The position numbers and the translations under genes were made by a program. This document shows positions 1-64,000 of a stretch of 64,000 nucleotides of DNA, piece by piece; position 1 is the first letter of the stretch, and each line of letters opens with the position of its first letter. The notes beneath the pieces are model-generated. The model did no database searches. It was not told where the DNA came from and saw nothing but the letters and a program-made list of their open reading frames with translations. The stretch comes from Rhizobium sp. TH135 (lineage in GTDB: Bacteria; Pseudomonadota; Alphaproteobacteria; Rhizobiales; Rhizobiaceae), in contig NZ_PKRP01000001.1 in NCBI RefSeq assembly GCF_002855515.1, forward strand, positions 1 through 64,000, read 5' to 3'.

Positions 1-437
1 ACGGCGATGTCCTTCTCGGGGAATTCCTCACGGAAGATGCGCTCGATCTCGTCACCGGTGCCGACCGGTACGGTGGACTTGGTGACGACGACCGTGACGC
101 CGGTGACGGCAGCGGCAATCTCGCGGGCGGCGGCGTAGACGTAAGTGAGGTCGGCATGGCCGTCACCACGGCGGGACGGCGTGCCCACCGCGATGAAGAC
201 AACATCGGCATTGGCGACCGGGCCTGCGAGGTCGAGCGAGAAACTCAGGCGTCCGGAGGCGCGGTTATGCGCAATGATCGCTTCGAGGCCCGGCTCGAAG
301 ATCGGCACCTCGCCGCGCTCCAGCGCCTCGACCTTCTCGGTCGACTTATCGACACAGATCACCTCGTGACCGAAGTCCGCCAGACAGGCTCCCGACACCA
401 GGCCGACATAACCCGAACCGATCATCACAATGCGCAT
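1..437 (-). CDS. ugd: UDP-glucose 6-dehydrogenase, N-terminal part (runs off left edge)
   Basis: Oxidises UDP-glucose to UDP-glucuronate with NAD+ in the cytoplasm, supplying sugar for exopolysaccharide, capsule and LPS; the rhizobial gene is often called rkpK. The first 145 codons are present. The protein opens MRIVMIGSGYVGLVSG, the GxGYVG dinucleotide-binding loop of this family, followed by the typical FGHEVICVDK strand with the acidic residue that binds NAD ribose, the FEPGLE segment and VGTPS. The catalytic cysteine lies in the missing part. The start is the ATG at 437; no in-frame codon upstream looks better. Family assignment is firm; the paralogue (ugd versus a capsule-specific copy) cannot be decided from a fragment. 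Confidence 0.93.
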   Translation of the reverse strand, partial: MRIVMIGSGYVGLVSGACLADFGHEVICVDKSTEKVEALERGEVPIFEPGLEAIIAHNRASGRLSFSLDLAGPVANADVVFIAVGTPSRRGDGHADLTYVYAAAREIAAAVTGVTVVVTKSTVPVGTGDEIERIFREEFPEKDIA

Positions 438-1795
438 TTTCAACCACACCTTGGGCTTCAAGGACCCTTACGTCGAAGCTCCATCAACGGGCTCAGAACG
501 AGGATGGCAGTTCGTAAAGTTTTCGACAGGCGTCGTGATAACGAATCCTCCTAGAGAGGCAATGTGAAATTTAGTTCAAATATACAAATCGCGGCTCCCA
601 TTAACCATATCGGAGCTGTCCGTTCCGGATGCGTTCTATTTGCCTTGTCGGCGAGCCATCTCCGGGCTAAGTCTGGGCTGTGCCGGAAAAATAACGATCT
701 CCAGAACTTAAGCGGCCCACGCTGGTGTTCGAGCACCAAACGAGGGCCTGACCCGCAACCTTGGCAAGAAGGAATTGGGCTATGAAGACCCTTAACCGCT
801 TCGCTTCCGTGATGGAAGCACTCCCCACATGGATCCTGTTGATCCCCTTTTCGATCATACGGCGGCAACCAGGCGCTCTGCCTTCGCCGGCGCAGGTTTG
901 ACGGCTGCGCTTCCGCAAGCCTGATCGAACTCTTATGACATCGCTGGCATCAGTTGAGGTCGAGCGCGCCGGACGACGTCCTGAGCCGGGCCATGGACTT
1001 TGCCCTGATGTCGCTCAACACAGGATACATAATATGACCAACACCGTTTCCGGTGCGGCTTCCTCACCAACCCATCCGCATGCTGTAAATCCAGATGTGC
1101 TGCATCCGAGGCTTGATGGACTATGCCGTCAGGTGCTGACATCAAGCTTTGGCTCGACCTCTCTGATGGCCGCGCTTGAGTAAGGACTTTCTGACGTTTC
1201 CAGCCTGCTGCGCGGTGTGCCGGCGGCCGAGAGCCGCCTGATCGAGCGCGGCATTCAGATGATTGTCGGCCTCTATCCCGAACTCGTTGTGCTGACGGAA
1301 AACATTCGTCTGCCGGTGAGCAAAGCAGCGCTGGATGTCGTCGAGCGCAACGAACCTCGTCAATATGCATCCTTGACGCGACGGCTGGCCGAACTCGATC
1401 TCTACCAACAGGCAGCCGTCGCAGGTCTGCTTGACGAGCGCACTTATGACGCTGGTGGGAGTGCTGGTCCGACCTGGATCAGTCACTGGGTGCCGACAGC
1501 TGAGCTGATGCATCTGTTATCGCTTGGACCTCCGGGCAAAAAGATCCTGTGTCGCAGGCTCGGACATGACGGCCAGCACCGCGATCCCCTCGCGGAGGCC
1601 TCGCAGTCTCAGCCGGCGTCAACGGCACCCGATCGAAAAACTCCGATGTCGACGTCGTCATTGGTATCGTCGTCAGCATCAGATACGGATTCTCAGCGCC
1701 AAGCCGCATGGCACTGGGCTGCTCTCCGTGAACACCTGCCGCTTACGAAAGCAGCACCCGTCGCGGTGGCTCTGCTGATTGCCCGCGCAGTCGGA
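438..1795. other. Non-coding or decayed DNA downstream of the ugd start side
   Basis: No intact gene is recognised here. Open frames exist on both strands but are short, overlap one another and lack recognisable motifs. One plus-strand stretch at about 1190-1450 reads like real protein (aliphatic and charged residues in good proportion, for example IVGLYPELVVLTENIR) but has no convincing start and then runs into low-complexity sequence. It is best read as the remnant of an unidentified gene. The promoter of ugd must lie in the first few hundred bases, but I see no clear -35/-10 pair. Confidence 0.5.
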
Positions 1796-2332
1796 TCACA
1801 CCTTGGCGGATGGGAGGCGCTGCGGGCGATCCTGCGCCGCCCCGACCCGTTCATCGTGATGTGCATCCCAGTCCCCGGCTTCCAGCGCCATTGTGGCCGC
1901 TCCCTGGAGGACGGACTGCTCATCCTCCAACCGCACAAAGAAGATGAAGTCCGGACGCAATATCCGATTCTCGTTGGCATCCTCATAGATGAGGCCGAGT
2001 GAATCCTGACCAGAGCGGGCTGGGTTGCGATACCAGCCGATAGCCTCATTGCGCGCCAGTTCCGCTTTCAGAACTGCTGACTCCCAGGTTGAAGTGAAGT
2101 CTTGCGGAAAGTGTCCCTTTTCATCACAAAGCAGGTGGCGCTCATAACGAGGCAGATCGACCTCTTTGCCGTTTTCGCGCGCGGTCGTCATTTGCAGCCA
2201 CATATGCGGGCGGACCATTTCGACCGGCAGCGGGTCGGCGCTCATTTCCCTGATCTGGCGATAGACGTCTTGCCGCGAGCTTGTAAACCGTGGACGGAGG
2301 CAGAACATCGATGACCTGAACCATCCATCCAT
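1796..2332 (-). pseudogene. Fragment resembling the C-terminal part of a DEAD/DEAH-box (type III restriction-like) helicase
   Basis: Residues about 60-134 of this frame (about 1931-2155) match a pattern I associate with the C-terminus of large DEAD/DEAH helicases related to type III restriction subunits: a TSTWESAVLKAELA helix, the GWYRNPAR motif, SLGLIYED and RPDFIFF. The usual continuation (a D-P-H-rich strand after FFVR) is not found in this or either neighbouring frame. The several-hundred-residue helicase core is absent upstream, and the N-terminal 50 residues are low quality. I infer a decayed remnant, possibly left by an earlier insertion next to the tRNA-Ser element. The family call rests on recalled sequence patterns, so moderate confidence only. 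Confidence 0.45.
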
Positions 2333-2424
2333 ATGGGCCGATCGCTATCCTCAATGGAAGCAATGAGCAGTTAAAATTCGAACGAAATTTTCCATCCCAG
2401 ATTCAAGTATGCGTGCTACCTCCG

Positions 2425-2826
2425 ATGGAAATGCGGAGATGTATTGTGGTTATTCTATATTCAGTGGCTTCCATCTTATTTTTGTGTGTAACTATCTCAG
2501 TCGTATCGCTCGAATGGTTTAGGCACCTGGCTAAGCAACTACAGCTCTACATGCTACTTACTGCCCTGGTGAGCGGCATGTGGTGGTTCGCAAGTTCGCA
2601 ATTGTCCGCGTTTGCGATGAAGCCTGGGGCTAACGAACTTATGAATAACCTGAACCGTTGGGCAGCCGGTGCAGCAGTGCTCTCAGCGGCCTTAGGAATA
2701 GGGATTTACGTAGGTAACGCCTCATCCAAAACAATCGAGAAGCGGCGAAGGGAGAAGAAGCGGATCCAGGACGCTGCCATTGAGGCAGCCATTCAGAAGC
2801 ATGCCTCAAATTCTGATACGCCGTAG
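2425..2826 (+). CDS. Small hypothetical membrane protein (133 aa)
   Basis: Not a family I recognise. Three hydrophobic segments can be seen, at about residues 6-28, 38-60 and 77-97, followed by a highly basic, helix-forming tail (KRRREKKRIQDAA) that should lie in the cytoplasm. Base composition is lower in GC than the housekeeping genes, in keeping with acquired DNA. The ATG at 2425 was chosen; a GTG at 2413 and an ATG at 2431 are alternatives, and none has a good ribosome binding site. The gene lies just outside the distal att repeat of the tRNA-Ser element, so it may belong to an older insertion or to the flank. Confidence 0.5.
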   Translation: MEMRRCIVVILYSVASILFLCVTISVVSLEWFRHLAKQLQLYMLLTALVSGMWWFASSQLSAFAMKPGANELMNNLNRWAAGAAVLSAALGIGIYVGNASSKTIEKRRREKKRIQDAAIEAAIQKHASNSDTP

Positions 2827-2983
2827 CATTTGAAAGATCAAAGAGTTGCCAGAACTGGCAATCGCTTGAGCAAAGGCAGACTTTGCGTGCCTCAAGCGAG
2901 GCTCTACCATCCTCGATACTTTTGCAAGGCACCCCAACACACTAGATACTGGTGGGGAAACCCTTGCACCCCAAGGGTTCACG

Positions 2984-3001
2984 ATGGCGGAGAGGGTGGG
3001 A
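2984..3001. repeat. att core repeat, distal end of the element
   Basis: Identical over 18 bp (atggcggagagggtggga) to 6975-6992. The repeat equals the last 17 bases of the tRNA-Ser gene, including the encoded CCA, plus one base. This copy is followed by sequence unrelated to tRNA, as expected for the duplicated attachment site left by integration into a tRNA 3' end. Confidence 0.85.
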
Positions 3002-3133
3002 CACTAATCCACGCCGGATAGGCAATTAAATTCAAATACTTAGCTGCAGCCCATCACTGTGTTTGCAGTCCATTTTGTAGCTAGGTTTGGGGGCGGAAAA
3101 CTGTGGATTTCCGCCCCTGCCCTACTCTAGCTG

Positions 3134-3331
3134 CTAGGCATGGCCGTTCTGTTCAGCGTCGGCCTTGATCGTCTCGGGCCAAATGTCACCGAAGACGCCG
3201 ATCGCTTCCTTCACGCGGGTTTCGTCCAGGTCGCCGGTGACAGGGCAAACCAGATCCCCCGAATTGATGGCGCTGCAAAGCTGATCGATCAGGCGATCAT
3301 ATGCGGTCTTCTCAAGATAGATGGCGTTCAT
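3134..3331 (-). CDS. Hypothetical protein, 65 aa, carried by the integrative element
   Basis: Not a recognised family. The protein is soluble and acidic with a helical N-terminus (MNAIYLEKTAYDRLIDQL) and a C-terminal GDIWPETIKADAEQ segment. The ATG at 3331 has a GGAG ribosome binding site 8 bases upstream; a longer open frame starting at 3361 lacks one. It is the last gene of the element in its transcription direction, close to the distal att repeat. A small helical regulatory or accessory protein is plausible, but nothing in the sequence fixes a role. Confidence 0.55.
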   Translation of the reverse strand: MNAIYLEKTAYDRLIDQLCSAINSGDLVCPVTGDLDETRVKEAIGVFGDIWPETIKADAEQNGHA

Positions 3332-3443
3332 GTTCGGCGCTCCATTGGCTGGTTGATGCACCGATTCTGATTCAAGTCGCGAAACTTATAAAGAGATATT
3401 AATAAATAATTTCAGATACTTAGGATAAGTAAGTAGTGACTTA

Positions 3444-3878
3444 TCAGTCTAGTTTGCTGCAACTGCCTACCGCCACAAAGAGGGTATCTGTGCTGTCGTT
3501 GTAGTGGGAGAAGAGATAGGCGCTTATGAATTTGCGGGTTTCGAAGCTGAATCGAAGCGAGCCTAGGTATGTGCTGCAAATCAATTCGTCGGAGATCAGC
3601 GCTTCAGTCGTAGGGATATTCATACAAGTGACGTCGTTCTTAAGATCGGTGTCAGTGAATGTGACCTTGTAGGAGTCGGGGCCGCTACCCGGACGTATCT
3701 TAAGGATCGATCTAATCCGTGTGGTATCGAATGCGCCGGCAATCCATTGTTTCGTTTCTTTGTTGTAAGCCATCCCGCCGGCCGCGTCTGCGAGGCAAAG
3801 GTAGTTGCCGGTAACGCCTTCAGCCTGTGCCGCGCCAAATGCGCCGATCAGTGCCAGGGTAAGAGCGAGCCGCTTCAT
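3444..3878 (-). CDS. Hypothetical small secreted protein (144 aa) of the integrative element
   Basis: The N-terminus is a clear Sec signal peptide: KR, a hydrophobic core LALTLALIGAFGA, then A-Q-A before Glu20, a good signal peptidase I site. The mature part, about 125 residues, holds six cysteines (in LCLAD, VTCMN, LICST and GSCSK among others), suggesting a disulphide-stabilised periplasmic or secreted beta-rich protein. The family is unknown. The 5' end overlaps the 3' end of the upstream putative replication gene by 59 bp in a different frame, so the two are probably co-transcribed. A superinfection or surface function would be speculation. Confidence 0.65.
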   Translation of the reverse strand: MKRLALTLALIGAFGAAQAEGVTGNYLCLADAAGGMAYNKETKQWIAGAFDTTRIRSILKIRPGSGPDSYKVTFTDTDLKNDVTCMNIPTTEALISDELICSTYLGSLRFSFETRKFISAYLFSHYNDSTDTLFVAVGSCSKLD

Positions 3879-5055
3879 ATGGAATCCGCTTAAGGTTGTT
3901 CTTTCGACAACCTAGCGTGACAATTCGAGCGCTGCAATCACGGCGCACCGGGGCTTGTGAGCGGGTGGGTTTCTTTGACTCATAGCGGGCCGCTGGCAAG
4001 CGCCTGGGCTTCGCGCTGTCATTGGCCGGCGAGGCCTTAGAAACGCGCGGGCGGGCTGCTGTGGCCTTTTTGGAGCCGTGCCAGGCTTCAGCTTCACGCC
4101 GGAAGCTTTCGGTGATGAAGTAGGGCTTGCCAGCGAGCCGTTCGCCGGTCTTCGCGAAGTCCTTCAGGGTGTAGCCATGCCAGCCGGTCGAGTCTGAAAT
4201 AGGAACCAGTTCCACCATGCGGCCCTGTCCATACTTCGATTCCGCCTTCCCGGTCGTGCTGTAGAGCGCGGCCCTGATCTGGTCCGGATCATGAGCGCCG
4301 GGAATGATGACGCCGTGAGCGTGAAGCTTGCCGGTGAGCGGTGAGAATTCGAAGGCGAAGGCATATTCGAGCGCGTGGCCGAGGTGCTTCTTCAGAGCGC
4401 GATTTAGCGAACGCGACAAAGCGCGCGCCGGATCGTCAGACTTCCGCAAGCGGGCTTCGTTGGCCTTGGAGAATTGAAGGGTGAGCGCGAGGCCGTCACG
4501 TTGGGCTGCGAACCTGAAGGTGAGAAGAAGGCGCTGTTCCGGGGTGAGGCTGCACCATTGCCGGCGGATAGGCATCACCTGGGCTGCACGCTTGTCGTCG
4601 GCTTCGCGTTGGCGGGTCTTCCTATTCTCTTCAGCCTTCCGGATGGTGTCGAGAAGAGACGGCGGGCGAACGATCGGCGCACGTGGCGAAGTCGTCGGCT
4701 TGTCCAGGTCGGTGAAGATCGCGGCGAGGTCGGAAGCTTCAGGTGTAAGGGTTGTGGTAGGAAGGGGAAGAGAGAGGGGTGAAGGGCTAACTACACCTTC
4801 ACCTTTCGAAGCCGGTTCTTCAGGCTGCGGAAAATAGGGTTCCGGCTCTTCCTGAGCTTCAAAAAGTTGCACTGTTTCGCAACTCTCATCTTCCGAAAAA
4901 TCGAGCGCGGCGATCTCATCCAAGATGGATTGCGCAACGCCGCAATTCTTCGTGACGATGAATTCGGGGGAAGCGGCGACCTGTTCGCCATCGAAGAAAT
5001 TTTCAAGGCGACGTGTTTTTTCTGCAAAATCGTCGCGGTCATTGCTATAATGCAC
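3820..5055 (-). CDS. Putative HUH-type rolling-circle replication initiator (411 aa) of the integrative element
   Basis: The first 130 residues are acidic and proline-rich and look disordered. The folded part, about residues 150-330, holds the features of a rolling-circle initiator: a His-Ala-His pair in KLHAHGVIIPG (HUH metal site, preceded by EFSPLTG) and, about 55 residues later, GWHGYTLKDFAKTG, where the Tyr with a Lys three residues on fits the YxxK nicking motif. The tail is basic. The start is a GTG at 5055 with AAGGA 7 bases upstream. It lies downstream of the integrase, separated by a strong hairpin. The role is to nick one strand and start rolling-circle copying of the excised circle. 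The HUH reading is by motif only; the exact family is not identified. Confidence 0.65.
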   Translation of the reverse strand: MHYSNDRDDFAEKTRRLENFFDGEQVAASPEFIVTKNCGVAQSILDEIAALDFSEDESCETVQLFEAQEEPEPYFPQPEEPASKGEGVVSPSPLSLPLPTTTLTPEASDLAAIFTDLDKPTTSPRAPIVRPPSLLDTIRKAEENRKTRQREADDKRAAQVMPIRRQWCSLTPEQRLLLTFRFAAQRDGLALTLQFSKANEARLRKSDDPARALSRSLNRALKKHLGHALEYAFAFEFSPLTGKLHAHGVIIPGAHDPDQIRAALYSTTGKAESKYGQGRMVELVPISDSTGWHGYTLKDFAKTGERLAGKPYFITESFRREAEAWHGSKKATAARPRVSKASPANDSAKPRRLPAARYESKKPTRSQAPVRRDCSARIVTLGCRKNNLKRIPYEAARSYPGTDRRIWRGTG

Positions 5056-5084
5056 TTAGTGATCCTTCAGCACAAGGATTGCGT

Positions 5085-5124
5085 TAAGAAAACCGAAGCC
5101 GGAAGGATTGCGCCCCTTCCGGCT
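5085..5124 (-). terminator. Rho-independent terminator between integrase and replication gene
   Basis: A perfect 10-bp stem (AGCCGGAAGG, 5097-5106, with CCTTCCGGCT, 5115-5124) closes an 8-base loop. Read on the minus strand it is followed by TCGGTTTTCTT. On the plus strand it is followed by another T-rich run, so it could act in both directions. It ends integrase transcription before the replication gene. Confidence 0.75.
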
Positions 5125-5157
5125 GTTTCTTTTTCAGCAACTATTATAGCAAGCCGA

Positions 5158-6874
5158 TCAGCGATATTTGCGAAAAAGTGACGCCGCGTGTCGATTTATA
5201 TTGAACGACTGCCCAAGCGTTGCTTCAGCGGTCCTTACGCGGGCATTACACCTTACTGCCGGGAAGTGTGCCCGATTGATAGCGTCGTGCATCTGTCCAA
5301 TCATCGAACCGGTCTGGTCGATCAGATACCGTCCCGCCGATGACTGATCTTCATGCCCCATGATCAGCCTCATCGCGGCTTCAGGCGCGCCGCCGCGCGT
5401 CATCGTCGCTTTCATCGTGTGCCTGAAGGTGTAGAAATCATTGTCTTCCGTCTTCACGCCGAGGCCTGGGAGGAATGTCCTGTTGATCCATCTGTTGATG
5501 TTATCATCCGTCACCCAATCAGGTAGCAACCTCTTATCACTTCGCCGGTTCGCGGCTTCGACGTGTTTTAGAAAGCCGAGATTGATCAGGTCATCGTGCA
5601 ACGGAACCAACCGCTTCGAACGCCTGTTTTTTGTGGCGGTGTTTAGGTCGATCACCCAATGTCCATTTTCCTTATAGACCCGATCAGCCGTAGCCAGACG
5701 CAACTCACTAGAGGGGCGCGCCGCCGTCAAAAGGGTGAGTAGGATTGCCCATTGCCGGGTTCCCCAAGTCGGTTCCGAGAACAGATCACTTTCGAATATC
5801 TTGGCTAGCTGGTCCGGTGTGAAGATCGCTCTAGTGGTGTCACCATCGACCTTCTTAGCCTTCACCTTCACCCCCTGGGCCGGATTCGCGGGCATGAATT
5901 TTTGACGCACCGCCCATCCGAGGATAGTTGATAGGTGCATTAACCACTTGTCATTTATGGTTTTCTTGTCGAGCGGCGCATACGGTCGCGCAAGGGCCTT
6001 GTTCAATTCGATCGCTTGAGGGAGCGTCGCCCCTTTAAACCGCTTCGTGTAACTTGATGGCAACTCGACAAGAGCATTCTTGTAGGCAATCACATGATCA
6101 TCCGTGATCTGGTCTAGATAGAAGTCACCGCCGAGAAACTCGCTAAACATGCGGATAGCAACCGAATGCTCTCTAACGGTTCGTGCTGCCAGGTCATCGT
6201 TCTCCTTCTCGAAGCGCTCCACTAGTCCAGAGAGCCTTATGCGGTTCCTGGCGCCCATTGCCTTTGTGGGGGATGCCGGCCCTGCCTCTTCCGGGGCTGT
6301 CGCTAAGATCGCCGCGCGGGGTTCGGGATCGTGAGCCTGCCCCGATCGGCGCGAAGCTTCTATCTGCAACGTGTCTAATCGAACCTCTGCCAAGGCGGGA
6401 AGCAAGGCCGAACGGTCTTGTGTGGTCATGTGCTGCGATTGTAGGTCCTCGTCGATCGCGTAGCCTAAGAGTGCTTCGGCCTCATCGTCGGGAAGCGAAC
6501 CATTCGCCACGGCCCGAAGCTTGTTCGCCAGGACGCCGGCACTGAGCTTGAAGAACTCTTCATTCTGCGACGGAAGGGCCGATAGCTGTTCGGCCAGGAT
6601 CGCCGTTTTTTTCACGTTCGAAGAATTCGCGCGCCATCTTGCGAGCATCGAATGCGCTAGCCGGATTGGCTAACGACATACGCGCGGCATTTAGGATCTG
6701 CTCAAACTCTTCGAGGATTTTTGCGGCCTGCCGGCGAGCTTTGATCGTATCGGGGCCGAGGGGTCGCAGAAGTTCTCGCTTCCCAACGATTACCCGTAAC
6801 TCTTCCGGAACGGCCTTTCAAGCCACCCATTGATTCTTGATCCACGGGACATTGACCATGAGTTTCTTAGGCAT
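5158..6874 (-). pseudogene. Tyrosine recombinase/integrase of the tRNA-Ser element, disrupted by a stop and a frameshift
   Basis: The ancestral frame starts at ATG 6874 (MPKKLMVNVPW), meets a TGA at codon 19 (6818-6820), and reads on through VPEELRVIVGKREL, the usual N-terminal integrase segment. At a run of seven A residues (6606-6612) the open frame moves by +1; one A fewer would restore it. From there 485 further residues run without interruption. The SAM-like DNA-binding domain and the catalytic domain are visible: Arg in TAARPSSELRL, FYTFRHTMK (Tyr where the first box-II His usually stands), MGHED, and the nucleophile Tyr in SAGRYL. The gene lies next to its tRNA target, as expected. Without suppression and frameshifting no full-length protein can be made. 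Confidence 0.8.
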
Positions 6875-6974
6875 CGTCAGCGGTCGCTTTTGTAGTTGAT
6901 TTTGTAGCGAGCTTTGGATGCTAAACGCCGGATTTTCAAGGGGTCTTGAGCGATATCAGGGCGTTAGGATCGTT

Positions 6975-6992
6975 ATGGCGGAGAGGGTGGGA
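6975..6992. repeat. att core repeat at the tRNA-Ser 3' end
   Basis: This 18-bp copy forms the 3' terminus of the functional tRNA-Ser gene (discriminator, CCA and the 3' side of the acceptor stem with part of the T arm) and is identical to 2984-3001. Integration therefore rebuilt an intact tRNA. Confidence 0.85.
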
Positions 6993-7065
6993 TTCGAACC
7001 CACGATACCCTTGCGAGTATGCCGCATTTCGAGTGCGGTGCTTTCGACCACTCAGCCACCTCTCC
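6976..7065 (-). tRNA. tRNA-Ser (anticodon CGA)
   Basis: The 90-nt cloverleaf on the minus strand begins GGAGAGGTGGCTGAGTGG and ends TCTCCGCCA with encoded CCA. The 7-bp acceptor stem GGAGAGG/CCTCTCC is perfect. The anticodon stem CCGCA/TGCGG holds loop CTCGAAA with anticodon CGA (7029-7031), reading UCG. A long variable arm (CATACTCGCAAGGGTAT) and a GGTTCGAATCC T arm confirm a serine tRNA. It serves as integration site for the neighbouring element. Confidence 0.97.
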
Positions 7066-7454
7066 GGTCACATTGGTCGGCGCTTGTTGGCGCGGGCTGT
7101 CTCATAGCGGCAACTCACCCCCCACGCAAGAGCGATATGACGCTTTTTCCACTCTTCTGCAGAAACAGCGGCGCCCTCCCCCGCGCGCTGCTTCCTTCAG
7201 AGATCCCGGCCGTCAGTTCAACGCCATATCGTTACTCACGAGTCGCAGAAGAGGCGCGTCAAGGATCGCCGATGAGAGCGACTGTAGAGCCCCGGTGAAC
7301 ATCGACCTGTCCAAACGCGTTGGCAAATCAAAGCCAAAGATCCGGAACCCGAGATAGTCGATTCCGCCGATCTGGGATGGTGGAGATTGTCGAACCACTT
7401 CCTTGAAGTTGAACGGACTCCGTACGCGGACTCCGCAGCCCTCCCCCCCTCACC
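7066..7454. other. Intergenic region between tRNA-Ser and the pao operon
   Basis: No gene is supported. Open frames here overlap each other and show no domain. The tRNA-Ser promoter must lie in the first 60 bases (the tRNA is transcribed leftwards). I see no strong hairpin with a T run after paoC. Confidence 0.5.
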
Positions 7455-9653
7455 TCACGCCACCTCCGGCAAGCCGCCAATCAGCTTATCGAGCGTCACA
7501 GGATATTCGCGCACCCGCACTCCGGTCGCATTGTAGACAGCATTCGAGATCGCGGCGGAGACGCCGCAGAGGCCGAGTTCGCCGACACCCTTGGCCTTCA
7601 TCGGCGACGACATCGGATCGGTCTCGTCGAGGAAGATCACCTCCTGATGCGGGATGTCCGCATGCACAGCCACCTCATAGCCGGCGAGATCATGGTTGAC
7701 GAAGAAGCCGCGGCGCGTGTCGACCGCCAGCTCCTCCGAGAGGGCCGCACCCACGCCCATGGTCATGGCACCAATCACCTGGCTGCGCGCCGTGATCGGG
7801 TTCAAGATGCGCCCGGCGGCACAGACGGCCAGCATGCGTCGCACACGGCACTCGCCGCTTGCCATGTCGACGGCAACTTCGACGAAATGCGCACCGAAGG
7901 TCGATTGCTGGTGAGTCTTGGAAAGATCGCCCCATTCCATCGTGTCCTCCGCCACCAAACCTTCGGGCCCGGCGACCTCCGCGAGCGGGACGGCGCGATT
8001 TCCGGAGCGAACCTGGCCACCCTCGAAGACCACGTCTTCAGTGTTGAGACCGATCGTCTTGACGACAGCATCGCGCAGCTTCACGCAGGCCGCATAGACG
8101 CCCGCGGTCGAGCAATTGGCCCCGAACTGCCCGCCGGAGCCGGCAGAGACCGGAAAGCGGGAATCGCCGAGGCGTACATCGACCTCCTCGACCGTGACCC
8201 CCATCATCTCGGCCGCCGTCTGCGCGATGATCGTATAGCTGCCGGTGCCGATATCCGTCATGTCGGTCTCAACGGTCACGCGGCCCTCCCGTGTAAGCCG
8301 GACACGGGCGCCCGAGGGAACGAGGAGGTTGTTGCGGAGTGCCGCAGCGACGCCAGTGCCGATGAGCCAGTTGCCCTCGCGGCGGGAGCCTGGCGTCTGG
8401 CGCCCTTGCCAGCCGAAGCGCTCGGCGCCGAGGCGCAGGCAGCCAATGAGGTCGCGGTGCGAGAACGGCCGCTCAGGATGCTCCGGGTCGACCTGGGTAT
8501 CATTGATGATCCGGAACTCGACCGGATCGATGCCCAGCTTATCCGCCATCTCGTCCATGGCAATTTCCAGCGCCATCAGGCCCGGCGCTTCGCCGGGCGC
8601 GCGCATGGCGTTGCCTTCGGCGAGATCGAGCGTTGCAAGGCGCATAGCGGTCATGCGGTTCGCCCCGGCATAGAGAAGCCGCGTCTGGTTGACCGCCGTC
8701 TCGGGTTTGCCGCCCGGCAGGTCGCCGGACCAGCTCTCATGCGCGATCGCCTCGATCTTGCCATCGGCCGCAGCGCCGATCCGGATGCGCTGGACAGTAG
8801 CCGGTCGGTGGGTGGTATTGTTCATGATCATAGGCCGCGGCAAGGTCACCTTGACCGCACGCCCGGCGGCTTTCGCGCCCAATGCTGCGAGCACGGCATC
8901 GGCCCGGAGGAACAGCTTGCCGCCGAAGCCACCGCCGATGAATGGCGACATCAGCTGGATCTTCTCCTTGTCCATGTCGAGGAAGGTCGCCAGATCCTGC
9001 CGCCACCAGTCGATCATCTGGCTGGATGTCCAGACGCGCAGCGCATCGCCAGCCCAGGCCGCGATCGAGGCATGCGGCTCCATCGCGGCATGCGACTGGT
9101 CGGGCGTCCGGTAATGCGCATCGAGCGTCACGGGGGACCGAGGGAAGGCTGTGTCGAAATCGCCAAATTCGGTGTCGGGCTCTTCCTCTTCGTCCGGCTT
9201 GACCGCCGTCTTCATCGCTTCATCGAGGTCGTAAGAGCCCGCCTCCTCTTCGTATTCCACCTTGATCAGCGACGCGGCGGCACGTGCCTGTTCAAAAGTT
9301 TCGGCAATCACCAGCGCCACGGCCTGGTGATAGTGCTGCACCTTGCTGCCGCCGAAGAGGGTCGCGGTGTTATACTCACCCTTCTCGCGGTCGCCGACAT
9401 CAAGCGTCGTCACAATGGACAACACGCCGGGCGCGCTCTTCGCCGCCTCGACGTCCATAGCCAGTATCCGCCCTTTTGCGATGGCGGCTCCCAGAGGGTA
9501 GCCATAGGCATAGTCGAGATCGGGCTCGTGTCCCTCATAAGCGTAGGTCGCCTGGCCGGTGACCTTCAGCGCACCGTCGATGCGGTGGATTGGACGCCCG
9601 ACAACCGTCAAATTGTCGATGGGGTTCGTCGTGGCGGGTCTATCGAATTTCAT
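7455..9653 (-). CDS. paoC: Aldehyde oxidoreductase, molybdenum-binding subunit (PaoC/YagR family)
   Basis: Large catalytic subunit of a xanthine-oxidase-family enzyme that oxidises aldehydes to carboxylic acids with water as oxygen donor at a molybdenum cytosine dinucleotide cofactor. It is 732 aa, the length I recall for E. coli PaoC. The N-terminal a/b-hammerhead domain starts at about residue 20 (GRPIHRIDGALKVTGQATY). Molybdopterin contacts follow: GGGFGGK (about 240), MRAPGEAPG, and GSGGQFG. The base Glu692 stands in GVGELG. It is last in the order paoA-paoB-paoC, 4 bp after paoB. A xanthine dehydrogenase is less likely because paoB has the extra Fe-S loop typical of Pao. Confidence 0.88.
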   Translation of the reverse strand: MKFDRPATTNPIDNLTVVGRPIHRIDGALKVTGQATYAYEGHEPDLDYAYGYPLGAAIAKGRILAMDVEAAKSAPGVLSIVTTLDVGDREKGEYNTATLFGGSKVQHYHQAVALVIAETFEQARAAASLIKVEYEEEAGSYDLDEAMKTAVKPDEEEEPDTEFGDFDTAFPRSPVTLDAHYRTPDQSHAAMEPHASIAAWAGDALRVWTSSQMIDWWRQDLATFLDMDKEKIQLMSPFIGGGFGGKLFLRADAVLAALGAKAAGRAVKVTLPRPMIMNNTTHRPATVQRIRIGAAADGKIEAIAHESWSGDLPGGKPETAVNQTRLLYAGANRMTAMRLATLDLAEGNAMRAPGEAPGLMALEIAMDEMADKLGIDPVEFRIINDTQVDPEHPERPFSHRDLIGCLRLGAERFGWQGRQTPGSRREGNWLIGTGVAAALRNNLLVPSGARVRLTREGRVTVETDMTDIGTGSYTIIAQTAAEMMGVTVEEVDVRLGDSRFPVSAGSGGQFGANCSTAGVYAACVKLRDAVVKTIGLNTEDVVFEGGQVRSGNRAVPLAEVAGPEGLVAEDTMEWGDLSKTHQQSTFGAHFVEVAVDMASGECRVRRMLAVCAAGRILNPITARSQVIGAMTMGVGAALSEELAVDTRRGFFVNHDLAGYEVAVHADIPHQEVIFLDETDPMSSPMKAKGVGELGLCGVSAAISNAVYNATGVRVREYPVTLDKLIGGLPEVA

Positions 9654-9657
9654 TGCC

Positions 9658-10608
9658 TCAACCCCTCGCTTCCAAGATCACGGCGCTCAAGACGCGCTCC
9701 ACCAGATCAAGCTTGAACCGGTTCTGCTCGGTGGGACGAGCGCCGGAGAACAGTACAAACGCAACCGCAGCCGCGCCCTTGGGCAATTCCGCCTCGGCTT
9801 CGGCCTTCCGCCAGGGTTTGTGCGCAACCCCGCCAAGGGCGACCCTGCCCGTCCCGTCCGGATGGATCACGGCGCCGACGGAAACGAGGGCAAAAGCATA
9901 GGACGCACGGTCGCGGACCTTGCGGTAAATCTGCCGTCCACCGACCGGCGGTGGGAGAACCACAGCCGTGATGATCTCGCCCTGCTCCAGCACCGTCTCG
10001 ACGTGAGGCGTATCGCCCGGAAGACGGTGGAAGTCTTCCATGGCGATCATGCGCTTGCTACCGTCAGGCTGGACGGTCTCGACCACTGCATCCAGAGCAC
10101 GCATAGCAACCGCCATGTCGCTCGGATGCGTCGCGATACAGGCATCGCTGACGCCCACCACCGCGTGCTGGCGGCTGAAGCCACCAATGGCGGAACAGCC
10201 GCTGCCGGGCTGACGCTTGTTGCAAGGCTGGTTGGTGTCGTAGAAATACGGACAGCGCGTCCGCTGCAAGAGATTGCCTGATGTCGTTGCCTTGTTGCGC
10301 AGCTGGCCGGACGCGCCGGACAGCAGGGCGCGCGTCAGAAGCGGATAGTCGCGGCGTACCGTCTCGTGAGCCGCGAGATCCGTGTTGCGCACCATGGCGC
10401 CGATGCGCAGCCCACCGTCCTCGGTCACCTCGATCTCATCAAGGCCAAGCCCGTTGACGTCGATCAGATGGGTCGGCGTTTCGATCTCAAGCTTCATCAG
10501 ATCCAGCAGGTTGGTGCCGCCAGCGATGAATTTCGCGTCTGGATTGCTCGCAGCCGAGCTTGCGGCCGCCTCGATCGAGGAGGCACGTTCATAGGTAAAG
10601 GCTCTCAT
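9658..10608 (-). CDS. paoB: Aldehyde oxidoreductase, FAD-binding subunit (PaoB/YagS family)
   Basis: Passes electrons from the Fe-S subunit to FAD and on to the final acceptor. The 316-aa protein begins MRAFTYERA. It shows the PCMH-type FAD site [11 protein letters not shown] (about residues 30-40) and the CO-dehydrogenase flavoprotein C-terminal fold. At about residues 125-160 there are four cysteines ([24 protein letters not shown]), the pattern that binds an extra 4Fe-4S cluster in PaoB and is absent from ordinary xanthine dehydrogenase flavin subunits. The ATG at 10608 overlaps the paoA stop (ATGA), so translation is coupled; a longer frame to 10665 would run inside paoA. Confidence 0.88.
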
Positions 10609-11123
10609 GCGCGTGTTCCCGCCACTTCGGTGATGGCATCGATGATGTTGGAATAAGCCCCGCACCGACAGATATTGCCACTCATCCGCTCGCGAAGTTC
10701 GTCGGCGGTGATCTCGGCCTTGGCGGTGAGATCTTCAGTGACATGGCTCGGGATATTGGCCGCGATCTCCTCCAGCACGGCAATGGAGGAACAGATCTGG
10801 CCCGGGGTGCAGTAGCCGCATTGGAAGCCGTCATGTTTCACGAAGGCGGCCTGTATCGGGTGGAGGTCGCCCGGCTGGCCGAAGCCTTCGATCGTTTTCA
10901 CGCTGGCTCCGTCATGCATGACGGCCAGCGTCAGACAGGCATTCACCCGACGCCCGTCGATCATGACGGTGCAAGCGCCGCACTGCCCGTGATCACAGCC
11001 CTTCTTGGTGCCGGTCAAGTGGAGATGCTCGCGCAGAAGGTCGAGAAGGCTCGTCCTGTTGTCGACATCGAGTTGGTGTGGCTGGTCATTGACCGTCAGG
11101 GAAAGCGTGGTGCTGTGGCTCAT
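10605..11123 (-). CDS. paoA: Aldehyde oxidoreductase, 2Fe-2S subunit (PaoA/YagT family)
   Basis: Small electron-transfer subunit with two 2Fe-2S clusters. Cluster II ligands are CDHGQCGAC plus the Cys in NACLTLA; cluster I ligands are FQCGYCTPG and NICRCGAY. The length is 172 aa. The start at 11123 has AGGA about 7 bases upstream; the in-frame ATG at 11144 lacks a binding site. E. coli PaoA carries an N-terminal twin-arginine signal that exports the folded trimer. None is present here in either start version, so this enzyme should stay in the cytoplasm. It is first gene of the paoABC-like operon. No dedicated maturation gene (paoD) is seen next to it. Confidence 0.87.
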
Positions 11124-11267
11124 CGAATGTCCTGGTCTCTGCATCGCCGACCCGCAGGCGGGACTTTTGGCGGTGATGGTAAGGGGGGATTTTCGTGGAA
11201 TGTGGCTTCAAAGGGGGAACGCTGGAGAGGATGCCGGTCGGTGGAAAACCGATCGTCTCGCGGTCCG

Positions 11268-11501
11268 TCAGCGGTTACCAGACCTCCACTGTCGATAGGG
11301 TGCCAGAAGCTGCCCTGGAAAGCGGCGTTCGATCTCGTCCTCGACAAGCGCGATCCTGGCCAGGATCTCATCCCGGTCACTGGTCGAATCTTCACTGCGC
11401 ATTTCCAGGGATTTCATGGCAGCGAAGACCTCATCATCGGTCATCGCCTCAAGCCGGGACGCAAGGTCCGATACGTCTTCTGTCTGAATATCGCTGGCCA
11501 T
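11268..11501 (-). CDS. Hypothetical small acidic protein (77 aa)
   Basis: No recognised family. The protein is almost wholly helical and charged (TEDVSDLASRLEAMTDDEVFAAMKSLEM, given here as its general character, continuing with ARIALVEDEIERRFPG), suggesting a short coiled coil. GGAGG lies 9 bases before the ATG at 11501, favouring it over the ATG at 11507, which is too close to that site. It begins a run of four small minus-strand genes with no domain link to the pao operon. Confidence 0.55.
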   Translation of the reverse strand: MASDIQTEDVSDLASRLEAMTDDEVFAAMKSLEMRSEDSTSDRDEILARIALVEDEIERRFPGQLLAPYRQWRSGNR

Positions 11502-11666
11502 GATCATGCGCCTCCCAATGGCTGGGAAAGGCAGACGACGGCAGATTGTTCCCGAAGCTTTTCAGGAATGAGACCGGAAAATGCCGACAGCGATTACCTT
11601 CGCAACCCGGAGGCACAGGTTCAATACCGGTCAGCGCTGCAGGTTATGATGGGAAGCAGTATGAGC

Positions 11667-11693
11667 GGCTGACCGCCTTCCGGGCGGCCAGCC
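11667..11693 (-). terminator. Possible terminator hairpin after the 123-aa gene
   Basis: An 11-bp stem with one mismatch (GGCTGACCGCC, loop TTCCG, GGCGGCCAGCC) lies just after the TAA at 11701 in the minus direction. There is no T run, so it may be a rho-dependent or transcript-stabilising hairpin instead. Confidence 0.4.
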
Positions 11694-11700
11694 AGGGACA

Positions 11701-12072
11701 TTACGCCTCGACAGTCTCGCGGACGTCATCGAGCAGGAAATGCACCACCACATAGCGTGTCGAATAGGTCCGCCCGCTGTCGGAGACGCTCTCGACCGTG
11801 CCGCCGTCTGCCGGGTGCCACTGGCTGTAATGAGGATTGTTGACGATGAGCGTGATCGCCTTGCCGGCGAAGGCTCCCTGCAAACGGTAGCGCGCTTCAG
11901 CGAGCGGCCAGATGCGTTCGAAATCGGCTTGCGTTACCCGGACTTTCAGCGCCTGGCGGCGAATGGCCTCGCTATGCGAACCATCTTCTCGCTGACGCGC
12001 CGCACTTTCGAGCGTCACTTCCTCCGCCCCGTCGAGAATAGAGCTGAGTTCCTCCGGCCACATGCGTCTCAT
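11701..12072 (-). CDS. Hypothetical protein (123 aa)
   Basis: Function not recognised. The protein is soluble, with a helical charged first half (VTQADFERIWPLAEARYRLQG) and a beta-rich second half (KAITLIVNNPHYSQW, TYSTRYVVVHFLLDD). The ADFERIWPL and RYRLQG segments have the look of a small alphaproteobacterial conserved family. The start at 12072 has GGGAGGAG about 7 bases upstream. It lies between other small genes on the same strand but with 145-190 bp gaps, so it may have its own promoter. Confidence 0.6.
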   Translation of the reverse strand: MRRMWPEELSSILDGAEEVTLESAARQREDGSHSEAIRRQALKVRVTQADFERIWPLAEARYRLQGAFAGKAITLIVNNPHYSQWHPADGGTVESVSDSGRTYSTRYVVVHFLLDDVRETVEA

Positions 12073-12217
12073 AGAATTGCTCCTCCCCGAGCGTGTTCAT
12101 GGTGACACGGTCGAGTGTAGCGCGTCTGGCGCGGGATACAACGCGCCAGTGCTTGGTCGGATCAATTCGACGCAGAAACTGCCGCCGGTCGCCGAACTTT
12201 AGGAGAAGCCAGGAGGC

Positions 12218-12538
12218 TCACTCCGTGCAGCCGGTATCCTTTAGAGCCTGGGCATGGAAGCGGCGCAGTGCTGCTTCGATATCGGCCTTGGTAAAGCTGT
12301 GGCCGGCAGTCGCGAGGTCACGCGACAGGCGTGCAATTACATCGCCGTCACCGCTCACCACATGGTCGACCATGTGCAGGTCGCGGGCATAGCGCCCGAG
12401 GTCATCACCGGCAAAGCCGATCAACGATCCGGCCCAGTAGCCGGCGAGCAGATTACGACGGGCGCGAATGCTGCCGAGACCGTCCTCTTCGTGCGGATGG
12501 ACGGAATGGGCGGTGGTCGTAACAGCGGATAGGGGCAT
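12218..12538 (-). CDS. ATPase inhibitor subunit zeta-like protein (DUF1476)
   Basis: Alphaproteobacterial F1Fo-ATP synthase is inhibited by the zeta subunit, a four-helix protein of about 105 aa that blocks the rotor. This 106-aa protein matches the family pattern: RARRNLLAGYWAG (the usual ARRNKLLGLWAA region), FAGDDLGRYARDLHM, GDGDVIARLSRDLATAGHSF and KADIEAALRRFHAQA. The N-terminal inhibitory stretch is poorly conserved compared with what I recall of the canonical protein, and the gene is isolated, so this is probably a divergent second copy and its target is uncertain. The ATG at 12538 is preceded by a strong GGAGGAG; the ATG at 12562 would place that site inside the gene. Confidence 0.75.
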   Translation of the reverse strand: MPLSAVTTTAHSVHPHEEDGLGSIRARRNLLAGYWAGSLIGFAGDDLGRYARDLHMVDHVVSGDGDVIARLSRDLATAGHSFTKADIEAALRRFHAQALKDTGCTE

Positions 12539-12565
12539 GGCGCGATTCTCCTCCTCGGTCATGGA

Positions 12566-12868
12566 TCAGGCTTCAGCTTCAGCGGAAACGAGATAGCTGG
12601 CAAGCGGCGCACAGGCCGGGTTTGCGGCATCGAGCAATTCAGCCGGGCTTGTCAGGCCGCTGACGACCGAAACCACGGTCGTGCCGGCCCACCAGAGATC
12701 ACCGGTCGCGCGATCGATAAGCTGCGGGCCTGTGGTGCGCAGGCAGTCACCGGCCTGGCTGACAACCTCGACCGGGGCCTTCATCTCTTCGAGGCGCTGA
12801 CGGATGTCGGCCTCGATCGGATCGACGACAAGCATGGCGAAAATCGATGCAATCCACTCGGCGATCAT
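12566..12868 (-). CDS. Hypothetical protein (100 aa)
   Basis: No recognised domain. A hydrophobic N-terminus (MIAEWIASIFAMLVVDP) could be a weak membrane segment, followed by an amphipathic helix and a short beta-rich part (LWWAGTTVVSVVSGL). AGAGGA lies 7 bases before the ATG at 12868. The gap to the zeta-like gene is 27 bp, so the two are probably one transcript. No clue to function beyond this pairing. Confidence 0.55.
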   Translation of the reverse strand: MIAEWIASIFAMLVVDPIEADIRQRLEEMKAPVEVVSQAGDCLRTTGPQLIDRATGDLWWAGTTVVSVVSGLTSPAELLDAANPACAPLASYLVSAEAEA

Positions 12869-13278
12869 CGGGCAGTCCTCTGAAGCGAGGACGAGGGGCC
12901 GAACTGACGCTGCGTCTGCAGGCGTGGCTTCGGCTCACCGGGGCGCGCGTATGCCCCGTCGGCCGACGGAAAACGGCCGGGTGAAATCAAGATGGAGTGG
13001 TGGCGTCTCATGAACTGGTCCTTGGACCGGCAGCGGTGTCGAAAAGGTCCGACATCGCAAGAGCGCCGGGAGCTCTTACCAGAGGGGCCCGGACCAGCGG
13101 GTTGATCGCCATATGGGGAGCGATTCGGGCGTCTTCAAGGCATCGGCACATGACGATATGGAAAAGTCGGGCCATGCAGCCGGGGTCTTGTCTGGCCCCA
13201 TTCTGCATGGCCCGGGCGGCGGGCGATCAAGGCTCGAGCCTCAGGGCGAAAGCCGTCCGGCTCCGCAGCCATTCCTCA
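12869..13278. other. Intergenic region with no supported gene
   Basis: About 410 bp between the 100-aa gene and the secreted-protein gene. Only short overlapping frames without binding sites or domains are present, and I see no promoter or terminator that stands out. Confidence 0.5.
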
Positions 13279-13647
13279 TCAGTAGCGGATGACCGGGCAG
13301 CCGCGGACATTGGCGAAGACCATCCGGTCGCGGCCGCCGTGGCGAACACCGGCAACCACCACGCGACGCGGCGTCACATCGGCAACGAAGGCACGACGCA
13401 GGCCGTTCCAGCGGGCCTTTTCTACGGCATGGTGCGGACGGCACTCGCCGCGGTGCGGACGGTCACGACCGGGGCCATCCCAGCCCGGGCCACGGCCGGG
13501 ACGATCCCAGCCGGGACCGCCATGGCGCGGGCCTTCGATATAGACGCCCCAGCCGAAGCTGTCGGCAGATGCGGTGGAAGCGACGCCCGTGGTCGCCATG
13601 ACCGAGACGAGGGCAGCAAGACCGATTTTGCGAAGCATGCCGAACAT
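13279..13647 (-). CDS. Small secreted Gly/Pro/Arg-rich protein (122 aa)
   Basis: A Sec signal peptide is clear (MFGMLRKIGLAALVSVMATT, with cleavage near ASTASA-DS). The mature protein has a low-complexity GGPGWDRPGRGPGWDGPGRD section at about residues 40-65, then a folded end with two cysteines (GECRPHHAVEKA, VRGCPVIRY). The tail VAGVRHGGRDRMVFANVRG resembles short periplasmic proteins common in Rhizobiales (cysteine-linked, similar to the C-terminal part of some antifreeze or beta-sandwich families), but I cannot name it. GGAGAG lies about 7 bases before the ATG at 13647. Confidence 0.7.
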   Translation of the reverse strand: MFGMLRKIGLAALVSVMATTGVASTASADSFGWGVYIEGPRHGGPGWDRPGRGPGWDGPGRDRPHRGECRPHHAVEKARWNGLRRAFVADVTPRRVVVAGVRHGGRDRMVFANVRGCPVIRY

Positions 13648-13799
13648 GTTCTCTCTCCTTGAAAGGCGCATCCTTGCGCCGTCGTTTCCATCCCGCCGTT
13701 GAAAGCGATTGATGTGAGAGTAGAATCGGTCGCCTGAATGCAGTCCGAATCCCGTATTCAGCAAGTGTTCACCTAGTTACCACAAGCCGGTTCGAGGCG

Positions 13800-14219
13800 T
13801 CAGACATGCAGGACGACTTCGCGGCGATGGGGGCTGTCGCGGTGCTCGAAGAGGTAGATCCCCTGCCATGTGCCGAGCAGCAGGCGCCGATCGGCAAAGG
13901 GGACCGAGAGCGAGACCGGCAAGAGGGCTGCCTTGATATGGGCCGGCATGTCGTCAGGCCCCTCGTCGCGATGCGTGATGAAATCCATCGCCGGATCCGT
14001 CGTCGGCGGCACGAGGCGGCGGAAAAACGCCTTGAGATCGGTCTGCACCAAAGGATCGGCATTTTCCTGGATCAGCAGCGAGCACGAGGTGTGGCGCACG
14101 AAGACCGTCATCACGCCCTCCTCCTCCGCTGCGCTCTCTCGCAAAAACTCCCGGACAGACTGGGTAAACTCGTAGAGGCCTTGTCCGCGGGTGGAGATTG
14201 CCAGTCGCATCATCGCCAT
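13800..14219 (-). CDS. yjbQ: YjbQ family protein (UPF0047, secondary thiamine-phosphate synthase activity)
   Basis: Small trimeric enzyme family. E. coli YjbQ shows weak thiamine-phosphate synthase activity, but the physiological role is unknown. The 139-aa protein, usual length for the family, shows FVRHTSCSLLIQENAD (N-terminal metal-site His and Asn), DFITHRDEGPDDMPAHIKA (second conserved block) and the closing LLLGTWQGIYLFEHRD-R signature. The ATG at 14219 has GGAGAAGGG 9 bases upstream; a GTG at 14228 is less well placed. Single gene, divergent from the UPF0303 gene. Confidence 0.9.
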   Translation of the reverse strand: MAMMRLAISTRGQGLYEFTQSVREFLRESAAEEEGVMTVFVRHTSCSLLIQENADPLVQTDLKAFFRRLVPPTTDPAMDFITHRDEGPDDMPAHIKAALLPVSLSVPFADRRLLLGTWQGIYLFEHRDSPHRREVVLHV

Positions 14220-14323
14220 GTGTAACACCCTTCTCCTGCTCCGGGGAAAGCTGCGCCGCCGCCCCTAGTCAGCCCCGGCCGACCTCTGTAGTCTCCCGCT
14301 GAAAAACGGAGGACGACGCACCG

Positions 14324-14785
14324 ATGAGCCTGATCGAAACCATCGAAAGACAGGAAACCCAGCTCGTTTTCAAGAGCTTCGACGAGTTGGTGGCCTTCGA
14401 GGTCGGCCGCCGTCTGGTGGATCTCGCGCTGTCAGAAAAGGCGCCCGTGGTCATCGACATCCGCACCCCGGACCGCACCCTGTTTCATGCCGCCCTGCCC
14501 GGCGCCTCACCGGATAACGACCATTGGGCACGCCGCAAGAGCAATGTGACGCTGCGCATGCACAAGGCCTCACTGCGCGTCGGCGAAATGAATCGAGCCC
14601 GCGGGCGTAGCGTGTCTGCAGAAATCGGCCTCGATCCTATGGAATACGCAGACCATGGCGGCAGCTTCCCCGTCCGGGTCGCCGGCACCGGCGTTGTTGC
14701 GGCGATCACCGTCTCCGGCCTCAAGTCCGAGGAAGACCACGCGATGATCGTGACCGTCCTCGAAGCCTATCTCGGCGAAAGCTGA
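14324..14785 (+). CDS. UPF0303/heme-degrading-domain family protein (153 aa)
   Basis: Belongs to the HbpS/GlcG-like fold family (DUF336 relatives). The features seen are KAPVVIDIRTPDRTLFHAALPG, DHWARRKSNV with many basic residues, and the closing VAAITVSGLKSEEDHAMIV helix typical of the group. Relatives bind or degrade heme or act as sensors; the yeast and bacterial UPF0303 members have no proven reaction. Cytoplasmic, with no signal peptide. It stands alone, divergent from yjbQ with about 100 bp between. Confidence 0.8.
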   Translation: MSLIETIERQETQLVFKSFDELVAFEVGRRLVDLALSEKAPVVIDIRTPDRTLFHAALPGASPDNDHWARRKSNVTLRMHKASLRVGEMNRARGRSVSAEIGLDPMEYADHGGSFPVRVAGTGVVAAITVSGLKSEEDHAMIVTVLEAYLGES

Positions 14786-14797
14786 GCAGTCTCGGCC

Positions 14798-15178
14798 TTA
14801 GGGACGGGCGCCGGCAAACAGACTGAGGCGCGAGAAGAGATCATTCTCGCGCTCTAGCACCAGGACTGCCGGCAAGGCGTAGGGCCCCTGGTCTCCGGAG
14901 GGACCGCCTTCCGCATCGCGGCGATCAGAGCCATTAAGCGTACACTCGACCGCAACCCGGAAACCGGCCCGGTCGGTCATGACGACATGGTCCGAGAGCG
15001 TGATGCCGTGGCGCAGCACATAGGCCGCCAGCGTATCCCGAAAAGACGCGTGCCCGATCACCCTGATACCGTCGGGAAGATCGAGCACCGCCTCCTCCGC
15101 GAACATCGGGAGAAGCGCGTCGAAGTCGTGCCGGTTGAGGGCATCAATGACGGCAAGTGTCTGGTCTTCCAATGACAT
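14798..15178 (-). CDS. SnoaL-like/NTF2-fold protein (126 aa)
   Basis: A cone-fold protein: LAVIDALNRHDFDALLPMFAEEAVLDLPDG is the usual N-terminal helix pair of SnoaL-like proteins, given here in shorthand, followed by IRVIGHASFRDTLAAY and a curved sheet (FRVAVECTLNG, ALPAVLVLERE). Members range from small isomerases to binding proteins, and no catalytic residues point to one reaction. The ATG at 15178 has AAGGAGAGG 5-6 bases upstream; an open frame to 15256 would overlap argP. Same strand as argP but separated by 74 bp. Confidence 0.75.
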   Translation of the reverse strand: MSLEDQTLAVIDALNRHDFDALLPMFAEEAVLDLPDGIRVIGHASFRDTLAAYVLRHGITLSDHVVMTDRAGFRVAVECTLNGSDRRDAEGGPSGDQGPYALPAVLVLERENDLFSRLSLFAGARP

Positions 15179-15252
15179 GGGCCTCTCCTTCTTTGTCTTG
15201 AACATAGGCCCGGCATTTGCCGTGGCAAGTCTGGACAAGCCGCCAGAGTGCC

Positions 15253-16155
15253 TCATCCAAGGGGGCGCAGCACGCCGCTCGCGGCCTGCAGCACGGCGTC
15301 CGTGACAGGTTTCATAGCCGGGGCTACAGTGCGGCTCACATGCCAGTAGAGCGGCACGTCGAGCGGGTTTCCGGGTATCAACTCCCGCAGCCTCCCGTCG
15401 GACAAGGCGTCAGCGGCCAGCGGCTCCGGGTTCATGCCCCAGCCAAGACCGGCAATTGCGGCATCGACAAAGGCATGGCTTGACGGCAGCCAGTGGGACG
15501 GTCCGGTAACGCCCACCCCGAGCGCCTTCTCGGCCCAGCGGGTCTGGAGCCGATCCTTGGCATTGAAGGTTATCACGGGCGCATCCTTCAACCTGGCCGC
15601 GGTGACTTCCTCCTGTCCGAACCAGCGCTCGACAAAGGCGGGGCTTGCCGTCGCCAGATAGCGCAGCGATCCCAGTGGCCGGCAATCGCAGCCCTGCACC
15701 GGTTTCGGCGACCCGCTGATCGCCGCCCGCACATCCCCGCGCTGCAGCCATTCGGCGCTGTGATCCTGATCGTCGATGACGAGATCGAACAGCATGTCGT
15801 CCACCGCCGCCATCGCCGGGATGAACCATGTGGCGAGACTGTCGGCATTCACCGCAAGCCGCAGTGTCGGCCAAGCGCCCGTCTCCCCGCCCGTTTTCGA
15901 TGAAAGACCGAGATCCCGGCGCACGCCCTGCTCCAGCAGGCGCAGCTCCTCGGCATGGCGGAACAGCCTTTCCCCGGCCTCCGTCGCCCGGCAGGGCTGC
16001 GACCGGATGATCAGCGACGTGCCGACCTGTTCCTCCAGTTGGCGTACCCGCTGGGAAATCGCCGACTGCGTGACATGCAGCGTCTGGGCCGCACGCTCAA
16101 AGCTGCCGGTTCGGAGCACCGCAGACAGAGCAGAGAGCTGGGCCGGGTCAAACAT
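15253..16155 (-). CDS. argP: LysR-family regulator ArgP/LysG
   Basis: Activates the divergent amino-acid exporter when intracellular lysine or arginine is high. The 300-aa protein opens MFDPAQLSALSAVLRTGSFERAA; the winged HTH recognition helix is VTQSAISQRVRQLE (residues about 30-45). The effector domain from about 90 carries the ArgP pattern RWAEKALG and the GLGWGMNPEPL segment. The start at 16155 agrees with the family; two extra residues are possible. The head-to-head layout with argO across 87 bp, with an inverted repeat between them, is the standard LysG-LysE arrangement. Confidence 0.9.
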   Translation of the reverse strand: MFDPAQLSALSAVLRTGSFERAAQTLHVTQSAISQRVRQLEEQVGTSLIIRSQPCRATEAGERLFRHAEELRLLEQGVRRDLGLSSKTGGETGAWPTLRLAVNADSLATWFIPAMAAVDDMLFDLVIDDQDHSAEWLQRGDVRAAISGSPKPVQGCDCRPLGSLRYLATASPAFVERWFGQEEVTAARLKDAPVITFNAKDRLQTRWAEKALGVGVTGPSHWLPSSHAFVDAAIAGLGWGMNPEPLAADALSDGRLRELIPGNPLDVPLYWHVSRTVAPAMKPVTDAVLQAASGVLRPLG

Positions 16156-16173
16156 TAGCAACGCTTATGCAGG

Positions 16174-16197
16174 ATTAGGATTATTATCTTTCCTAAT
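16174..16197. promoter_or_regulatory. Probable ArgP operator between argP and argO
   Basis: A perfect 7-bp inverted repeat with a 10-bp spacer (ATTAGGA ... TCCTAAT) in an AT-rich stretch, about 20 bp from the argP start and 45 bp from the argO start. The spacing and place match a LysR-type binding site in a divergent promoter. Assignment to ArgP is by context. Confidence 0.6.
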
Positions 16198-16242
16198 GAA
16201 AAGGCCCTGGCTAGTCAAAGCGGCATCTCAGGAGAGTTTAAC

Positions 16243-16842
16243 ATGGTGCTTGCAGCCACTGCCGGTTTTTTCCTCGGGCTCAGCCTGATCGTCGCGATCG
16301 GTGCCCAGAATGCCTTCATCCTGCGCCAGGGGCTACGCCGCGAGCATGTGCTGCCGCTGGTGCTGACCTGCGCCATCTCGGACGCCATCCTGATCGCGGC
16401 CGGTGTTGCGGGCTTCGCAACCGTGCTGTCACGCCTCGATTGGCTCGAGCCGGCGCTCCGCTATGGCGGTTCGGCCTTCCTCTTCGCCTATGCGCTGCGC
16501 AGCGCCCATTCTGCCTGGACGGGTGGCAACAGCATGCGCGCCGGCGACACCACGGCAACGGGTCTGCGCACCGCGCTCTTGACCTGCCTCGCCTTCACCT
16601 GGCTCAACCCGCATGTCTATCTCGACACCGTCGTCCTGCTCGGCTCGATCTCGACCCGCTATGCCGGCCACGAGGTGGCATTCGCCCTGGGCGCCATGAC
16701 GGCATCCTTCTGCTTCTTCTTCAGCCTCGGTTACGGTGCCCGCCTCCTCGCCCCACTGTTTGAAAGGCCCGTGGCGTGGCGTGTGCTCGATGGGGTGATT
16801 GCGCTGGTGATGGCTTCGATTGCGGTCAAGCTCCTGCTCTGA
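16243..16842 (+). CDS. argO: LysE/ArgO-family basic amino acid exporter
   Basis: Inner-membrane exporter for arginine and/or lysine, relieving excess during peptide growth or canavanine exposure. It is 199 aa with six hydrophobic segments, as usual. The signature GLSLIVAIGAQNAFILRQGL is at residues 10-30 and the second conserved stretch LTCLAFTWLNPHVYLDTVVL at about 108-127. Divergent from argP. Substrate choice between Lys and Arg cannot be read from the sequence; argO is used for the ArgP-paired type. Confidence 0.9.
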   Translation: MVLAATAGFFLGLSLIVAIGAQNAFILRQGLRREHVLPLVLTCAISDAILIAAGVAGFATVLSRLDWLEPALRYGGSAFLFAYALRSAHSAWTGGNSMRAGDTTATGLRTALLTCLAFTWLNPHVYLDTVVLLGSISTRYAGHEVAFALGAMTASFCFFFSLGYGARLLAPLFERPVAWRVLDGVIALVMASIAVKLLL

Positions 16843-16914
16843 GGCCCGCAGCTCCCCTTGGGTGACCTGGCTGATTGATGTAAATACCGGGTCGAACAAG
16901 GGGAGACGATGCGC

Positions 16915-18063
16915 ATGTTCCTGACCAACCGTGACGTGGTGGAGCTTCAAGCCTTTAGGCATGACCTGCACCGACACCCGGAAGTCTCGGGCGAAGAGCG
17001 CGAAACGGCGCGTCGGGTTGTGGAAGCGCTGCGTCCGCTCGCACCGTCGAAAGTCCTGACCGAGCTTGGCGGTCACGGCGTGGCGGCGGTCTTCGAAAGC
17101 AATGAGCCAGGCCCCACCCTCCTCTTCCGCGCCGAGCTTGACGCGCTGCCGATCGAGGAAAAATCGCAAGCGGACCACCGCTCGACCGTCGCTGGCAAAG
17201 GGCATTTGTGCGGCCATGATGGTCACTCGACCATCCTTCTGGCACTGGCGACAGGCCTGTCGCGACAGCCGTTTGCCCGCGGCCGTGTCGTGCTGCTCTG
17301 GCAGCCGGCCGAGGAGGACGGCAGCGGCGCCGCAGCTGTGCTTCAAGACCCGCGATTCGCCGAGATCTGCCCGGACTTCGCCTATTCGCTGCACAACATG
17401 CCGGGTCTTGCCTTCGGTACCGTCGCGCTGAAGAGCGGACCGGTGAACTGCGCCTCCCGCGGCATGAAAATCCGGCTCTCTGGCAAGACGGCCCATGCCT
17501 CCCAGCCGGAAACCGGCCTCTCGCCCATGGCCGCGATGTCGAGACTGATGCCGGCACTGACGGCGCTCTCGAACGGCGCGCCACCTGCGACAGACTTCAC
17601 GCTCGCAACCGTTACCCACGCCTCGCTCGGCGAACAGGCCTTCGGTATTGCCCCGGGCGATGCCGAAATCTGGGTGACGCTGCGCACTCTCATCGACGAT
17701 CGGATGGCCGAGCTTTGCGAGAACGCGGAACAGCTGGTGGTCGAGGCGGCACGGGAAGCCAGCCTTGAGCACGCCATCAGCTACCACGACATCTTCTTCC
17801 ACTGCGAAAACGCACCGGAGGCCGTTGCCCATCTTGAAGAGGCATTGACGTCGGAGGGTGTACGATTCGACGAAGGGACCCTGCCGATGCGCGCCTCGGA
17901 AGACTTTGGCCGCCTGCGCGCCATCTGCCCCTCGGCGATGTTCTTCCTCGGCGCGGGCGAGAAACACCCTGCCCTGCACAATCCCGACTACGACTATCCC
18001 GATGACCTGACCGCTATCGGCGCCCGGGTCTTCATGGCAGTGATCCGCAAGGCCTTGGACTAA
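16915..18063 (+). CDS. M20-family amidohydrolase (hippurate/N-acyl-amino acid hydrolase type)
   Basis: Zinc or manganese peptidase that cleaves N-acyl amino acids. The 382-aa protein has RHDLHRHPEVSGEE at the N-terminus, the metal ligands HLCGHDGHST (about residue 100) and WQPAEEDGSGA (catalytic Glu, about 135), then the lid domain with SGKTAHASQPETG, and the last His ligand in GEKHPALHNPDY. The start at 16915 puts GGGGAG at a normal 9-base distance; the ATG at 16909 is only 3-4 bases from it. It lies 66 bp after argO on the same strand, so co-expression with the exporter is possible, fitting release of amino acids from conjugates. Exact substrate unknown. Confidence 0.85.
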   Translation: MFLTNRDVVELQAFRHDLHRHPEVSGEERETARRVVEALRPLAPSKVLTELGGHGVAAVFESNEPGPTLLFRAELDALPIEEKSQADHRSTVAGKGHLCGHDGHSTILLALATGLSRQPFARGRVVLLWQPAEEDGSGAAAVLQDPRFAEICPDFAYSLHNMPGLAFGTVALKSGPVNCASRGMKIRLSGKTAHASQPETGLSPMAAMSRLMPALTALSNGAPPATDFTLATVTHASLGEQAFGIAPGDAEIWVTLRTLIDDRMAELCENAEQLVVEAAREASLEHAISYHDIFFHCENAPEAVAHLEEALTSEGVRFDEGTLPMRASEDFGRLRAICPSAMFFLGAGEKHPALHNPDYDYPDDLTAIGARVFMAVIRKALD

Positions 18064-18075
18064 GCGACACCGCCG

Positions 18076-19104
18076 TCACGTATCGGGAAAGCCTCGCTCG
18101 GCCCATTCGGTGCGCGGCACGGTCTTTCCAATGGAGAGCGAGAAGCGCACCACCTGTGTGGCATCGTCATCGACTTCACAGCGCACGGAGATATTGATCC
18201 AGGCGCCGTTTATGTCACGGAAAGCCGCGAGCGGCACATCCACAACATTGCCGTCCTTCAGACGCAGGATCGGTAGGAGATAGGGAACATATGCCGGGCT
18301 GCCGTTGCGAAGCTGCTGGCTGAGTTCGGTACCGCAAAGCTGATCGCCGCGCTCCTGCCGCGTCAGCCCTGCCATTGCGGTCATTGCAGCCTGGTCGCCG
18401 GAGATGGCAGAAGAAAACAGCTCAGTCACCTCGCGCGGCTCAAGTTGCGCCTCCTGGAGCGCAGCCTCCGACGGTAGATCCGACGGCTGCGGGGTAGCCG
18501 AGGTTTCCGCTTCGCCGCTGGTCTCACTCGTCACGTCAGCCGCTTCGGCAACCTCCGTCTCGACCGGCGGTGCTTCCGGCAAGGTGATCTCCGGCTGCGC
18601 GACGGTAGGTGCAGCTTCTTCGGTCTCCGCTTCGTCTGGGGCGGTCGCCTCCGCCGCTGCCTCGGGTTCAGCCTCAGTGCCGCGCGAGAGTTCCGGCCCT
18701 TGGTCCTGCTCACCGAATCGGACCACCGGCCTCAAAACGGGAATGGGCACCTGCGCTGCATCCGGCACCTCCGGCTCCGGCACTTCGGGCGCCGGGACAG
18801 GCTGTTGCGGTTCTGGTTCTGGCTGCGGCTCGACGTCAGGCTCCGGCGCAGGTGGCGGCGCCTCAGGTTCGGGTGCGGCGGCCTCTTCCGTTTGCTCCGG
18901 TTCCGGTTCCGGCGCCGGCGGCTCTGGCGCCGGCTCCTCCGGCGGCGCAACCAGCGTCACCTCGATCGCCGGCTCCTCTTCGGCAAGCTCGACGGGGCTG
19001 TCGAAACTCAACAGAAAGACTTCCACTGCAAGCGCGTGCAGCAGCAGGGAAATCGTCATCCCGCCGCCGAGACGCCGCCAGCCTGTCTTCCTCGTTTCCG
19101 TCAT
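18076..19104 (-). CDS. DUF930 domain protein with TonB-like N-terminus
   Basis: Single N-terminal membrane segment (GGMTISLLLHALAVEVFLLSF, residues about 14-34), then about 180 residues of Pro-Glu-Ala low-complexity sequence as in TonB periplasmic spacers, then a folded C-terminal domain from about 230 (ELFSSAISGDQAAMTAMAGL, GDQLCGTELSQQLRNG, WINISVRCEVDDDAT). The C-terminal domain is the DUF930 family common in Rhizobiales, with paired cysteines. It should be anchored in the inner membrane and reach across the periplasm. The start at 19104 has a weak binding site and a longer form starts at 19116. No exbBD genes are nearby, so a TonB energy role is not supported. Confidence 0.8.
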   Translation of the reverse strand: MTETRKTGWRRLGGGMTISLLLHALAVEVFLLSFDSPVELAEEEPAIEVTLVAPPEEPAPEPPAPEPEPEQTEEAAAPEPEAPPPAPEPDVEPQPEPEPQQPVPAPEVPEPEVPDAAQVPIPVLRPVVRFGEQDQGPELSRGTEAEPEAAAEATAPDEAETEEAAPTVAQPEITLPEAPPVETEVAEAADVTSETSGEAETSATPQPSDLPSEAALQEAQLEPREVTELFSSAISGDQAAMTAMAGLTRQERGDQLCGTELSQQLRNGSPAYVPYLLPILRLKDGNVVDVPLAAFRDINGAWINISVRCEVDDDATQVVRFSLSIGKTVPRTEWAERGFPDT

Positions 19105-19209
19105 GGCGTGATCCATAACGACGATTGCGGCGAAAAGGGAGGAGAAAGCGAGTTTGCTGAATTAAACACTGTACCACCGGCCTTTTAACGCACAGCACCT
19201 GATGCTACT

Positions 19210-19229
19210 ATGACCATAATTCTAGTCAT
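19210..19229. promoter_or_regulatory. Inverted repeat upstream of the toxin-antitoxin operon
   Basis: ATGAC and GTCAT arms separated by 10 bp, 25 bp before the antitoxin start. Phd/VapB-type antitoxins usually repress their own operon at such a palindrome. The arms are short, so this is tentative. Confidence 0.4.
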
Positions 19230-19253
19230 CTAGTTCAAACGGGTGCAGCGTCA

Positions 19254-19487
19254 ATGACCACTGTCAACATCGCGACCGCCAAGGCGCATCTCAGCGAACT
19301 GGTCAGCAAGGCGGAACAGGGCGAAACCATCGAGATCGAGCGGCACGGCAAGCCGGTCGCCAGGCTCATGCCTGCGGAACATCCGCGCGAGCCTATAGAC
19401 TTCGCCTGGCTCGACAGTGTGATCAATCAGATGCAGAAAACAGAGGCGGACGGCACCCGCCGCCTCCGCGATGAAGACCGCTACTGA
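19254..19487 (+). CDS. Type II antitoxin, Phd/YefM family
   Basis: Neutralises the downstream PIN toxin and represses the operon. The 77-aa protein has the Phd DNA-binding fold at residues 1-50 (NIATAKAHLSELVSKAEQGE, then IEIERHGKPVARLMP). The C-terminal toxin-wrapping tail ends in RRLRDEDRY. The stop overlaps the toxin start by one base (TGATG), which couples translation. The ribosome binding site is poor. The pairing of Phd-fold antitoxins with VapC toxins is common. Confidence 0.9.
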   Translation: MTTVNIATAKAHLSELVSKAEQGETIEIERHGKPVARLMPAEHPREPIDFAWLDSVINQMQKTEADGTRRLRDEDRY

Positions 19488-19909
19488 TGATCTATCTGGA
19501 TACATCGGTCCTTGTCGCTCTTCTGACGCGTGAACCAGCAGCAGAATGCGTGTCTGCATGGCTGAGGCAGCAGGGATCGGCATCGCTCCACATCAGCGGT
19601 TGGACCATCGCGGAATTCTCCTCAGCCCTTTCCCTGAAACTGCGCACTGGCCAACTCGACGTGTCACAGAAGACAAGCGCTCTCGCCGCCTTCAATCACC
19701 TCGTTACGCGTTCGCTGGTAACCTTGCCTGTTTCACCGTCCGACTACCACGCCGCCGCCCGGCTCTGCGATCGGACCGAACTGGGCCTGCGGGCCGGCGA
19801 CAGTCTCCATATTGCGATCGCCGTTAGCAACGGTCTCCCGGTGGCAACGCTTGACAAGGTCATGGCCGGAGCCTGCAGCACGATCGCCCATCCTATCCTG
19901 CCAATCTAA
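19487..19909 (+). CDS. vapC: Type II toxin, PIN-domain ribonuclease (VapC family)
   Basis: Metal-dependent RNase that cuts tRNA or rRNA when freed from the antitoxin. The 140-aa protein carries the four acidic PIN residues: Asp5 (MIYLDTSVL), Glu43 (TIAEFSSAL), Asp105 (RAGDSLHIA) and Asp123 (ATLDKVMA). All are intact, so the toxin should be active. It is followed by the rpoD terminator on the other strand. Cellular target not predictable. Confidence 0.9.
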   Translation: MIYLDTSVLVALLTREPAAECVSAWLRQQGSASLHISGWTIAEFSSALSLKLRTGQLDVSQKTSALAAFNHLVTRSLVTLPVSPSDYHAAARLCDRTELGLRAGDSLHIAIAVSNGLPVATLDKVMAGACSTIAHPILPI

Positions 19910-19916
19910 CGCAAGC

Positions 19917-19945
19917 AAAAAACCCGCCGGATTGCTCCGACGGGC
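19917..19945 (-). terminator. Rho-independent terminator of rpoD (convergent with vapC)
   Basis: In the minus direction: GCCCGTCGGA, loop GCAA, TCCGGCGGG, then TTTTTT. The 9-bp stem has one mismatch. It starts about 27 bases after the rpoD stop. The same hairpin may slow transcription coming from vapC. Confidence 0.85.
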
Positions 19946-19971
19946 TCTGATTACAAACCTCAATGTCCAGC

Positions 19972-22035
19972 TTAGCTGTCCAGGAAGCTCCGCAGCTTGC
20001 GGCTACGGCTCGGGTGCTTCAGCTTGCGCAGCGCCTTCGCCTCGATCTGACGGATACGTTCGCGAGTAACCGAGAACTGCTGGCCGACTTCTTCGAGCGT
20101 ATGGTCGGTGTTCATGCCGATGCCGAAGCGCATGCGCAGGACGCGCTCTTCACGCGGCGTGAGCGAGGCGAGAACGCGGGTCGTCGTCTCGCGCAGGTTC
20201 GCCTGGATGGCGGCATCGATCGGCAGAAGCGCGTTCTTGTCCTCGATGAAGTCACCGAGATGCGAATCCTCTTCGTCACCCACGGGGGTTTCGAGCGAGA
20301 TCGGCTCCTTGGCGATCTTCAGGACCTTGCGGACCTTTTCGAGCGGCATGGCGAGCTTTTCGGCCAGTTCTTCCGGCGTCGGTTCGCGGCCGATTTCGTG
20401 CAGCATCTGGCGCGATGTGCGGACGATCTTGTTGATCGTCTCGATCATGTGCACCGGAATACGGATCGTGCGGGCCTGGTCGGCGATCGAGCGGGTGATC
20501 GCCTGACGAATCCACCAGGTCGCATAGGTCGAGAACTTGTAGCCGCGGCGATACTCGAACTTGTCGACCGCCTTCATCAGGCCGATATTGCCTTCCTGAA
20601 TGAGGTCGAGGAACTGCAGGCCGCGGTTCGTGTACTTCTTGGCGATCGAGATGACGAGACGCAGGTTCGCCTCGACCATTTCCTTCTTGGCGATACGCGC
20701 CTCGCGCTCGCCCTTCTGGACCATCGACACGATACGACGGAATTCGGCGATCGAGATGCCGGTTTCGGTGGCGAGGTTCTGGATCTCACCCCGGATGTCG
20801 CGGATCGTCTGGTATTCTTCCTTGGCGAATTCCTTCCAGCCACGGCCAGACAGGTTGGCAACAGACTTCATCCAGTTCGGATCAAGTTCGGCACCCTGAT
20901 ACTGCTCGAGGAAGGCTTCGCGCTTGACGCCGTAGCTCTCGGCGAGACGCAGCAGGCGACCTTCGTTCTGCATCAGACGCTTGGAGATGTCGTAGAGCTG
21001 CTCGACAAGGCTGTCGATGCGGTTCTGGTTCAGCGACAGCGACTTGACGGCCGTGATCAGCTGATCCTTGAGCTCCTTGTAGCGGCGCTCCTGGCCAGAC
21101 GACAGCGTGCCGGCGCAGGCAAGACGTGCCTCCACCTGCTGGTCCTGCAGCTTGCGCAGCTTCTTGTAGGTGTCGGCAATGAGGTCGAGGGTCTCCATGA
21201 CCTGCGGACGCAGCTCCGATTCCATCGCGGCCAGCGACAGGTTCGATTCGTCCTCGTCTTCTTCCTCTTCTTCCGGCGGCATGCCTTCGCCGCCGATCGC
21301 GGTGATGTCGTCGTCGTCACCGGAGGCAGCCTGCGGACGGCGCTTGGCGCGCTCCTTTTCCTTCTCTTCGGCAGCCTTGCGGTCCGCCTCGATCTTTTCA
21401 GGAGACTGGAACTGCGGAGCAGCCTTGGCTTCCGGACCGGAATAGGTGGTTTCGAGATCGATGATCTCGCGCAGCAGCGTCGTGCCTTCGTTCAATTCGT
21501 CGCGCCAGATGATCAGCGCCTGGAAGGTCAGCGGGCTCTCGCAGAGGCCCGAGATCATCGTCTCGCGGCCGGCCTCGATGCGCTTGGCGATGGCGATTTC
21601 GCCCTCGCGCGACAGAAGCTCCACGGAACCCATTTCGCGCAGATACATGCGCACCGGATCGTCGGTACGATCGGTCGGCTCTTTCTTCTTGGCAGTGGCA
21701 ACGGCAGTACCGGCGGATGGCGCGAGTTCGCCGCCCTCGCTTTCGCCGTCTTCGTCATCGCTCTCTTCGGCAGCAGCCGGCTCATCAACGTCTTCGTCTT
21801 CGATGACGTTGATGCCCATATCAGAAAGCATGGCCATGGTGTCTTCGATCTGCTCCGAGGTCACTTCCTCAGACGGCAGAACCGAATTCAGTTCATCCAT
21901 GGTGACATAGCCGCGCTTCTTCGCGGCTTTGATCATCTTTTTGACCGCGTCATCGGAAAGATCGAGAAGCGGACCGTCCGTCGCGCCGTCGCGTTCGCCG
22001 TCGGCTTCTTCGTTTTCTTTGACTTTCGATGCCAT
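19972..22035 (-). CDS. rpoD: RNA polymerase primary sigma factor (sigma-70)
   Basis: Housekeeping sigma factor of 687 aa, the size usual in Rhizobiales. Region 1.1 begins at about residue 20 ([19 protein letters not shown]). An acidic variable stretch follows, then region 1.2 ([11 protein letters not shown]), the non-conserved region, region 2.3-2.4 ([20 protein letters not shown], binding the -10 element), region 3 ([13 protein letters not shown]) and region 4.2 ([20 protein letters not shown], binding the -35 element). It lies in the dnaG-rpoD block, here with a cyclase gene in between. A good terminator follows. Confidence 0.98.
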
Positions 22036-22419
22036 TTATCTTGTCGCTTTCCCTGACGTCTGATCATGCTGCTGGTCGCCTGAGGAATGGGAGACGGACC
22101 ACTCACCCGGGCGGATAGCTGTCACTGACCTAACGGAGTGTTGCTTAATTCCTGATTAACTATGGGCATTGCGGTCACAGCCCCGAAACCTTGATTGTCT
22201 GCATGACCGGTCATCATACCAGAGATCCGTCCGAACCCACTTCACCCTTGTGTGCTTGGATTGGTGATTCCCACAATTTTTCCTGACGTCAAGCCTTTCC
22301 GCAGGCTGGATCGGGAAAATCAACAAAACAAGCCGTATTACGGCGCCTTTATCACCGATCTTCGCAGATGTAGGACGTGACGCACCAGAAACAAGGGGTA
22401 ACCACCCGCAAGCCCGCCT
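22036..22419 (-). promoter_or_regulatory. rpoD upstream region with a candidate promoter
   Basis: 384 bp without a gene. On the minus strand a CTTGACG box (22287-22293) is a perfect rhizobial -35 for the housekeeping sigma factor, but the sequence 17 bp further on (AATCAC) is a poor -10, so the true promoter may be elsewhere in the interval. A perfect 12-bp palindrome, ATGACCGGTCAT, is found at 22203-22214. The region is AT-richer than the genes around it. Confidence 0.4.
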
Positions 22420-23727
22420 TCAGAGAGAGGCAGCGACCTCGGCCTTTACGCCGGTCAAAAACCAGACTCGCATCGCTCCCTTGCCCTTGACCTCGATATT
22501 GCCCCGCAACTCGAAATCGAAACGGTCCTCGAGCCTCGTCTTCAGACAGTCGGCAACCTGGATCCGGCTGGCCACGCCATGTGATTCCATATGTGCGGCC
22601 GTGTTCACCGTATCACCCCAGACGTCGTAAAGCAGCTTGTTCGGCCCGATCACACCGGCAACTACCGGACCCGTGTCGAGCCCGATCCGCACCTCGACCG
22701 GCTCGCCCACCTGTTCCGAGATCCTCCGACAACAGTCGAGAAGATCGAGCGCCATCAGCGCCACCGCCGCCTCGTGGTCTGGCTGCGGTTCAGGCAACCC
22801 GCCCGCCACCATATAGGCATCGCCGATCGTCTTGATCTTTTCGAGCCCATGCGCGCTGGCGATCGCATCGAACTGGCTGAACACGCGGCTCAAGAATGCG
22901 ATGACCTGCTGCGGCTCCCAGCGCGCGGCCCGGGGCGTGAAGTCGACAATATCTGCAAACAGGATCGTTGCAGAAGGGATCTGGTCCGCCACCAGTTGCG
23001 TGCCATGATCCCGAAGGCGCATGGCGACCGCATGCGGAAGAATATTCTGAAGCAGCCGCTCGGAAAACTCATGCTCCGATTCGAGCGCCATCTCCGCCTG
23101 GGAGGCCTCCTTGAAAGCGAAATAAGACGTCGTGAAGATCAAGAGAAAGGCAAAGGGAACCGTCAGGTAGTAGAGCGCATCCAGAAACAGCGGTTCGACC
23201 TGAATGAAGTCAAGCGGCGCAACGAACACCACCTCCGTCACCAGGAAGGCAATGATCGCAGCGATCGTCACGCAGGCGGAGAGGACGAGGCGCTCCGGTC
23301 CGAAAACCAGCATCGAGGCCGCAGCCCCCGGCAGAAAATAGAAATGCAGGCCGGATTCCCGCCCGAAAAACATGCAGTAGCCGATGCCGAAGATCAGCCA
23401 GATACTGCAGAGGTAAAGTGCAGCAGAGGTGGGACCGAAGCGATGGAAAAAGGGCGTGACCGCATAGAGCACGATCTGCGGCGAAAACGCGATGATCGCC
23501 GGCAGAAGACCATACCAGTCGTAGAAGGCGTAGATCAGGATGTAGGGAATGGTCATCAGGCTGACCATGGCCGAGATCACATTGGTCACCGCAAGCCTGC
23601 GGCGCACGCGCGGTGGGTAACCTGACGTGCCGATCCGCGCCACCCACCAGACCGCATTCGGCAATCGCCAGAACGATCGGAATTTTCGCCCGTTGCGGGC
23701 TATGAAATCGAACTCGTCCTGCGACAC
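22420..23727 (-). CDS. Membrane-bound class III adenylate/guanylate cyclase
   Basis: Makes cAMP (or cGMP) from the nucleoside triphosphate. The N-terminal half, residues about 30-230, holds six hydrophobic segments. The catalytic domain from about 250 starts LLQNILPHAVAMRL (the linker typical of this group), then ATILFADIVDFTPRAA (metal Asp), IKTIGDAYMVAGGLP (second metal Asp and substrate loop), GLDTGPVVAGVIG and VWGDTVNTAAHMES (transition-state Asn/Arg region). The GTG at 23727 is chosen because GGAAG precedes it; a TTG at 23799 has no binding site. It lies 81 bp after dnaG and before rpoD on the same strand. Confidence 0.88.
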   Translation of the reverse strand: MSQDEFDFIARNGRKFRSFWRLPNAVWWVARIGTSGYPPRVRRRLAVTNVISAMVSLMTIPYILIYAFYDWYGLLPAIIAFSPQIVLYAVTPFFHRFGPTSAALYLCSIWLIFGIGYCMFFGRESGLHFYFLPGAAASMLVFGPERLVLSACVTIAAIIAFLVTEVVFVAPLDFIQVEPLFLDALYYLTVPFAFLLIFTTSYFAFKEASQAEMALESEHEFSERLLQNILPHAVAMRLRDHGTQLVADQIPSATILFADIVDFTPRAARWEPQQVIAFLSRVFSQFDAIASAHGLEKIKTIGDAYMVAGGLPEPQPDHEAAVALMALDLLDCCRRISEQVGEPVEVRIGLDTGPVVAGVIGPNKLLYDVWGDTVNTAAHMESHGVASRIQVADCLKTRLEDRFDFELRGNIEVKGKGAMRVWFLTGVKAEVAASL

Positions 23728-23808
23728 TCTTGCTTCCGGCAGCCATGGAACAGGTCCTGAATCCCCTATTTGCCGCCGCAGTGCAACAGATTTATGCAAA
23801 CGATTACA

Positions 23809-25809
23809 TTAGCCGTGTCCCGTCGCCGGCCCCTTCACGCGACCGGACATCACGCCGAAGCCATCGATGATCGCCTCCTGGTTTTCCATTCGCGCAACCT
23901 CGAGCTGAACCTCGTGCAGCGCGCTGATCACCTGCTCGATGCGGCCGGCATCGTCTGTCTCGGTCGCCTCGGCGATTTCGCGCTCGAGTTCCATGCGCTG
24001 CCGCTTCAGAGCTCGCGCCCGCTTGTAGAGGGCGAGAGCCTGGCCATAGCCCTCCCGCGCATCTTCGGAAGCCGCAATCTCGGTTGCGATCCAGAGCCTT
24101 GCATTGCGGATCTGCTGATCGAGACCGCGCAGCAGCGTGCCGTGGCCATGCGCCTCCAGCTTCTGGATCAGAACCTCACGCGTCAGTGAAGCGCCGGCTT
24201 CAGCAACCGCCGTCAAAAGCGACGACCACAGCTTCTGCAAGCCGACATGTTCATAGTCGATGGCAGCGATCTCGTCATACTCGTCTTCGAGCAATTGCGG
24301 ATGGTTGACGATGGTCAGTGCCAGCACGCTCTCGCGCAGGGTCGGCTGGTCGAGCGCACCACGCACAAGCCCGGAACGCGCCAACCGATCTGATATCGCT
24401 CCACGGCTCGACGCAACCGGCCCTGGAGGCCGTCCGCCATTGCGCGCACCCTGCCCCTGCCCCTGCCCACGGCCGCCACCCTGGAAATTGCCGCGCTCGC
24501 CACGCCCAGGCTGGGCGCTCTGGAAGAAGCCGTAGAGCCTGTCGCGCACATCCTGCTGGTAATGACGCCGTACGTTTTCGTCGCCGATGACGTTGACGAT
24601 CTGCTTGAGTTTGGCTTCGAGTTCTGCCCGCTTCTCCGGCGTATCGAAACCGCCGCCCTGCGTCTCGCGCATCCAGACCATCTCGGCCAGCGGCCGCGCC
24701 TCTGACAGCACACGATCGAAGGGCTGGCGTCCATCACGCGTGACGAGATCGTCCGGATCCTTGCCATCAGGCAGCATGGCAAAGCGCAGCGACTGGCCGG
24801 GCTTGATATGCGGCAGCGCCAGATCGACGGCCCTGAAAGCCGCCCGCTGGCCAGCACCATCGCCATCGAAGCAGAGCACCGGCACCGGCGTCGTCTTCCA
24901 CATCAGCTGCAGCTGGTTTTCGGTGAGTGCCGTGCCGAGCGGCGCCACGGCATTCTCGATCCCCGCCTGATAAAGCGCGATCACATCCATATAGCCTTCG
25001 ACGGCAATCAGCGTATCGGCACCGTCCGCTCCTTGCATCGCCCGGCGGGCGCGCGAGAAGTTGTAGAGAACGTTGCCCTTGTGGAAGAGCTCGGTCTCGT
25101 TGGAGTTGAGATACTTCGCCATGGCATCCGCCGCCATGGCGCGACCACCGAAGGCGATGACCTTGTCGCGGGACGACAGGATCGGAAACATGATGCGATC
25201 GCGGAAGCGGTCGTAGGAGACGGGAATGTCCGGTCCGTGCACGACGAGCCCGCAGGCCTCGATCTGCTCCTTCGGTACGCCCTTCGACGCCAGATACTCT
25301 TTCAGCGCATTGCGGCTCTCCGGCGCATAACCAAGCCGAAACGTCTCGATCGTGCGGCCAGACAGCCCGCGTTCGCGCAGATAGGCCCGCGCCCTCGCCC
25401 CACTCGCCGTCTGCAACTGATCTTGGAAGAACTGCGTCGCCATCTCCATGACGTCTTGCAGCGTCGTGCGTTCCCGCTCGCGGCGTTCCGCCTGCGGATC
25501 GGGCTGCGGCATGGAAATGCCGGCCATATCGGCGACCTGCTGCACCGCCTCGACGAAGCTCAAGCCTTCGAGATCAGTCAAAAAGCGGAAATGGTCGCCG
25601 GACACACCGCAGCCGAAGCAGTGATACCGACCCTTGCGATCTTCACAGTGAAAGCTTGGGCTCTTCTCGCCGTGAAAGGGGCAGCAGGCCCAATAGTCCT
25701 GGCGCGACACATTGGTTTTCTTTCGATCCCACGTCACGCGGCGACCAACGACGGCCGAAATAGGCACGCGGTCACGGATCTCGTCGAGGAAGTCGCTGGA
25801 AAAACGCAT
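23809..25809 (-). CDS. dnaG: DNA primase
   Basis: Makes RNA primers at the replication fork with DnaB. The 666-aa protein starts MRFSSDFLDEIRDRV. It has the zinc-binding domain CCPFHGEKSPSF plus YHCFGCGVSGD (residues about 35-65), the RNA polymerase core and TOPRIM domain (IAVEGYMDVIALYQAG; CFDGDGAGQRA), a Gly-Gln-rich linker at about 425-450 (GGGRGQGQGQG), and a C-terminal helicase-interaction domain. The ATG at 25809 is the conserved start; a longer frame to 25893 is not. Confidence 0.98.
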   Translation of the reverse strand: MRFSSDFLDEIRDRVPISAVVGRRVTWDRKKTNVSRQDYWACCPFHGEKSPSFHCEDRKGRYHCFGCGVSGDHFRFLTDLEGLSFVEAVQQVADMAGISMPQPDPQAERRERERTTLQDVMEMATQFFQDQLQTASGARARAYLRERGLSGRTIETFRLGYAPESRNALKEYLASKGVPKEQIEACGLVVHGPDIPVSYDRFRDRIMFPILSSRDKVIAFGGRAMAADAMAKYLNSNETELFHKGNVLYNFSRARRAMQGADGADTLIAVEGYMDVIALYQAGIENAVAPLGTALTENQLQLMWKTTPVPVLCFDGDGAGQRAAFRAVDLALPHIKPGQSLRFAMLPDGKDPDDLVTRDGRQPFDRVLSEARPLAEMVWMRETQGGGFDTPEKRAELEAKLKQIVNVIGDENVRRHYQQDVRDRLYGFFQSAQPGRGERGNFQGGGRGQGQGQGARNGGRPPGPVASSRGAISDRLARSGLVRGALDQPTLRESVLALTIVNHPQLLEDEYDEIAAIDYEHVGLQKLWSSLLTAVAEAGASLTREVLIQKLEAHGHGTLLRGLDQQIRNARLWIATEIAASEDAREGYGQALALYKRARALKRQRMELEREIAEATETDDAGRIEQVISALHEVQLEVARMENQEAIIDGFGVMSGRVKGPATGHG

Positions 25810-25907
25810 CTGTATCCCTGGGAAGCTGATCCTCCATATAGGCGCCCCGCGCGCAGAGCGCCAAGGCTTTCGCGCGGCATACCCGTTATTCACAGAGGTT
25901 GATTGTC

Positions 25908-26129
25908 ATGACGTCTGTATATACAATCGCGCCTTCAGACTTTGCCGGACCTCGCCTTGAGACGATGACTGTTACCAACGGAGAGCATCATATCCTTGCG
26001 ACATGCCCGGAAAGCGGCCGATTGATTACAGCAGTCTACACCATGAGAGGAAACGCCTGCCGGATCATCTCCGCCCGCGTTGCGAGAAAAAATGAGCGAA
26101 GAGAATATCACGCGCACTACCATCGCTGA
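25908..26129 (+). CDS. BrnT-like toxin, shortened at the N-terminus
   Basis: The last 45 residues match the BrnT RNase family: LITAVYTMRGNACRIISARVA then RKNERREYHAHY. BrnT proteins are about 90 aa and begin with an F-x-W-D-x-x-K segment and a central KHG-x-(S/T)-F helix; both are absent here. The frame is closed by a TGA at 25827, so no longer product is possible. The ATG at 25908 has GAGG 9 bases upstream; a TTG at 25899 is the alternative. Upstream of and overlapping brnA, as in brnTA operons. Whether it is still an active ribonuclease is doubtful. Confidence 0.6.
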   Translation: MTSVYTIAPSDFAGPRLETMTVTNGEHHILATCPESGRLITAVYTMRGNACRIISARVARKNERREYHAHYHR

Positions 26130-26424
26130 AATTCAGGAAAAGCGAGCGCGCGGGGAAAAGCGTCAGACCGATTGGGCCCGCGTCGATGCCATGACGGACG
26201 AGGATATCGAGCGCGCCATGCGCGACGATCCCGACTGGAAGGACCACATGGACATAGACTGGTCCAAGGCGAGAATGGTCATCCCGGATAGGAAGAAGGC
26301 GATCTCCATCCGCCTCGACCCCGATATCATCGATTTCTTCCAGGCGACCGGCAAGGGATACCAGACGCGGATCAACGCGGTCTTGCGCCATTTCGTCGAC
26401 GAACAGAAGCGCTCCAAGCCCTGA
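26092..26424 (+). CDS. brnA: BrnA-family antitoxin
   Basis: DNA-binding antitoxin with a ribbon-helix-helix C-terminus. The 110-aa protein shows the family pattern WARVDAMTDEDIERAMRDDPDW and, near the end, KKAISIRLDPDIIDFFQATGKGYQTRINAVLRHFV in shorthand: a beta strand followed by two helices. It overlaps the BrnT-like gene by 38 bp, the usual order (toxin first). It probably represses the shared promoter. The antitoxin appears intact while the toxin is shortened. Confidence 0.85.
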   Translation: MSEENITRTTIAEIQEKRARGEKRQTDWARVDAMTDEDIERAMRDDPDWKDHMDIDWSKARMVIPDRKKAISIRLDPDIIDFFQATGKGYQTRINAVLRHFVDEQKRSKP

Positions 26425-26433
26425 AACGCAAGA

Positions 26434-26451
26434 CGCCGCCCGAAGGCGGCG
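26434..26451. terminator. GC hairpin between convergent brnA and yqeY
   Basis: Perfect 7-bp stem CGCCGCC with GGCGGCG around a CGAA tetraloop, within the 56 bp between the two stop codons. No T run on either side, so it is a weak intrinsic terminator at best; placement suggests it serves both genes. Confidence 0.5.
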
Positions 26452-26480
26452 CCAAAGATCGGACAAGGCGCAAGTCGAAC

Positions 26481-26933
26481 CTACTTCAAAAGGTCCTTGA
26501 CCACGCCCGAAGCCTTGCCGAAGTCCATCTGACCGGAATAGCGCTCCTTCAGCGTACTGATGCACTTCCCCATGTCGCGGAGGCCCTGAGCGCCCGTTTC
26601 GGAGATAACGGCCGCGCAGAGCTCGCGCACTTTCTCCTCAGGCAACTGCTCAGGCATGAAGGACTTGATGATGACGATTTCCTCACGCTCCTGCGCTGCG
26701 AGTTCCGGCCGGTCGTTGTCGGAATAGATCTTGGCCGATTCATCCCGCTGTTTGATCATCTTCATCAGGATCTGCATGATCTCGTCGTCCGTGACGGGAT
26801 CCTTGCCGGTTCCGCGGTTGGCAATGTCGCGATCCTTGATCGCCGTCTGGATCAGACGAACGGTCGAGGTCCGGCGGACATCCTTGGCTTTCAGGGAGTC
26901 TTTCAGCGAGTTGGCGAGCGTGTCGCGTATCAT
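26481..26933 (-). CDS. yqeY: GatB/YqeY domain protein
   Basis: 150-aa stand-alone relative of the tRNA-binding tail of amidotransferase GatB. Visible pattern: MIRDTLANSLKDSLKAKD, RLIQTAIKDRDIA, DDEIMQILMKMIKQRDES and the C-terminal MGKCISTLKERYSGQMDFGKAS (small-domain fold). In Rhizobiales this gene is commonly found beside carA, divergent, as here. The role in tRNA metabolism is inferred from the domain; no reaction is proven. Confidence 0.93.
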   Translation of the reverse strand: MIRDTLANSLKDSLKAKDVRRTSTVRLIQTAIKDRDIANRGTGKDPVTDDEIMQILMKMIKQRDESAKIYSDNDRPELAAQEREEIVIIKSFMPEQLPEEKVRELCAAVISETGAQGLRDMGKCISTLKERYSGQMDFGKASGVVKDLLK

Positions 26934-27249
26934 TTTTTTCTCCGGGGAAGCGCCGTTTCACCGTCGGTGATTGTGGCTTTTCCGTGTTCGTTGAGTGGTT
27001 CTCATAGCCAGACGCGTGCTGCAGTGCAAACGAATTGAACAAACCATTGAAATGGCTTGGTGGAAATCAGGCCCCCAAGCAACTCCGGAATTGACCTCGC
27101 CACGCGATATGTCTATTGCTCGGCACCTGCACGCAAATTGTCATCAGGGCTGAAAACGCGCGACCTCGCGCGCCCTCGATCTGCAACATAAATGGTCCTG
27201 CGACACCGCTCCGACAAGGGGCCGGGACGCGGGCGAACAAGGAACGACC
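26934..27249 (+). promoter_or_regulatory. Divergent yqeY-carA intergenic region with carA promoter
   Basis: A TTGACC (27091-27096), 17-bp spacer, TATTGC (27114-27119) arrangement fits the rhizobial housekeeping consensus and would give a leader of about 120 nt before carA. The GGAACGACC before the ATG at 27250 is the ribosome binding site. No PyrR-like or attenuator structure was found by eye. Confidence 0.5.
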
Positions 27250-28455
27250 ATGACCGCGACAGCCCCCTGGACGACCCGCAAGCCGACCGCCCTCCTCGTT
27301 CTCGCCGACGGCACCGTCATCGAAGGCCACGGTATCGGCGCAACGGGCAAGGTCCAGGCAGAAGTCTGCTTCAACACGGCACTGACAGGATACGAGGAAA
27401 TCCTTACAGATCCCTCCTATCTCGGCCAGATCGTCACCTTCACCTTCCCGCATATCGGCAATGTTGGCACCAATGACGAAGACATCGAAGACCTGACGCC
27501 GGCTGCCCGCCACGGCGCGGTCGGCACCATCTTCAAGGCCGACATCACGGAGCCTTCAAATTATCGTTCCGCAAGCCATCTCGATGCCTGGCTGAAGAGC
27601 CGCGGCATCATCGGCCTGTCGGGCGTCGATACCCGTGCGCTGACCGCCTGGATCCGCGAGAACGGCGCGCCGAACGCCGTCATCGCCCATGATCCGAACG
27701 GCGTCTTCGACGTGGAAGCTCTGAAGGCAGAAGCCAAGGCCTGGGGTGGCCTCGTGGGCCTCGACCTTGCCAAGGTCGCGACCTCGGGCCAGTCTTCCGT
27801 CTGGGACGAAAAGGCATGGTCCTGGACCGAAGGCCACACAACGCTCGGCGCCGCTGACGCCAAGTATCACATCGTCTGCGTCGACTTCGGCGTGAAGCGC
27901 AACATCCTGCGCCTCTTTGCCGGCCTCGACTGCAAGGTCACAGTAGTCCCCGCCACGACATCAGCCGAAGACATCCTCGCCCTGAACCCGGACGGCGTCT
28001 TCCTGTCGAACGGCCCGGGCGACCCGGCTGCCACCGGCGAATATGCCGTGCCGGTCATCCAGAACCTGGTCAAAAGCGACAAGCCGCTCTTCGGCATCTG
28101 CCTCGGCCATCAGATGCTGGGCTTGGCACTCGGCGGCACGACCGAGAAGATGCACCAGGGCCATCACGGCGCAAACCACCCGGTCAAGGACTTCACCACG
28201 GGCAAGGTCGAGATCGTCTCGATGAACCACGGCTTTGCAGTCGACTCGAAGTCGCTGCCGGAAAGCGTTGAAGAGACTCATGTTTCCCTGTTCGACGGCA
28301 CGAATTGCGGCCTGCGTTTGAAGGGCAAGCCGGTCTTCTCCGTGCAGCATCACCCGGAAGCGTCGCCCGGCCCCCAGGACAGCCACTACCTCTTCCGCCG
28401 CTTCATCAACATGGTGCGCGAGACGAAGGGCGAACCGGCACTCGCCGAACGCTGA
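27250..28455 (+). CDS. carA: Carbamoyl-phosphate synthase, small (glutaminase) subunit
   Basis: Releases ammonia from glutamine and channels it to CarB to make carbamoyl phosphate for arginine and pyrimidines. The 401-aa protein has an N-terminal CPSase domain (GHGIGATGKVQAEVCFNTALTGYEE in shorthand; GVDTRALTAWIRE) and a C-terminal class I amidotransferase domain: oxyanion strand FLSNGPGDPAA, nucleophile Cys in FGICLGHQML, and the catalytic His-x-Glu in VQHHPEASPGP. All residues are intact. carB lies 10 kb away on the same strand, as in many rhizobia. Confidence 0.97.
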   Translation: MTATAPWTTRKPTALLVLADGTVIEGHGIGATGKVQAEVCFNTALTGYEEILTDPSYLGQIVTFTFPHIGNVGTNDEDIEDLTPAARHGAVGTIFKADITEPSNYRSASHLDAWLKSRGIIGLSGVDTRALTAWIRENGAPNAVIAHDPNGVFDVEALKAEAKAWGGLVGLDLAKVATSGQSSVWDEKAWSWTEGHTTLGAADAKYHIVCVDFGVKRNILRLFAGLDCKVTVVPATTSAEDILALNPDGVFLSNGPGDPAATGEYAVPVIQNLVKSDKPLFGICLGHQMLGLALGGTTEKMHQGHHGANHPVKDFTTGKVEIVSMNHGFAVDSKSLPESVEETHVSLFDGTNCGLRLKGKPVFSVQHHPEASPGPQDSHYLFRRFINMVRETKGEPALAER

Positions 28456-28482
28456 GCCTATTCAATCAGAGTGGAAATTGGC

Positions 28483-28514
28483 GGCCCGGGTTCATCCCCG
28501 GGCCGTTTGCATTT
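28483..28514 (+). terminator. carA terminator, overlapping the end of the MATE gene
   Basis: Perfect 8-bp GC stem GGCCCGGG with CCCGGGCC, 6-base loop, followed by GTTTGCATTT. The TGA of the convergent MATE transporter gene (28492-28494) lies inside the loop. Confidence 0.65.
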
Positions 28515-29904
28515 CATGCCGGACCTTCAGATAGAAGCGCAGGCTGAGCATGACTGCGGCACTCGCAAGCCCGAGGCAGAAGCCGTACCAGATGCCGATG
28601 CCTCCGATCCCAAGCGGAAAGGCCATCAGCCAGGCGAGGAAAAAGCCGATCGGCCAATAGGATACGAGCGCGAGGATCATCGGCACGCGCGCATCCTTCA
28701 GTCCGCGCAAGAGCCCGGCCGCGATCGCCTGGAGGCCATCGACCAGCTGGAACAGCCCCGCCACCATGACAAGCGGCCCCGCATAGGCGAGCACCTCGGC
28801 AGCGGCCGGGGCATTTTCGTTGATGAACGCAGCCGACAGCTGCTCCGGCACGATCAGGAACAGGATCCCGCCCGACAGCGACAGCAGTCCGGCAATGGCA
28901 AGCACCGTGATCGACGCCCGCACCAGTTCCGGATAATTGCCCCGTCCATGGGCAAGGCCGACCCGAACGGTTGCTGCTTGCGCCAATCCGAGCGGCAGCA
29001 TGAAGGCGATCGATGCGAGCTGCAGCGCGATGCCATGCGCCGCGAGTTCGATCGTCCCGATCCTGCCCATCAGCAGGGAAGCCGCGCTGAACAGGCTCAC
29101 TTCAGCAAGTACAGTGACGCTGATCGGCATGCCGAGATGCAGCACTTCGCGAAAGGCCTGCCAGTCGGGTCGCCAAAAACGGATGAAGAGCTCATAGCGC
29201 TTCGTCTCCTCGCGGGTCTGGATATAGATGACCATCGCCACGAAGCTCACCCATTGCACGATAACGGCAACGATCGCCGCCCCGGTCATGCCGAGCGCCG
29301 GCAGGCCGAAATGGCCGAGTACAAGCGCATAGGCGAGGATGGCGTTGAGCACGAGGATGCCGAGCGTGACCCAAAGCACGATCCGTGCCCGTCCCGTCGC
29401 GCTGACCAATGCACGCAGAACCGCAAAGAGAAGCGCGGGCAAAAGACCAAGCTGGATGATGAAGACATAGCCCGCCGCAAGAGCGGCCACTTCAGGCTTC
29501 TGCCCAAGCGCAAGCAGGATAGCCTCCGCATTGAAGAAGAGCGGCATCGTGAGCAGCACATAGAGGATCGACACCCACATGCCCATGCGGATGGAGCGCC
29601 GAACGGACACCACATCGCCGCGGCCATAGGCCTGCGCCACCATCGGCATGACGGCCATGGAGAAGCCCGAGCCGAAGATGAAGATGGTGAAGAAGAACTG
29701 CCCTGCAAGCACCATCGCGGCCAGCGGCACGGCCCCGAGCTGACCGACAATCACGACATCCGTCGTATGGATCCCGAGCTGTGCCAGCTGCGCCCCGATC
29801 AGGGGAATGCCGAGCGAGAGCGTCGCACGGATGTGAGACATCCAGCTGCCGGCACCGATTGGCGCAGGGCTATGGGTTTCGAGCGAGGCGATGTCGGTGT
29901 GCAT
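28492..29904 (-). CDS. MATE-family efflux transporter (NorM type)
   Basis: Cation-driven multidrug exporter of the inner membrane, 470 aa with 12 hydrophobic segments in two similar halves. Conserved parts: SLGIPLIGAQLAQLGIHTTDVVIVGQLG in shorthand (TM1, with the Q-x6-D pattern), VMPMVAQAYGRGD after TM2, and its second-half copy LAQAATVRVGLAHGRGNYPE. The start at 29904 (MHTDIASLE) fits the family; a longer frame to 30003 adds a non-conserved basic stretch. The binding site is weak. Convergent with carA. Substrate unknown. Confidence 0.9.
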   Translation of the reverse strand: MHTDIASLETHSPAPIGAGSWMSHIRATLSLGIPLIGAQLAQLGIHTTDVVIVGQLGAVPLAAMVLAGQFFFTIFIFGSGFSMAVMPMVAQAYGRGDVVSVRRSIRMGMWVSILYVLLTMPLFFNAEAILLALGQKPEVAALAAGYVFIIQLGLLPALLFAVLRALVSATGRARIVLWVTLGILVLNAILAYALVLGHFGLPALGMTGAAIVAVIVQWVSFVAMVIYIQTREETKRYELFIRFWRPDWQAFREVLHLGMPISVTVLAEVSLFSAASLLMGRIGTIELAAHGIALQLASIAFMLPLGLAQAATVRVGLAHGRGNYPELVRASITVLAIAGLLSLSGGILFLIVPEQLSAAFINENAPAAAEVLAYAGPLVMVAGLFQLVDGLQAIAAGLLRGLKDARVPMILALVSYWPIGFFLAWLMAFPLGIGGIGIWYGFCLGLASAAVMLSLRFYLKVRHEMQTARG

Positions 29905-30193
29905 GGCAATAATCTCAACGAAAAAAGCCGCTTCCAGGATACTGGCGAGCGGCATGTCGCAACGGGATAAGCGCCATCGCGCATTCCAGCAAGATGGAAT
30001 CACGAGGCTGCAGAATTTTTGCGCGATACATCAGAGATATTGATGGAAAATTCGCCGGCGCCTGCAGGCGGCCTCTTCGACATCAGCGGAAAATGCAGGG
30101 CCCGAACGGAAGCGGGCCAAACCGCCCTTTTCTGCCTGATCGGAACCCGCTTATGGTCGCCGCTCCTGAAAGCAACAAGAGATTGATCGAGAC

Positions 30194-30673
30194 ATGTTGG
30201 AACTGGTTTGGCGCGGCGTGATCATCGGCCTCGGAGCAACCGTCGCCATGGATATCTGGGCGATCCTTCTCGCCACTGTCTTCAAGCAGCCGAAGCCAAA
30301 CTGGGCGCCTGTCGGGCGCTGGTTCTACCACCTGAAGTCCGGCCGCATCTTTCACGACACCATCGCGACTGCAGAACCCTACCGCCACGAACTGGCCCTT
30401 GGCTGGATTTCGCACTACGCCGTCGGCATCGCCTACGGCATGATGCTCGCTCTCTTCGTCGGGCCGATCTGGTTCGCGGAGCCGACCTTTCTGCCAGCCT
30501 GGATCTGGGGGATCCTGACGGTTGCCGCTGGCTGGTTTCTGCTGCAGCCTGGCCTCGGCATCGGATGGGCCGCCTCGAAGACCCCGAACCCGACCAAGGT
30601 CCGCACCCTCAATCTTTTGGCCCACACCGTTTTCGGTCTTGGCCTCTGGCTGACGGCCCTGCTGATCCGTTGA
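30194..30673 (+). CDS. DUF2938 family membrane protein (159 aa)
   Basis: Small protein with four hydrophobic segments, at about residues 4-26, 70-92, 97-115 and 135-157. Family-typical stretches are GATVAMDIWAILLA near the start, VGRWFYHLKSGRIFHDTI, SHYAVGIAYG and WGILTVAAGWFLLQPGLGIG. The function of the family is unknown. It stands alone, convergent with the metalloprotease gene 13 bp downstream. Confidence 0.85.
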   Translation: MLELVWRGVIIGLGATVAMDIWAILLATVFKQPKPNWAPVGRWFYHLKSGRIFHDTIATAEPYRHELALGWISHYAVGIAYGMMLALFVGPIWFAEPTFLPAWIWGILTVAAGWFLLQPGLGIGWAASKTPNPTKVRTLNLLAHTVFGLGLWLTALLIR

Positions 30674-30686
30674 AGGGGCCGGCGCG

Positions 30687-31613
30687 TTAGATCGCGCCGG
30701 AGAAGGTGTCGCAGGCACCGACATTGCCGCTATCATAGCCCCGCTTGAACCACTTCATCCGCTGTGCGGAGGTGCCATGGTTGAACGCGTCTGGCACGAC
30801 ATAACCCTGACTGCGCTTCTGCAATGTGTCGTCGCCAATCTGCTGGGCGGCATTCAAAGCCTCCTCAAGGTCGCCGTCGGACAGGATGCCCTCCTTGTCT
30901 GCGGACTTGGCCCAGATGCCGGCATAACAATCGGCCTGCAGCTCGACGCGCACGGACATCTGGTTCGCCTCGCGCTCGCCCATGGAGCGGCGCTGGCGGT
31001 TGAATTCCGGTAGCACGCCCGTCAGATTCTGCACGTGGTGACCGACCTCATGGGCAATGACATAGGCCTGGGCAAAGTCACCGGCCGCGTCAAACTGCTG
31101 CTCAAGCTGATCGAAGAACTGGGTGTCGAGATAGACCTTGCTGTCAGCCGGGCAATAGAAGGGACCGGTGGCCGAGGAGGCCTGGCCGCAGGCAGAAACC
31201 GTGCCGCCGCTGAAGAGAACCAGCGTCGGCTCGCGATACTGCTCCCCCGACGCCGAGAAGATGGCATTCCAGGTCGTTTCCGTCTCCGCCAGAACCGTGC
31301 GGACGAACGCTGTCGTATCGTCGCTGGACTGCCCCGCCGGACGCTGGCCGATCGATTGCTCGTAACCGGACCCCGCACCTCCGACATTGCCTTCGCCCAG
31401 GACCTGCAGCATGTCGATGCCCATGGCCTTGAGCACGAAATAGATGATCACCAGAAAGATGATCGTCCCCAAGCTCAAGCCACCGCCACGGCGCCCACCC
31501 ATCGGGATCTGGATGCCGGATCGACCAAAGGGGCTGCGGCCCAAGCCTCCGCCGGAGGATTGCCCACGCCGGTCCTCGATATTGTCCGACTGACGACGGC
31601 CCTTCCATTCCAT
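30687..31613 (-). CDS. ypfJ: Putative neutral zinc metallopeptidase (YpfJ family)
   Basis: 308-aa inner-membrane-anchored protein. N-terminal Gly-rich segment with RRGQSSGGG, a single TM at about residues 45-66 (LGTIIFLVIIYFVLKAMGI), then the peptidase domain with zinc motif YVIAHEVGHHVQN (His-Glu-x-x-His) and the SVRVELQADCYAGIWA segment that holds the third ligand. The ATG at 31613 gives the family start MEWKGRRQSDN. The role in E. coli is unknown; a cell-envelope quality-control function is only a guess. Confidence 0.9.
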   Translation of the reverse strand: MEWKGRRQSDNIEDRRGQSSGGGLGRSPFGRSGIQIPMGGRRGGGLSLGTIIFLVIIYFVLKAMGIDMLQVLGEGNVGGAGSGYEQSIGQRPAGQSSDDTTAFVRTVLAETETTWNAIFSASGEQYREPTLVLFSGGTVSACGQASSATGPFYCPADSKVYLDTQFFDQLEQQFDAAGDFAQAYVIAHEVGHHVQNLTGVLPEFNRQRRSMGEREANQMSVRVELQADCYAGIWAKSADKEGILSDGDLEEALNAAQQIGDDTLQKRSQGYVVPDAFNHGTSAQRMKWFKRGYDSGNVGACDTFSGAI

Positions 31614-31758
31614 GATGCTTCCCCTCTGCGCTCTAGCCCTCACAATGAAAAGATAGCCGAACTGTTCCCTAACACCAGTGACGGCATGACGTTTGCGCCG
31701 TCAATGCGTCAACCAGAACGCTGGCGGGAGCTAGAACGCTGGAGGAAGAGCGTCCGCG

Positions 31759-32427
31759 TCAGGCTTTGGCATAACCGTATTCCCCACCCCGCGCCAGCGC
31801 GCGCTGATAGGCCGGTCGCGCCCGGATCCGCTCGATCCAGCCGCGCAACGCGCTCGTGTCCTTTCCCTGAGAAATCCGGGTCAGCCCCGCCTCGACCGGG
31901 AAACTCATGGCGATATCGGCTGCGGAAAAATCCTTTCCCGCAAACCAGCCATCTCTAGCAACTTCGGCCATCCAAAGGTCCAGATGGTCGGAAAGTTGCG
32001 GATCGAGCAGCTTGCGCGAGACGCCCTGGCTGATCATCTTCGCCACCGGCCGAATGAAGAAGGGCACTTGCCCCGGGATGCGCGAGAAGATCAGTTTCAT
32101 CACCAGAAGCGGCATGGCTGACCCTTCCACATAATGCATCCAGTAGCGGTAGCGCAGGCGCTCGTCGGTACCGGCAGCGGGACGCAGCCCCTCCCCGCCA
32201 TAGGTCTCGATCAGATATTCCATGATCGCGCCGCTCTCGGCGACAATCCGGCCGTTATCTTCGATGACGGGCGACTTGCCCAGCGGATGCACCGCCTTGA
32301 GCTCCCTAGGCGCCAGGTATTCCTTTGTCCGATGATAGACCTTGACCTGATAGTCGAGCCCGAGCTCTTCCAGCAGCCAGAGGATCCGGTGGGCACGCGA
32401 GTTGTCCAGGTAGTGAACGGTGATCAT
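31759..32427 (-). CDS. Glutathione S-transferase family protein
   Basis: 222 aa. N-terminal thioredoxin-like domain: YLDNSRAHRILWLLEEL at the start, KAVHPLGKSPVIED with the cis-Pro, and ESGAIMEYLIETY (glutathione gamma-glutamyl contact). C-terminal helical domain from about residue 85 ends in FSAADIAMSFPVEAG, the N-capping box. The Ser in place of Tyr or Cys at the first strand suggests a beta/theta-like bacterial class. Cytoplasmic detoxification role inferred; substrate unknown. Confidence 0.88.
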   Translation of the reverse strand: MITVHYLDNSRAHRILWLLEELGLDYQVKVYHRTKEYLAPRELKAVHPLGKSPVIEDNGRIVAESGAIMEYLIETYGGEGLRPAAGTDERLRYRYWMHYVEGSAMPLLVMKLIFSRIPGQVPFFIRPVAKMISQGVSRKLLDPQLSDHLDLWMAEVARDGWFAGKDFSAADIAMSFPVEAGLTRISQGKDTSALRGWIERIRARPAYQRALARGGEYGYAKA

Positions 32428-32606
32428 CAGAAAGTGCCCTTCGATTGTCGTTGATTGAACTATCTAGAAGCTGATGACCGCCCCGTCGAGGCGCAGGTCG
32501 CAACTTTCTCAGGCGCCGACGAACCGATCACACGTCAGGACCGCTTGGCAGCCCACCTCCCGCATGCAAGTCTCGGCCCCATCAAGCGCTTTGGGAGGAG
32601 TAGCAC

Positions 32607-33632
32607 ATGAAGGCAATGCGACTGGAGGCGACGGGCCAGCTTTTCACGCGTGAGGTGGAGAAGCCTGAGGCCGGGCCGGATGACCTTCTGGTCCGGGTCG
32701 AGGCCTGTGGCGTCTGTGGCACCGACCGACATCTCTTCCACGGTGAATTTCCCTGCACCCCACCGGTGACCCTCGGCCATGAATTCAGCGGCCTCGTGGA
32801 GGCCGTGGGAAGCGCAGTCACAGGCTTTGCGGTCGGAGACCGGATCACCGGCGACCCCAATATCGCCTGCGGCCGCTGCAGCCACTGCGTGAACGGTCGC
32901 ATCAATCTTTGCCGGAACCTGAAAGCCATCGGCATCCACCGCGACGGCGGCTTCGCCGATTATGTCGTGGTTCCCCACAAACAGGCCTTTCTCCTGCCAG
33001 CAGACCTCGATCCCATGCATGGCGCCTTTTGCGAGCCGCTAGCCTGCTGCCTCCACGGCATCGACCTTGCCGAGATCAAGGCCGGGGCCTCCGTCGTCGT
33101 TCTCGGTGGCGGGGTCATCGGCCTGCTCACGGTACAGCTCGCAAGGCTGGCAGGCGCAACCACGGTGATCCTCGTCACCCGCCAGGCTACCCGCCGCAAG
33201 CTCGCGGAAGACCTGGGCGCCACGGCCAGCGTCGATCCCACAGCAGGCTACATCATCGCCCAGATTGCGGGTGAGACGGGCCTTGTCCCTGGGGGCGTCG
33301 ATGTCGTCATGGAATGTGCCGGCGTCGGCGAAACCGTGATCCAGGCGACGAAGCTCGTGCGTCCGGGTGGTACCGCCGTCATCCTCGGCGTAATGCCGCA
33401 AGGCGAAAAGATCGCAATCGAGCCCTTCGACTTGCTCTTCAGGGAAGTGAAGCTGGTCACATCCTTCCTCAACCCCTTCACCCATCGCCGCGCAGCCGAC
33501 CTGATCGCTTCGGGCAAGATCGAGGTCAACAAGCTCATCTCGCGCAAGGTCTCGCTCGACGAGGCACCGGCGGTGGTCAGCAACCCGCCACAGCCCGGCG
33601 AGGTCAAGGTCCTCGTCGTCCCCGGCCTCTGA
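32607..33632 (+). CDS. Zinc-dependent alcohol dehydrogenase (sorbitol/threonine dehydrogenase-like)
   Basis: Medium-chain dehydrogenase of 341 aa. Catalytic zinc ligands Cys37 and His59-Glu60 (CGVCGTDRH; TLGHEF) and the structural-zinc cysteines (CGRCSHCVNGRINLC) are all present. The NAD site is VVLGGGVIGLLTVQLARLAG at about 168. An acidic residue normally ending the second strand is Arg/Thr here (LVTRQATRR), which may favour NADP. GGAGGAG lies upstream of the ATG at 32607. Followed by a convergent amidase. Substrate probably a sugar alcohol or similar polyol; not certain. Confidence 0.88.
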   Translation: MKAMRLEATGQLFTREVEKPEAGPDDLLVRVEACGVCGTDRHLFHGEFPCTPPVTLGHEFSGLVEAVGSAVTGFAVGDRITGDPNIACGRCSHCVNGRINLCRNLKAIGIHRDGGFADYVVVPHKQAFLLPADLDPMHGAFCEPLACCLHGIDLAEIKAGASVVVLGGGVIGLLTVQLARLAGATTVILVTRQATRRKLAEDLGATASVDPTAGYIIAQIAGETGLVPGGVDVVMECAGVGETVIQATKLVRPGGTAVILGVMPQGEKIAIEPFDLLFREVKLVTSFLNPFTHRRAADLIASGKIEVNKLISRKVSLDEAPAVVSNPPQPGEVKVLVVPGL

Positions 33633-33641
33633 TCGGCAACG

Positions 33642-35126
33642 TCACAGCAGCGGGCGCTTGTCCTTCCAAGGCCGCGCATGCTCCAACTGACCGGCGAGCG
33701 AGAAGAGCGTGTTCTCGTCGGCAAAGCGGCCAACGAACTGCATCCCGATCGGCAGGCCTTCGGGCGACCACCCTGTCGGCACCGACATGGCCGGCTGGCC
33801 GGTAACGTTGAAAACCGGCGTCCACGGGATGAATTCGAATGTCTGGGCGGCCAACTGCTCGGCGATCCCGAGTTTCTTCAAGAGCCGCCCACCGCCGACA
33901 TAACCAAGCACCGTCAGGAGCTTCTTCTCGATTGCACTCGGCTGCAGCGCGCCGATCTTGACCGGTAGCGTTGAAAGCACCGGCGTCATTAAGACGTCGA
34001 CATCCTCGAAAAACCCAAGGATCGAGCGTGCCGAGAGCGTGAGATAGCGATGGGCGGTGATGAGGTCGGAGGCCGTGAACCCCTCGCCCAGAAGGCCCAT
34101 GCCGAAGGATGAGGCATCGTAATCGCCGGGACGGATCTTCACCCCGAAGGTCTTTGCCGTGAATTCGATATCGGCGCGCAGCTCCCCGGCCAGCGCCGTC
34201 AGGAAGGCCATGGAGAAGGCCTCTCGCTCGACGGGCGGCGCAGCCTCGATCACCTCGTGGCCGAGATCGACGAGCAGCTTCACCGTGTCGTCGAAGGCAG
34301 CGATCACCTCAGGGGCCACCGCCTTGCCGAGCATCGGTTGCCGTGACACCGCAATCTTCAGCTTCCCCGGCTGGCGCTGCGACGCGGCGAGGAACGTGCC
34401 CTCCTGCACCGGCAGCGGATGCGGCGAGCCGCGATCCGGCCCATGTGTCAAATCGAGTACGGCCGCGCTGTCGCGCACCGATCGTGTGAGCACATGTTCG
34501 ACCGCAAAGCCCGACCACGCCTCGCCGATAAAGGGACCGGCCGGTGTCCGCCCACGGGTCGGCTTCATCCCGAAGACACCACAGGCCGAGGCCGGAATGC
34601 GGATCGACCCGCCCCCATCGCCACCGGATGCGATCGGCACCATGCCCGCGGCGACCGCAGCGCCGGAACCGCCGGACGAGCCGCCGGGTGTCCGGGTCAG
34701 ATCCCAGGGATTGCGCGTCGGTCCATTGGCGCCGGGTTCGGTATAGGGCGTGAGGCCGAATTCCGGTGTATTGGTGCGCCCGGCAATCACAAGGCCGGAC
34801 CGCTCCCATCGCTCGACGAGCTCGCTGCTGCCGCTTGCCACCCGCGTCGCCCAAAGCCGGTTGCCATTCCCCGTCGGCACGCCGTCGATCTGTGCCAGCA
34901 AATCCTTGACCAGGAACGGCACGCCAGAAAGAGCACCCTCCGGCACGCCGGACGCCACTTTCTGGCGCGCCCGGTCGAACAGCGGACGAACGACGGCGTT
35001 GAGCTGCGGATTGACCGCCTCAATACGCGCGATCGCCGCTTCGAGGACCTCCGAGGCAGAGACCTGTCCGCGCCGGATCAGATCGGCCAGCCCTAACCCG
35101 TCATGATCCGCATACTCCGTGAACAT
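33642..35126 (-). CDS. Amidase (amidase signature family)
   Basis: Hydrolyses a C-N amide bond with the Ser-cisSer-Lys triad. The 494-aa protein has the Lys in [13 protein letters not shown] (about residue 80), the Gly-Ser-rich signature [19 protein letters not shown] with cis-Ser, and the nucleophile region [24 protein letters not shown] follows as usual. The ATG at 35126 has GGGGGAG about 6 bases upstream; a longer frame to 35192 lacks support. It is not next to gatB or gatC and is likely catabolic (aryl, acyl or 6-aminohexanoate-like substrates), not the tRNA amidotransferase. Confidence 0.9.
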
Positions 35127-35336
35127 CGGCACTCCCCCCAGATCGACTCGCGAAATCCCGGCCACCTTCCGGTCAATCGGTCTGCCAATCAAGCAGCGCA
35201 GCGCATAACGGCTTCGTCGAATATAAATATCTACTTAACCATGGGCAGCTAAAGTCTGCTTCAAAGGCCGGCGCAAATCCGGCGCGGCGGCGGTTGTCCG
35301 CTGCCTTGCAGTCATAGGCTCATGAGGGAACGGCCC

Positions 35337-37715
35337 ATGTTATTCAAATCCGCCACCAGCCGGAACATCTTCTCGACCGTCGGATTGGGCGTCGTCACCA
35401 CGATCGGCGTCGCAGCGACGCTGGTCGGGCTGAGCTACGGGACGATCCGGGGGGCCGGTATCGACAAGATGCAGACAGCCGCATCCGACGCGGCAGCTGA
35501 GGTCAATCGAACCCTGAGCGTCGCCCACGAAATGGTGGCTGGTCTCGACTATTCCGTCTCCGCACTGCGAGAGAAGGGAATAGTCGATCGCGACGTGGTG
35601 ATGGCCGTTCTGACGAAAACGCTCGAAGGCTTTCCGGGCGCCATCGGCCTCTCCACGGGCTGGGAGCCCAATGCCTTCGATGGCAAGGATGCAGACTTCG
35701 TTGGCAAACCCGCTCACGATCAGACGGGCCGCTTCGTGCCATACATCTATCGCGCGGGCGGGACCATCAAGACGGATGTGCTTGTTGACTACGACAAGCC
35801 GGGGACGGGCGACTATTACCAACTGCCGGTCACGACCGGGAAAACGGTTCTGCTCGAGCCCTATGTCTATCCCGTGGACGGCAAAGACGTCCTGATGACC
35901 ACCATCTCCATCCCGGTGATGGAAAACGGCAAGGCCCTCGGCTATGTCGGCGCCGATATCGACCTCGACAAGACAGCCGCCGATCTCGCCGCCAAACGCC
36001 CCCTGGGCGACGGCTATGTGGCACTCCTGTCCTCTGCCAACGCCTTCGTCAGCCATCCGGACAAGGCGGCCATGGGCAAGGCGCTGAAGGATAGCGGCCT
36101 TGACGCCACCGCCTGGGAAAGCCTGCTGAAGTCCCCAGGATCTGTTGGCACCATGGTCGACAAGGACGGTGTGGAGCGCATGGCAATCGCGGTTCCGATC
36201 GAGCCTTTCCCCGGCGCCGTCTGGAACGTCGTCGTGGCCGTCCCGAGCGCAACGGTTCTCGGCGCAGTCTCTGAGACCGTCTGGACCTCGGCCCTCGTCA
36301 TCGCCGGTGCGACCCTGATCCTGATTGTCGTCGGCTGGTTGCTCGCCCGCCGCTTCATCGGCCGCATCAACCGCGTCATCGGCCAGACGACCGATATCGC
36401 CGCCGGCCGCCTCGACGTCGAACTGACGGACAAGGACCGCGCCGACGAACTGGGCGACCTCTCGCGTTCGCTGGCCGTGCTTCTGGAAAGCAATCGCAAG
36501 AAGGTCGAGCTCGAAAAAGCCGCCGAAGCCCGTTATGAGCAGGAAGAAGTCGAACGCGTCGAACGCTCCAAGGGCCACAAGGCGCGTGAGGAAGAGATCC
36601 GCTTCGTCGTCGACGAACTGCGCTCCGGCCTTGCTCGCCTGTCGGACGGCGATATGACCGTGCGTCTGGAAAAGCCCTTCTCTCCGGCACTCGACGAGAT
36701 CCGCGGCAACTTCAACGACTCGATCGAGAAGCTGCGCGCCGCGATGATCTCCTTCCGCGACAATGCCACCACCATCGAGAACGGCTCGAACGAGATCCGC
36801 TCGGCCGCCGACGATCTCGCCCGCCGCACCGAACAGCAGGCAGCCTCGGTCGAAGAAACCTCGGCGGCCCTCTCCCAGATCACCCGCTCGGTCAAGGAAT
36901 CGACCCAGCGCGCGGAAGAGGCCGGCCAGCAGGTCAGCCGCACCAAAGAAAGCGCTGAACGTTCGGGCGAAGTGGTCCGTTCGGCAATCGATGCCATGAG
37001 CGCGATCGAACAGTCCTCGCAGTCGATCTCCAACATTATCGGCGTAATCGATGAAATCGCCTTCCAGACGAACCTTCTGGCGCTCAATGCCGGCGTCGAG
37101 GCTGCCCGCGCTGGCGAGGCCGGCAAGGGCTTTGCCGTCGTCGCCCAGGAAGTCCGCGAACTTGCCCAGCGTTCGGCCAATGCGGCAAAGGAAATCAAGG
37201 CCCTGATCACCGCCTCGGGCGAACAGGTCAAGCACGGCGTGTCGCTCGTCGACGAGACGGGAGAGGCCCTCTCGGCCATCGTCGCCGAAGTGCAGCAGAT
37301 CAACACCAATGTTCATGCGATCGTCGATGCCGCCCGCGAACAGTCGACAGGCCTCCACGAAATCAATGCGGCTGTGAACATCATGGATCAGGGCACCCAG
37401 AAGAACGCCGCCATGGTCGAGGAGACCAATGCGGCCTCCCACACGCTGGTCTCGGAAGTGCAGTCGCTCTCGGCCCGCCTTGCCCAGTTCAATCTCGGCT
37501 CCGGTCCGCGACAGCAGGCATCATCGGCGCCTGCCGCTCGCAGCTTTACCGCGCCCACACAAACGGCAGCCCGTCCGGTCGCCCCGTCTCGTCCTGCAAC
37601 GGTCGCAGAAACGGCGCGCCCGGTCGCCTCCCCGGCCCGCGCCCTTGCCGGCAAGATCGCCTCCGCCATGGGCGCCAAGCCCGCCCCGAGCGGCGCGGAA
37701 TGGGAAGAATTCTGA
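35337..37715 (+). CDS. Methyl-accepting chemotaxis protein
   Basis: 792-aa chemoreceptor. TM1 at residues about 10-32, a periplasmic dCache-type sensor domain to about 310 ([36 protein letters not shown] in shorthand, small-molecule binding face), TM2 about 314-337, HAMP domain to about 395, a second HAMP-like stretch with a long charged coiled coil, and the signalling hairpin at about 570-610 ([20 protein letters not shown]). It ends in EWEEF, a C-terminal tether pentapeptide for CheR/CheB. AGGGA is 8 bases before the ATG at 35337. Ligand unknown. Confidence 0.95.
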
Positions 37716-37742
37716 GATCGTCTGAAAGACGCATGCCTAATG

Positions 37743-37767
37743 TGGCGGGCCTCGGCCCGCCATTTTT
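37743..37767 (+). terminator. Rho-independent terminator of the chemoreceptor gene
   Basis: Perfect 8-bp stem TGGCGGGC with GCCCGCCA, tetraloop CTCG, then TTTTT, 27 bases after the stop. Confidence 0.9.
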
Positions 37768-37781
37768 CGTTGGCGACGGCC

Positions 37782-38501
37782 TCAAGCCGGCTCGAAAACC
37801 AAAAGCTCTTCGAAATGGTTCATGTCATCGAAGGCGCAGAAGGCCGGCGCCCTGAGTTCGATGACGGGAGCGCGGCGGCGTATATCCGCGGCGACCTCCT
37901 CAAGAAACGGGATCCAGGCCGACAGCGTCGCATCGTCGAAACGCTCGATCATGTAGGCGAAAGTGATGTGGAAGGCATAGGTCTCGTGGTCCGGATGCCG
38001 ATAGCCCAGGAGATCCGCGAGCCGGTCGCGCCAGTCCTTGAGGACGGCCCGATCATCGTCGGTTACCCCATCAACGACCAGCCCGAGCGGCGTCGCGTGT
38101 TTCACCTCGACGGCAAAGGCTTGCCCTGAACGGAAATGCGCCAGACGGTCCATGAAGATCCCCGTCATGTCGTCGACCGGCGTTTCGACCGGCACATCGC
38201 CCGGCCAGTAGGGCAGCGCCCGTCGCGTCTCGATGATCCCCTGGAAGAGAGTCATATGCAGGCTGGACGGTGCCGTGAAGGCGAGTTTATCCGCACGCGG
38301 CATCGACGTGTAACGGGTCCGAGCCTCGAGAATCGCAGCAGCTGACTCCGAACCCTCGACCAGATGGCAGACCACGGTATTGCCGCGCTCGGTCAAAAAC
38401 CTGCCGGTGGTATCGTAGCGGATCCCGAGATGCGGGATTGGCCCGGGATTGAGGCTGCGGGAGGAGAAACGAAGATGGTCGGGGAGTTCTGGAATGGTCA
38501 T
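37782..38501 (-). CDS. DUF1868 protein, 2H-phosphoesterase-like
   Basis: 239 aa. Two His-x-Thr type motifs, SSLHMTLFQG (about residue 83) and YAFHITFAYM (about 185), spaced as in the 2H phosphoesterase (2'-5' RNA ligase-like) fold. The start PHLGIRYDTTGRFLTERGNTVVCH, in shorthand, is typical of DUF1868. Members include fungal and bacterial proteins acting on cyclic nucleotide phosphates or RNA ends; the reaction here is unknown. AAGGA lies 7 bases before the ATG at 38501. Single gene between mcp (convergent) and carB (divergent). Confidence 0.8.
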   Translation of the reverse strand: MTIPELPDHLRFSSRSLNPGPIPHLGIRYDTTGRFLTERGNTVVCHLVEGSESAAAILEARTRYTSMPRADKLAFTAPSSLHMTLFQGIIETRRALPYWPGDVPVETPVDDMTGIFMDRLAHFRSGQAFAVEVKHATPLGLVVDGVTDDDRAVLKDWRDRLADLLGYRHPDHETYAFHITFAYMIERFDDATLSAWIPFLEEVAADIRRRAPVIELRAPAFCAFDDMNHFEELLVFEPA

Positions 38502-38750
38502 GTGCAGTTCCTTCGGGTCTGATCCGCTTGCGGTAATCGTCCTGCACGAAGCGCGTATGACGGCCACCCCGGGAGAGCGCCAAAGTCCCTCCCCAACTTT
38601 CCTGTCGGAGGCTGCAAATATGGGGTTCCTTCCCGGCCAACATTTCCCTATAAGCCGCTTCTAGCCTGAAAAGACCATCTCTCTGCGCCCGGCCGGTGAC
38701 CTCCCTCACCCAGGCCGGTTTTTCGCGCAGGTCAAAGAACGGATAGATCC

Positions 38751-41700
38751 ATGCCCAAGCGCCAAGACATTAAGTCCATCCTCATCATCGGCGCGGGGCC
38801 GATTGTCATCGGCCAGGCATGCGAGTTCGACTATTCCGGCACCCAGGCTGTGAAGGCGTTGAAGGAAGAAGGCTACCGGGTCATCCTGGTGAATTCCAAC
38901 CCGGCCACGATCATGACTGACCCGGGCCTTGCCGACGCAACTTACGTTGAGCCGATCACGCCTGAAGTCGTCGCCAAGATCATCGCCAAGGAACGCCCGG
39001 ACGCGCTGCTCCCCACCATGGGCGGCCAGACGGCACTCAACACCGCGCTTTCGCTGAAGCGCATGGGCGTGCTCGACCGCTACAATGTCGAAATGATCGG
39101 CGCCAAGCCCGCCGCCATCGACATGGCCGAAGACCGCGCCCTCTTCCGCGAAGCCATGACCCGCATCGGGCTTGAAACGCCGAAGTCGATGCTGGCCAAT
39201 GCGACCGAGATCAAGGACGCCGACCGCAAGACGCATGAAGTCGCCCGCAACGAGCTGAAGGCGAAACTGTCAGGCGCCGAACTCGACAAGGCTCTCGACG
39301 AACTCGAAAACCAGTGGAACCTCGGCGAGACGGACCGCAAGCAGCGTTACATGGCGCATGCCATGGCAATCGCTGCCCAGGCACTCGACGTTGTCGGCCT
39401 GCCCGCCATCATCCGTCCGTCCTTCACCATGGGCGGCACCGGCGGCGGCATTGCCTACAACCGCTCGGAATTCTACGAGATCATCAATTCCGGCCTCGAC
39501 GCCTCTCCCACCACCGAAGTCCTGATCGAAGAATCGGTGCTCGGCTGGAAGGAGTATGAAATGGAGGTCGTCCGCGACAAGGCGGACAACTGCATCATCG
39601 TCTGCTCGATCGAAAACATCGATCCGATGGGCGTTCACACCGGCGACTCGATCACCGTTGCTCCGGCACTGACGCTGACGGACAAGGAATACCAGATCAT
39701 GCGCAACGCCTCGATCGCGGTTCTCCGCGAGATCGGCGTTGAAACCGGCGGCTCGAACGTGCAGTTCGCCGTCAACCCGGCCGATGGGCGTCTGGTCGTC
39801 ATCGAAATGAACCCGCGCGTCTCGCGCTCGTCCGCGCTCGCTTCGAAGGCAACCGGCTTCCCGATCGCCAAGATCGCCGCCAAGCTCGCGATCGGCTACA
39901 CACTCGACGAACTGGAAAACGACATCACTGGCGGCGCAACGCCGGCCTCGTTCGAACCGTCGATCGACTACGTCGTCACCAAGATCCCGCGCTTCGCCTT
40001 CGAAAAATTCCCGGGCGCAGAACCGACGCTGACCACCGCCATGAAGTCGGTCGGTGAAGTCATGGCGATCGGCCGTACCTTCTCGGAATCGCTTCAGAAG
40101 GCACTGCGCGGGCTTGAGACCGGCCTCACCGGTCTCGACGAGATCGAAATCCCCGGCCTTGGCCAGGGCGACGACAAGAACGCCATCCGGGCTGCCATCG
40201 GCACCCCGACGCCCGACCGTCTGCGCATGGTCGCCCAGGCGCTTCGCCTCGGCATGTCGCCGGAAGAGGTGCACGAAGGCTGCAAGATCGACCCGTGGTT
40301 CATCGCCCAGTTCAAGGCGATCACCGACATGGAAGCACGCGTGCGCGAGCACGGCCTGCCGGAAGACGCCGAAAACCTGCGCATGCTGAAGGCCATGGGC
40401 TTCTCCGACGCCCGCCTCGCCTCGCTCTCCGGCAAGCGCCCGAAGGAAGTCGCCGAGCTCCGCAACGGCCTCAACGTCCGCCCGGTCTTCAAGCGCATCG
40501 ACACCTGCGCTGCCGAATTCGCATCGCCCACCGCCTACATGTACTCGACCTACGAGACCCCCTTCGTCGGCGCGCTGCGCTCCGAGGCTGAAGTCTCTGA
40601 TCGCAAGAAGGTCGTCATCCTCGGCGGCGGCCCGAACCGTATCGGCCAGGGCATCGAGTTTGACTATTGCTGCTGCCACGCCGCCTTCGCCCTGAAGGAT
40701 GCCGGCTTTGAAGCGATCATGATCAACTGCAACCCGGAAACCGTGTCGACCGACTACGACACCTCCGACCGCCTCTATTTCGAGCCGCTGACGGCCGAAG
40801 ACGTGATCGAAATCCTGCGCGCTGAGCAGGAAAAGGGTGAAGTCGTCGGCGTCATCGTCCAGTTCGGCGGCCAGACCCCGCTGAAGCTCGCCGAAGCGCT
40901 CGAAAAGAATGGCATCCCGATCCTCGGCACGGCGCCCGACATGATCGACCTCGCCGAAGATCGTGACCGCTTCCAGAAGCTCCTTATGAAGCTTGACCTC
41001 AACCAGCCGAACAATGGCATTGCCTACTCCGTCGAGCAGGCCCGCCTCGTCGCGTCCGAGATCGGCTTCCCGCTGGTCGTGCGCCCGTCCTACGTGCTTG
41101 GCGGCCGCGCCATGCAGATCATCCATTCGGAATCGATGCTGCAGTCCTACCTGCTCGACACGGTTCCGGGTCTGGTCCCCGAGGACATCAAGCAGCGCTA
41201 CCCGAACGACAAGACCGGCCAGATCAACACGCTGCTCGGCAAGAACCCGCTGCTCTTCGATAGCTACCTGACCAACGCCATCGAAGTCGACGTCGACGCC
41301 CTCTGCGACGGCGAGAATGTCTTCGTCTCCGGCATCATGGAGCATATCGAGGAAGCCGGCATCCATTCGGGTGATAGCGCCTGCTCGCTGCCCTCGCGTT
41401 CGCTCTCCAAGGCAACGCTCGATGAACTGGAACGCCAGACGGCCGCCATGGCCAAGGCGCTCAATGTCGGCGGCCTGATGAACGTCCAGTACGCCATCAA
41501 GGATGACGTGATCTACGTTCTCGAAGTCAACCCGCGCGCCTCGCGCACGGTGCCCTTCGTGGCGAAGACCATCGGCGCCCCGATCGCCAAGATCGCTGCC
41601 CGCATCATGACCGGCGAAAAGCTCGACGATGCGATCGCCGCCTATGGCAAGAAGCCCGATCCGCGCAACCTCAAGCACATCGCGGTCAAGGAAGCCGTCT

Positions 41701-42233
41701 TCCCGTTCGCCCGCTTCCCCGGCGTCGACACGTTGCTCGGCCCGGAAATGCGCTCGACGGGTGAAGTCATCGGCCTCGACACCGATTTCGCTCTGGCCTT
41801 TGCCAAGAGCCAGCTCGGCGCATCGGTTGAGCTACCGCGCGACGGCACGGTCTTCGTCTCCGTCCGCGACGAGGACAAGGCACGCGTCCTGCCAGCAATC
41901 CTGATCCTGACTCAGATCGGCTTCAAGGTTCTGGCAACCGGCGGCACCCAGCGCTTCCTCGCCGAAAACGACATTCCGGCGATCAAGATCAACAAGGTGC
42001 TCGAAGGTCGTCCGCACATTGAGGACGCCATCCGCAACCGTCAGGTTCAGCTGGTCATCAACACGACCGACGGCAACAAGGCGATCTCGGATTCGAAGTC
42101 GCTGCGCCGCGCCGCCCTGATGCAGAAGGTGCCCTACTACACGACCATGGCAGGCGCCCTTGCCGCCGCCGAAGCCATCCGTGCACTGAAGGGCGGCCAG
42201 CTCGAGGTTCGCCCGCTGCAGAGCTATTTCTGA
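38751..42233 (+). CDS. carB: Carbamoyl-phosphate synthase, large subunit
   Basis: Synthesises carbamoyl phosphate from bicarbonate, ammonia (from CarA) and two ATP. The 1160-aa protein is longer than E. coli CarB (about 1073) because of insertions near residues 150-200 ([18 protein letters not shown], typical of alphaproteobacteria) and in the second half. Two tandem ATP-grasp halves are visible: [13 protein letters not shown] and [20 protein letters not shown] in the first, [13 protein letters not shown] and [20 protein letters not shown] in the second. The C-terminal MGS-like allosteric domain ([17 protein letters not shown]) ends with QSYF. Confidence 0.98.
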
Positions 42234-42290
42234 GGCGCCAGCGTCTTGGCCGCTCCAAGGGTGGCTTGAGCAAGCGCTGAGAAGACATTG

Positions 42291-42319
42291 TCGCCGCATC
42301 CTCGGATGCGGCGATTTTT
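42291..42319 (+). terminator. Rho-independent terminator of carB
   Basis: Perfect 11-bp stem TCGCCGCATCC with GGATGCGGCGA, 2-base loop at the least (opening to more when folded), then TTTTT. Confidence 0.9.
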
Positions 42320-42444
42320 GTTTGTAGGCAATGTGTATTGAGGCTGCGGCTAAACTCCTGATCGCCCCAGCTGGAAATCCATCTCCGCCGCCTATGTAAG
42401 AGTGATCGCTCCTCCTGACCGGCAGACGAGACAGGTCCACAGCC

Positions 42445-42630
42445 ATGTTTCTCGACCTCAACAACTACACGCCGCCACCGGACCCGCCGGGAGAACCGGA
42501 CCGCCCCTCCCTGACACCCCGCCAGCAGAAGACGCTGATGGTGATCGTCGGCTTCAACATCTTCCTGCTGTTCGTTGCCCCGATCGGCGGCGCGACGGTC
42601 ATCTCGGCACTTCTGGAATTGTTCGGCTGA
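42445..42630 (+). CDS. Small hypothetical membrane protein (61 aa)
   Basis: Proline-rich polar N-terminus (NNYTPPPDPPGEPDRPSLT), then one hydrophobic segment at about residues 31-56 (LMVIVGFNIFLLFVAPIGGA). One TM or hairpin predicted, N-terminus probably inside. There is no close relative I can name. The ATG at 42445 is preceded by ACAGGTCCACAGCC, a weak site. It lies alone after the carB terminator. Confidence 0.55.
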   Translation: MFLDLNNYTPPPDPPGEPDRPSLTPRQQKTLMVIVGFNIFLLFVAPIGGATVISALLELFG

Positions 42631-42718
42631 TTGTGGGCCCCCTGGCCCGCCGGCGTCAGTGATCGACCACGCGAGCCAGCGCACACCTCTACCAGCGCTT
42701 GACGCCCTGCGCCGGACA

Positions 42719-42746
42719 GGTTAATAAACCAAGCAGTTAATTAACC
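42719..42746 (+). promoter_or_regulatory. Twin 12-bp palindromic operator before the ArsR gene
   Basis: GGTTAATAAACC (42719-42730) and AGTTAATTAACC (42735-42746) agree in 10 of 12 positions, each near-palindromic, with centres 16 bp apart, ending 12 bp before the ArsR start. The layout suggests two dimers of the neighbouring ArsR-type repressor binding on one helix face and covering the promoter and start site. Confidence 0.6.
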
Positions 42747-42758
42747 TGGTGGCTAATC

Positions 42759-43112
42759 ATGAGCAGCGATCCCCTGTCCCTGACATTGGCCGCCCTGGCG
42801 GACCCGACGCGCCGTGCCATCCTTGCGCGCCTGTCAACGGGCGAGGCAACGGTGAACGAGTTGGCAGAGCCTTTCGCTATGAGCCTGCCGGCCGTCTCCA
42901 AGCATTTGAAGGTGCTGGAGCGCGCCAAGCTGATTTCGCGCGGCCGCAGCGCCCAATGGCGCCCCTGCCGGCTTGAACCTGAACCCTTGAAGGCCGTCGA
43001 TGGCTGGCTGGGCGACTACCGCAAGCTCTGGGAGCAGCGTTTCGATCGCCTGGAGGAGTATCTGGCGGCGATCCAGAAAGAACGCGAAGACGTGAAGGAA
43101 GACGAGACATGA
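42759..43112 (+). CDS. ArsR-family transcriptional regulator
   Basis: 117-aa winged-helix repressor. LTLAALADPTRRAILARLS is the usual N-terminal helix, the recognition helix is FAMSLPAVSKHLKVLERAKL, and the wing is ISRGRSAQWRPCRLEP. Metal-binding Cys pairs (CVC type) are absent, placing it in the group that pairs with SRPBCC/AHSA1 proteins. The stop overlaps the next start by 4 bp (ATGA), so the three genes form one operon. Likely represses itself through the twin palindromes upstream. Confidence 0.92.
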   Translation: MSSDPLSLTLAALADPTRRAILARLSTGEATVNELAEPFAMSLPAVSKHLKVLERAKLISRGRSAQWRPCRLEPEPLKAVDGWLGDYRKLWEQRFDRLEEYLAAIQKEREDVKEDET

Positions 43113-43549
43113 CCGAAAAGCTGGAAATCGTAAACGAGCGCCTGCTGTCCGCAGAACCCACTGCCGTGTTCAATGCAGTCGCCGATCCCGAGACACTGGC
43201 GCTCTGGTGGGGACCGCATGGCTTCACCAATCGTATCGACGAATTCGATTTCCGCGTCGGCGGTGACTGGCGCGTGACGATGACCTCCTCGGACGGCACC
43301 GATTTTGCCAACCGCTGGACCTTTCACGAGATCGAACCCGCAAGACGGCTGGTCGCCCACCACCATGAACCGATGCATGTCTTCACACTGGAGATGACAT
43401 TCGAGGAAGCCGAAGCAGGCACGCGCCTCACATGGCGCATGCTGTTCGAACCGACGGATGAGAACCGGGAACTGCAAAAGTTCATCCACGCAGCAAACGA
43501 GCAGAATTTCGAGCGCCTCGAACAGGTGCTTCTGGAAGCGGAAGGCTGA
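43109..43549 (+). CDS. SRPBCC (AHSA1-type) ligand-binding protein 1
   Basis: 146 aa with a Bet v1-like helix-grip fold. Signs: NERLLSAEPTAVFNAVADPETLALWWGPHGFTN in shorthand (N-terminal strand, helices, WWGPxGF), WRVTMTSSDGTDFANRW and FEEAEAGTRLTWRM. It binds a hydrophobic ligand in a central cavity; ligand unknown. Second gene of the ArsR operon and overlaps it by 4 bp. Confidence 0.88.
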   Translation: MTEKLEIVNERLLSAEPTAVFNAVADPETLALWWGPHGFTNRIDEFDFRVGGDWRVTMTSSDGTDFANRWTFHEIEPARRLVAHHHEPMHVFTLEMTFEEAEAGTRLTWRMLFEPTDENRELQKFIHAANEQNFERLEQVLLEAEG

Positions 43550-43550
43550 G

Positions 43551-44021
43551 ATGGCTACGGAACTGGATCCTGCCCGTATTCTTCAGGTCGAGCGTCTGGT
43601 CGGCGCGCCGATCGATCTCGTCTTCGAGATGTTCACCGATGCGCGCCATCTGGATGCCTGGTGGGGGCCGGACGGCTTCCGCAACGAGACGCACGAGATG
43701 GAATTCTCCGTCGGCGGGCTCTGGCGCTACACCATGCATGGTCCCGACGGTAAGGACTGGCCCAACTGGATCCGCTATCAGGAGATCACGCCACCCACAC
43801 GCATCGCCTATGAACACGGTGGCGAGATGGGCGAGGCCGCACATTTCCACGGCGTGATCACGCTCAAAACCGAAGGCGACCAGACCCGCGTCACCCTCAC
43901 CCTGATCTTCGCAACGCCTGAAGCGCGCGATGCGACGTTGAAATTCGGAGCGGTCGAGGGCGGCAAACAGACGCTGGCCCGCCTCGACGCCTACGCCCGG
44001 GATATTAAAGCCTTAAGCTGA
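43551..44021 (+). CDS. SRPBCC (AHSA1-type) ligand-binding protein 2
   Basis: 156 aa and clearly a paralogue of the preceding protein (shared PIDLVFEMFTDARHLDAWWGPDGF pattern in shorthand, GLWRYTMHGPDGKDWPNWIRY, TLKTEGDQTRVTL). It starts 1 base after the stop of gene 1, so translation is coupled. The two probably arose by tandem duplication. The acidic residue replacement of loop positions suggests a different ligand or a heterodimer, but this is inference. Confidence 0.88.
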   Translation: MATELDPARILQVERLVGAPIDLVFEMFTDARHLDAWWGPDGFRNETHEMEFSVGGLWRYTMHGPDGKDWPNWIRYQEITPPTRIAYEHGGEMGEAAHFHGVITLKTEGDQTRVTLTLIFATPEARDATLKFGAVEGGKQTLARLDAYARDIKALS

Positions 44022-44044
44022 GGCGCCCTCTCGGCAGACTGGCT

Positions 44045-44926
44045 TCAGGTTTGACGCTGCTGCTTTGCGAGAATGGCAAAGGCGATGCCGCCGATGACGA
44101 AGGCCCCGGCGACCACGAAGTGCAGCGTCAATTGCTCGTCGAGAAACAGGATCGCGCCGAGCGAGGCGATGACCGGCACCGAAAGCTGGATCAGCGCCGC
44201 CCGGAATGTCGTCAGACCCCGCAGCGCCCGGTACCAGATGGAGTAGCCGAGCCCGGACGCGACGATGCCCGAGCCAAGCGCAAGCGCTAGGCCGGTCATC
44301 GTCGTGGTCTCGTAGAGGACAGCAAATACCGCGAGCGGCACACAGAATGCCGAGGCACGCACAAAATTGCCGGCAGTCTCGCCGATCGGATCCCGGGAGC
44401 CACGCCCGCGAAGGGTATAAACCGCCCAGGCAATGCCGGAGGCAATCATCAGAAGGCTCCCGCCAAGATCCGGACGCCCGACACCCGGCAGGATCAGGTA
44501 GACGAAGGCTGCAAAAGCAACTGCAAAACCAATCGCTTCGCGAAGGCTGGGCCGGTCCCCGCGCAGCAGGCCGAAGGCGAGCATGCTGGCCTGGACGGAC
44601 GAGAAAAGAATGAGCGCACCGGTCGCGGCACCCAGAGAAAGATAGGCGGCCGAAAACGCGATGGCATAGACAAAGAGTGCGGCCGCTGCCCACCAGTCGC
44701 CAGGCAACGCAGCCTGCCTGTCCGAGCGTAACGCAGTTCCACCACGCCGCATCAGGGCGTAAAGCACAATGGCACCGGAGACGATCCGGACCGCCGTATA
44801 ACCGGCGGCCTCGATCGACACGGTGCCCAGCGCCTCGCGCGCAAGCAACGAGTTGGCGGCAAAGGCGAGCATGGCCACCGCGGTCAGAACGAATGTCGAT
44901 TGCAACGAGGCTCTCCTCCACGCCAT
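44045..44926 (-). CDS. EamA/DMT-family permease
   Basis: Ten predicted membrane helices in two EamA halves; exports metabolites or amino acids in relatives. Conserved parts: AAGYTAVRIVSGAIVLYALM (end of first repeat TM2), AYLSLGAATGALILFSSVQ (TM4), and in the second half YSIWYRALRGLTTFRAALIQLSVPVIA in shorthand, the typical EamA repeat, then GAILFLDEQLT. The ATG at 44926 lacks a binding site, but GGAGGAGA lies 8 bases before an in-frame TTG at 44905, which may be the true start. Convergent with the SRPBCC operon. Confidence 0.9.
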   Translation of the reverse strand: MAWRRASLQSTFVLTAVAMLAFAANSLLAREALGTVSIEAAGYTAVRIVSGAIVLYALMRRGGTALRSDRQAALPGDWWAAAALFVYAIAFSAAYLSLGAATGALILFSSVQASMLAFGLLRGDRPSLREAIGFAVAFAAFVYLILPGVGRPDLGGSLLMIASGIAWAVYTLRGRGSRDPIGETAGNFVRASAFCVPLAVFAVLYETTTMTGLALALGSGIVASGLGYSIWYRALRGLTTFRAALIQLSVPVIASLGAILFLDEQLTLHFVVAGAFVIGGIAFAILAKQQRQT

Positions 44927-45158
44927 GCCCGGCACTGACCTGTTAAGGCGCGCCGTGCGCCTGTTAAACGTGAGCTCCCCGGGCATTACAAGCCAGGACT
45001 GCGAAAAAGCTGCCATCCGGCAAGCGAGATCAAGGACTTCGTCCCCAAACTCCCACGTCCTTAGCCCGCCGGGCGCCCTGCTAAATAAAGTTGCACAATT
45101 TCACAAACGCAACCAAAATGACCCATCGCACGACCACGGGCACAACGGGAGAAATGAA

Positions 45159-46376
45159 ATGTCGAAGAACATCGTCATTCTGTTCGACGGGACCTCCAAC
45201 GAGATTTCTGCAGACCGCACCAACATCCTGCGCCTGTTCGGTTGCCTGAAGCGCTCCGAGGAGCAGATCGTCTATTACGATCCTGGGGTCGGAACCTTCG
45301 GCGCCGCCAATGCCTGGTCAAAGATGCATCGCGGAGCCTCCGAAGTCTGGGGTCTGGCCACAGGCTGGGGACTGGATGAGAACGTCAAGGAAGCCTACCG
45401 CGTGCTCGTCGACCATTACGATGCAGGCCCAGTCGACAGCGACGGCCGCCACACCGACCGAGACCGCATCTATATCTTCGGCTTCAGCCGCGGTGCCTAT
45501 ACCGCGCGGGTTCTCGCCGGCTTCATCCATGCCTTCGGCCTGACGAATAAGATCCACCTCAACTTGCTCGACTACGCCTACCGCACGTACAAGGGCATCT
45601 CCGAGCACGAACAAAAGGGACAGAAACAGGCGACAGGGGACGCCCCTTCCGCGTTCGACAGCATGCGCCTCTATGAGCGAACTCTCCGCAACGACCGCCC
45701 GCCGATCCGCCTGCTGGGCCTGTTCGACACCGTCGCCTCGGTGATCGAACCCGGCAAATGGGGCCCCCAACTGAAGACCCATCCCTTCACGCATCGCAAT
45801 GCCAGCGTCGAAATGGTCCGCCATGCTGTCGCGATCGATGAACGGCGCACGATGTTTCAGCCCGAACTCTGGCCATCTGATCAGCCCTATTGGGGTGGGC
45901 CGTTTCAGCCGAGAAATCCGGAAGCGATCCGGCCGCAGGACGTGAAGGAAGTCTGGTTTGCGGGCGTCCACGGTGATGTCGGCGGCGGAGAGCCCGAGAA
46001 GGAAAGCGCGCAGATCAAGATCCCGCTGCAATGGATGATCAAGGAAACACAGACCACCGGCCTCATCTATCGACCACGCATGGTGGAGCAATTGGTGGAG
46101 GGAAAAGGCAATACGAAATATGTCCAGCCGGATGCCACCGTGCCGCTCCACGACTCCATGAAGAAGCTTTGGCCCCTAGTCGAATGGGTACCAAGAAGGA
46201 TCCCGTCCACCTCCTGGCGAAACCGCGGCAGGCCTGCCGGGGGCATCTACCTTCCACGCCAGGATTACCGCCTTATTCCACAGGAGGCCCTCATCCACGG
46301 TTCCGTCCGCCTTCGTCAGGCCGCGACGTCCTACAACCCGCCAAATCTTCCCGCGGGTGTCGTCTTTGTGGAATGA
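45159..46376 (+). CDS. DUF2235 domain hydrolase (putative phospholipase)
   Basis: 405-aa alpha/beta-hydrolase-like protein. KNIVILFDGTSNEIS starts the domain; the nucleophile elbow is FGFSRGAYTARVLAGFI (G-x-S-x-G), and later AGVHGDVGGGEPE supplies the acidic residue and glycines typical of DUF2235. Relatives include Tle1-type phospholipase effectors of type VI secretion and also stand-alone enzymes. No vgrG, tssI or immunity gene is nearby. The ATG at 45159 is the family start. It has no signal peptide, so it acts in the cytoplasm unless exported by T6SS. Confidence 0.85.
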   Translation: MSKNIVILFDGTSNEISADRTNILRLFGCLKRSEEQIVYYDPGVGTFGAANAWSKMHRGASEVWGLATGWGLDENVKEAYRVLVDHYDAGPVDSDGRHTDRDRIYIFGFSRGAYTARVLAGFIHAFGLTNKIHLNLLDYAYRTYKGISEHEQKGQKQATGDAPSAFDSMRLYERTLRNDRPPIRLLGLFDTVASVIEPGKWGPQLKTHPFTHRNASVEMVRHAVAIDERRTMFQPELWPSDQPYWGGPFQPRNPEAIRPQDVKEVWFAGVHGDVGGGEPEKESAQIKIPLQWMIKETQTTGLIYRPRMVEQLVEGKGNTKYVQPDATVPLHDSMKKLWPLVEWVPRRIPSTSWRNRGRPAGGIYLPRQDYRLIPQEALIHGSVRLRQAATSYNPPNLPAGVVFVE

Positions 46377-46542
46377 TCGCCGAGGCCTGCACGTCTCGTC
46401 TCGCGCCGCATTTGCCAGGATGTGAGCAGGATGGGATCCGGCCAACACATAAAAGCAGCTCAAGCGTTCCATCAAAATTTGACGTTTGTCGAAAGCCTGC
46501 CGCTACGGCACTCTGCCGCAGTTTGAAACTCGAGATATTCGT

Positions 46543-48087
46543 ATGTCCGTTACGATTGACGGCCCCGCCGAAAGGGCGACGCGGCGGGAGTGGATCGGCC
46601 TTCTGATCCTGTCCATCGCCTGCCTGATCTATTCGATGGACCTCTCGGTCCTGTTCCTCGCCATGCCGGCGATCGTGGCCGACCTGGATCCATCGGCCAC
46701 CCAGCTCCTCTGGATCAACGACATCTACGGCTTCATGGTCGCCGGCTTCCTGGTCACGATGGGCACGCTCGGCGATCGCATCGGCCGCCGCAAGGTGCTC
46801 CTGATCGGCGCCTTCTTCTTCGGCGCGGCCTCGGTCTTTGCGGCCTTCGCCAACACCGCCTCGATGCTGATCATCGCCCGTGCCCTGCTTGGCATTGCCG
46901 GCGCCACCATCGCCCCCTCCACGCTGTCGCTTGTCGTCAATCTCTTCCGCGACGAGCAGGAGCGCAACCGCGCGATCAGCATCTGGGGCACGGCCTTTGC
47001 GCTGGGTGGCCTGATTGGCCCGCTGATCGGCGGCGTGCTTCTGCAGTATTTCCATTGGGGATCGGTCTTCCTGATCAACGTCCCGATCATGGCAGCACTT
47101 CTGGCAAGTGCCCCCTTCCTGCTGCCGGAATACAAGGACGAAAATGCCGGCCGCCTGGACCTCTTGAGCGTTGCGCTATCGCTCCTGACCGTGCTGCCTG
47201 TCGTCTACGGGTTCAAGAAGATGGCCGCCGAAGGCTTCGAGCTGCTCCAGCTCCTGCCTATTCTCTTCGGCCTTGCCATCGGTGTGGTCTTCGTGAAGCG
47301 CCAGAAGGTGCTGGAGCACCCGATGATCGACCTCGCGTTGTTTCGGATCCCGGCCTTCACCGCCTCGCTGATGGTCAATCTCGCGGGCGTCTTCTTCATC
47401 TTCGGCATCTTCCTGTTCCAGAACCTCTTCCTGCAGCTCGTGATCGGGCTGACTCCACTCGAAGCTGCCCTCTGGTCCATCCCCTCCTCGCTGGTCTTCA
47501 CCGTCATGTCCTTCCAGGCGTGGCGTGTGACCAACCTGCTGGGGCCGGTCAAAACCGTCCTGCTGGGCCTCGTCGTCAATGCGCTCGGCACCGGATTGAT
47601 GGCAGTCGCGGCCTGGAATTCGAGCCTCGTCGGCGTGCTCGGCGCCAGCATGATCATGGGCCTCGGCTTCGTGCCTGTCATCCTCACGACAACAGGCCTG
47701 ATCGTCGGCACGGCACCGCCCGCGCGAGCCGGTTCGGCCTCCGCTATCTCGGAAACCAGTGCGGAATTCGGCGGAGCGCTGGGCGTCGCAGTCCTCGGCA
47801 GCCTCGGCACGCTCTTCTATCGCTTCGGGATGCAGACGGCGGACCTCAGCGGCCTTTCCGCGGCGAACCAGACGGCGGTCACATCAGCGCTTGGCACGGC
47901 GCTCGAAGTGGCGCGCACGACCGGCAACGAAGCTGCCCCCTGGATCGTGGTGGCACGAGAAAGCTATGCCGGAGGCTTCGCGCTCTGCTGCGCGCTGGCG
48001 ACCGTCACCCTGCTCCTGCTCGCGGTGATCGCCGCACGTGTCTATGCACGCACGGAGCTGGATGAGAGCCGCATCGGTGGGCATTGA
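46543..48087 (+). CDS. MFS transporter, DHA2 (14-TM) drug exporter family
   Basis: 514 aa with 14 hydrophobic segments. Conserved motifs: LGDRIGRRKVLLIG (motif A between TM2 and TM3), LDPSATQLLWINDIYGFMVAGF in shorthand (TM2), IWGTAFALGGLIGPLIGG (motif C, TM5) and the SmvA/QacA-like final domain. The ATG at 46543 gives MSVTIDGPAERATRREW. It probably exports quaternary ammonium or dye-like compounds, by analogy with SmvA. No regulator is adjacent. Convergent with the repair operon. Confidence 0.92.
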   Translation: MSVTIDGPAERATRREWIGLLILSIACLIYSMDLSVLFLAMPAIVADLDPSATQLLWINDIYGFMVAGFLVTMGTLGDRIGRRKVLLIGAFFFGAASVFAAFANTASMLIIARALLGIAGATIAPSTLSLVVNLFRDEQERNRAISIWGTAFALGGLIGPLIGGVLLQYFHWGSVFLINVPIMAALLASAPFLLPEYKDENAGRLDLLSVALSLLTVLPVVYGFKKMAAEGFELLQLLPILFGLAIGVVFVKRQKVLEHPMIDLALFRIPAFTASLMVNLAGVFFIFGIFLFQNLFLQLVIGLTPLEAALWSIPSSLVFTVMSFQAWRVTNLLGPVKTVLLGLVVNALGTGLMAVAAWNSSLVGVLGASMIMGLGFVPVILTTTGLIVGTAPPARAGSASAISETSAEFGGALGVAVLGSLGTLFYRFGMQTADLSGLSAANQTAVTSALGTALEVARTTGNEAAPWIVVARESYAGGFALCCALATVTLLLLAVIAARVYARTELDESRIGGH

Positions 48088-48096
48088 AGACCGTGG

Positions 48097-49557
48097 TCAA
48101 ACTGCAGGCAGCGTCTCATAGAGACGCTTCACGCCCTGTAGGTCGGAGCGGAACGCTGCGAGGCTGCGTGCCTTCAGATCCGCATCCGGCATGCGCAAGA
48201 TTGCAGCGGGGTGCGTGGTGACGAGCAGCATCCGGTCATCCTGCATCGGGATCGGCATGCCGCGCACTTCGGCGATCGGTCGGCTTTCTCCGGTGAGGGA
48301 AAGATAGGCCGTCGCCCCCAGGGCCACCACGATGCGCGGCTTGATCACCTCGATCTCCCTGGCCACCCACCATCGACAATGGGCGACCTCTCCGGCATCG
48401 GGAGGCATGTGGATGCGGCGCTTGCCGCGCCGCTCGTATTTGAAATGCTTGACGGCATTGGTGACGTAGACCTCGCCCCGCTCGATCTCAGCCGCCCCCA
48501 CCGCCTCGTCAAACACCTGGCCCGCCGGGCCGATAAAGGGCCTGCCCGCCAGATCCTCGGTATCCCCGGGCTGTTCGCCCACAAACATGATATCCGCTTG
48601 GTCAGGCCCCTCGCCGAACACCGTCTGCGTTGCATGGCAATGCAGGGGACAGCGCGTGCACCCGGCCGCCTCTTCGCGCAGCCGCGCCAGTGGTGAGAGA
48701 TCAGCGTCCCCGCCCTCGTCTTCCCGCCCACGCCATTGCGCCTGCAACCGCTCGTGAAAGGCCGGCGGCTGGCTTGCCTGTCGCGCAGCCATTTCGGCCA
48801 CCCGACGTTCCGCGCCCGCGATCAGGTCCGGAATAAGCGACGCCTCCGGCATGTTCTTCCAGTATTTCTTCGGCATCTCCGACTGCATGGCCCGGATCTT
48901 CAATCGTGCCGGGTTGAAGATGTTGGCAAAATAGGTGCGCCAGAGTTCGTCCGTCTCATCCTCGGCCTCAGGCCGGGCAGCCGGCTCACGCGAGGTCTTC
49001 AACTCCTCGCCGTTCCAGGCCGCAGAACCCTTGGGCGTTGCGATCAGCCAGTCCATGTCGGTGAATCGCCGCTGAAAGAAGCCAGCCGTGCGCGAGACGA
49101 TGAAATGCTCCGGCTCGAACCAGGCGACGAAACGCCGACGCGCCGCCTGCAAGCCTTCCACCTCGCGGAACCGCACGAAGGCCTTCATTTTGTGGCTGTC
49201 GCGCCTGACATTCTTGATCAGTCGCGTCAGCTGAGAAATGTCGACATCGGAGGAAACCTGCAAGAGGCTGCGCTCCTCCTGCAGCCGCCAGAGAATACGA
49301 TAGAGAAGTGCAAAACGATCCGGATCGGAATGGCAGATCGCCGCTTCTGCGGCCTCGATGAAGCCCTTCGGCACGACAATATCAGACGTCCCGCCTTCGT
49401 TGGTCGTCGCTTCCGCCATGGATCCGAAGAGATCACCGCCCTGCCCCGATAGCTGCCACCGCACCTGATCGGGCGTGACTGCATCGACAAGCAACCGCCG
49501 AGCCGCATCCCGCCACTCGCCGAAATCGCCCTGTCCCTCGAGCGTGACCGTGCGCAT
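48097..49557 (-). CDS. udgX: DUF4130 - UdgX fusion (uracil-DNA binding/repair protein)
   Basis: 486 aa in two parts. Residues about 1-270 form the DUF4130 domain, often a separate gene next to the radical SAM protein. Residues about 290-486 form a family 4-like uracil-DNA glycosylase of UdgX type: Cys pair CTRCPLHC for the Fe-S cluster, motif A GEQPGDTEDLAGRPFIGPAG, VTNAVKHFKYERRGKRRIH, whose His383 matches the residue that bonds covalently to uracil in UdgX, and C-terminal THPAAILR. Shares one base (TGATG) with the upstream gene, so they are coupled. Confidence 0.92.
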   Translation of the reverse strand: MRTVTLEGQGDFGEWRDAARRLLVDAVTPDQVRWQLSGQGGDLFGSMAEATTNEGGTSDIVVPKGFIEAAEAAICHSDPDRFALLYRILWRLQEERSLLQVSSDVDISQLTRLIKNVRRDSHKMKAFVRFREVEGLQAARRRFVAWFEPEHFIVSRTAGFFQRRFTDMDWLIATPKGSAAWNGEELKTSREPAARPEAEDETDELWRTYFANIFNPARLKIRAMQSEMPKKYWKNMPEASLIPDLIAGAERRVAEMAARQASQPPAFHERLQAQWRGREDEGGDADLSPLARLREEAAGCTRCPLHCHATQTVFGEGPDQADIMFVGEQPGDTEDLAGRPFIGPAGQVFDEAVGAAEIERGEVYVTNAVKHFKYERRGKRRIHMPPDAGEVAHCRWWVAREIEVIKPRIVVALGATAYLSLTGESRPIAEVRGMPIPMQDDRMLLVTTHPAAILRMPDADLKARSLAAFRSDLQGVKRLYETLPAV

Positions 49558-50786
49558 CAGAAAAGCGATAGCTGTTCGGCGGGTGGCGCGAACACGGCGC
49601 GCAGATCGGAGCGGTCGAGGCTGTTATGCGGCGACCAGCCTTCAGCCACGATGAAGGACCGCACCTTCTTCAAGGACACACCCAGCCGTGACAGATCTTC
49701 CAGACGCACACGCCTATGGCGCCGCGCCGACAAAAGCCCATTCACCGTCTTCGTGCCGAAGCCCGGCACCCGCAAAAGCGTCTCGCGGTCCGCCTTGTTC
49801 ACGTCGACAGGAAACCGGTCGCGATTGGCGAGCGCCCAGGCGAGTTTCGGATCAAGCTCCAGATCGAGCATACCGCCCTGCCCGATCGAGGCGATCTCCT
49901 CGACGGAGAATCCATAGAAGCGATAGAGCCAGTCCGCCTGGTATAGTCTGTGCTCACGCATCAGCGGCGGCTTGATCAGCGGCAGATTGCGGGAACTATC
50001 GGGGATCGGACTGAACGCGGAATAGTAGACACGTTTCAGACCATAGCTGCTGTAGAGCCGAGCACTCGATCCGAGAATGGTTGCATCATCGGCGCCATCA
50101 GCCCCGACGATCATCTGCGTGCTCTGCCCGCCGGGCACGAACTTCTTGCGACGGCCTGTATGTGTCGGCTCGCGAGCTTCGTCGATCTTGAGCCGCAAGT
50201 CGGCCATGGAGCGACGAATGTTCACCGGCCGCTTCTCCGGCGCGTAGCGCTCCAGCCCGTGATCGGTCGGAAGCTCGATATTGATCGACAGGCGATCGGC
50301 ATAGAGGCCGGCCTCTTCGACCAGATGCGCAGAGGCCTCCGGGATCGTCTTCAGATGGATATAGCCACGGAAGTCATGCTTCGTCCGGAGATCCCGGGCG
50401 ACCTTGACCATCTCGGCCATCGTGTCATCAGACGATCGGATGATGCCGGACGAGAGGAACAGGCCCTCGATGTAATTCCGCCGATAGAACTCGATCGTCA
50501 GCCACACCACTTCATCAGGCGTAAAGCGCGCGCGCTCCACATTGCTCGAGGACCGGTTGATGCAATAGGCGCAATCGTAGATGCAGAAGTTCGTGAGCAG
50601 AATTTTCAACAGCGAGATGCAACGCCCGTCAGGGGCGTAGGCATGGCATATGCCCGACCCTTCTGTCGAACCGAGACCACCCGAGGCCGAGGAGTCGCGT
50701 TTCGTCGTACCGCTGGACGCGCAGGATGCATCGTATTTTGCGGCGTCGGAGAGAATGGCGAGGCGTTCTTTGAGCGACTTCTTCAT
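49557..50786 (-). CDS. Putative DNA modification/repair radical SAM protein
   Basis: 409 aa, the partner of DUF4130 in many genomes. The radical SAM cluster ligands are Cys68, Cys72 and Cys75 in FCIYDCAYCINR. Then FLSSGIIRSSDDTM and the SINIELPTDHGLE stretch follow as in the barrel. A C-terminal helix-hairpin-helix DNA-binding region (VDVNKADRETLLRVPGFGTKTV) supports action on DNA. The substrate is unknown. It is first gene of the operon, with a LexA box overlapping the promoter, so it should be induced by DNA damage. The ATG at 50786 is preceded by a weak site. Confidence 0.93.
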   Translation of the reverse strand: MKKSLKERLAILSDAAKYDASCASSGTTKRDSSASGGLGSTEGSGICHAYAPDGRCISLLKILLTNFCIYDCAYCINRSSSNVERARFTPDEVVWLTIEFYRRNYIEGLFLSSGIIRSSDDTMAEMVKVARDLRTKHDFRGYIHLKTIPEASAHLVEEAGLYADRLSINIELPTDHGLERYAPEKRPVNIRRSMADLRLKIDEAREPTHTGRRKKFVPGGQSTQMIVGADGADDATILGSSARLYSSYGLKRVYYSAFSPIPDSSRNLPLIKPPLMREHRLYQADWLYRFYGFSVEEIASIGQGGMLDLELDPKLAWALANRDRFPVDVNKADRETLLRVPGFGTKTVNGLLSARRHRRVRLEDLSRLGVSLKKVRSFIVAEGWSPHNSLDRSDLRAVFAPPAEQLSLF

Positions 50787-50792
50787 AAGCTC

Positions 50793-50823
50793 GTTCTCTA
50801 AACGTTCTCATGACTTTCGTCAA
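50793..50823 (-). promoter_or_regulatory. LexA-box-controlled promoter of the radical SAM/UdgX operon
   Basis: Minus-strand TTGACG (50818-50823), 17-bp spacer, TAGAGA (50795-50800). The -10 is overlapped by GAAC-N7-GAAC (50793-50807), an exact match to the alphaproteobacterial LexA consensus GTTC-N7-GTTC. The box lies 7 bp before the start codon. LexA bound there would block RNA polymerase; cleavage of LexA after DNA damage would release it. Confidence 0.8.
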
Positions 50824-50946
50824 GAAACTCCCCTGCGGCATTCCGTCCGTCCACGAATTTACCCTCTGATATTGCTCGGTTTTTGGCGCAGAAATGAGCG
50901 GTCGGGGATGGCATGTCGAAAACTCTGGAAATTGCGGCGGGCATTC

Positions 50947-51015
50947 TGCTATAGTGTTGGTCAACCTGATTTGTGACACGGTTCCGCAGCTTTGCTTCGG
51001 AACCTGTTTTCTTTT
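50947..51015 (+). promoter_or_regulatory. greA leader: extended -10 promoter and terminator-like hairpin
   Basis: TG-C-TATAGT (50947-50955) is an extended -10; a -35 is not obvious. About 20 nt after the expected start, GGTTCCG-C-AGC, loop TTT, GCT-T-CGGAACC (50980-51004) makes a 10-bp stem with one mismatch, followed by TGTTTTCTTTTG. It resembles an intrinsic terminator and lies 50 nt before the greA start. E. coli greA has an early-terminated leader transcript (GraL); a similar attenuation here is an inference. Confidence 0.55.
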
Positions 51016-51054
51016 GTGCCCGCGCCTGCGGCCATGAAGACGAAGGATAAAGAA

Positions 51055-51531
51055 ATGGTAGAAAAGGTACCGATGACGCAGAACGGCTTCGCCAAGCTCA
51101 ACGAAGAGTTGCGCTGGCGCCAGCAGGAAGAGCGTCCGCGCATCATCGAGGCGATCGCAGAGGCGCGCGCCCATGGCGACCTTTCCGAAAATGCGGAATA
51201 TCACGCAGCCAAGGAAGCCCAGAGCCACAACGAGGGCCGTGTCGGCGAACTCGAGGACCTGATCGCCCGCGCAGAAGTCATCGACCTCTCGAAGATGTCC
51301 GGCTCCACGATCAAGTTCGGCGCGACCGTCAAGCTGATCGACGAAGACACCGACGAAGAGAAGACCTACCAGATCGTCGGCGACCAGGAAGCCGACGTGA
51401 AGGCCGGCCGCATCTCGATCTCTTCCCCGATCGCCCGCGCCCTGATCGGCAAGGAAGTCGGCGACAACATCGAAGTCGTCGCCCCCGGCGGCTCTAAGGC
51501 CTACGAGATTCTCGCGGTCAAGTGGGGCTGA
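51055..51531 (+). CDS. greA: Transcription elongation factor GreA
   Basis: Rescues backtracked RNA polymerase by stimulating RNA cleavage through the secondary channel. 158 aa, the standard length. The N-terminal coiled coil has [20 protein letters not shown] in shorthand and the tip [13 protein letters not shown] with the acidic pair that reaches the active site; the C-terminal globular domain is [14 protein letters not shown] through [16 protein letters not shown]. The ATG at 51055 has AAGGA 7 bases upstream; longer frames to 50992 run through the leader hairpin. Confidence 0.97.
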
Positions 51532-51547
51532 TGGACCGGTCCCTGTG

Positions 51548-52615
51548 ATGCCGAAGCGTAAGATTTACGTGGACCCAGCAGGGGTCCACGTCATCGCACC
51601 GAACTTCAAGCAACGCCTCTCCGGCGTCACCTCGACAATTATCCAGCTCGTACCTGTCCAGAACCGCCTCGGCCAGAAGGTCGCGGTTCTCGGACCGGGT
51701 CTCCCGCCCCATCTCCCGCACTTACGTTTCCGCGACCTTTGGAAGCTCTGGCGCGCACCGGAGGGCAGGAGGAACCGTGTCTGGCACGCGCGCCGCAACA
51801 TCGAAATGCTGCCGGGCATATTGCTGCGCGACATCCTGCGCATGCCCCTGAAGCTTGTCTTCACCTCCGCTTCGCAACGCAAGCATTCCGGCTGGACGAA
51901 ATTCCTGATCCGCCAGATGGACGCCGTGATCGCGACGAGCGCCAAGACGGCCGGCTATCTGGAAGTTCCCAGCACCGTCGTCATGCACGGCATCGACTGC
52001 GAGATTTTTAGGCCAGCCGATGATAAGGATCAGGCGAAACGCGCCTGCGGCCTCGATCCTGACCTGAATTACATCGGCTGCTTCGGTCGCGTCCGCCACC
52101 AGAAGGGTACCGACCTCTTCGTCGACGCAATGATCGAGCTCCTGCCGTCGCATCCCGGCTGGGCCGCCATCATCGCCGGTCGCGCCACCGCAAAGCATAT
52201 CGACTTCGAAAACGGACTGAAGGCGAAGGTCAAGCAGGCAGGCCTCGCCGACCGCATCCTTTTTGTCGGAGAACACACCAACATCGCCGACTGGTACCGG
52301 ACCCTCGACCTGTTCGTCGCCCCTCAACGCTGGGAAGGCTTCGGCCTGACGCCCCTGGAGGCCATGGCGACCGCCGTGCCAGTGGTGGCCACCGATGTCG
52401 GGGCATTCTCGGAGCTGATTGTCGAAGGAGAGACAGGAAAGTTGATTCCGGCAAACGATCTGTCCCGCATGGTACTTGCGGCCGGAGTGATGATGGGTGA
52501 TGTGGACGCCCTGCAGGATCATGCGATGACGGCGCGGGAACGCACGAAAACACTGTTTGCTCTTGAGGGCGAAGCGGAGACTCTGGGAGTATTATACAAA
52601 AGAGGCGCAGCCTGA
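51548..52615 (+). CDS. lpsB: LPS-core mannosyltransferase (LpsB/LpcC type, GT4)
   Basis: Adds mannose to Kdo in the LPS inner core, in rhizobia by the LpsB/LpcC enzymes. The 355-aa protein has the GT-B fold: N-terminal KIYVDPAGVHVIAPNFKQRLSGVTS in shorthand (acceptor side with Gly loop), GCFGRVRHQKGTDLFVDAM as the nucleotide-sugar domain start, and the family E-x7-E motif in WEGFGLTPLEAMA. It lies 16 bp after greA; a greA-lpsB arrangement is recalled from S. meliloti. The ATG at 51548 is used (a GTG at 51545 is adjacent). Confidence 0.87.
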   Translation: MPKRKIYVDPAGVHVIAPNFKQRLSGVTSTIIQLVPVQNRLGQKVAVLGPGLPPHLPHLRFRDLWKLWRAPEGRRNRVWHARRNIEMLPGILLRDILRMPLKLVFTSASQRKHSGWTKFLIRQMDAVIATSAKTAGYLEVPSTVVMHGIDCEIFRPADDKDQAKRACGLDPDLNYIGCFGRVRHQKGTDLFVDAMIELLPSHPGWAAIIAGRATAKHIDFENGLKAKVKQAGLADRILFVGEHTNIADWYRTLDLFVAPQRWEGFGLTPLEAMATAVPVVATDVGAFSELIVEGETGKLIPANDLSRMVLAAGVMMGDVDALQDHAMTARERTKTLFALEGEAETLGVLYKRGAA

Positions 52616-52675
52616 CGCTTGATCACTGCAATCAGCTTCACGATAAAGTCGCCCTTTCCTCGTATTGAGAAGAAA

Positions 52676-53506
52676 ATGAAGGCATTAGTGATCAACCTCG
52701 AAACGGCGGCGGAGCGGCTAGTTTTCCAGAATTTACAGCTGTCGCATCTCGGCATTGCGTTTGATCGCCTGCCGGCGGTTGACAAAAGCGCGGATGAAGT
52801 TGCGGATCTTCCCTATTGGGACACCTGGGAACGTCCGCTCGGGCGGGCCGAACGCGCCTGCCTCCTTAGCCATCAACAAGCCTGGCAAGTCGTGGCAGCT
52901 CAGGACAAACCTGTGCTGATCTTGGAGGATGACGCCATCCTATCGCAGACGCTCCCCGCTTTGCTTGTCCGTCTCGAGGGGGCAGCCGGGATCGACTTCA
53001 TCACCTTGGAGACACGTGGCCGCAAAAAACTGCTCTCCCGGGTGCCTGCCAACGATCTGCCGTTAAAAAGGCTCTACCAGGATCGAACTGGAGCTGCCGC
53101 TTACATCCTCTGGCCCACCGGCGCGCGCAAACTCCTAGCAGCGAGCGAGACTAGCTGTGGCCTAGCTGATGCCATAATCTGCGCCTGCTACAGCCTTAAG
53201 GCATTCCAGGCAGTCCCGCCCCTCGCATTTCAGAGCGACAGAGCCTCAGCGGAACAGGTAAAAGTCCCCCTCCAGACAAATTCCTCCATCACGCACGGAG
53301 CGGTGGTGTGTAAGAACCGGACATGGCATCAGCGCCTCCGGCGTTTGACAGCGCAGGCGAGAATGGGCCTGCGTCAACTGCAAGTCTGGAACCGCGCAGA
53401 ACGAGTGCTGCTTTCGGTCCGTCCCGAGGATTTCAATCACCTTAACCGACTACAGGCGATCACTCCGACCACCACCCGGTCCTCTCACGGCGATGATGCG
53501 CCTTGA
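52676..53506 (+). CDS. Glycosyltransferase family 25 (LPS core sugar transferase)
   Basis: 276-aa protein of the LOS/LPS beta-galactosyltransferase type. MKALVINLETAAERL is the family start, and the Asp-x-Asp-like motif PVLILEDDAIL binds the metal and nucleotide sugar. LGRAERACLLSHQQAW is also typical. The ATG at 52676 is used; a frame to 52619 is longer by 19 residues without support. It follows lpsB by 60 bp and has lower GC than its neighbours, suggesting exchange of the core-sugar genes. Sugar (Gal or Glc) unknown. Confidence 0.85.
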   Translation: MKALVINLETAAERLVFQNLQLSHLGIAFDRLPAVDKSADEVADLPYWDTWERPLGRAERACLLSHQQAWQVVAAQDKPVLILEDDAILSQTLPALLVRLEGAAGIDFITLETRGRKKLLSRVPANDLPLKRLYQDRTGAAAYILWPTGARKLLAASETSCGLADAIICACYSLKAFQAVPPLAFQSDRASAEQVKVPLQTNSSITHGAVVCKNRTWHQRLRRLTAQARMGLRQLQVWNRAERVLLSVRPEDFNHLNRLQAITPTTTRSSHGDDAP

Positions 53507-54206
53507 GCCGCGCGTAGGCTGTGTCTTCCACCTGTAGACGGTCAAAAACGGTCTTGAGAATGAGCCCGACAGGCCCCTTCTCCATCAGCGGATCAAGGCG
53601 CCAGCGCATGTTGCGCAAGGTATCGTCTGTACCAACAGTGAAACAGGAAAGCCCTGAAAACAGTGGCACTAGCTCGTCCTGCACCCGCTCTATTTTCGCC
53701 TGCGAAAGCGGCAGAGCCCCCCCTTCAGCGAGCGCTCTCTCTGTCTCATAGATCTTGACGGTGTTGACAAGCAAAGACACCAAGGTAGCAAGTGTCGCGG
53801 TCTCCGCATCCCGGGAATGGTCGGCAAAGGTATCCGTGGCCGAGACCAGCCAGCGCAAATTGAGCGCTGCTGCGAGGAACGCCCCCTCCCGCTCCCAGAG
53901 ACTCTCGAACTGAGCAAACACCTTGTCAGTCTCGACTCCGCGGCGGAGGAGAACGATCAGTTTCGCATGATGCCAGAGCAATTCCGGCTGTCCCACGAAT
54001 TCGCGCCTGAGATCCTCCAGATGCGCATCGAGTGACTTCGACGAGCCACGTGTCTGCACAGGAACGTCGCCATCAACTACCGCCATCTTCATCGCGGCAA
54101 AGTCAGCAAAGGATTGAATATGCTTTGCGCCACCCAAACGCTTTCGATGCCAATTCAGAGAAAAGAACCGCTCAAAAGAAGTCTTTTTTCGTACCACGAA
54201 GGTCAC
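53460..54206 (-). CDS. Hypothetical protein (248 aa), LPS-region
   Basis: No recognised domain. Mostly helical with leucine-rich segments, no signal peptide and no TM. The first part is basic (RKKTSFERFFSLNWHRKRLGG), the rest alternates helices (EDLRREFVGQPELLWHHAKLIVLLRRG in shorthand; TLATLVSLLVNTVKIYETERA). Its last 47 bp overlap the end of the convergent glycosyltransferase gene. GC and codon use resemble that gene, so the two may have come in together. A role in core sugar or capsule handling is a guess from position only. Confidence 0.6.
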   Translation of the reverse strand: MTFVVRKKTSFERFFSLNWHRKRLGGAKHIQSFADFAAMKMAVVDGDVPVQTRGSSKSLDAHLEDLRREFVGQPELLWHHAKLIVLLRRGVETDKVFAQFESLWEREGAFLAAALNLRWLVSATDTFADHSRDAETATLATLVSLLVNTVKIYETERALAEGGALPLSQAKIERVQDELVPLFSGLSCFTVGTDDTLRNMRWRLDPLMEKGPVGLILKTVFDRLQVEDTAYARLKAHHRRERTGWWSE

Positions 54207-54251
54207 CCTTTCAGCCGCCAGCTGCTTTCAGCATTCTCGTCCCCGCCTTCC

Positions 54252-54719
54252 TCAGATCTCCACCATACCCAGCTTCTTCACCTGCCGGATCGTCAGCATC
54301 GTCCTGACCGTGTCGACGTGTTCGTTCGCGGTCAGCACTTCGATGACGAAGTCCTGAAAGCGCGTCAGGTTTTCGGCCACGCAATGCAGCAGGAAGTCAC
54401 TGTCGCCGTTCACCATCCAGGCCTGGCGCACGATCGGCCAGCTGTCGGTGGCAGCGGCAAAGGCCTTGAGATTGGCCTCCGACTGGTGTTTGAGCCCCAC
54501 CATGCAGAAGGCGACGAGATCGTAGCCCAGCCGGCTGGCGTTCAAGTCTGCGTGATAGCTTTCGATCACGCCCGCCTCTTCCAGCTTGCGCACCCGGCGC
54601 AGGCAGGGCGGCGCGGAGATGCCGACACGCTCTGACAGTTCCACATTCGTCATCCGCCCGTCCCGCTGCAATTCTTTCAGAATTCGCAGGTCGATGGCGT
54701 CGAGTTCTACCTTGAGCAC
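54252..54719 (-). CDS. Lrp/AsnC-family transcriptional regulator
   Basis: 155 aa. N-terminal HTH (LDAIDLRILKELQRDGRMTNVELSERVGIS in shorthand; recognition helix PPCLRRVRKLEEAGVI), then the RAM ligand-binding domain: VGLKHQSEANLKAF, WPIVRQAWMVNGDSDFLLH and a closing strand. It binds amino acids as effectors and acts as an octamer. Divergent from trxB with about 240 bp between; it could regulate either itself or a distant gene. Effector unknown. Confidence 0.92.
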   Translation of the reverse strand: MLKVELDAIDLRILKELQRDGRMTNVELSERVGISAPPCLRRVRKLEEAGVIESYHADLNASRLGYDLVAFCMVGLKHQSEANLKAFAAATDSWPIVRQAWMVNGDSDFLLHCVAENLTRFQDFVIEVLTANEHVDTVRTMLTIRQVKKLGMVEI

Positions 54720-54956
54720 AGCCGCTCCTTTTAAAGATGTGTCCGTTATCTACTCCAACGATGGGAATTGGCAAGAATCCTCCGCACTCACGCACAATTA
54801 TTGCGCGCCAGCGCAAAGCTCTGTTGCTAATGCAGCGCTACGCCTTGATCTGCGCTTCGCTTCGATCCTAAATGGGCGACAGTTGCGCGATGACTGGGTG
54901 AGCCCCATATCGAGGCCCCGGTCGAAAAGACGGACCGCGCGTTGAAAGGAAGCGAC

Positions 54957-55934
54957 ATGACTGCCCGCCACACCAAGGTGCTGATCATCGGCTCCGGCCC
55001 TGCCGGCTACACCGCCGCCATCTATGCTGCCCGCGCCATGCTGAAGCCGGTCCTGATCGCCGGCATGGAACAGGGCGGCCAGTTGATGATCACCACAGAT
55101 GTGGAGAACTATCCGGGCTTCGCGGACCCGATCCAGGGTCCCTGGCTGATGGAGCAGATGCTCAATCAGGCCATCCACGTCGGCACCGAAATCGTCAGCG
55201 ATCTCGTCACTGAAGTCGACACAAGCCATCGTCCCTTCACGGTGAAGACCGACAGCGGCCAGGTCTGGACGGCCGATACGCTGATCATCTGCACCGGCGC
55301 CAAGGCCAAGTGGCTCGGCATCGAAAGCGAACAGCACTTCCAGGGCTTCGGCGTCTCCGCCTGCGCCACCTGCGACGGCTTCTTCTATCGCAACAAGGAT
55401 GTGATCGTCGTTGGTGGCGGTAACTCCGCCGTCGAAGAAGCGCTCTATCTCTCGCATATCTGCAAGTCGGTCACCGTCGTCCATCGCCGCGACAGTTTCC
55501 GCTCCGAGAAGATCCTGCAGGAGCGCCTCTTCGCAAAGGAGAACATCCGCGTTCTCTGGAACACGACCGTCGAGGAAATCACCGGCGCCCCGGCCAAGCC
55601 GCCGATGCCGCCCTCCGTCTCGGGCGTGAAGCTGAAGGATGCCCTGACCGGCGCCGTAACCGACATGCCGATTGACGGTGTCTTCGTCGCGATCGGCCAT
55701 GCGCCCGCCGTGGAACTCTTCAAGGGCAAGCTGAAGATCAAGTCCAACGGCTATCTCTGGACCGCTCCAGATTCGACCGCAACCGACGTGGCCGGCATCT
55801 TCGCCGCCGGTGACGTCACCGACGATGTCTATCGCCAGGCCATTACTGCGGCCGGCATGGGATGCATGGCGGCTCTTGAAGCCGAACGCTTCCTCTCGGC
55901 CTTGCCCCTCGAGACACAACAAGCGGCGGAATAA
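54957..55934 (+). CDS. trxB: Thioredoxin reductase
   Basis: Reduces thioredoxin with NADPH through FAD and a redox disulphide. 325 aa. FAD site IIGSGPAGYTAAIYAARA at residues 10-27, redox pair Cys136-Cys139 in CATCDGFF, NADPH site VVGGGNSAVEEALYLS and the second FAD motif FAAGDVTDDVYRQAITAAG in shorthand. The ATG at 54957 has AAGGA 6 bases upstream; the extra start at 54942 is less likely. It lies 20 bp before lsrB, as in other rhizobia. Confidence 0.97.
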   Translation: MTARHTKVLIIGSGPAGYTAAIYAARAMLKPVLIAGMEQGGQLMITTDVENYPGFADPIQGPWLMEQMLNQAIHVGTEIVSDLVTEVDTSHRPFTVKTDSGQVWTADTLIICTGAKAKWLGIESEQHFQGFGVSACATCDGFFYRNKDVIVVGGGNSAVEEALYLSHICKSVTVVHRRDSFRSEKILQERLFAKENIRVLWNTTVEEITGAPAKPPMPPSVSGVKLKDALTGAVTDMPIDGVFVAIGHAPAVELFKGKLKIKSNGYLWTAPDSTATDVAGIFAAGDVTDDVYRQAITAAGMGCMAALEAERFLSALPLETQQAAE

Positions 55935-55954
55935 CCGCCATGAGAGGGGGCGGC

Positions 55955-56851
55955 ATGCCGCTGGACTGGGACAAACTGCGCATTTTTCATGCGGCTGCGG
56001 AAGCCGGGTCCTTCACCCATGCCGCCGACAAGCTGCATCTGTCCCAGTCGGCGATCAGCCGCCAGGTCTCGTCGCTGGAGCAGGACATCGGCGTCAAGCT
56101 CTTCCACCGCCACGCCCGCGGCCTGATCCTCACCGAACAGGGCGAACTGCTGTATCGCACCGCCCATGACGTTCTCCTGAAGCTGCAGACCGTCAAGATG
56201 CAGCTGACCGAGACGACGGAAAAGCCGTCCGGCAAGCTGCGCGTCACGACGACCGTCGGCCTCGGTCAGGGTTGGCTCACCGACAAGGTGCAGGAATTCC
56301 TCCAGCTCTATCCCGACATGTCGATCCAGCTGATCCTCGACAACGAGGAGCTGGATGTGAACATGCGCCACGCAGACTGCGCCATTCGTCTGCGCCAGCC
56401 GCAACAGTCGGACCTGATCCAGCGCAAGCTGTTCACCGTGCACATGCACGTTTATGCGGCCCCCTCCTATATCAACCGCTATGGTGAGCCGCAGTCGATC
56501 GAGGATCTCGACAACCACCGCATCATCACGTTCGGCGAGCCCGCCCCCAACTATCTGCTCGACGTCAACTGGCTGGAAGTCGCCGGTCGCTCTTCTGACA
56601 ATCCGCGCCTGCCGCATCTGCAGATCAACAGTCTGACGTCGATCAAGCGCGCCTGCCTGCTCGGCATCGGCATCGCGATGCTGCCGGACTATATTGTCGG
56701 TCGCGACCCGGGCCTGCTGCAGCTAGTCACCAGCGCAGACGTCCCCTCCTTTGATACCTATTTCTGCTATCCGGACGAGATCAAGAACGCCGCAAAGCTC
56801 AAGGCTTTCAGGGACTTCATCGTCGCCAAGGCCCGCAACTGGAACTTCTGA
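55955..56851 (+). CDS. lsrB: LysR-family regulator LsrB (VtlR)
   Basis: Redox- and LPS-linked regulator needed for symbiosis or host infection in rhizobia and Brucella (where it is VtlR); it activates abcR small RNA genes. The 298-aa protein begins MPLDWDKLRIFHAAAEAGSFTHAADKL, in shorthand, nearly as in S. meliloti LsrB. The HTH is LSQSAISRQVSSLEQ; the effector domain has GLGQGWLTDKVQEFL and the DVNMRHADCAIRLRQPQQSD stretch. The ATG at 55955 is the conserved start. A strong terminator follows at once, and an abcR-like sRNA gene follows that. Confidence 0.93.
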   Translation: MPLDWDKLRIFHAAAEAGSFTHAADKLHLSQSAISRQVSSLEQDIGVKLFHRHARGLILTEQGELLYRTAHDVLLKLQTVKMQLTETTEKPSGKLRVTTTVGLGQGWLTDKVQEFLQLYPDMSIQLILDNEELDVNMRHADCAIRLRQPQQSDLIQRKLFTVHMHVYAAPSYINRYGEPQSIEDLDNHRIITFGEPAPNYLLDVNWLEVAGRSSDNPRLPHLQINSLTSIKRACLLGIGIAMLPDYIVGRDPGLLQLVTSADVPSFDTYFCYPDEIKNAAKLKAFRDFIVAKARNWNF

Positions 56852-56877
56852 AGGCAGCTTTTTAGCTGCCTTTTTTG
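56852..56877 (+). terminator. Rho-independent terminator of lsrB
   Basis: Perfect 8-bp stem AGGCAGCT with AGCTGCCT, loop TTTT, then TTTTTT, starting one base after the lsrB stop. Confidence 0.92.
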
Positions 56878-56891
56878 TTGTCCATCAAACA

Positions 56892-56960
56892 GACTTGCAA
56901 GTCACGCATGCCTGACATGCATAAAAAACCATTGTTCACTGCACAAAAAACCACCATATC
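56892..56960 (+). promoter_or_regulatory. abcR promoter region with LysR-type palindrome
   Basis: GACTTGCAAGTC (56892-56903) is a perfect 12-bp palindrome and ATGCCTGACAT follows at 56907-56917. A candidate promoter TTGTTC (56932-56937), 17-bp spacer, CATATC (56955-56960) fits the rhizobial housekeeping pattern and puts the RNA start near 56966. LsrB/VtlR is known to activate abcR genes, so these palindromes are candidates for its binding site; that link is inference here. Confidence 0.5.
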
Positions 56961-56965
56961 GCACA

Positions 56966-57084
56966 CAGCTGATGCACATGGTGGCTTTTTCCTCCCAGTT
57001 CCACCGCAGCAGCTGTTCCCCTCTGGAGGTTTTTGACCTTCACAATTCAAAGGGCCCTGGTTTTTCCGGTGGCCCTCTTTTTTT
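56966..57084 (+). ncRNA. abcR: AbcR-family Hfq-dependent small RNA
   Basis: About 119 nt, the expected AbcR length. The first hairpin is GGTGG (56980-56984) paired with CCACC (57001-57005), with the loop exposing CTCCCAG (56992-56998), the anti-Shine-Dalgarno motif that AbcR RNAs use to silence ABC-transporter mRNAs. A second pyrimidine-rich site, TTCCCCTC, follows at about 57016-57023. The end is an intrinsic terminator AGGGCC-CTGG ... CCGG-TGGCCCT and seven T (57078-57084). Position downstream of lsrB is the same as in S. meliloti and Agrobacterium, where two tandem copies occur. Only one copy is seen here. The 5' end is predicted. Confidence 0.85.
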
Positions 57085-57093
57085 GTTTTCTCG

Positions 57094-57155
57094 ATGGAAC
57101 GATATGTTCCATTTTGCGTTTACGCGTCAGGCATAACTGGCGCCCTCCGTAAACG
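57094..57155 (+). promoter_or_regulatory. Nested palindromes upstream of the ArsR gene
   Basis: ATGGAAC-GATAT-GTTCCAT (57094-57112) is a perfect inverted repeat with 7-bp arms. A second, CGTTTACG (57117-57124) with CGTAAACG (57148-57155), has perfect 8-bp arms and a 23-bp spacer. Both lie between the abcR terminator and the ArsR start at 57215. They probably hold the binding sites for the ArsR protein; the second could also form a hairpin in a transcript. Confidence 0.5.
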
Positions 57156-57214
57156 AAGCGCGAGAAGCGTTCGGTCAGCCCTAAACTCGAATGACTGTAC
57201 GAATTGGAGGGGAC

Positions 57215-57508
57215 ATGTTCCTTGAGGACGTGATGAAAGCGCTGGCACATCCGGCACGCATGGAAATGCTGATCTGGCTGAAGGACCCGAAGGAATACTT
57301 CGGCGTGCCTAAGGAAGAGGCTGTCGACGGCATAAGCGCCGGGCAGTTCGAGCGATCCGGCCTGTCGCAATCGGCTGTGTCAGCTCATCTTGCAACGCTG
57401 CAGCGAGCCGGCCTGATCAGCTCCAAGCGGGTTGGCCAGCGTGTTCTTTATCGTCGCAACGAAGATGCCATCGCTGAGTTCGTCAAGACCTTGAACGGAA
57501 CCCTCTAA
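57215..57508 (+). CDS. ArsR-family helix-turn-helix regulator (97 aa)
   Basis: Winged helix: FLEDVMKALAHPARMEMLIWLKD N-terminal helices in shorthand, recognition helix FERSGLSQSAVSAHLATLQRA, wing ISSKRVGQRVLYRRNEDAI. No metal-binding Cys pair, so it is possibly redox, metabolite or ligand responsive. The ATG at 57215 has GGAGGGG about 5 bases upstream. The next gene, an alkene reductase, starts 62 bp later on the same strand; ArsR/TetR-type regulators often control such electrophile-detoxifying reductases. Confidence 0.88.
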   Translation: MFLEDVMKALAHPARMEMLIWLKDPKEYFGVPKEEAVDGISAGQFERSGLSQSAVSAHLATLQRAGLISSKRVGQRVLYRRNEDAIAEFVKTLNGTL

Positions 57509-57570
57509 CGCCCCACATCGGGTCTCCCAATGACCAATCCTCCCATCATTGGAAGCTTCCGAGAGGTTTT

Positions 57571-58671
57571 ATGTCCAAGCTTTTTGAACCGACATCCGTC
57601 GGCACGACCGCCGTTTCCAACCGTATCGCCATGGCGCCGCTGACGCGCAACCGCTCCCCGGGCGCCGTGCCGAACGAACTGAACGTCGAATACTATCGTC
57701 AGCGCGCGACAGCCGGCCTGATTATCAGCGAAGGCACGGCGATCACCCATCAGGCCCAGGGTTACGCGGACGTTCCGGGCCTCTACAAGTCCGAAGCGAT
57801 CGAAGGCTGGAAGAAGGTGACCGACGCCGTGCATGCCGCGGGTGGCAAGATCGTCACCCAGATCTGGCATGTCGGCCGCATCTCGCACACGAGCCTGCAG
57901 CCAGGCGATGGCAAGCCCGTTGCCCCCTCGCCCATCGCCGCCAAATCCAAGACCTATGTCTTGAATGCCGATGGCTCCGGCGCTTTCGTCGAAACTTCCG
58001 AACCCCGCGCCCTTGAAACCGCCGAACTGCCCGGCGTGATCGAGGACTACCGCAAGGCCGCCCGTGCTGCCATGGATGCAGGCTTCGACGGTGTCGAGAT
58101 CCACGCAGCCAATGGCTATCTGCTCGAACAGTTCATGCGTTCGAACAGCAATCAGCGCACGGACCAATACGGCGGCTCGATCGAGAACCGCATTCGCCTG
58201 ACGCTCGAAGTCGTTGAGGCCGTGACCAAGGAAATCGGCGCCGACAAGACCGGCATCCGCATTTCGCCCACCACCCCGGCCAACGACGTCTCGGATCCGG
58301 ATCCGAAGGCCGTCTACACCGCGCTGGTCGAGGCACTGGCGAAGTTCGATCTGTCCTTCGTGCATGTCATCGAAGGCGCGACCGGCGGCCCGCGCGACGT
58401 CCTGCCCTTCGACTGGAAGGCGCTCAAGGCCGCCTATCGTAATGCCGGCGGCAGGGGTGCCTGGATCGTTAACAACGGCTATGACCGTGCTTCGGCCATC
58501 GAAGCCGTCGAAAGCGGCTACGCCGATCTCGTCGCCTTCGGCCGTCCCTTCATCGCCAATCCGGACCTCGTCCGTCGCCTGAAGGAAGACGCAGAGCTTA
58601 ATCCGCTCGACCAGGCCACGCTGTATGGCGGTGGCGCGGAAGGTTACACGACCTATCCTGCACTGGCCTAA
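57571..58671 (+). CDS. nemA: Alkene reductase, Old Yellow Enzyme family (NemA type)
   Basis: FMN enzyme that reduces electrophilic double bonds (N-ethylmaleimide, enones, nitro compounds) with NADPH. 366 aa. It starts SKLFEPTSVGTTAVSNRIAMAPLTRNR in shorthand, then the active-site pair in VEIHAANGYLLEQF (His-Asn hydrogen-bonding the substrate), the Tyr nearby in SNQRTDQYGGSIENR, and FMN phosphate contacts NNGYDRASA and AFGRPFIANPD. A detoxification role with the adjacent ArsR regulator is inferred. The terminator follows 7 bp after the stop. Confidence 0.92.
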   Translation: MSKLFEPTSVGTTAVSNRIAMAPLTRNRSPGAVPNELNVEYYRQRATAGLIISEGTAITHQAQGYADVPGLYKSEAIEGWKKVTDAVHAAGGKIVTQIWHVGRISHTSLQPGDGKPVAPSPIAAKSKTYVLNADGSGAFVETSEPRALETAELPGVIEDYRKAARAAMDAGFDGVEIHAANGYLLEQFMRSNSNQRTDQYGGSIENRIRLTLEVVEAVTKEIGADKTGIRISPTTPANDVSDPDPKAVYTALVEALAKFDLSFVHVIEGATGGPRDVLPFDWKALKAAYRNAGGRGAWIVNNGYDRASAIEAVESGYADLVAFGRPFIANPDLVRRLKEDAELNPLDQATLYGGGAEGYTTYPALA

Positions 58672-58678
58672 GAAAGAA

Positions 58679-58708
58679 GGGCTCCCGGCAAACTCCGGGA
58701 GCCCTTTT
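58679..58708 (+). terminator. Rho-independent terminator of the alkene reductase gene
   Basis: Perfect 10-bp stem GGGCTCCCGG with CCGGGAGCCC, loop of 6, then TTTT. It also faces the end of the convergent DUF6220 gene. Confidence 0.88.
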
Positions 58709-58734
58709 CGCATCAGGCCTTCGCCGAGCGCAGC

Positions 58735-59115
58735 CTACATGCGAGACAGAAGGCGCACAGTCAGACTTGATGCGAGCAATCCCATCAGCAGCCCATTGAC
58801 CGGATGCAGCGCCCCGATCAATGGCAAAGCTTCGCCGAGAGCCGCGAGCGTCACCTGCAGCAGATAGAGACCGAAGAGCAGGCTCGCCTGGGTCCGATGG
58901 GCCCGTAAACTCGTGCGGAACGACATCAGGAAGAGCCCGAGGATCGGCAGCCCCACCGCTCCTCCTGTTGCCGCATGGGCCTCCCATCCAGTCCCTGCCC
59001 CGAAGACCGTCATGCCCGCGAGGAAGAATTGAGCGGCGATGCCGCCAAGGGTGAGCACGGCGAAAGCCCGGAAAATCCGCGAAGCCGTGGGCGAGATTGA
59101 TGTCACGGCACTCAT
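58735..59115 (-). CDS. DUF6220-like small membrane protein (126 aa)
   Basis: Four hydrophobic segments at about residues 14-35, 47-68, 76-95 and 98-120. AVLTLGGIAAQFFLAGMTVFG and TGGAVGLPILGLFLM, HPVNGLLMGLLASSL are the visible patterns of this family of short membrane proteins with conserved His. Function unknown. Its start overlaps the stop of the epimerase-like gene (ATGA, 59112-59115), so the two are one operon, facing a LysR gene upstream. Confidence 0.7.
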   Translation of the reverse strand: MSAVTSISPTASRIFRAFAVLTLGGIAAQFFLAGMTVFGAGTGWEAHAATGGAVGLPILGLFLMSFRTSLRAHRTQASLLFGLYLLQVTLAALGEALPLIGALHPVNGLLMGLLASSLTVRLLSRM

Positions 59116-60149
59116 TGTCCGCCTCCAGCGACCAGAGTTGCATGATTGCGGACCGCTGGAGAGGCGATCTCCGGAAGACAGCCGAGGCTCCGCAGCGTTG
59201 CCTTCACCGCGACATCGATCGGCGTGCGCGGTTCCTCGCCCAGGAATACCACGAGTGCACTGTTGTCGAGCCGGATCGTCTCCCGCCAAAGATAGCGCAT
59301 CTCATGCAATTCCTTCAGCAGCGGCACGAAGCGCCGAGCAAGCCCCGCCAACCGCCAAGGAAAACCAAGCGTGAAGATGCGAGGCCGCCCAACGGTACGG
59401 CCGATCGCCTTCGCCATCTGCGTCCCGTCATGATCGTAGAAGCCGGCCATATGGAAGCGGGCAAAGTTGGGCAGGGCATCGGCTCTGTCCAGCAGCCGCA
59501 TAAAGGTTTCCGCCACGTCAGGCAGATAGGCCCAGGCATGCCCCGCCCCCTTCCGACCGGGATTGATGACAAAGCGAACGGGCTTGCCCGGCTGGACCAG
59601 CCCCTGCGCGAACCAGTTGTTGCCGGCGTCAGGCCCGAAGAAGTCGCCAGCGCGCACGAGGATCACCGGCACCCCCTCACCCGCTGCCCGCTCGAGGCGT
59701 TGCTCCAGCGTCACCCGGATTCGCCCTTTGACCGTCTGCGGCTGCTGGTTGCTTTCCTCGACAAGCAAAGGAAACGCATCGGGGCCGAAATTGTAGATCG
59801 TGCCCGGCATCAGAATGCGCGCGCCAACCGCACGAGCGGCCGCGATCGTGTTGTCGATCATCGGCAGGACCAGCTCGCCCCAGTTCTGATAGCCGCGCGG
59901 ATTGACGCCGTGCACGATGACGCTCGCACCCTCGGCGGCATGCAGCACGTCGCCAGCATTCATCGCATCGCCTGAAACCCATTCGAAGCGCGGGCGCGCG
60001 GCGATCTGCTGATCGGCTCGCCGGTGCATCGCCCGCACCCGGTAGCCGCGCTGCAGCAGTGCCTCGGCGAGCGCGCCGCCCACCCCGCCGGTTGCCCCGA
60101 GAACGAGAGCAATGGGCTTTGCAAGAGCTGCATTGGAAAGATCGGTCAT
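59112..60149 (-). CDS. NAD(P)-binding epimerase/reductase (atypical SDR)
   Basis: 345 aa. Rossmann motif PIALVLGATGGVGGALAEALL at the N-terminus, an Arg-rich second strand (VRAMHRRADQQ, favouring NADP), ASVIVHGVNPRGYQNW and the PGTIYNFGPD/LVRAGDFFGPDAGN segments of extended SDRs. The catalytic Tyr-x3-Lys is not seen in its usual form, so it may be a binding protein or an atypical reductase. It lies divergent from a LysR regulator gene, which likely controls it. Confidence 0.82.
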   Translation of the reverse strand: MTDLSNAALAKPIALVLGATGGVGGALAEALLQRGYRVRAMHRRADQQIAARPRFEWVSGDAMNAGDVLHAAEGASVIVHGVNPRGYQNWGELVLPMIDNTIAAARAVGARILMPGTIYNFGPDAFPLLVEESNQQPQTVKGRIRVTLEQRLERAAGEGVPVILVRAGDFFGPDAGNNWFAQGLVQPGKPVRFVINPGRKGAGHAWAYLPDVAETFMRLLDRADALPNFARFHMAGFYDHDGTQMAKAIGRTVGRPRIFTLGFPWRLAGLARRFVPLLKELHEMRYLWRETIRLDNSALVVFLGEEPRTPIDVAVKATLRSLGCLPEIASPAVRNHATLVAGGGQ

Positions 60150-60241
60150 GGTCGTCTCCTGTGTTTGAACTGCGGAGACACTGCCACTGATCTCAGATAT
60201 TCAGAATTGCCAAAGAATGTCGAGTTGATATACAAAAATGT

Positions 60242-61174
60242 ATGTCAATAGATCAGATCAGCTGGGACCACTATCGCACCTTTCTCGCCGTTCTCGAAAC
60301 CGGCTCCCTGTCTGGCGCCGCCCGCTCTCTTGGGCTCACCCAACCGACGGCCGGACGCCATGTCGAAGCGCTGGAGGAAGCCTTTGGCGCCCCACTCTTC
60401 CTGCGCACGCCACAAGGTCTGCTGCCGACAGAAAAGGCGCTCGCCATGAGGGGCCACGCCCGCAGCATGTCCGCCATGTCAGCGGCGCTGGCACGCATCG
60501 CATCCGGCGATATGGAGGAGGTCCGCGGTACGGTGCGCATCAGCGCCAGCGAGGTGATTGCCGCCGAGACGCTTCCCGCAATCCTGGCGAGGCTACAAGA
60601 TGCGAACCCGGCTCTCGAGATAGAACTCTCCGCATCTGACGCGGTCGAGGACCTGCTACAGCAGGAAGCGGATATCGCAATCCGCATGGTGCGCCCCAGC
60701 CAGTCGGCACTGCTAAGCCGGCGCATCGGCAAGATTACGCTCGGATTTCATGCGCACCGAAGCTATCTCGACCGGCACGGCATACCCTCCAGGCTTGCCG
60801 AACTGCCCAATCATCGCTTGATCGGCTTTGACCGGCAACTCGCCTATATCAGGGACATCCTGAAGCAGCGGCCGGATCTGGCAGGCATCGGCTTCGACTT
60901 CCGTGCCGACAGCAATCTGGTCCAGCTTGCCGCTATCCGCGCGGGTCTCGGCATCGGCATGTGCCAGCACGCCTTTGCAGCCAGAGACCCAGAGCTGGTC
61001 GAAGTGCTGCCTGGAACGCTGGAGATCGCGCTCGAGACCTTTGTCGTGATGCATGAAAACCTGAAGACGGTGCCACGCTTCCGCGCGACCTTCGACGCCT
61101 TGGTCCAGGGGCTGGACGACTGGATACGCCTGCCAAAGCAGCTTTCGCCGAGCGCCAGTCAACCGGAATCATGA
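60242..61174 (+). CDS. LysR-family transcriptional regulator
   Basis: 310 aa. HTH at the start: YRTFLAVLETGSLSGAARSLGLTQPTAGRHVEALEE in shorthand. Effector domain from about 90: VRGTVRISASEVIAAETLPAIL, GIGMCQHAFAARDPELVE. Head-to-head with the epimerase-like gene over 92 bp, where ATTC-N12-GAAT (60199-60218) is a possible binding site. It likely senses a compound acted on by that operon. No closer assignment is possible. Confidence 0.9.
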   Translation: MSIDQISWDHYRTFLAVLETGSLSGAARSLGLTQPTAGRHVEALEEAFGAPLFLRTPQGLLPTEKALAMRGHARSMSAMSAALARIASGDMEEVRGTVRISASEVIAAETLPAILARLQDANPALEIELSASDAVEDLLQQEADIAIRMVRPSQSALLSRRIGKITLGFHAHRSYLDRHGIPSRLAELPNHRLIGFDRQLAYIRDILKQRPDLAGIGFDFRADSNLVQLAAIRAGLGIGMCQHAFAARDPELVEVLPGTLEIALETFVVMHENLKTVPRFRATFDALVQGLDDWIRLPKQLSPSASQPES

Positions 61175-61227
61175 TGCGAACAAGAGGCCACAAACCTCTG
61201 TAATGACGGCCTATTCTCTGCCAAAAA

Positions 61228-61497
61228 TCACGCGGATGGAGGCTGCTCGCCGACGAAACTGTCGATGATCTCGACCTCCGGTCGATCGCCGCCGTCGCTG
61301 TATTCCTCACGCCAGCGACCACTCTCATCCTGATAGCTGATGGTCACCGGCTCATCGCCGACCTGCTGCTCTTCCATCACGATGCGTGCGGCTTCCAGGG
61401 CCTGGTCATGGGTCGGAAACGCCTCCGAATAGACGCCGCCGAGCCGGTAGGCCCAACCGCCATCATGAGGAACGATCTCATAGATGATCTTCACCAT
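61228..61497 (-). CDS. DUF2188 family protein (89 aa)
   Basis: Short beta-alpha-beta protein: IIYEIVPHDGGWAYRLGGVYSEAFPTHDQALEAARI in shorthand is the family pattern (HDGGWAY core). The tail is acidic. Function unknown. The ATG at 61497 has GGAGGAGAAGG upstream. Single gene between the LysR gene (convergent) and chaA (divergent). Confidence 0.85.
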   Translation of the reverse strand: MVKIIYEIVPHDGGWAYRLGGVYSEAFPTHDQALEAARIVMEEQQVGDEPVTISYQDESGRWREEYSDGGDRPEVEIIDSFVGEQPPSA

Positions 61498-61625
61498 GGC
61501 CTTCTCCTCCTAGGCTGCGAGGAGTATTCCATCAAAAGTCCCGAGGCGCAAACATGATCGGCCGGGCGGGAACAGCATACCCGTCGGCACCGTTACCGGA
61601 CGTCGATCGGCAGAAGGAGAAGCAC

Positions 61626-62753
61626 GTGTCGCGCATCAGGCAGGAAAGACTTCTTCTGATCCCGATTTTTGCGGCGATCCTCGCCCTTGCATTGGAACAT
61701 GCCATCCTCGGTGCAGGCCAGGTGGCATCGCTGCTCGGGGCTGCAGCCCTGATCGCCGCCATCGTCGTAGGCTCCATGCGCGTTGCCCATCATGCCGAGA
61801 TCCTCGCCCACAAGGTCGGCGATCCCTATGGCACAATGATCCTCACCCTTTCGGCCGTCGCCGTAGAGGTGTTGATCCTCGCGATCATGATGAGCAACGG
61901 CTCGTCACCCACGCTGGTGCGCGACACGATCTATTCGGCGGTCATGCTGGATATCAACGGTATCCTCGGCCTCGCCGCCCTCCTCGGCGGCCTGAAGCAC
62001 GGCGAGCAGGCCTATAACGACGACAGCGGCAAGACCTATGGGGTGATGATCCTGACCGCCATGGGCATCTCGATGATCGTGCCCGAATTCATCCCGCGCG
62101 ACCGCTGGCAGTATTATTCCGTCTTCACGATCGGCGCGATGATTGCGCTCTATGCACTCTTCCTGCGCATGCAGGTGGGCACGCATAGCTATTTCTTCTC
62201 CTACAGCTATCCGGGTCGCCAGGCCGGCCGGCCCTGGGATCGGCAGGACGAGACACCGGCGGACAGCGCGCCCCATGCCGTGAAAGACGAGCATGAGGGA
62301 TCAACCCTCTGGTCGATCGGCGTCATCCTGTTCGGCGTCGTTCTGATCGGTGTTCTCGCGGAAGTCATGTCGGTCCTCATGGATGCCGGCCTCGAAGGCA
62401 CCGGTGCGCCGGTTGCCCTGACCGCTATCCTGGTTGCCGGCATTTCGGCTGCGCCTGAAATCCTAACCGCGCTGCGCGCCGCCTTGCGAAACCGGATGCA
62501 GGCGGTCGTCAACATCGCGATGGGCGCATCGCTTTCGACAGTCATTCTGACGGTCCCGGTGATGGAGGCGATTGCCCTCTACACAGGCCAGCCCTTCGTC
62601 ATGGCCATGACCCCGGTGCAGACCACCATGGTTGCGATAACCCTGGTCGCAGCAGCTATCAATCTCAACGACGGCGAGACCAATGCGATTGAGGGCATGA
62701 CCCATTTCGTCCTCTTCGCCACCTTCATCATGCTCGCCTTTCTCGGCCTCTGA
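61626..62753 (+). CDS. chaA: Calcium/sodium:proton antiporter ChaA
   Basis: Exports Ca2+ (and Na+ or K+) in exchange for protons across the inner membrane. 375 aa with 11 hydrophobic segments in two inverted halves. The alpha-repeat motifs hold ion-binding residues: first repeat VEVLILAIMMSN ... GLAALLGGLKHGEQAY; second repeat AEVMSVLMDAGLEGTGAP ... VAGISAAPEILTALRAAL. A polar linker with GRQAGRPWDRQDETPADS separates them. The GTG at 61626 has AAGGAG 6 bases upstream; the ATG at 61554 adds 24 unsupported residues. Confidence 0.92.
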   Translation: MSRIRQERLLLIPIFAAILALALEHAILGAGQVASLLGAAALIAAIVVGSMRVAHHAEILAHKVGDPYGTMILTLSAVAVEVLILAIMMSNGSSPTLVRDTIYSAVMLDINGILGLAALLGGLKHGEQAYNDDSGKTYGVMILTAMGISMIVPEFIPRDRWQYYSVFTIGAMIALYALFLRMQVGTHSYFFSYSYPGRQAGRPWDRQDETPADSAPHAVKDEHEGSTLWSIGVILFGVVLIGVLAEVMSVLMDAGLEGTGAPVALTAILVAGISAAPEILTALRAALRNRMQAVVNIAMGASLSTVILTVPVMEAIALYTGQPFVMAMTPVQTTMVAITLVAAAINLNDGETNAIEGMTHFVLFATFIMLAFLGL

Positions 62754-62944
62754 ACACCACTGATTCGCTCGCCTCTGCGACATCTGGGCACGGATCCGTG
62801 AGTACTTTTGCGCGGAACTTTTGGGGAAAGCTGCCGTTCCCCCCGCACGGATCGGCCCCCATTGGGCCTCCCGCCGCATTCTCAACATGATGCGGATGAT
62901 GATCGCCGCCGCGGGTTACCGGGGGGCCAACTCGGGAGTCGAAC

Positions 62945-64000
62945 GTGAAGAGATTGGACGTGATCGACGGCATGCGGGGTTACTTCCTCGTCTTCATGCT
63001 GATCAACCACCTGGTGTTCACGGGGGGCCTTTGGCTCGTTGAAATCAACCACCGCAACCTTGCCTTCGTCGAAGATGCGCAGGGCTTCGTTTTCCTGTCG
63101 GGCCTGCTGACCGGCATGGTCTACAGCCGCAAGATGATGAAGGATGGCTATACCGTCGGCCGCGACAAGATCTGGTCCCGGGCTCTCGAGCTCTATCGTT
63201 ATGCCATGGCGATCATCCTGATCGTCCTTGCCCTGCAGCTGATCCTGCCGGGCGCGGTGTCCGCCTGGGAAAACTGGCTGGGCGACGCAAGTCTGCTCAA
63301 CCCGAGCTCGCTCGCACCGATCGCGACCTTCCTGGTCCAGCCGACCTTCATGGACATCCTGCCCCAGTACATTGCCTACATGGTCTTCGCGCCGGTCGTG
63401 ATCTGGCTCTGCCTGCGCGGCCATTGGCTTGGCGTCGCCGTCGGCTCCCTGCTCGTCTGGCTCGCTGCCCAGCTGGGCCTGCACCGCATTGTCACCTACC
63501 CTCTCGACACGTGGCTGGCCGGCGCACCGGATGAGGAAGGGTTGCGCGTCTCCTTCAACCTGCTCGGCTGGCAGATCGTCTTCTTCGCGGGCATCATCGC
63601 AGGCACGCTGACCTCGATGAAAAAGATCGAGTGGCAGAAGGTCTTTGATCCCAACCGCACCACGCTCGCCTGGACGGCGCTTGCCATCACCCTCTTCTTC
63701 CTGCCGCTCCGCGTCGCGACCGCCCATGGCTTCATGCCGGGCTTCGTGTTGGAAAAATTCGGCCTCATGGAAGTGCGTGCCGACTTCGGCCCGGTCTATC
63801 TGATCAACTTCGCCGCCGTCGCCTATGGCCTCGCCTGGATCCTTATCGCCGGCCCGCGCCACGAAAGCCCGGTCATCCAGAAGATCGCCTCGGCACTGAC
63901 CAGCCTCTTCACGCTGAACTTCCTTCAGCTGCTGGGTCGCCACTCGCTGCAGATCTATGTCTGGCACGTGCTGATTGTCTATGCGGTCTATTACCTCGAC
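62945..64000 (+). CDS. opgC: OpgC-type membrane acyltransferase, N-terminal part (runs off right edge)
   Basis: Succinylates osmoregulated periplasmic (cyclic beta) glucans. 352 codons are present without a stop. Begins KRLDVIDGMRGYFLVFMLINHLVF, in shorthand, the acyltransferase-3-like opening with His in TM1, then FVFLSGLLTGMVYSRKMM, about nine hydrophobic segments, and NFLQLLGRHSLQIYVWHVLI near the end, the typical C-terminal helix pair. The GTG at 62945 has GGGAG 7 bases upstream. Only the last residues are likely missing. It could also be a close OpgC-domain relative with another acceptor. Confidence 0.87.
   Translation, partial: MKRLDVIDGMRGYFLVFMLINHLVFTGGLWLVEINHRNLAFVEDAQGFVFLSGLLTGMVYSRKMMKDGYTVGRDKIWSRALELYRYAMAIILIVLALQLILPGAVSAWENWLGDASLLNPSSLAPIATFLVQPTFMDILPQYIAYMVFAPVVIWLCLRGHWLGVAVGSLLVWLAAQLGLHRIVTYPLDTWLAGAPDEEGLRVSFNLLGWQIVFFAGIIAGTLTSMKKIEWQKVFDPNRTTLAWTALAITLFFLPLRVATAHGFMPGFVLEKFGLMEVRADFGPVYLINFAAVAYGLAWILIAGPRHESPVIQKIASALTSLFTLNFLQLLGRHSLQIYVWHVLIVYAVYYLD

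Follow-up and report, generated by a model that had tools for sequence, protein, structure and literature searches.

A 4-kb insertion at a rhizobial tRNA-Ser gene as a probable internally deleted relic of an HUH-encoding, capsid-forming satellite lineage

The question raised by this locus is whether a 4-kb insertion at a tRNA gene, which combines a tyrosine integrase with an HUH-type protein, is a self-standing element or what is left of a larger one. We explored it in a 64,000-nucleotide stretch of Rhizobium sp. TH135 (contig NZ_PKRP01000001.1, positions 1–64,000; hereafter the window), for which a preliminary description had proposed a compact integrative unit at 2984–6992 that might represent a group of its own. 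The insertion measures 3,991 bp, sits at the 3′ end of a tRNA-Ser(CGA) gene (6976–7065, minus strand; ARAGORN, and 64 bits against the Rfam tRNA model) and is bounded by identical 18-bp repeats, the right copy (6975–6992) being the tRNA 3′ end and the left copy lying at 2984–3001. The two copies agree at 18/18 positions in the core and at 26/30 on extension. For an empty-site comparison we used ten same-genus loci, out of 59 other genomes matched, and the tRNA was intact in all ten. A BLAST alignment spans the left junction of the window in four of them (L074, L076, L080, and L081), and in three (L074, L076, and L081) the tRNA directly abuts the sequence found at 2955–2983 of the window, i.e., the native sequence 3′ of the tRNA in these genomes; the remaining six carry other sequence at this place. 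The empty site thus shows that the insertion is real and that it pushed the sequence downstream of the tRNA away by 3,991 bp, so the bounding repeat, as originally described, stands. An att core at the matching part of a tRNA-Ser was also found in L104 (18 bp), L101 (17 bp), and the element assembled from L084 and L042 (19 bp).

Both ends of the insertion also share a short word. Within the 64 kb of the window, the plus strand has TTTTGTAG at just three places, 3073, 6888, and 6900, in each case no more than 105 bp from an end of the element. Judged by these occurrences and by the D1 repeat family, the left copy (3073–3080) and the right pair (6888–6907) look like integrase arm-type sites, and such putative sites common to both ends imply that the two ends belong together. 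A similar word, TTGTAGCAA, lies near both ends of the L042 element at similar distances, while the word of the window itself is absent from L104 and L101. A chance repeat was considered as the source of the boundaries and was ruled out by the empty site, the arm-like sites, and the displaced flank.

The four open reading frames (ORFs) reported earlier are all present on the minus strand, encoding the integrase, the HUH protein, and products of 144 and 65 amino acids, and queries from the capsid module found no match inside 2984–6992, in line with the initial statement that the element has no capsid genes. The 144-aa ORF (3444–3878) has a signal-peptide-like start and no relative in the locus and family libraries searched, and we regard it as either cargo or a chance ORF. 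The 65-aa protein (3134–3331, from an ATG inside the ORF at 3134–3361) has counterparts in several complete elements, where they are encoded directly after the HUH gene.

The integrase gene adjoins one of the two tRNA-derived repeats and is broken at its 5′ end. Its catalytic part is encoded by a 496-aa ORF (5158–6648, minus strand; PF00589, E = 3e-7; phrog_1, E = 2.6e-29), and the 5′ part (6578–6874, minus strand), located by tblastn with relatives and by translation, is out of frame with this main ORF and has a stop at codon 19. The copy in the window is therefore probably immobile. Its five closest chromosomal relatives are 40–44% identical and each adjoins a tRNA-Ser. The integrase is followed by a capsid block in two of the five (L042 and L045), with no HUH gene detected in either, and for this reason the pairing of integrase and HUH gene could be recombinant; no capsid gene was found within the 20 kb fetched for the other three (L043, L044, and L046), which counts against a simple one-element history. 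Integrases in general were abundant across the 16 genomes surveyed, among the matches listed.

The central gene (3820–5055, minus strand) encodes a 411-aa protein which, from family alignments, an AF2 model, and fold searches, is assigned a genuine HUH endonuclease fold of the replication-initiator type. H245, H247, and G248 (the HxHG motif) and Y295 are invariant in the 19 rows of the alignment. In the model, whose core blocks reach a pLDDT of ~90, the HxH pair lies on a strand and Tyr295 in a following helix, so the protein passed the fold test by which its suspected HUH nature was to be judged. The top PDB rows of the fold search were Rep domains of AAV, circovirus, geminivirus, and pMV158, and the first BFVD row was a microvirus replication initiator, with unrelated folds present at lower ranks. 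Of the 19 family members, ten match the Pfam family REP_ORF2-G2P (PF23343). The window protein is not one of these; it had no match in Pfam, PHROG, or NCBIfam and none among phage records, and scans of viral contigs with this protein and P0002 as queries confirmed nothing. A sequence search of the PDB with the family profile returned only demethylase matches (best E = 0.076), which we took as spurious, and the idea that the HUH match itself is a false motif was ruled out by the agreement between the structure model and the relatives. By this assignment, we infer that the protein initiates rolling-circle replication; shared 10-mers near the HUH genes, sought as signs of a common origin, yielded one doubtful word only.

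To place the gene in context we examined 31 HUH loci with their flanks, the window included. L035 was left out (E = 6e-4, C-terminal end only), and the IMG/VR contigs L057–L060, which repeat L020 and L027–L029, were counted once. Gellertiella hungarica DSM 29853 (L056) likewise carries a copy of L020. Terminase and connector genes lie beside the HUH gene in 21 of the 31 loci (L020, L024, L026–L030, L032, L033, L054, L061, L101–L108, L115, and L116; tblastn and Pfam/PHROG), and a capsid protein was matched in 20 of these 21. The exception, L027, is the smallest element and has a piece of the portal and a terminase, with no capsid-protein match. The block was not seen in the other ten, namely the window, L021 (which has a tape-measure remnant only), L022, L023, L025 (counted here, its contig ending 157 bp before the HUH gene), L031, L034, L055, L100, and L109, meaning that the HUH gene also lives elsewhere. 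This ties a so far unannotated protein to phage-like elements in several families of the order to which the window belongs, and to a Rhodobacterales plasmid: a circular 17.5-kb Paracoccus plasmid carries both the block and the HUH gene, along with a Rep3 initiator.

The usual gene order in these loci runs integrase, portal, capsid, connectors, terminase, tape measure, HUH protein, and small protein, and in detail integrase, portal (PF04860), GTA-gp10-like protein (PF11836), capsid (PF05065), HNH, connectors, TerS, TerL, tape measure, and HUH, often followed in the complete relatives by the small protein related to the 65-aa ORF. The prohead protease of L045 is fused to the capsid protein, and tblastn alignments with this fusion as query cover the greater part of it in several other elements. 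Some tail proteins persist in the complete relatives (tape measure and the GTA-gp10-like protein, the latter matched by tail-tube PHROGs), and L104 has an additional minor tail protein. Eleven HUH-bearing elements (L026–L029, L032, L033, L101, L104–L106, and L108) are clearly delimited by repeats of a tRNA 3′ end (tRNA-Gln, -Val, -Ser, or -Thr) and measure ~14.4 to 18.6 kb. L024 was kept outside the eleven, as it lacks an integrase match and has two tRNA-Gly repeat copies (giving ~17.0 or 19.2 kb), and the left ends of L115 and L116, from two species of the same genus as the window that carry both block and HUH gene, lie beyond the fetched stretch. The element assembled from L042 and L084 (16.8 kb, tRNA-Ser) has the block and no detected HUH gene. 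The best counterpart of the window is L104, in which tRNA-Ser, integrase, the genes from portal to tape measure, HUH gene, and small protein follow one another over 16.9 kb between 18-bp repeats, in the same order and on the same strand as in the window and with the 18-bp core at the same place in the tRNA. The integrase and the HUH gene could both be placed in 13 loci; the integrase is at the portal side in 11 (L026–L029, L032, L033, L101, L104, L105, L107, and L115) and at the HUH end in two (L106 and L108).

Against this background, the window element corresponds to the two ends of the order seen in its relatives, the integrase on one side and the HUH gene with the small protein on the other, with the genes from portal through tape measure missing. 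We therefore read it as an internally deleted relic of a lineage of capsid-forming satellites of Alphaproteobacteria, with proposed HUH-type replication under putative antisense control, and put the probability of this reading at roughly 0.7. Since no trace of the missing block is left in the window, the deletion is deduced from the relatives. The L023 locus provides an independent parallel: its 10.8 kb between tRNA-Pro repeats contain a single in-frame ORF in which an integrase N-terminus (DUF6538) is continued by the C-terminal portion of the tape measure. The HUH gene is retained, as is another end gene (y28), and the locus is clearly a deletion product. L027 looks like another case of partial loss and supports the deletion reading, against which L106 and L108, with the integrase on the HUH side, speak slightly. 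The window and L023, as two separate cases in which the capsid block went missing from inside while the ends stayed, illustrate how small satellites or relics can arise from larger ones. The integration into tRNA-Ser, the pairing of a tyrosine integrase with an HUH protein, and the satellite-like nature were thus correctly recognised at the outset, while the notion of the 4-kb unit as a recognisable group gave way, the relatives belonging to 14–19 kb elements with a capsid and packaging block. They are often bounded by tRNA repeats, as had been anticipated, and are so as parts of these larger elements. The same four-gene order with an intact integrase, which had been expected elsewhere, was found in no other locus examined in the family, order, and genus searches.

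An unexpected result came from the leader of the HUH gene. When HUH starts are aligned, a common layout is seen, consisting of an upstream extended −10, a GC hairpin after an A-run, and TATAGC in the first codons. In the window, the predicted extended −10 of the HUH gene (TTGCTATAAT; 5143–5152, minus strand) lies just 3′ of the integrase stop codon. Read on the opposite strand, the A-run and hairpin would form a terminator and TATAGC an extended −10, which in the window is predicted inside HUH codons 2–5 (5042–5051, plus strand) from the TATAGC codon statistics; together they would yield a countertranscribed RNA of ~75 nt (5058–5135, plus strand) ending in a hairpin with a T-run, as suggested by folding and family statistics. 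The motifs were defined after inspection of the sequences, and the statistics cover 26 of the 31 HUH genes (the starts of L106–L108 were not located, and L115 and L116 were added later). The antisense −10 motif was found in 11 of the 26, the antisense terminator in 14, and both in nine, compared with means of 0.23, 0.73, and 0.01 in 100 dinucleotide-shuffled sets and with 0, 1, and 0 among 43 control gene starts. The −10 motif is accordingly missing in 15 of the 26 and one or both marks in 17; L115 and L116 have the A-run and hairpin by eye, with neither TATAGC nor TATAGT among their first 60 nt. Where a Tyr-Ser pair falls within the first 25 codons, it is written TATAGC in 10/12 cases, against 13/195 for Tyr-Ser pairs at other places in the ORFs of these loci, and this bias indicates that the DNA, and not the peptide alone, is kept.

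The predicted RNA of the window folds into two stem-loops (−30.5 kcal/mol, z = −4.07), and those of four relatives have z values from −2.06 to −4.36. The hairpin at 5097–5124 is scored as a terminator in either orientation, the sense strand included. The region as a whole is not enriched in such signals, with six terminator-like sites vs 5.1 in shuffles and a promoter scan that was likewise no richer, and a general −35/−10 scan of the region listed neither of the two predicted −10 boxes. The simplest reading of the layout is antisense control of an initiator of the plasmid type, which we propose from sequence patterns. Such predicted control favours replication over packaging as the job of the HUH protein, and for copy-number control in a capsid-making satellite it yields a concrete prediction, an antisense RNA of ~75 nt across the leader of the HUH gene. 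Under this model, the integrase of a complete relative would excise the element from the tRNA, the circularised element would replicate by HUH-protein nicking (rolling circle) with the antisense RNA across the leader controlling replication, and the element's own capsid and terminase would serve to package it, while most tail parts would probably come from a helper phage, on which it may then depend. In the window, the block would have been lost by internal deletion, with decay of the integrase following.

The same data can be read in other ways. The integrase stop is followed within a few bases by the predicted HUH promoter, and so clean a junction would also fit a small element built as such: an integrative plasmid or a minimalist satellite with functions for integration and replication alone, which others package and which may parasitise the capsid-forming satellites. 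The HUH ORF, its leader, the small protein, and the att ends are all intact, an HUH protein with 70% identity (P0002) occurs on another contig, four of the block-less HUH loci (L022, L031, L034, and L109) are not delimited and could include small elements, and PICMIs offer a precedent for small satellites lacking capsid genes, as described in the excerpted text of PMC10803314. We nevertheless consider this reading unlikely, given the broken integrase, the absence of the four-gene order from every other locus examined, and the nature of L023, the nearest parallel, as a deletion product. A related and rather unlikely idea, which we offer tentatively, is that Alphaproteobacteria harbour a capsid-forming satellite lineage of their own, with an HUH initiator under plasmid-like antisense control, and that deletions between integrase and HUH gene repeatedly released capsid-less miniatures from it, some of them mobile and packaged by their full-size siblings, and hence satellites of satellites.

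Another reading concerns the HUH protein itself, which, instead of initiating replication, could act in packaging or be a nicking or homing nuclease riding with the capsid block. Its gene lies among late genes, the Paracoccus plasmid encodes a theta-type Rep3 initiator in addition to it, and the capsid elements L042 and L045 have no detected HUH gene. The replication initiators at the top of the structure search (unrelated folds following lower down), the REP_ORF2-G2P matches in 10 of 19 family members, and the predicted promoter of its own with a copy-control-like antisense layout weigh against this, and we judge it quite improbable. A filamentous-phage derivation, raised in the preliminary description, keeps a weak link in these same REP_ORF2-G2P matches of the relatives, and the window's own protein does not share it. 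The relatives carry an HK97-type capsid, portal, and terminase, and no filamentous-phage family was among the family-scan matches of the four window ORFs, so that the window being the relic of a filamentous phage is hardly credible.

How, then, do the window element and its relatives compare with known systems? In pMV158-type rolling-circle plasmids, rep is under antisense control. The likeness is twofold, as RepB of pMV158 is a fold neighbour of the HUH protein and the antisense RNA lies opposite the rep leader and is ended by a terminator, whereas here the RNA is predicted only and belongs to phage-like, mostly chromosomal elements. The HUH initiators of the G2P type and of ssDNA phages share with the present family the HUH fold, one conserved Tyr, and the PF23343 match of just over half its aligned members; the relatives described here, in contrast, are integrated elements with HK97 capsids. 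PICMIs, in the excerpted text of PMC10803314, are small satellites without capsid genes and with plasmid-like rolling-circle replication. Set side by side by description only, they resemble the window element in being small and capsid-less and, as proposed for the window element, in replicating by rolling circle, but they occur in Vibrionaceae next to fis, while the window element is in a tRNA-Ser gene and apparently comes from a capsid-bearing type. We found no description of capsid-forming satellites of the HUH type in the literature, in which subscription journals were thinly covered, so that this is weak evidence of absence.

The closest comparison is with capsid-forming PICIs (cfPICIs), whose capsid and packaging genes are listed in the available part of PMC10690885, where they are also called widely distributed. 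The complete relatives, at 14–19 kb, have the integrase, capsid protein, protease, portal, connectors, HNH, TerS, and TerL (Pfam/PHROG for L020 and L045; tblastn), which matches this set. They differ in gene content: the relatives have an HUH protein and no AlpA match, while alpA and Pri-Rep are among the cfPICI signature genes according to the portion of PMC10448857 at hand. AlpA (PF05930, E up to 0.01), sought in 12 genomes, was matched at nine places spread over eight of them, all lying outside the elements, a search which a very divergent AlpA could escape, and the HTH_17 places listed were likewise outside. They further differ in keeping a tape measure and a GTA-gp10-like protein, together with a minor tail protein in L104, and in having Alphaproteobacteria as hosts, a class that does not appear in the host list within the excerpt of PMC10803314. 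The window copy, in turn, has no capsid gene, and no capsid-module query matched inside it. We therefore class the complete relatives as a variant resembling cfPICIs, and the window element as what remains of such a variant, not as a cfPICI.

Among the loci fetched for comparison, L023 carries an ORF (10714-12504) in which the N-terminus of an integrase is fused in-frame to a C-terminal segment from a tape-measure protein, within a 10.8-kb stretch that is bounded by tRNA-Pro repeats and also harbors transposase ORFs, presumably IS66-like. At L027 (1067-1644), a portal piece directly abuts the HNH-side gene and no capsid-protein match was found between the two; this locus appears to be a further element whose block of portal to tape-measure genes is partly lost.

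Close relatives of the window integrase were found in five other genomes, four of which (G033, G177, G195, and G032) also encode an HUH relative at a separate locus, a co-occurrence that seems more frequent than the overall rates would predict. Within the window's own genome, a single PF04860 portal gene lies outside the window element (G000:C11:306541-307527), and this locus is possibly a prophage and candidate helper.

The tRNA-Ser(CGA) site may have received other insertions. Window positions 1379-1925 share 81% identity with positions 1149-1707 of L078, a stretch located ~7 kb from tRNA-Ser(CGA) in a same-genus genome, and are perhaps the remnant of a second insertion at the same tRNA, left of the window element. 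A 128-bp, 98% duplicate of the tRNA-Ser(CGA) region (window 6986-7113) occurs at L074 (7847-7974, genome G439), ~5.7 kb away from the intact tRNA, and possibly reflects a different island at this site.

The HUH family has an additional genomic context at L100 (13659-17293), where a relative lies 3' of ORFs for an AAA_24 ATPase and a DEAD/ResIII helicase, and no capsid-block matches were found around it. The capsid element also exists in plasmid form: the 17.5-kb circular plasmid of Paracoccus marcusii (NZ_CP157016.1, L054) encodes portal, capsid, TerS, TerL, a tape-measure-like ORF, a Rep3 initiator, and the HUH protein.
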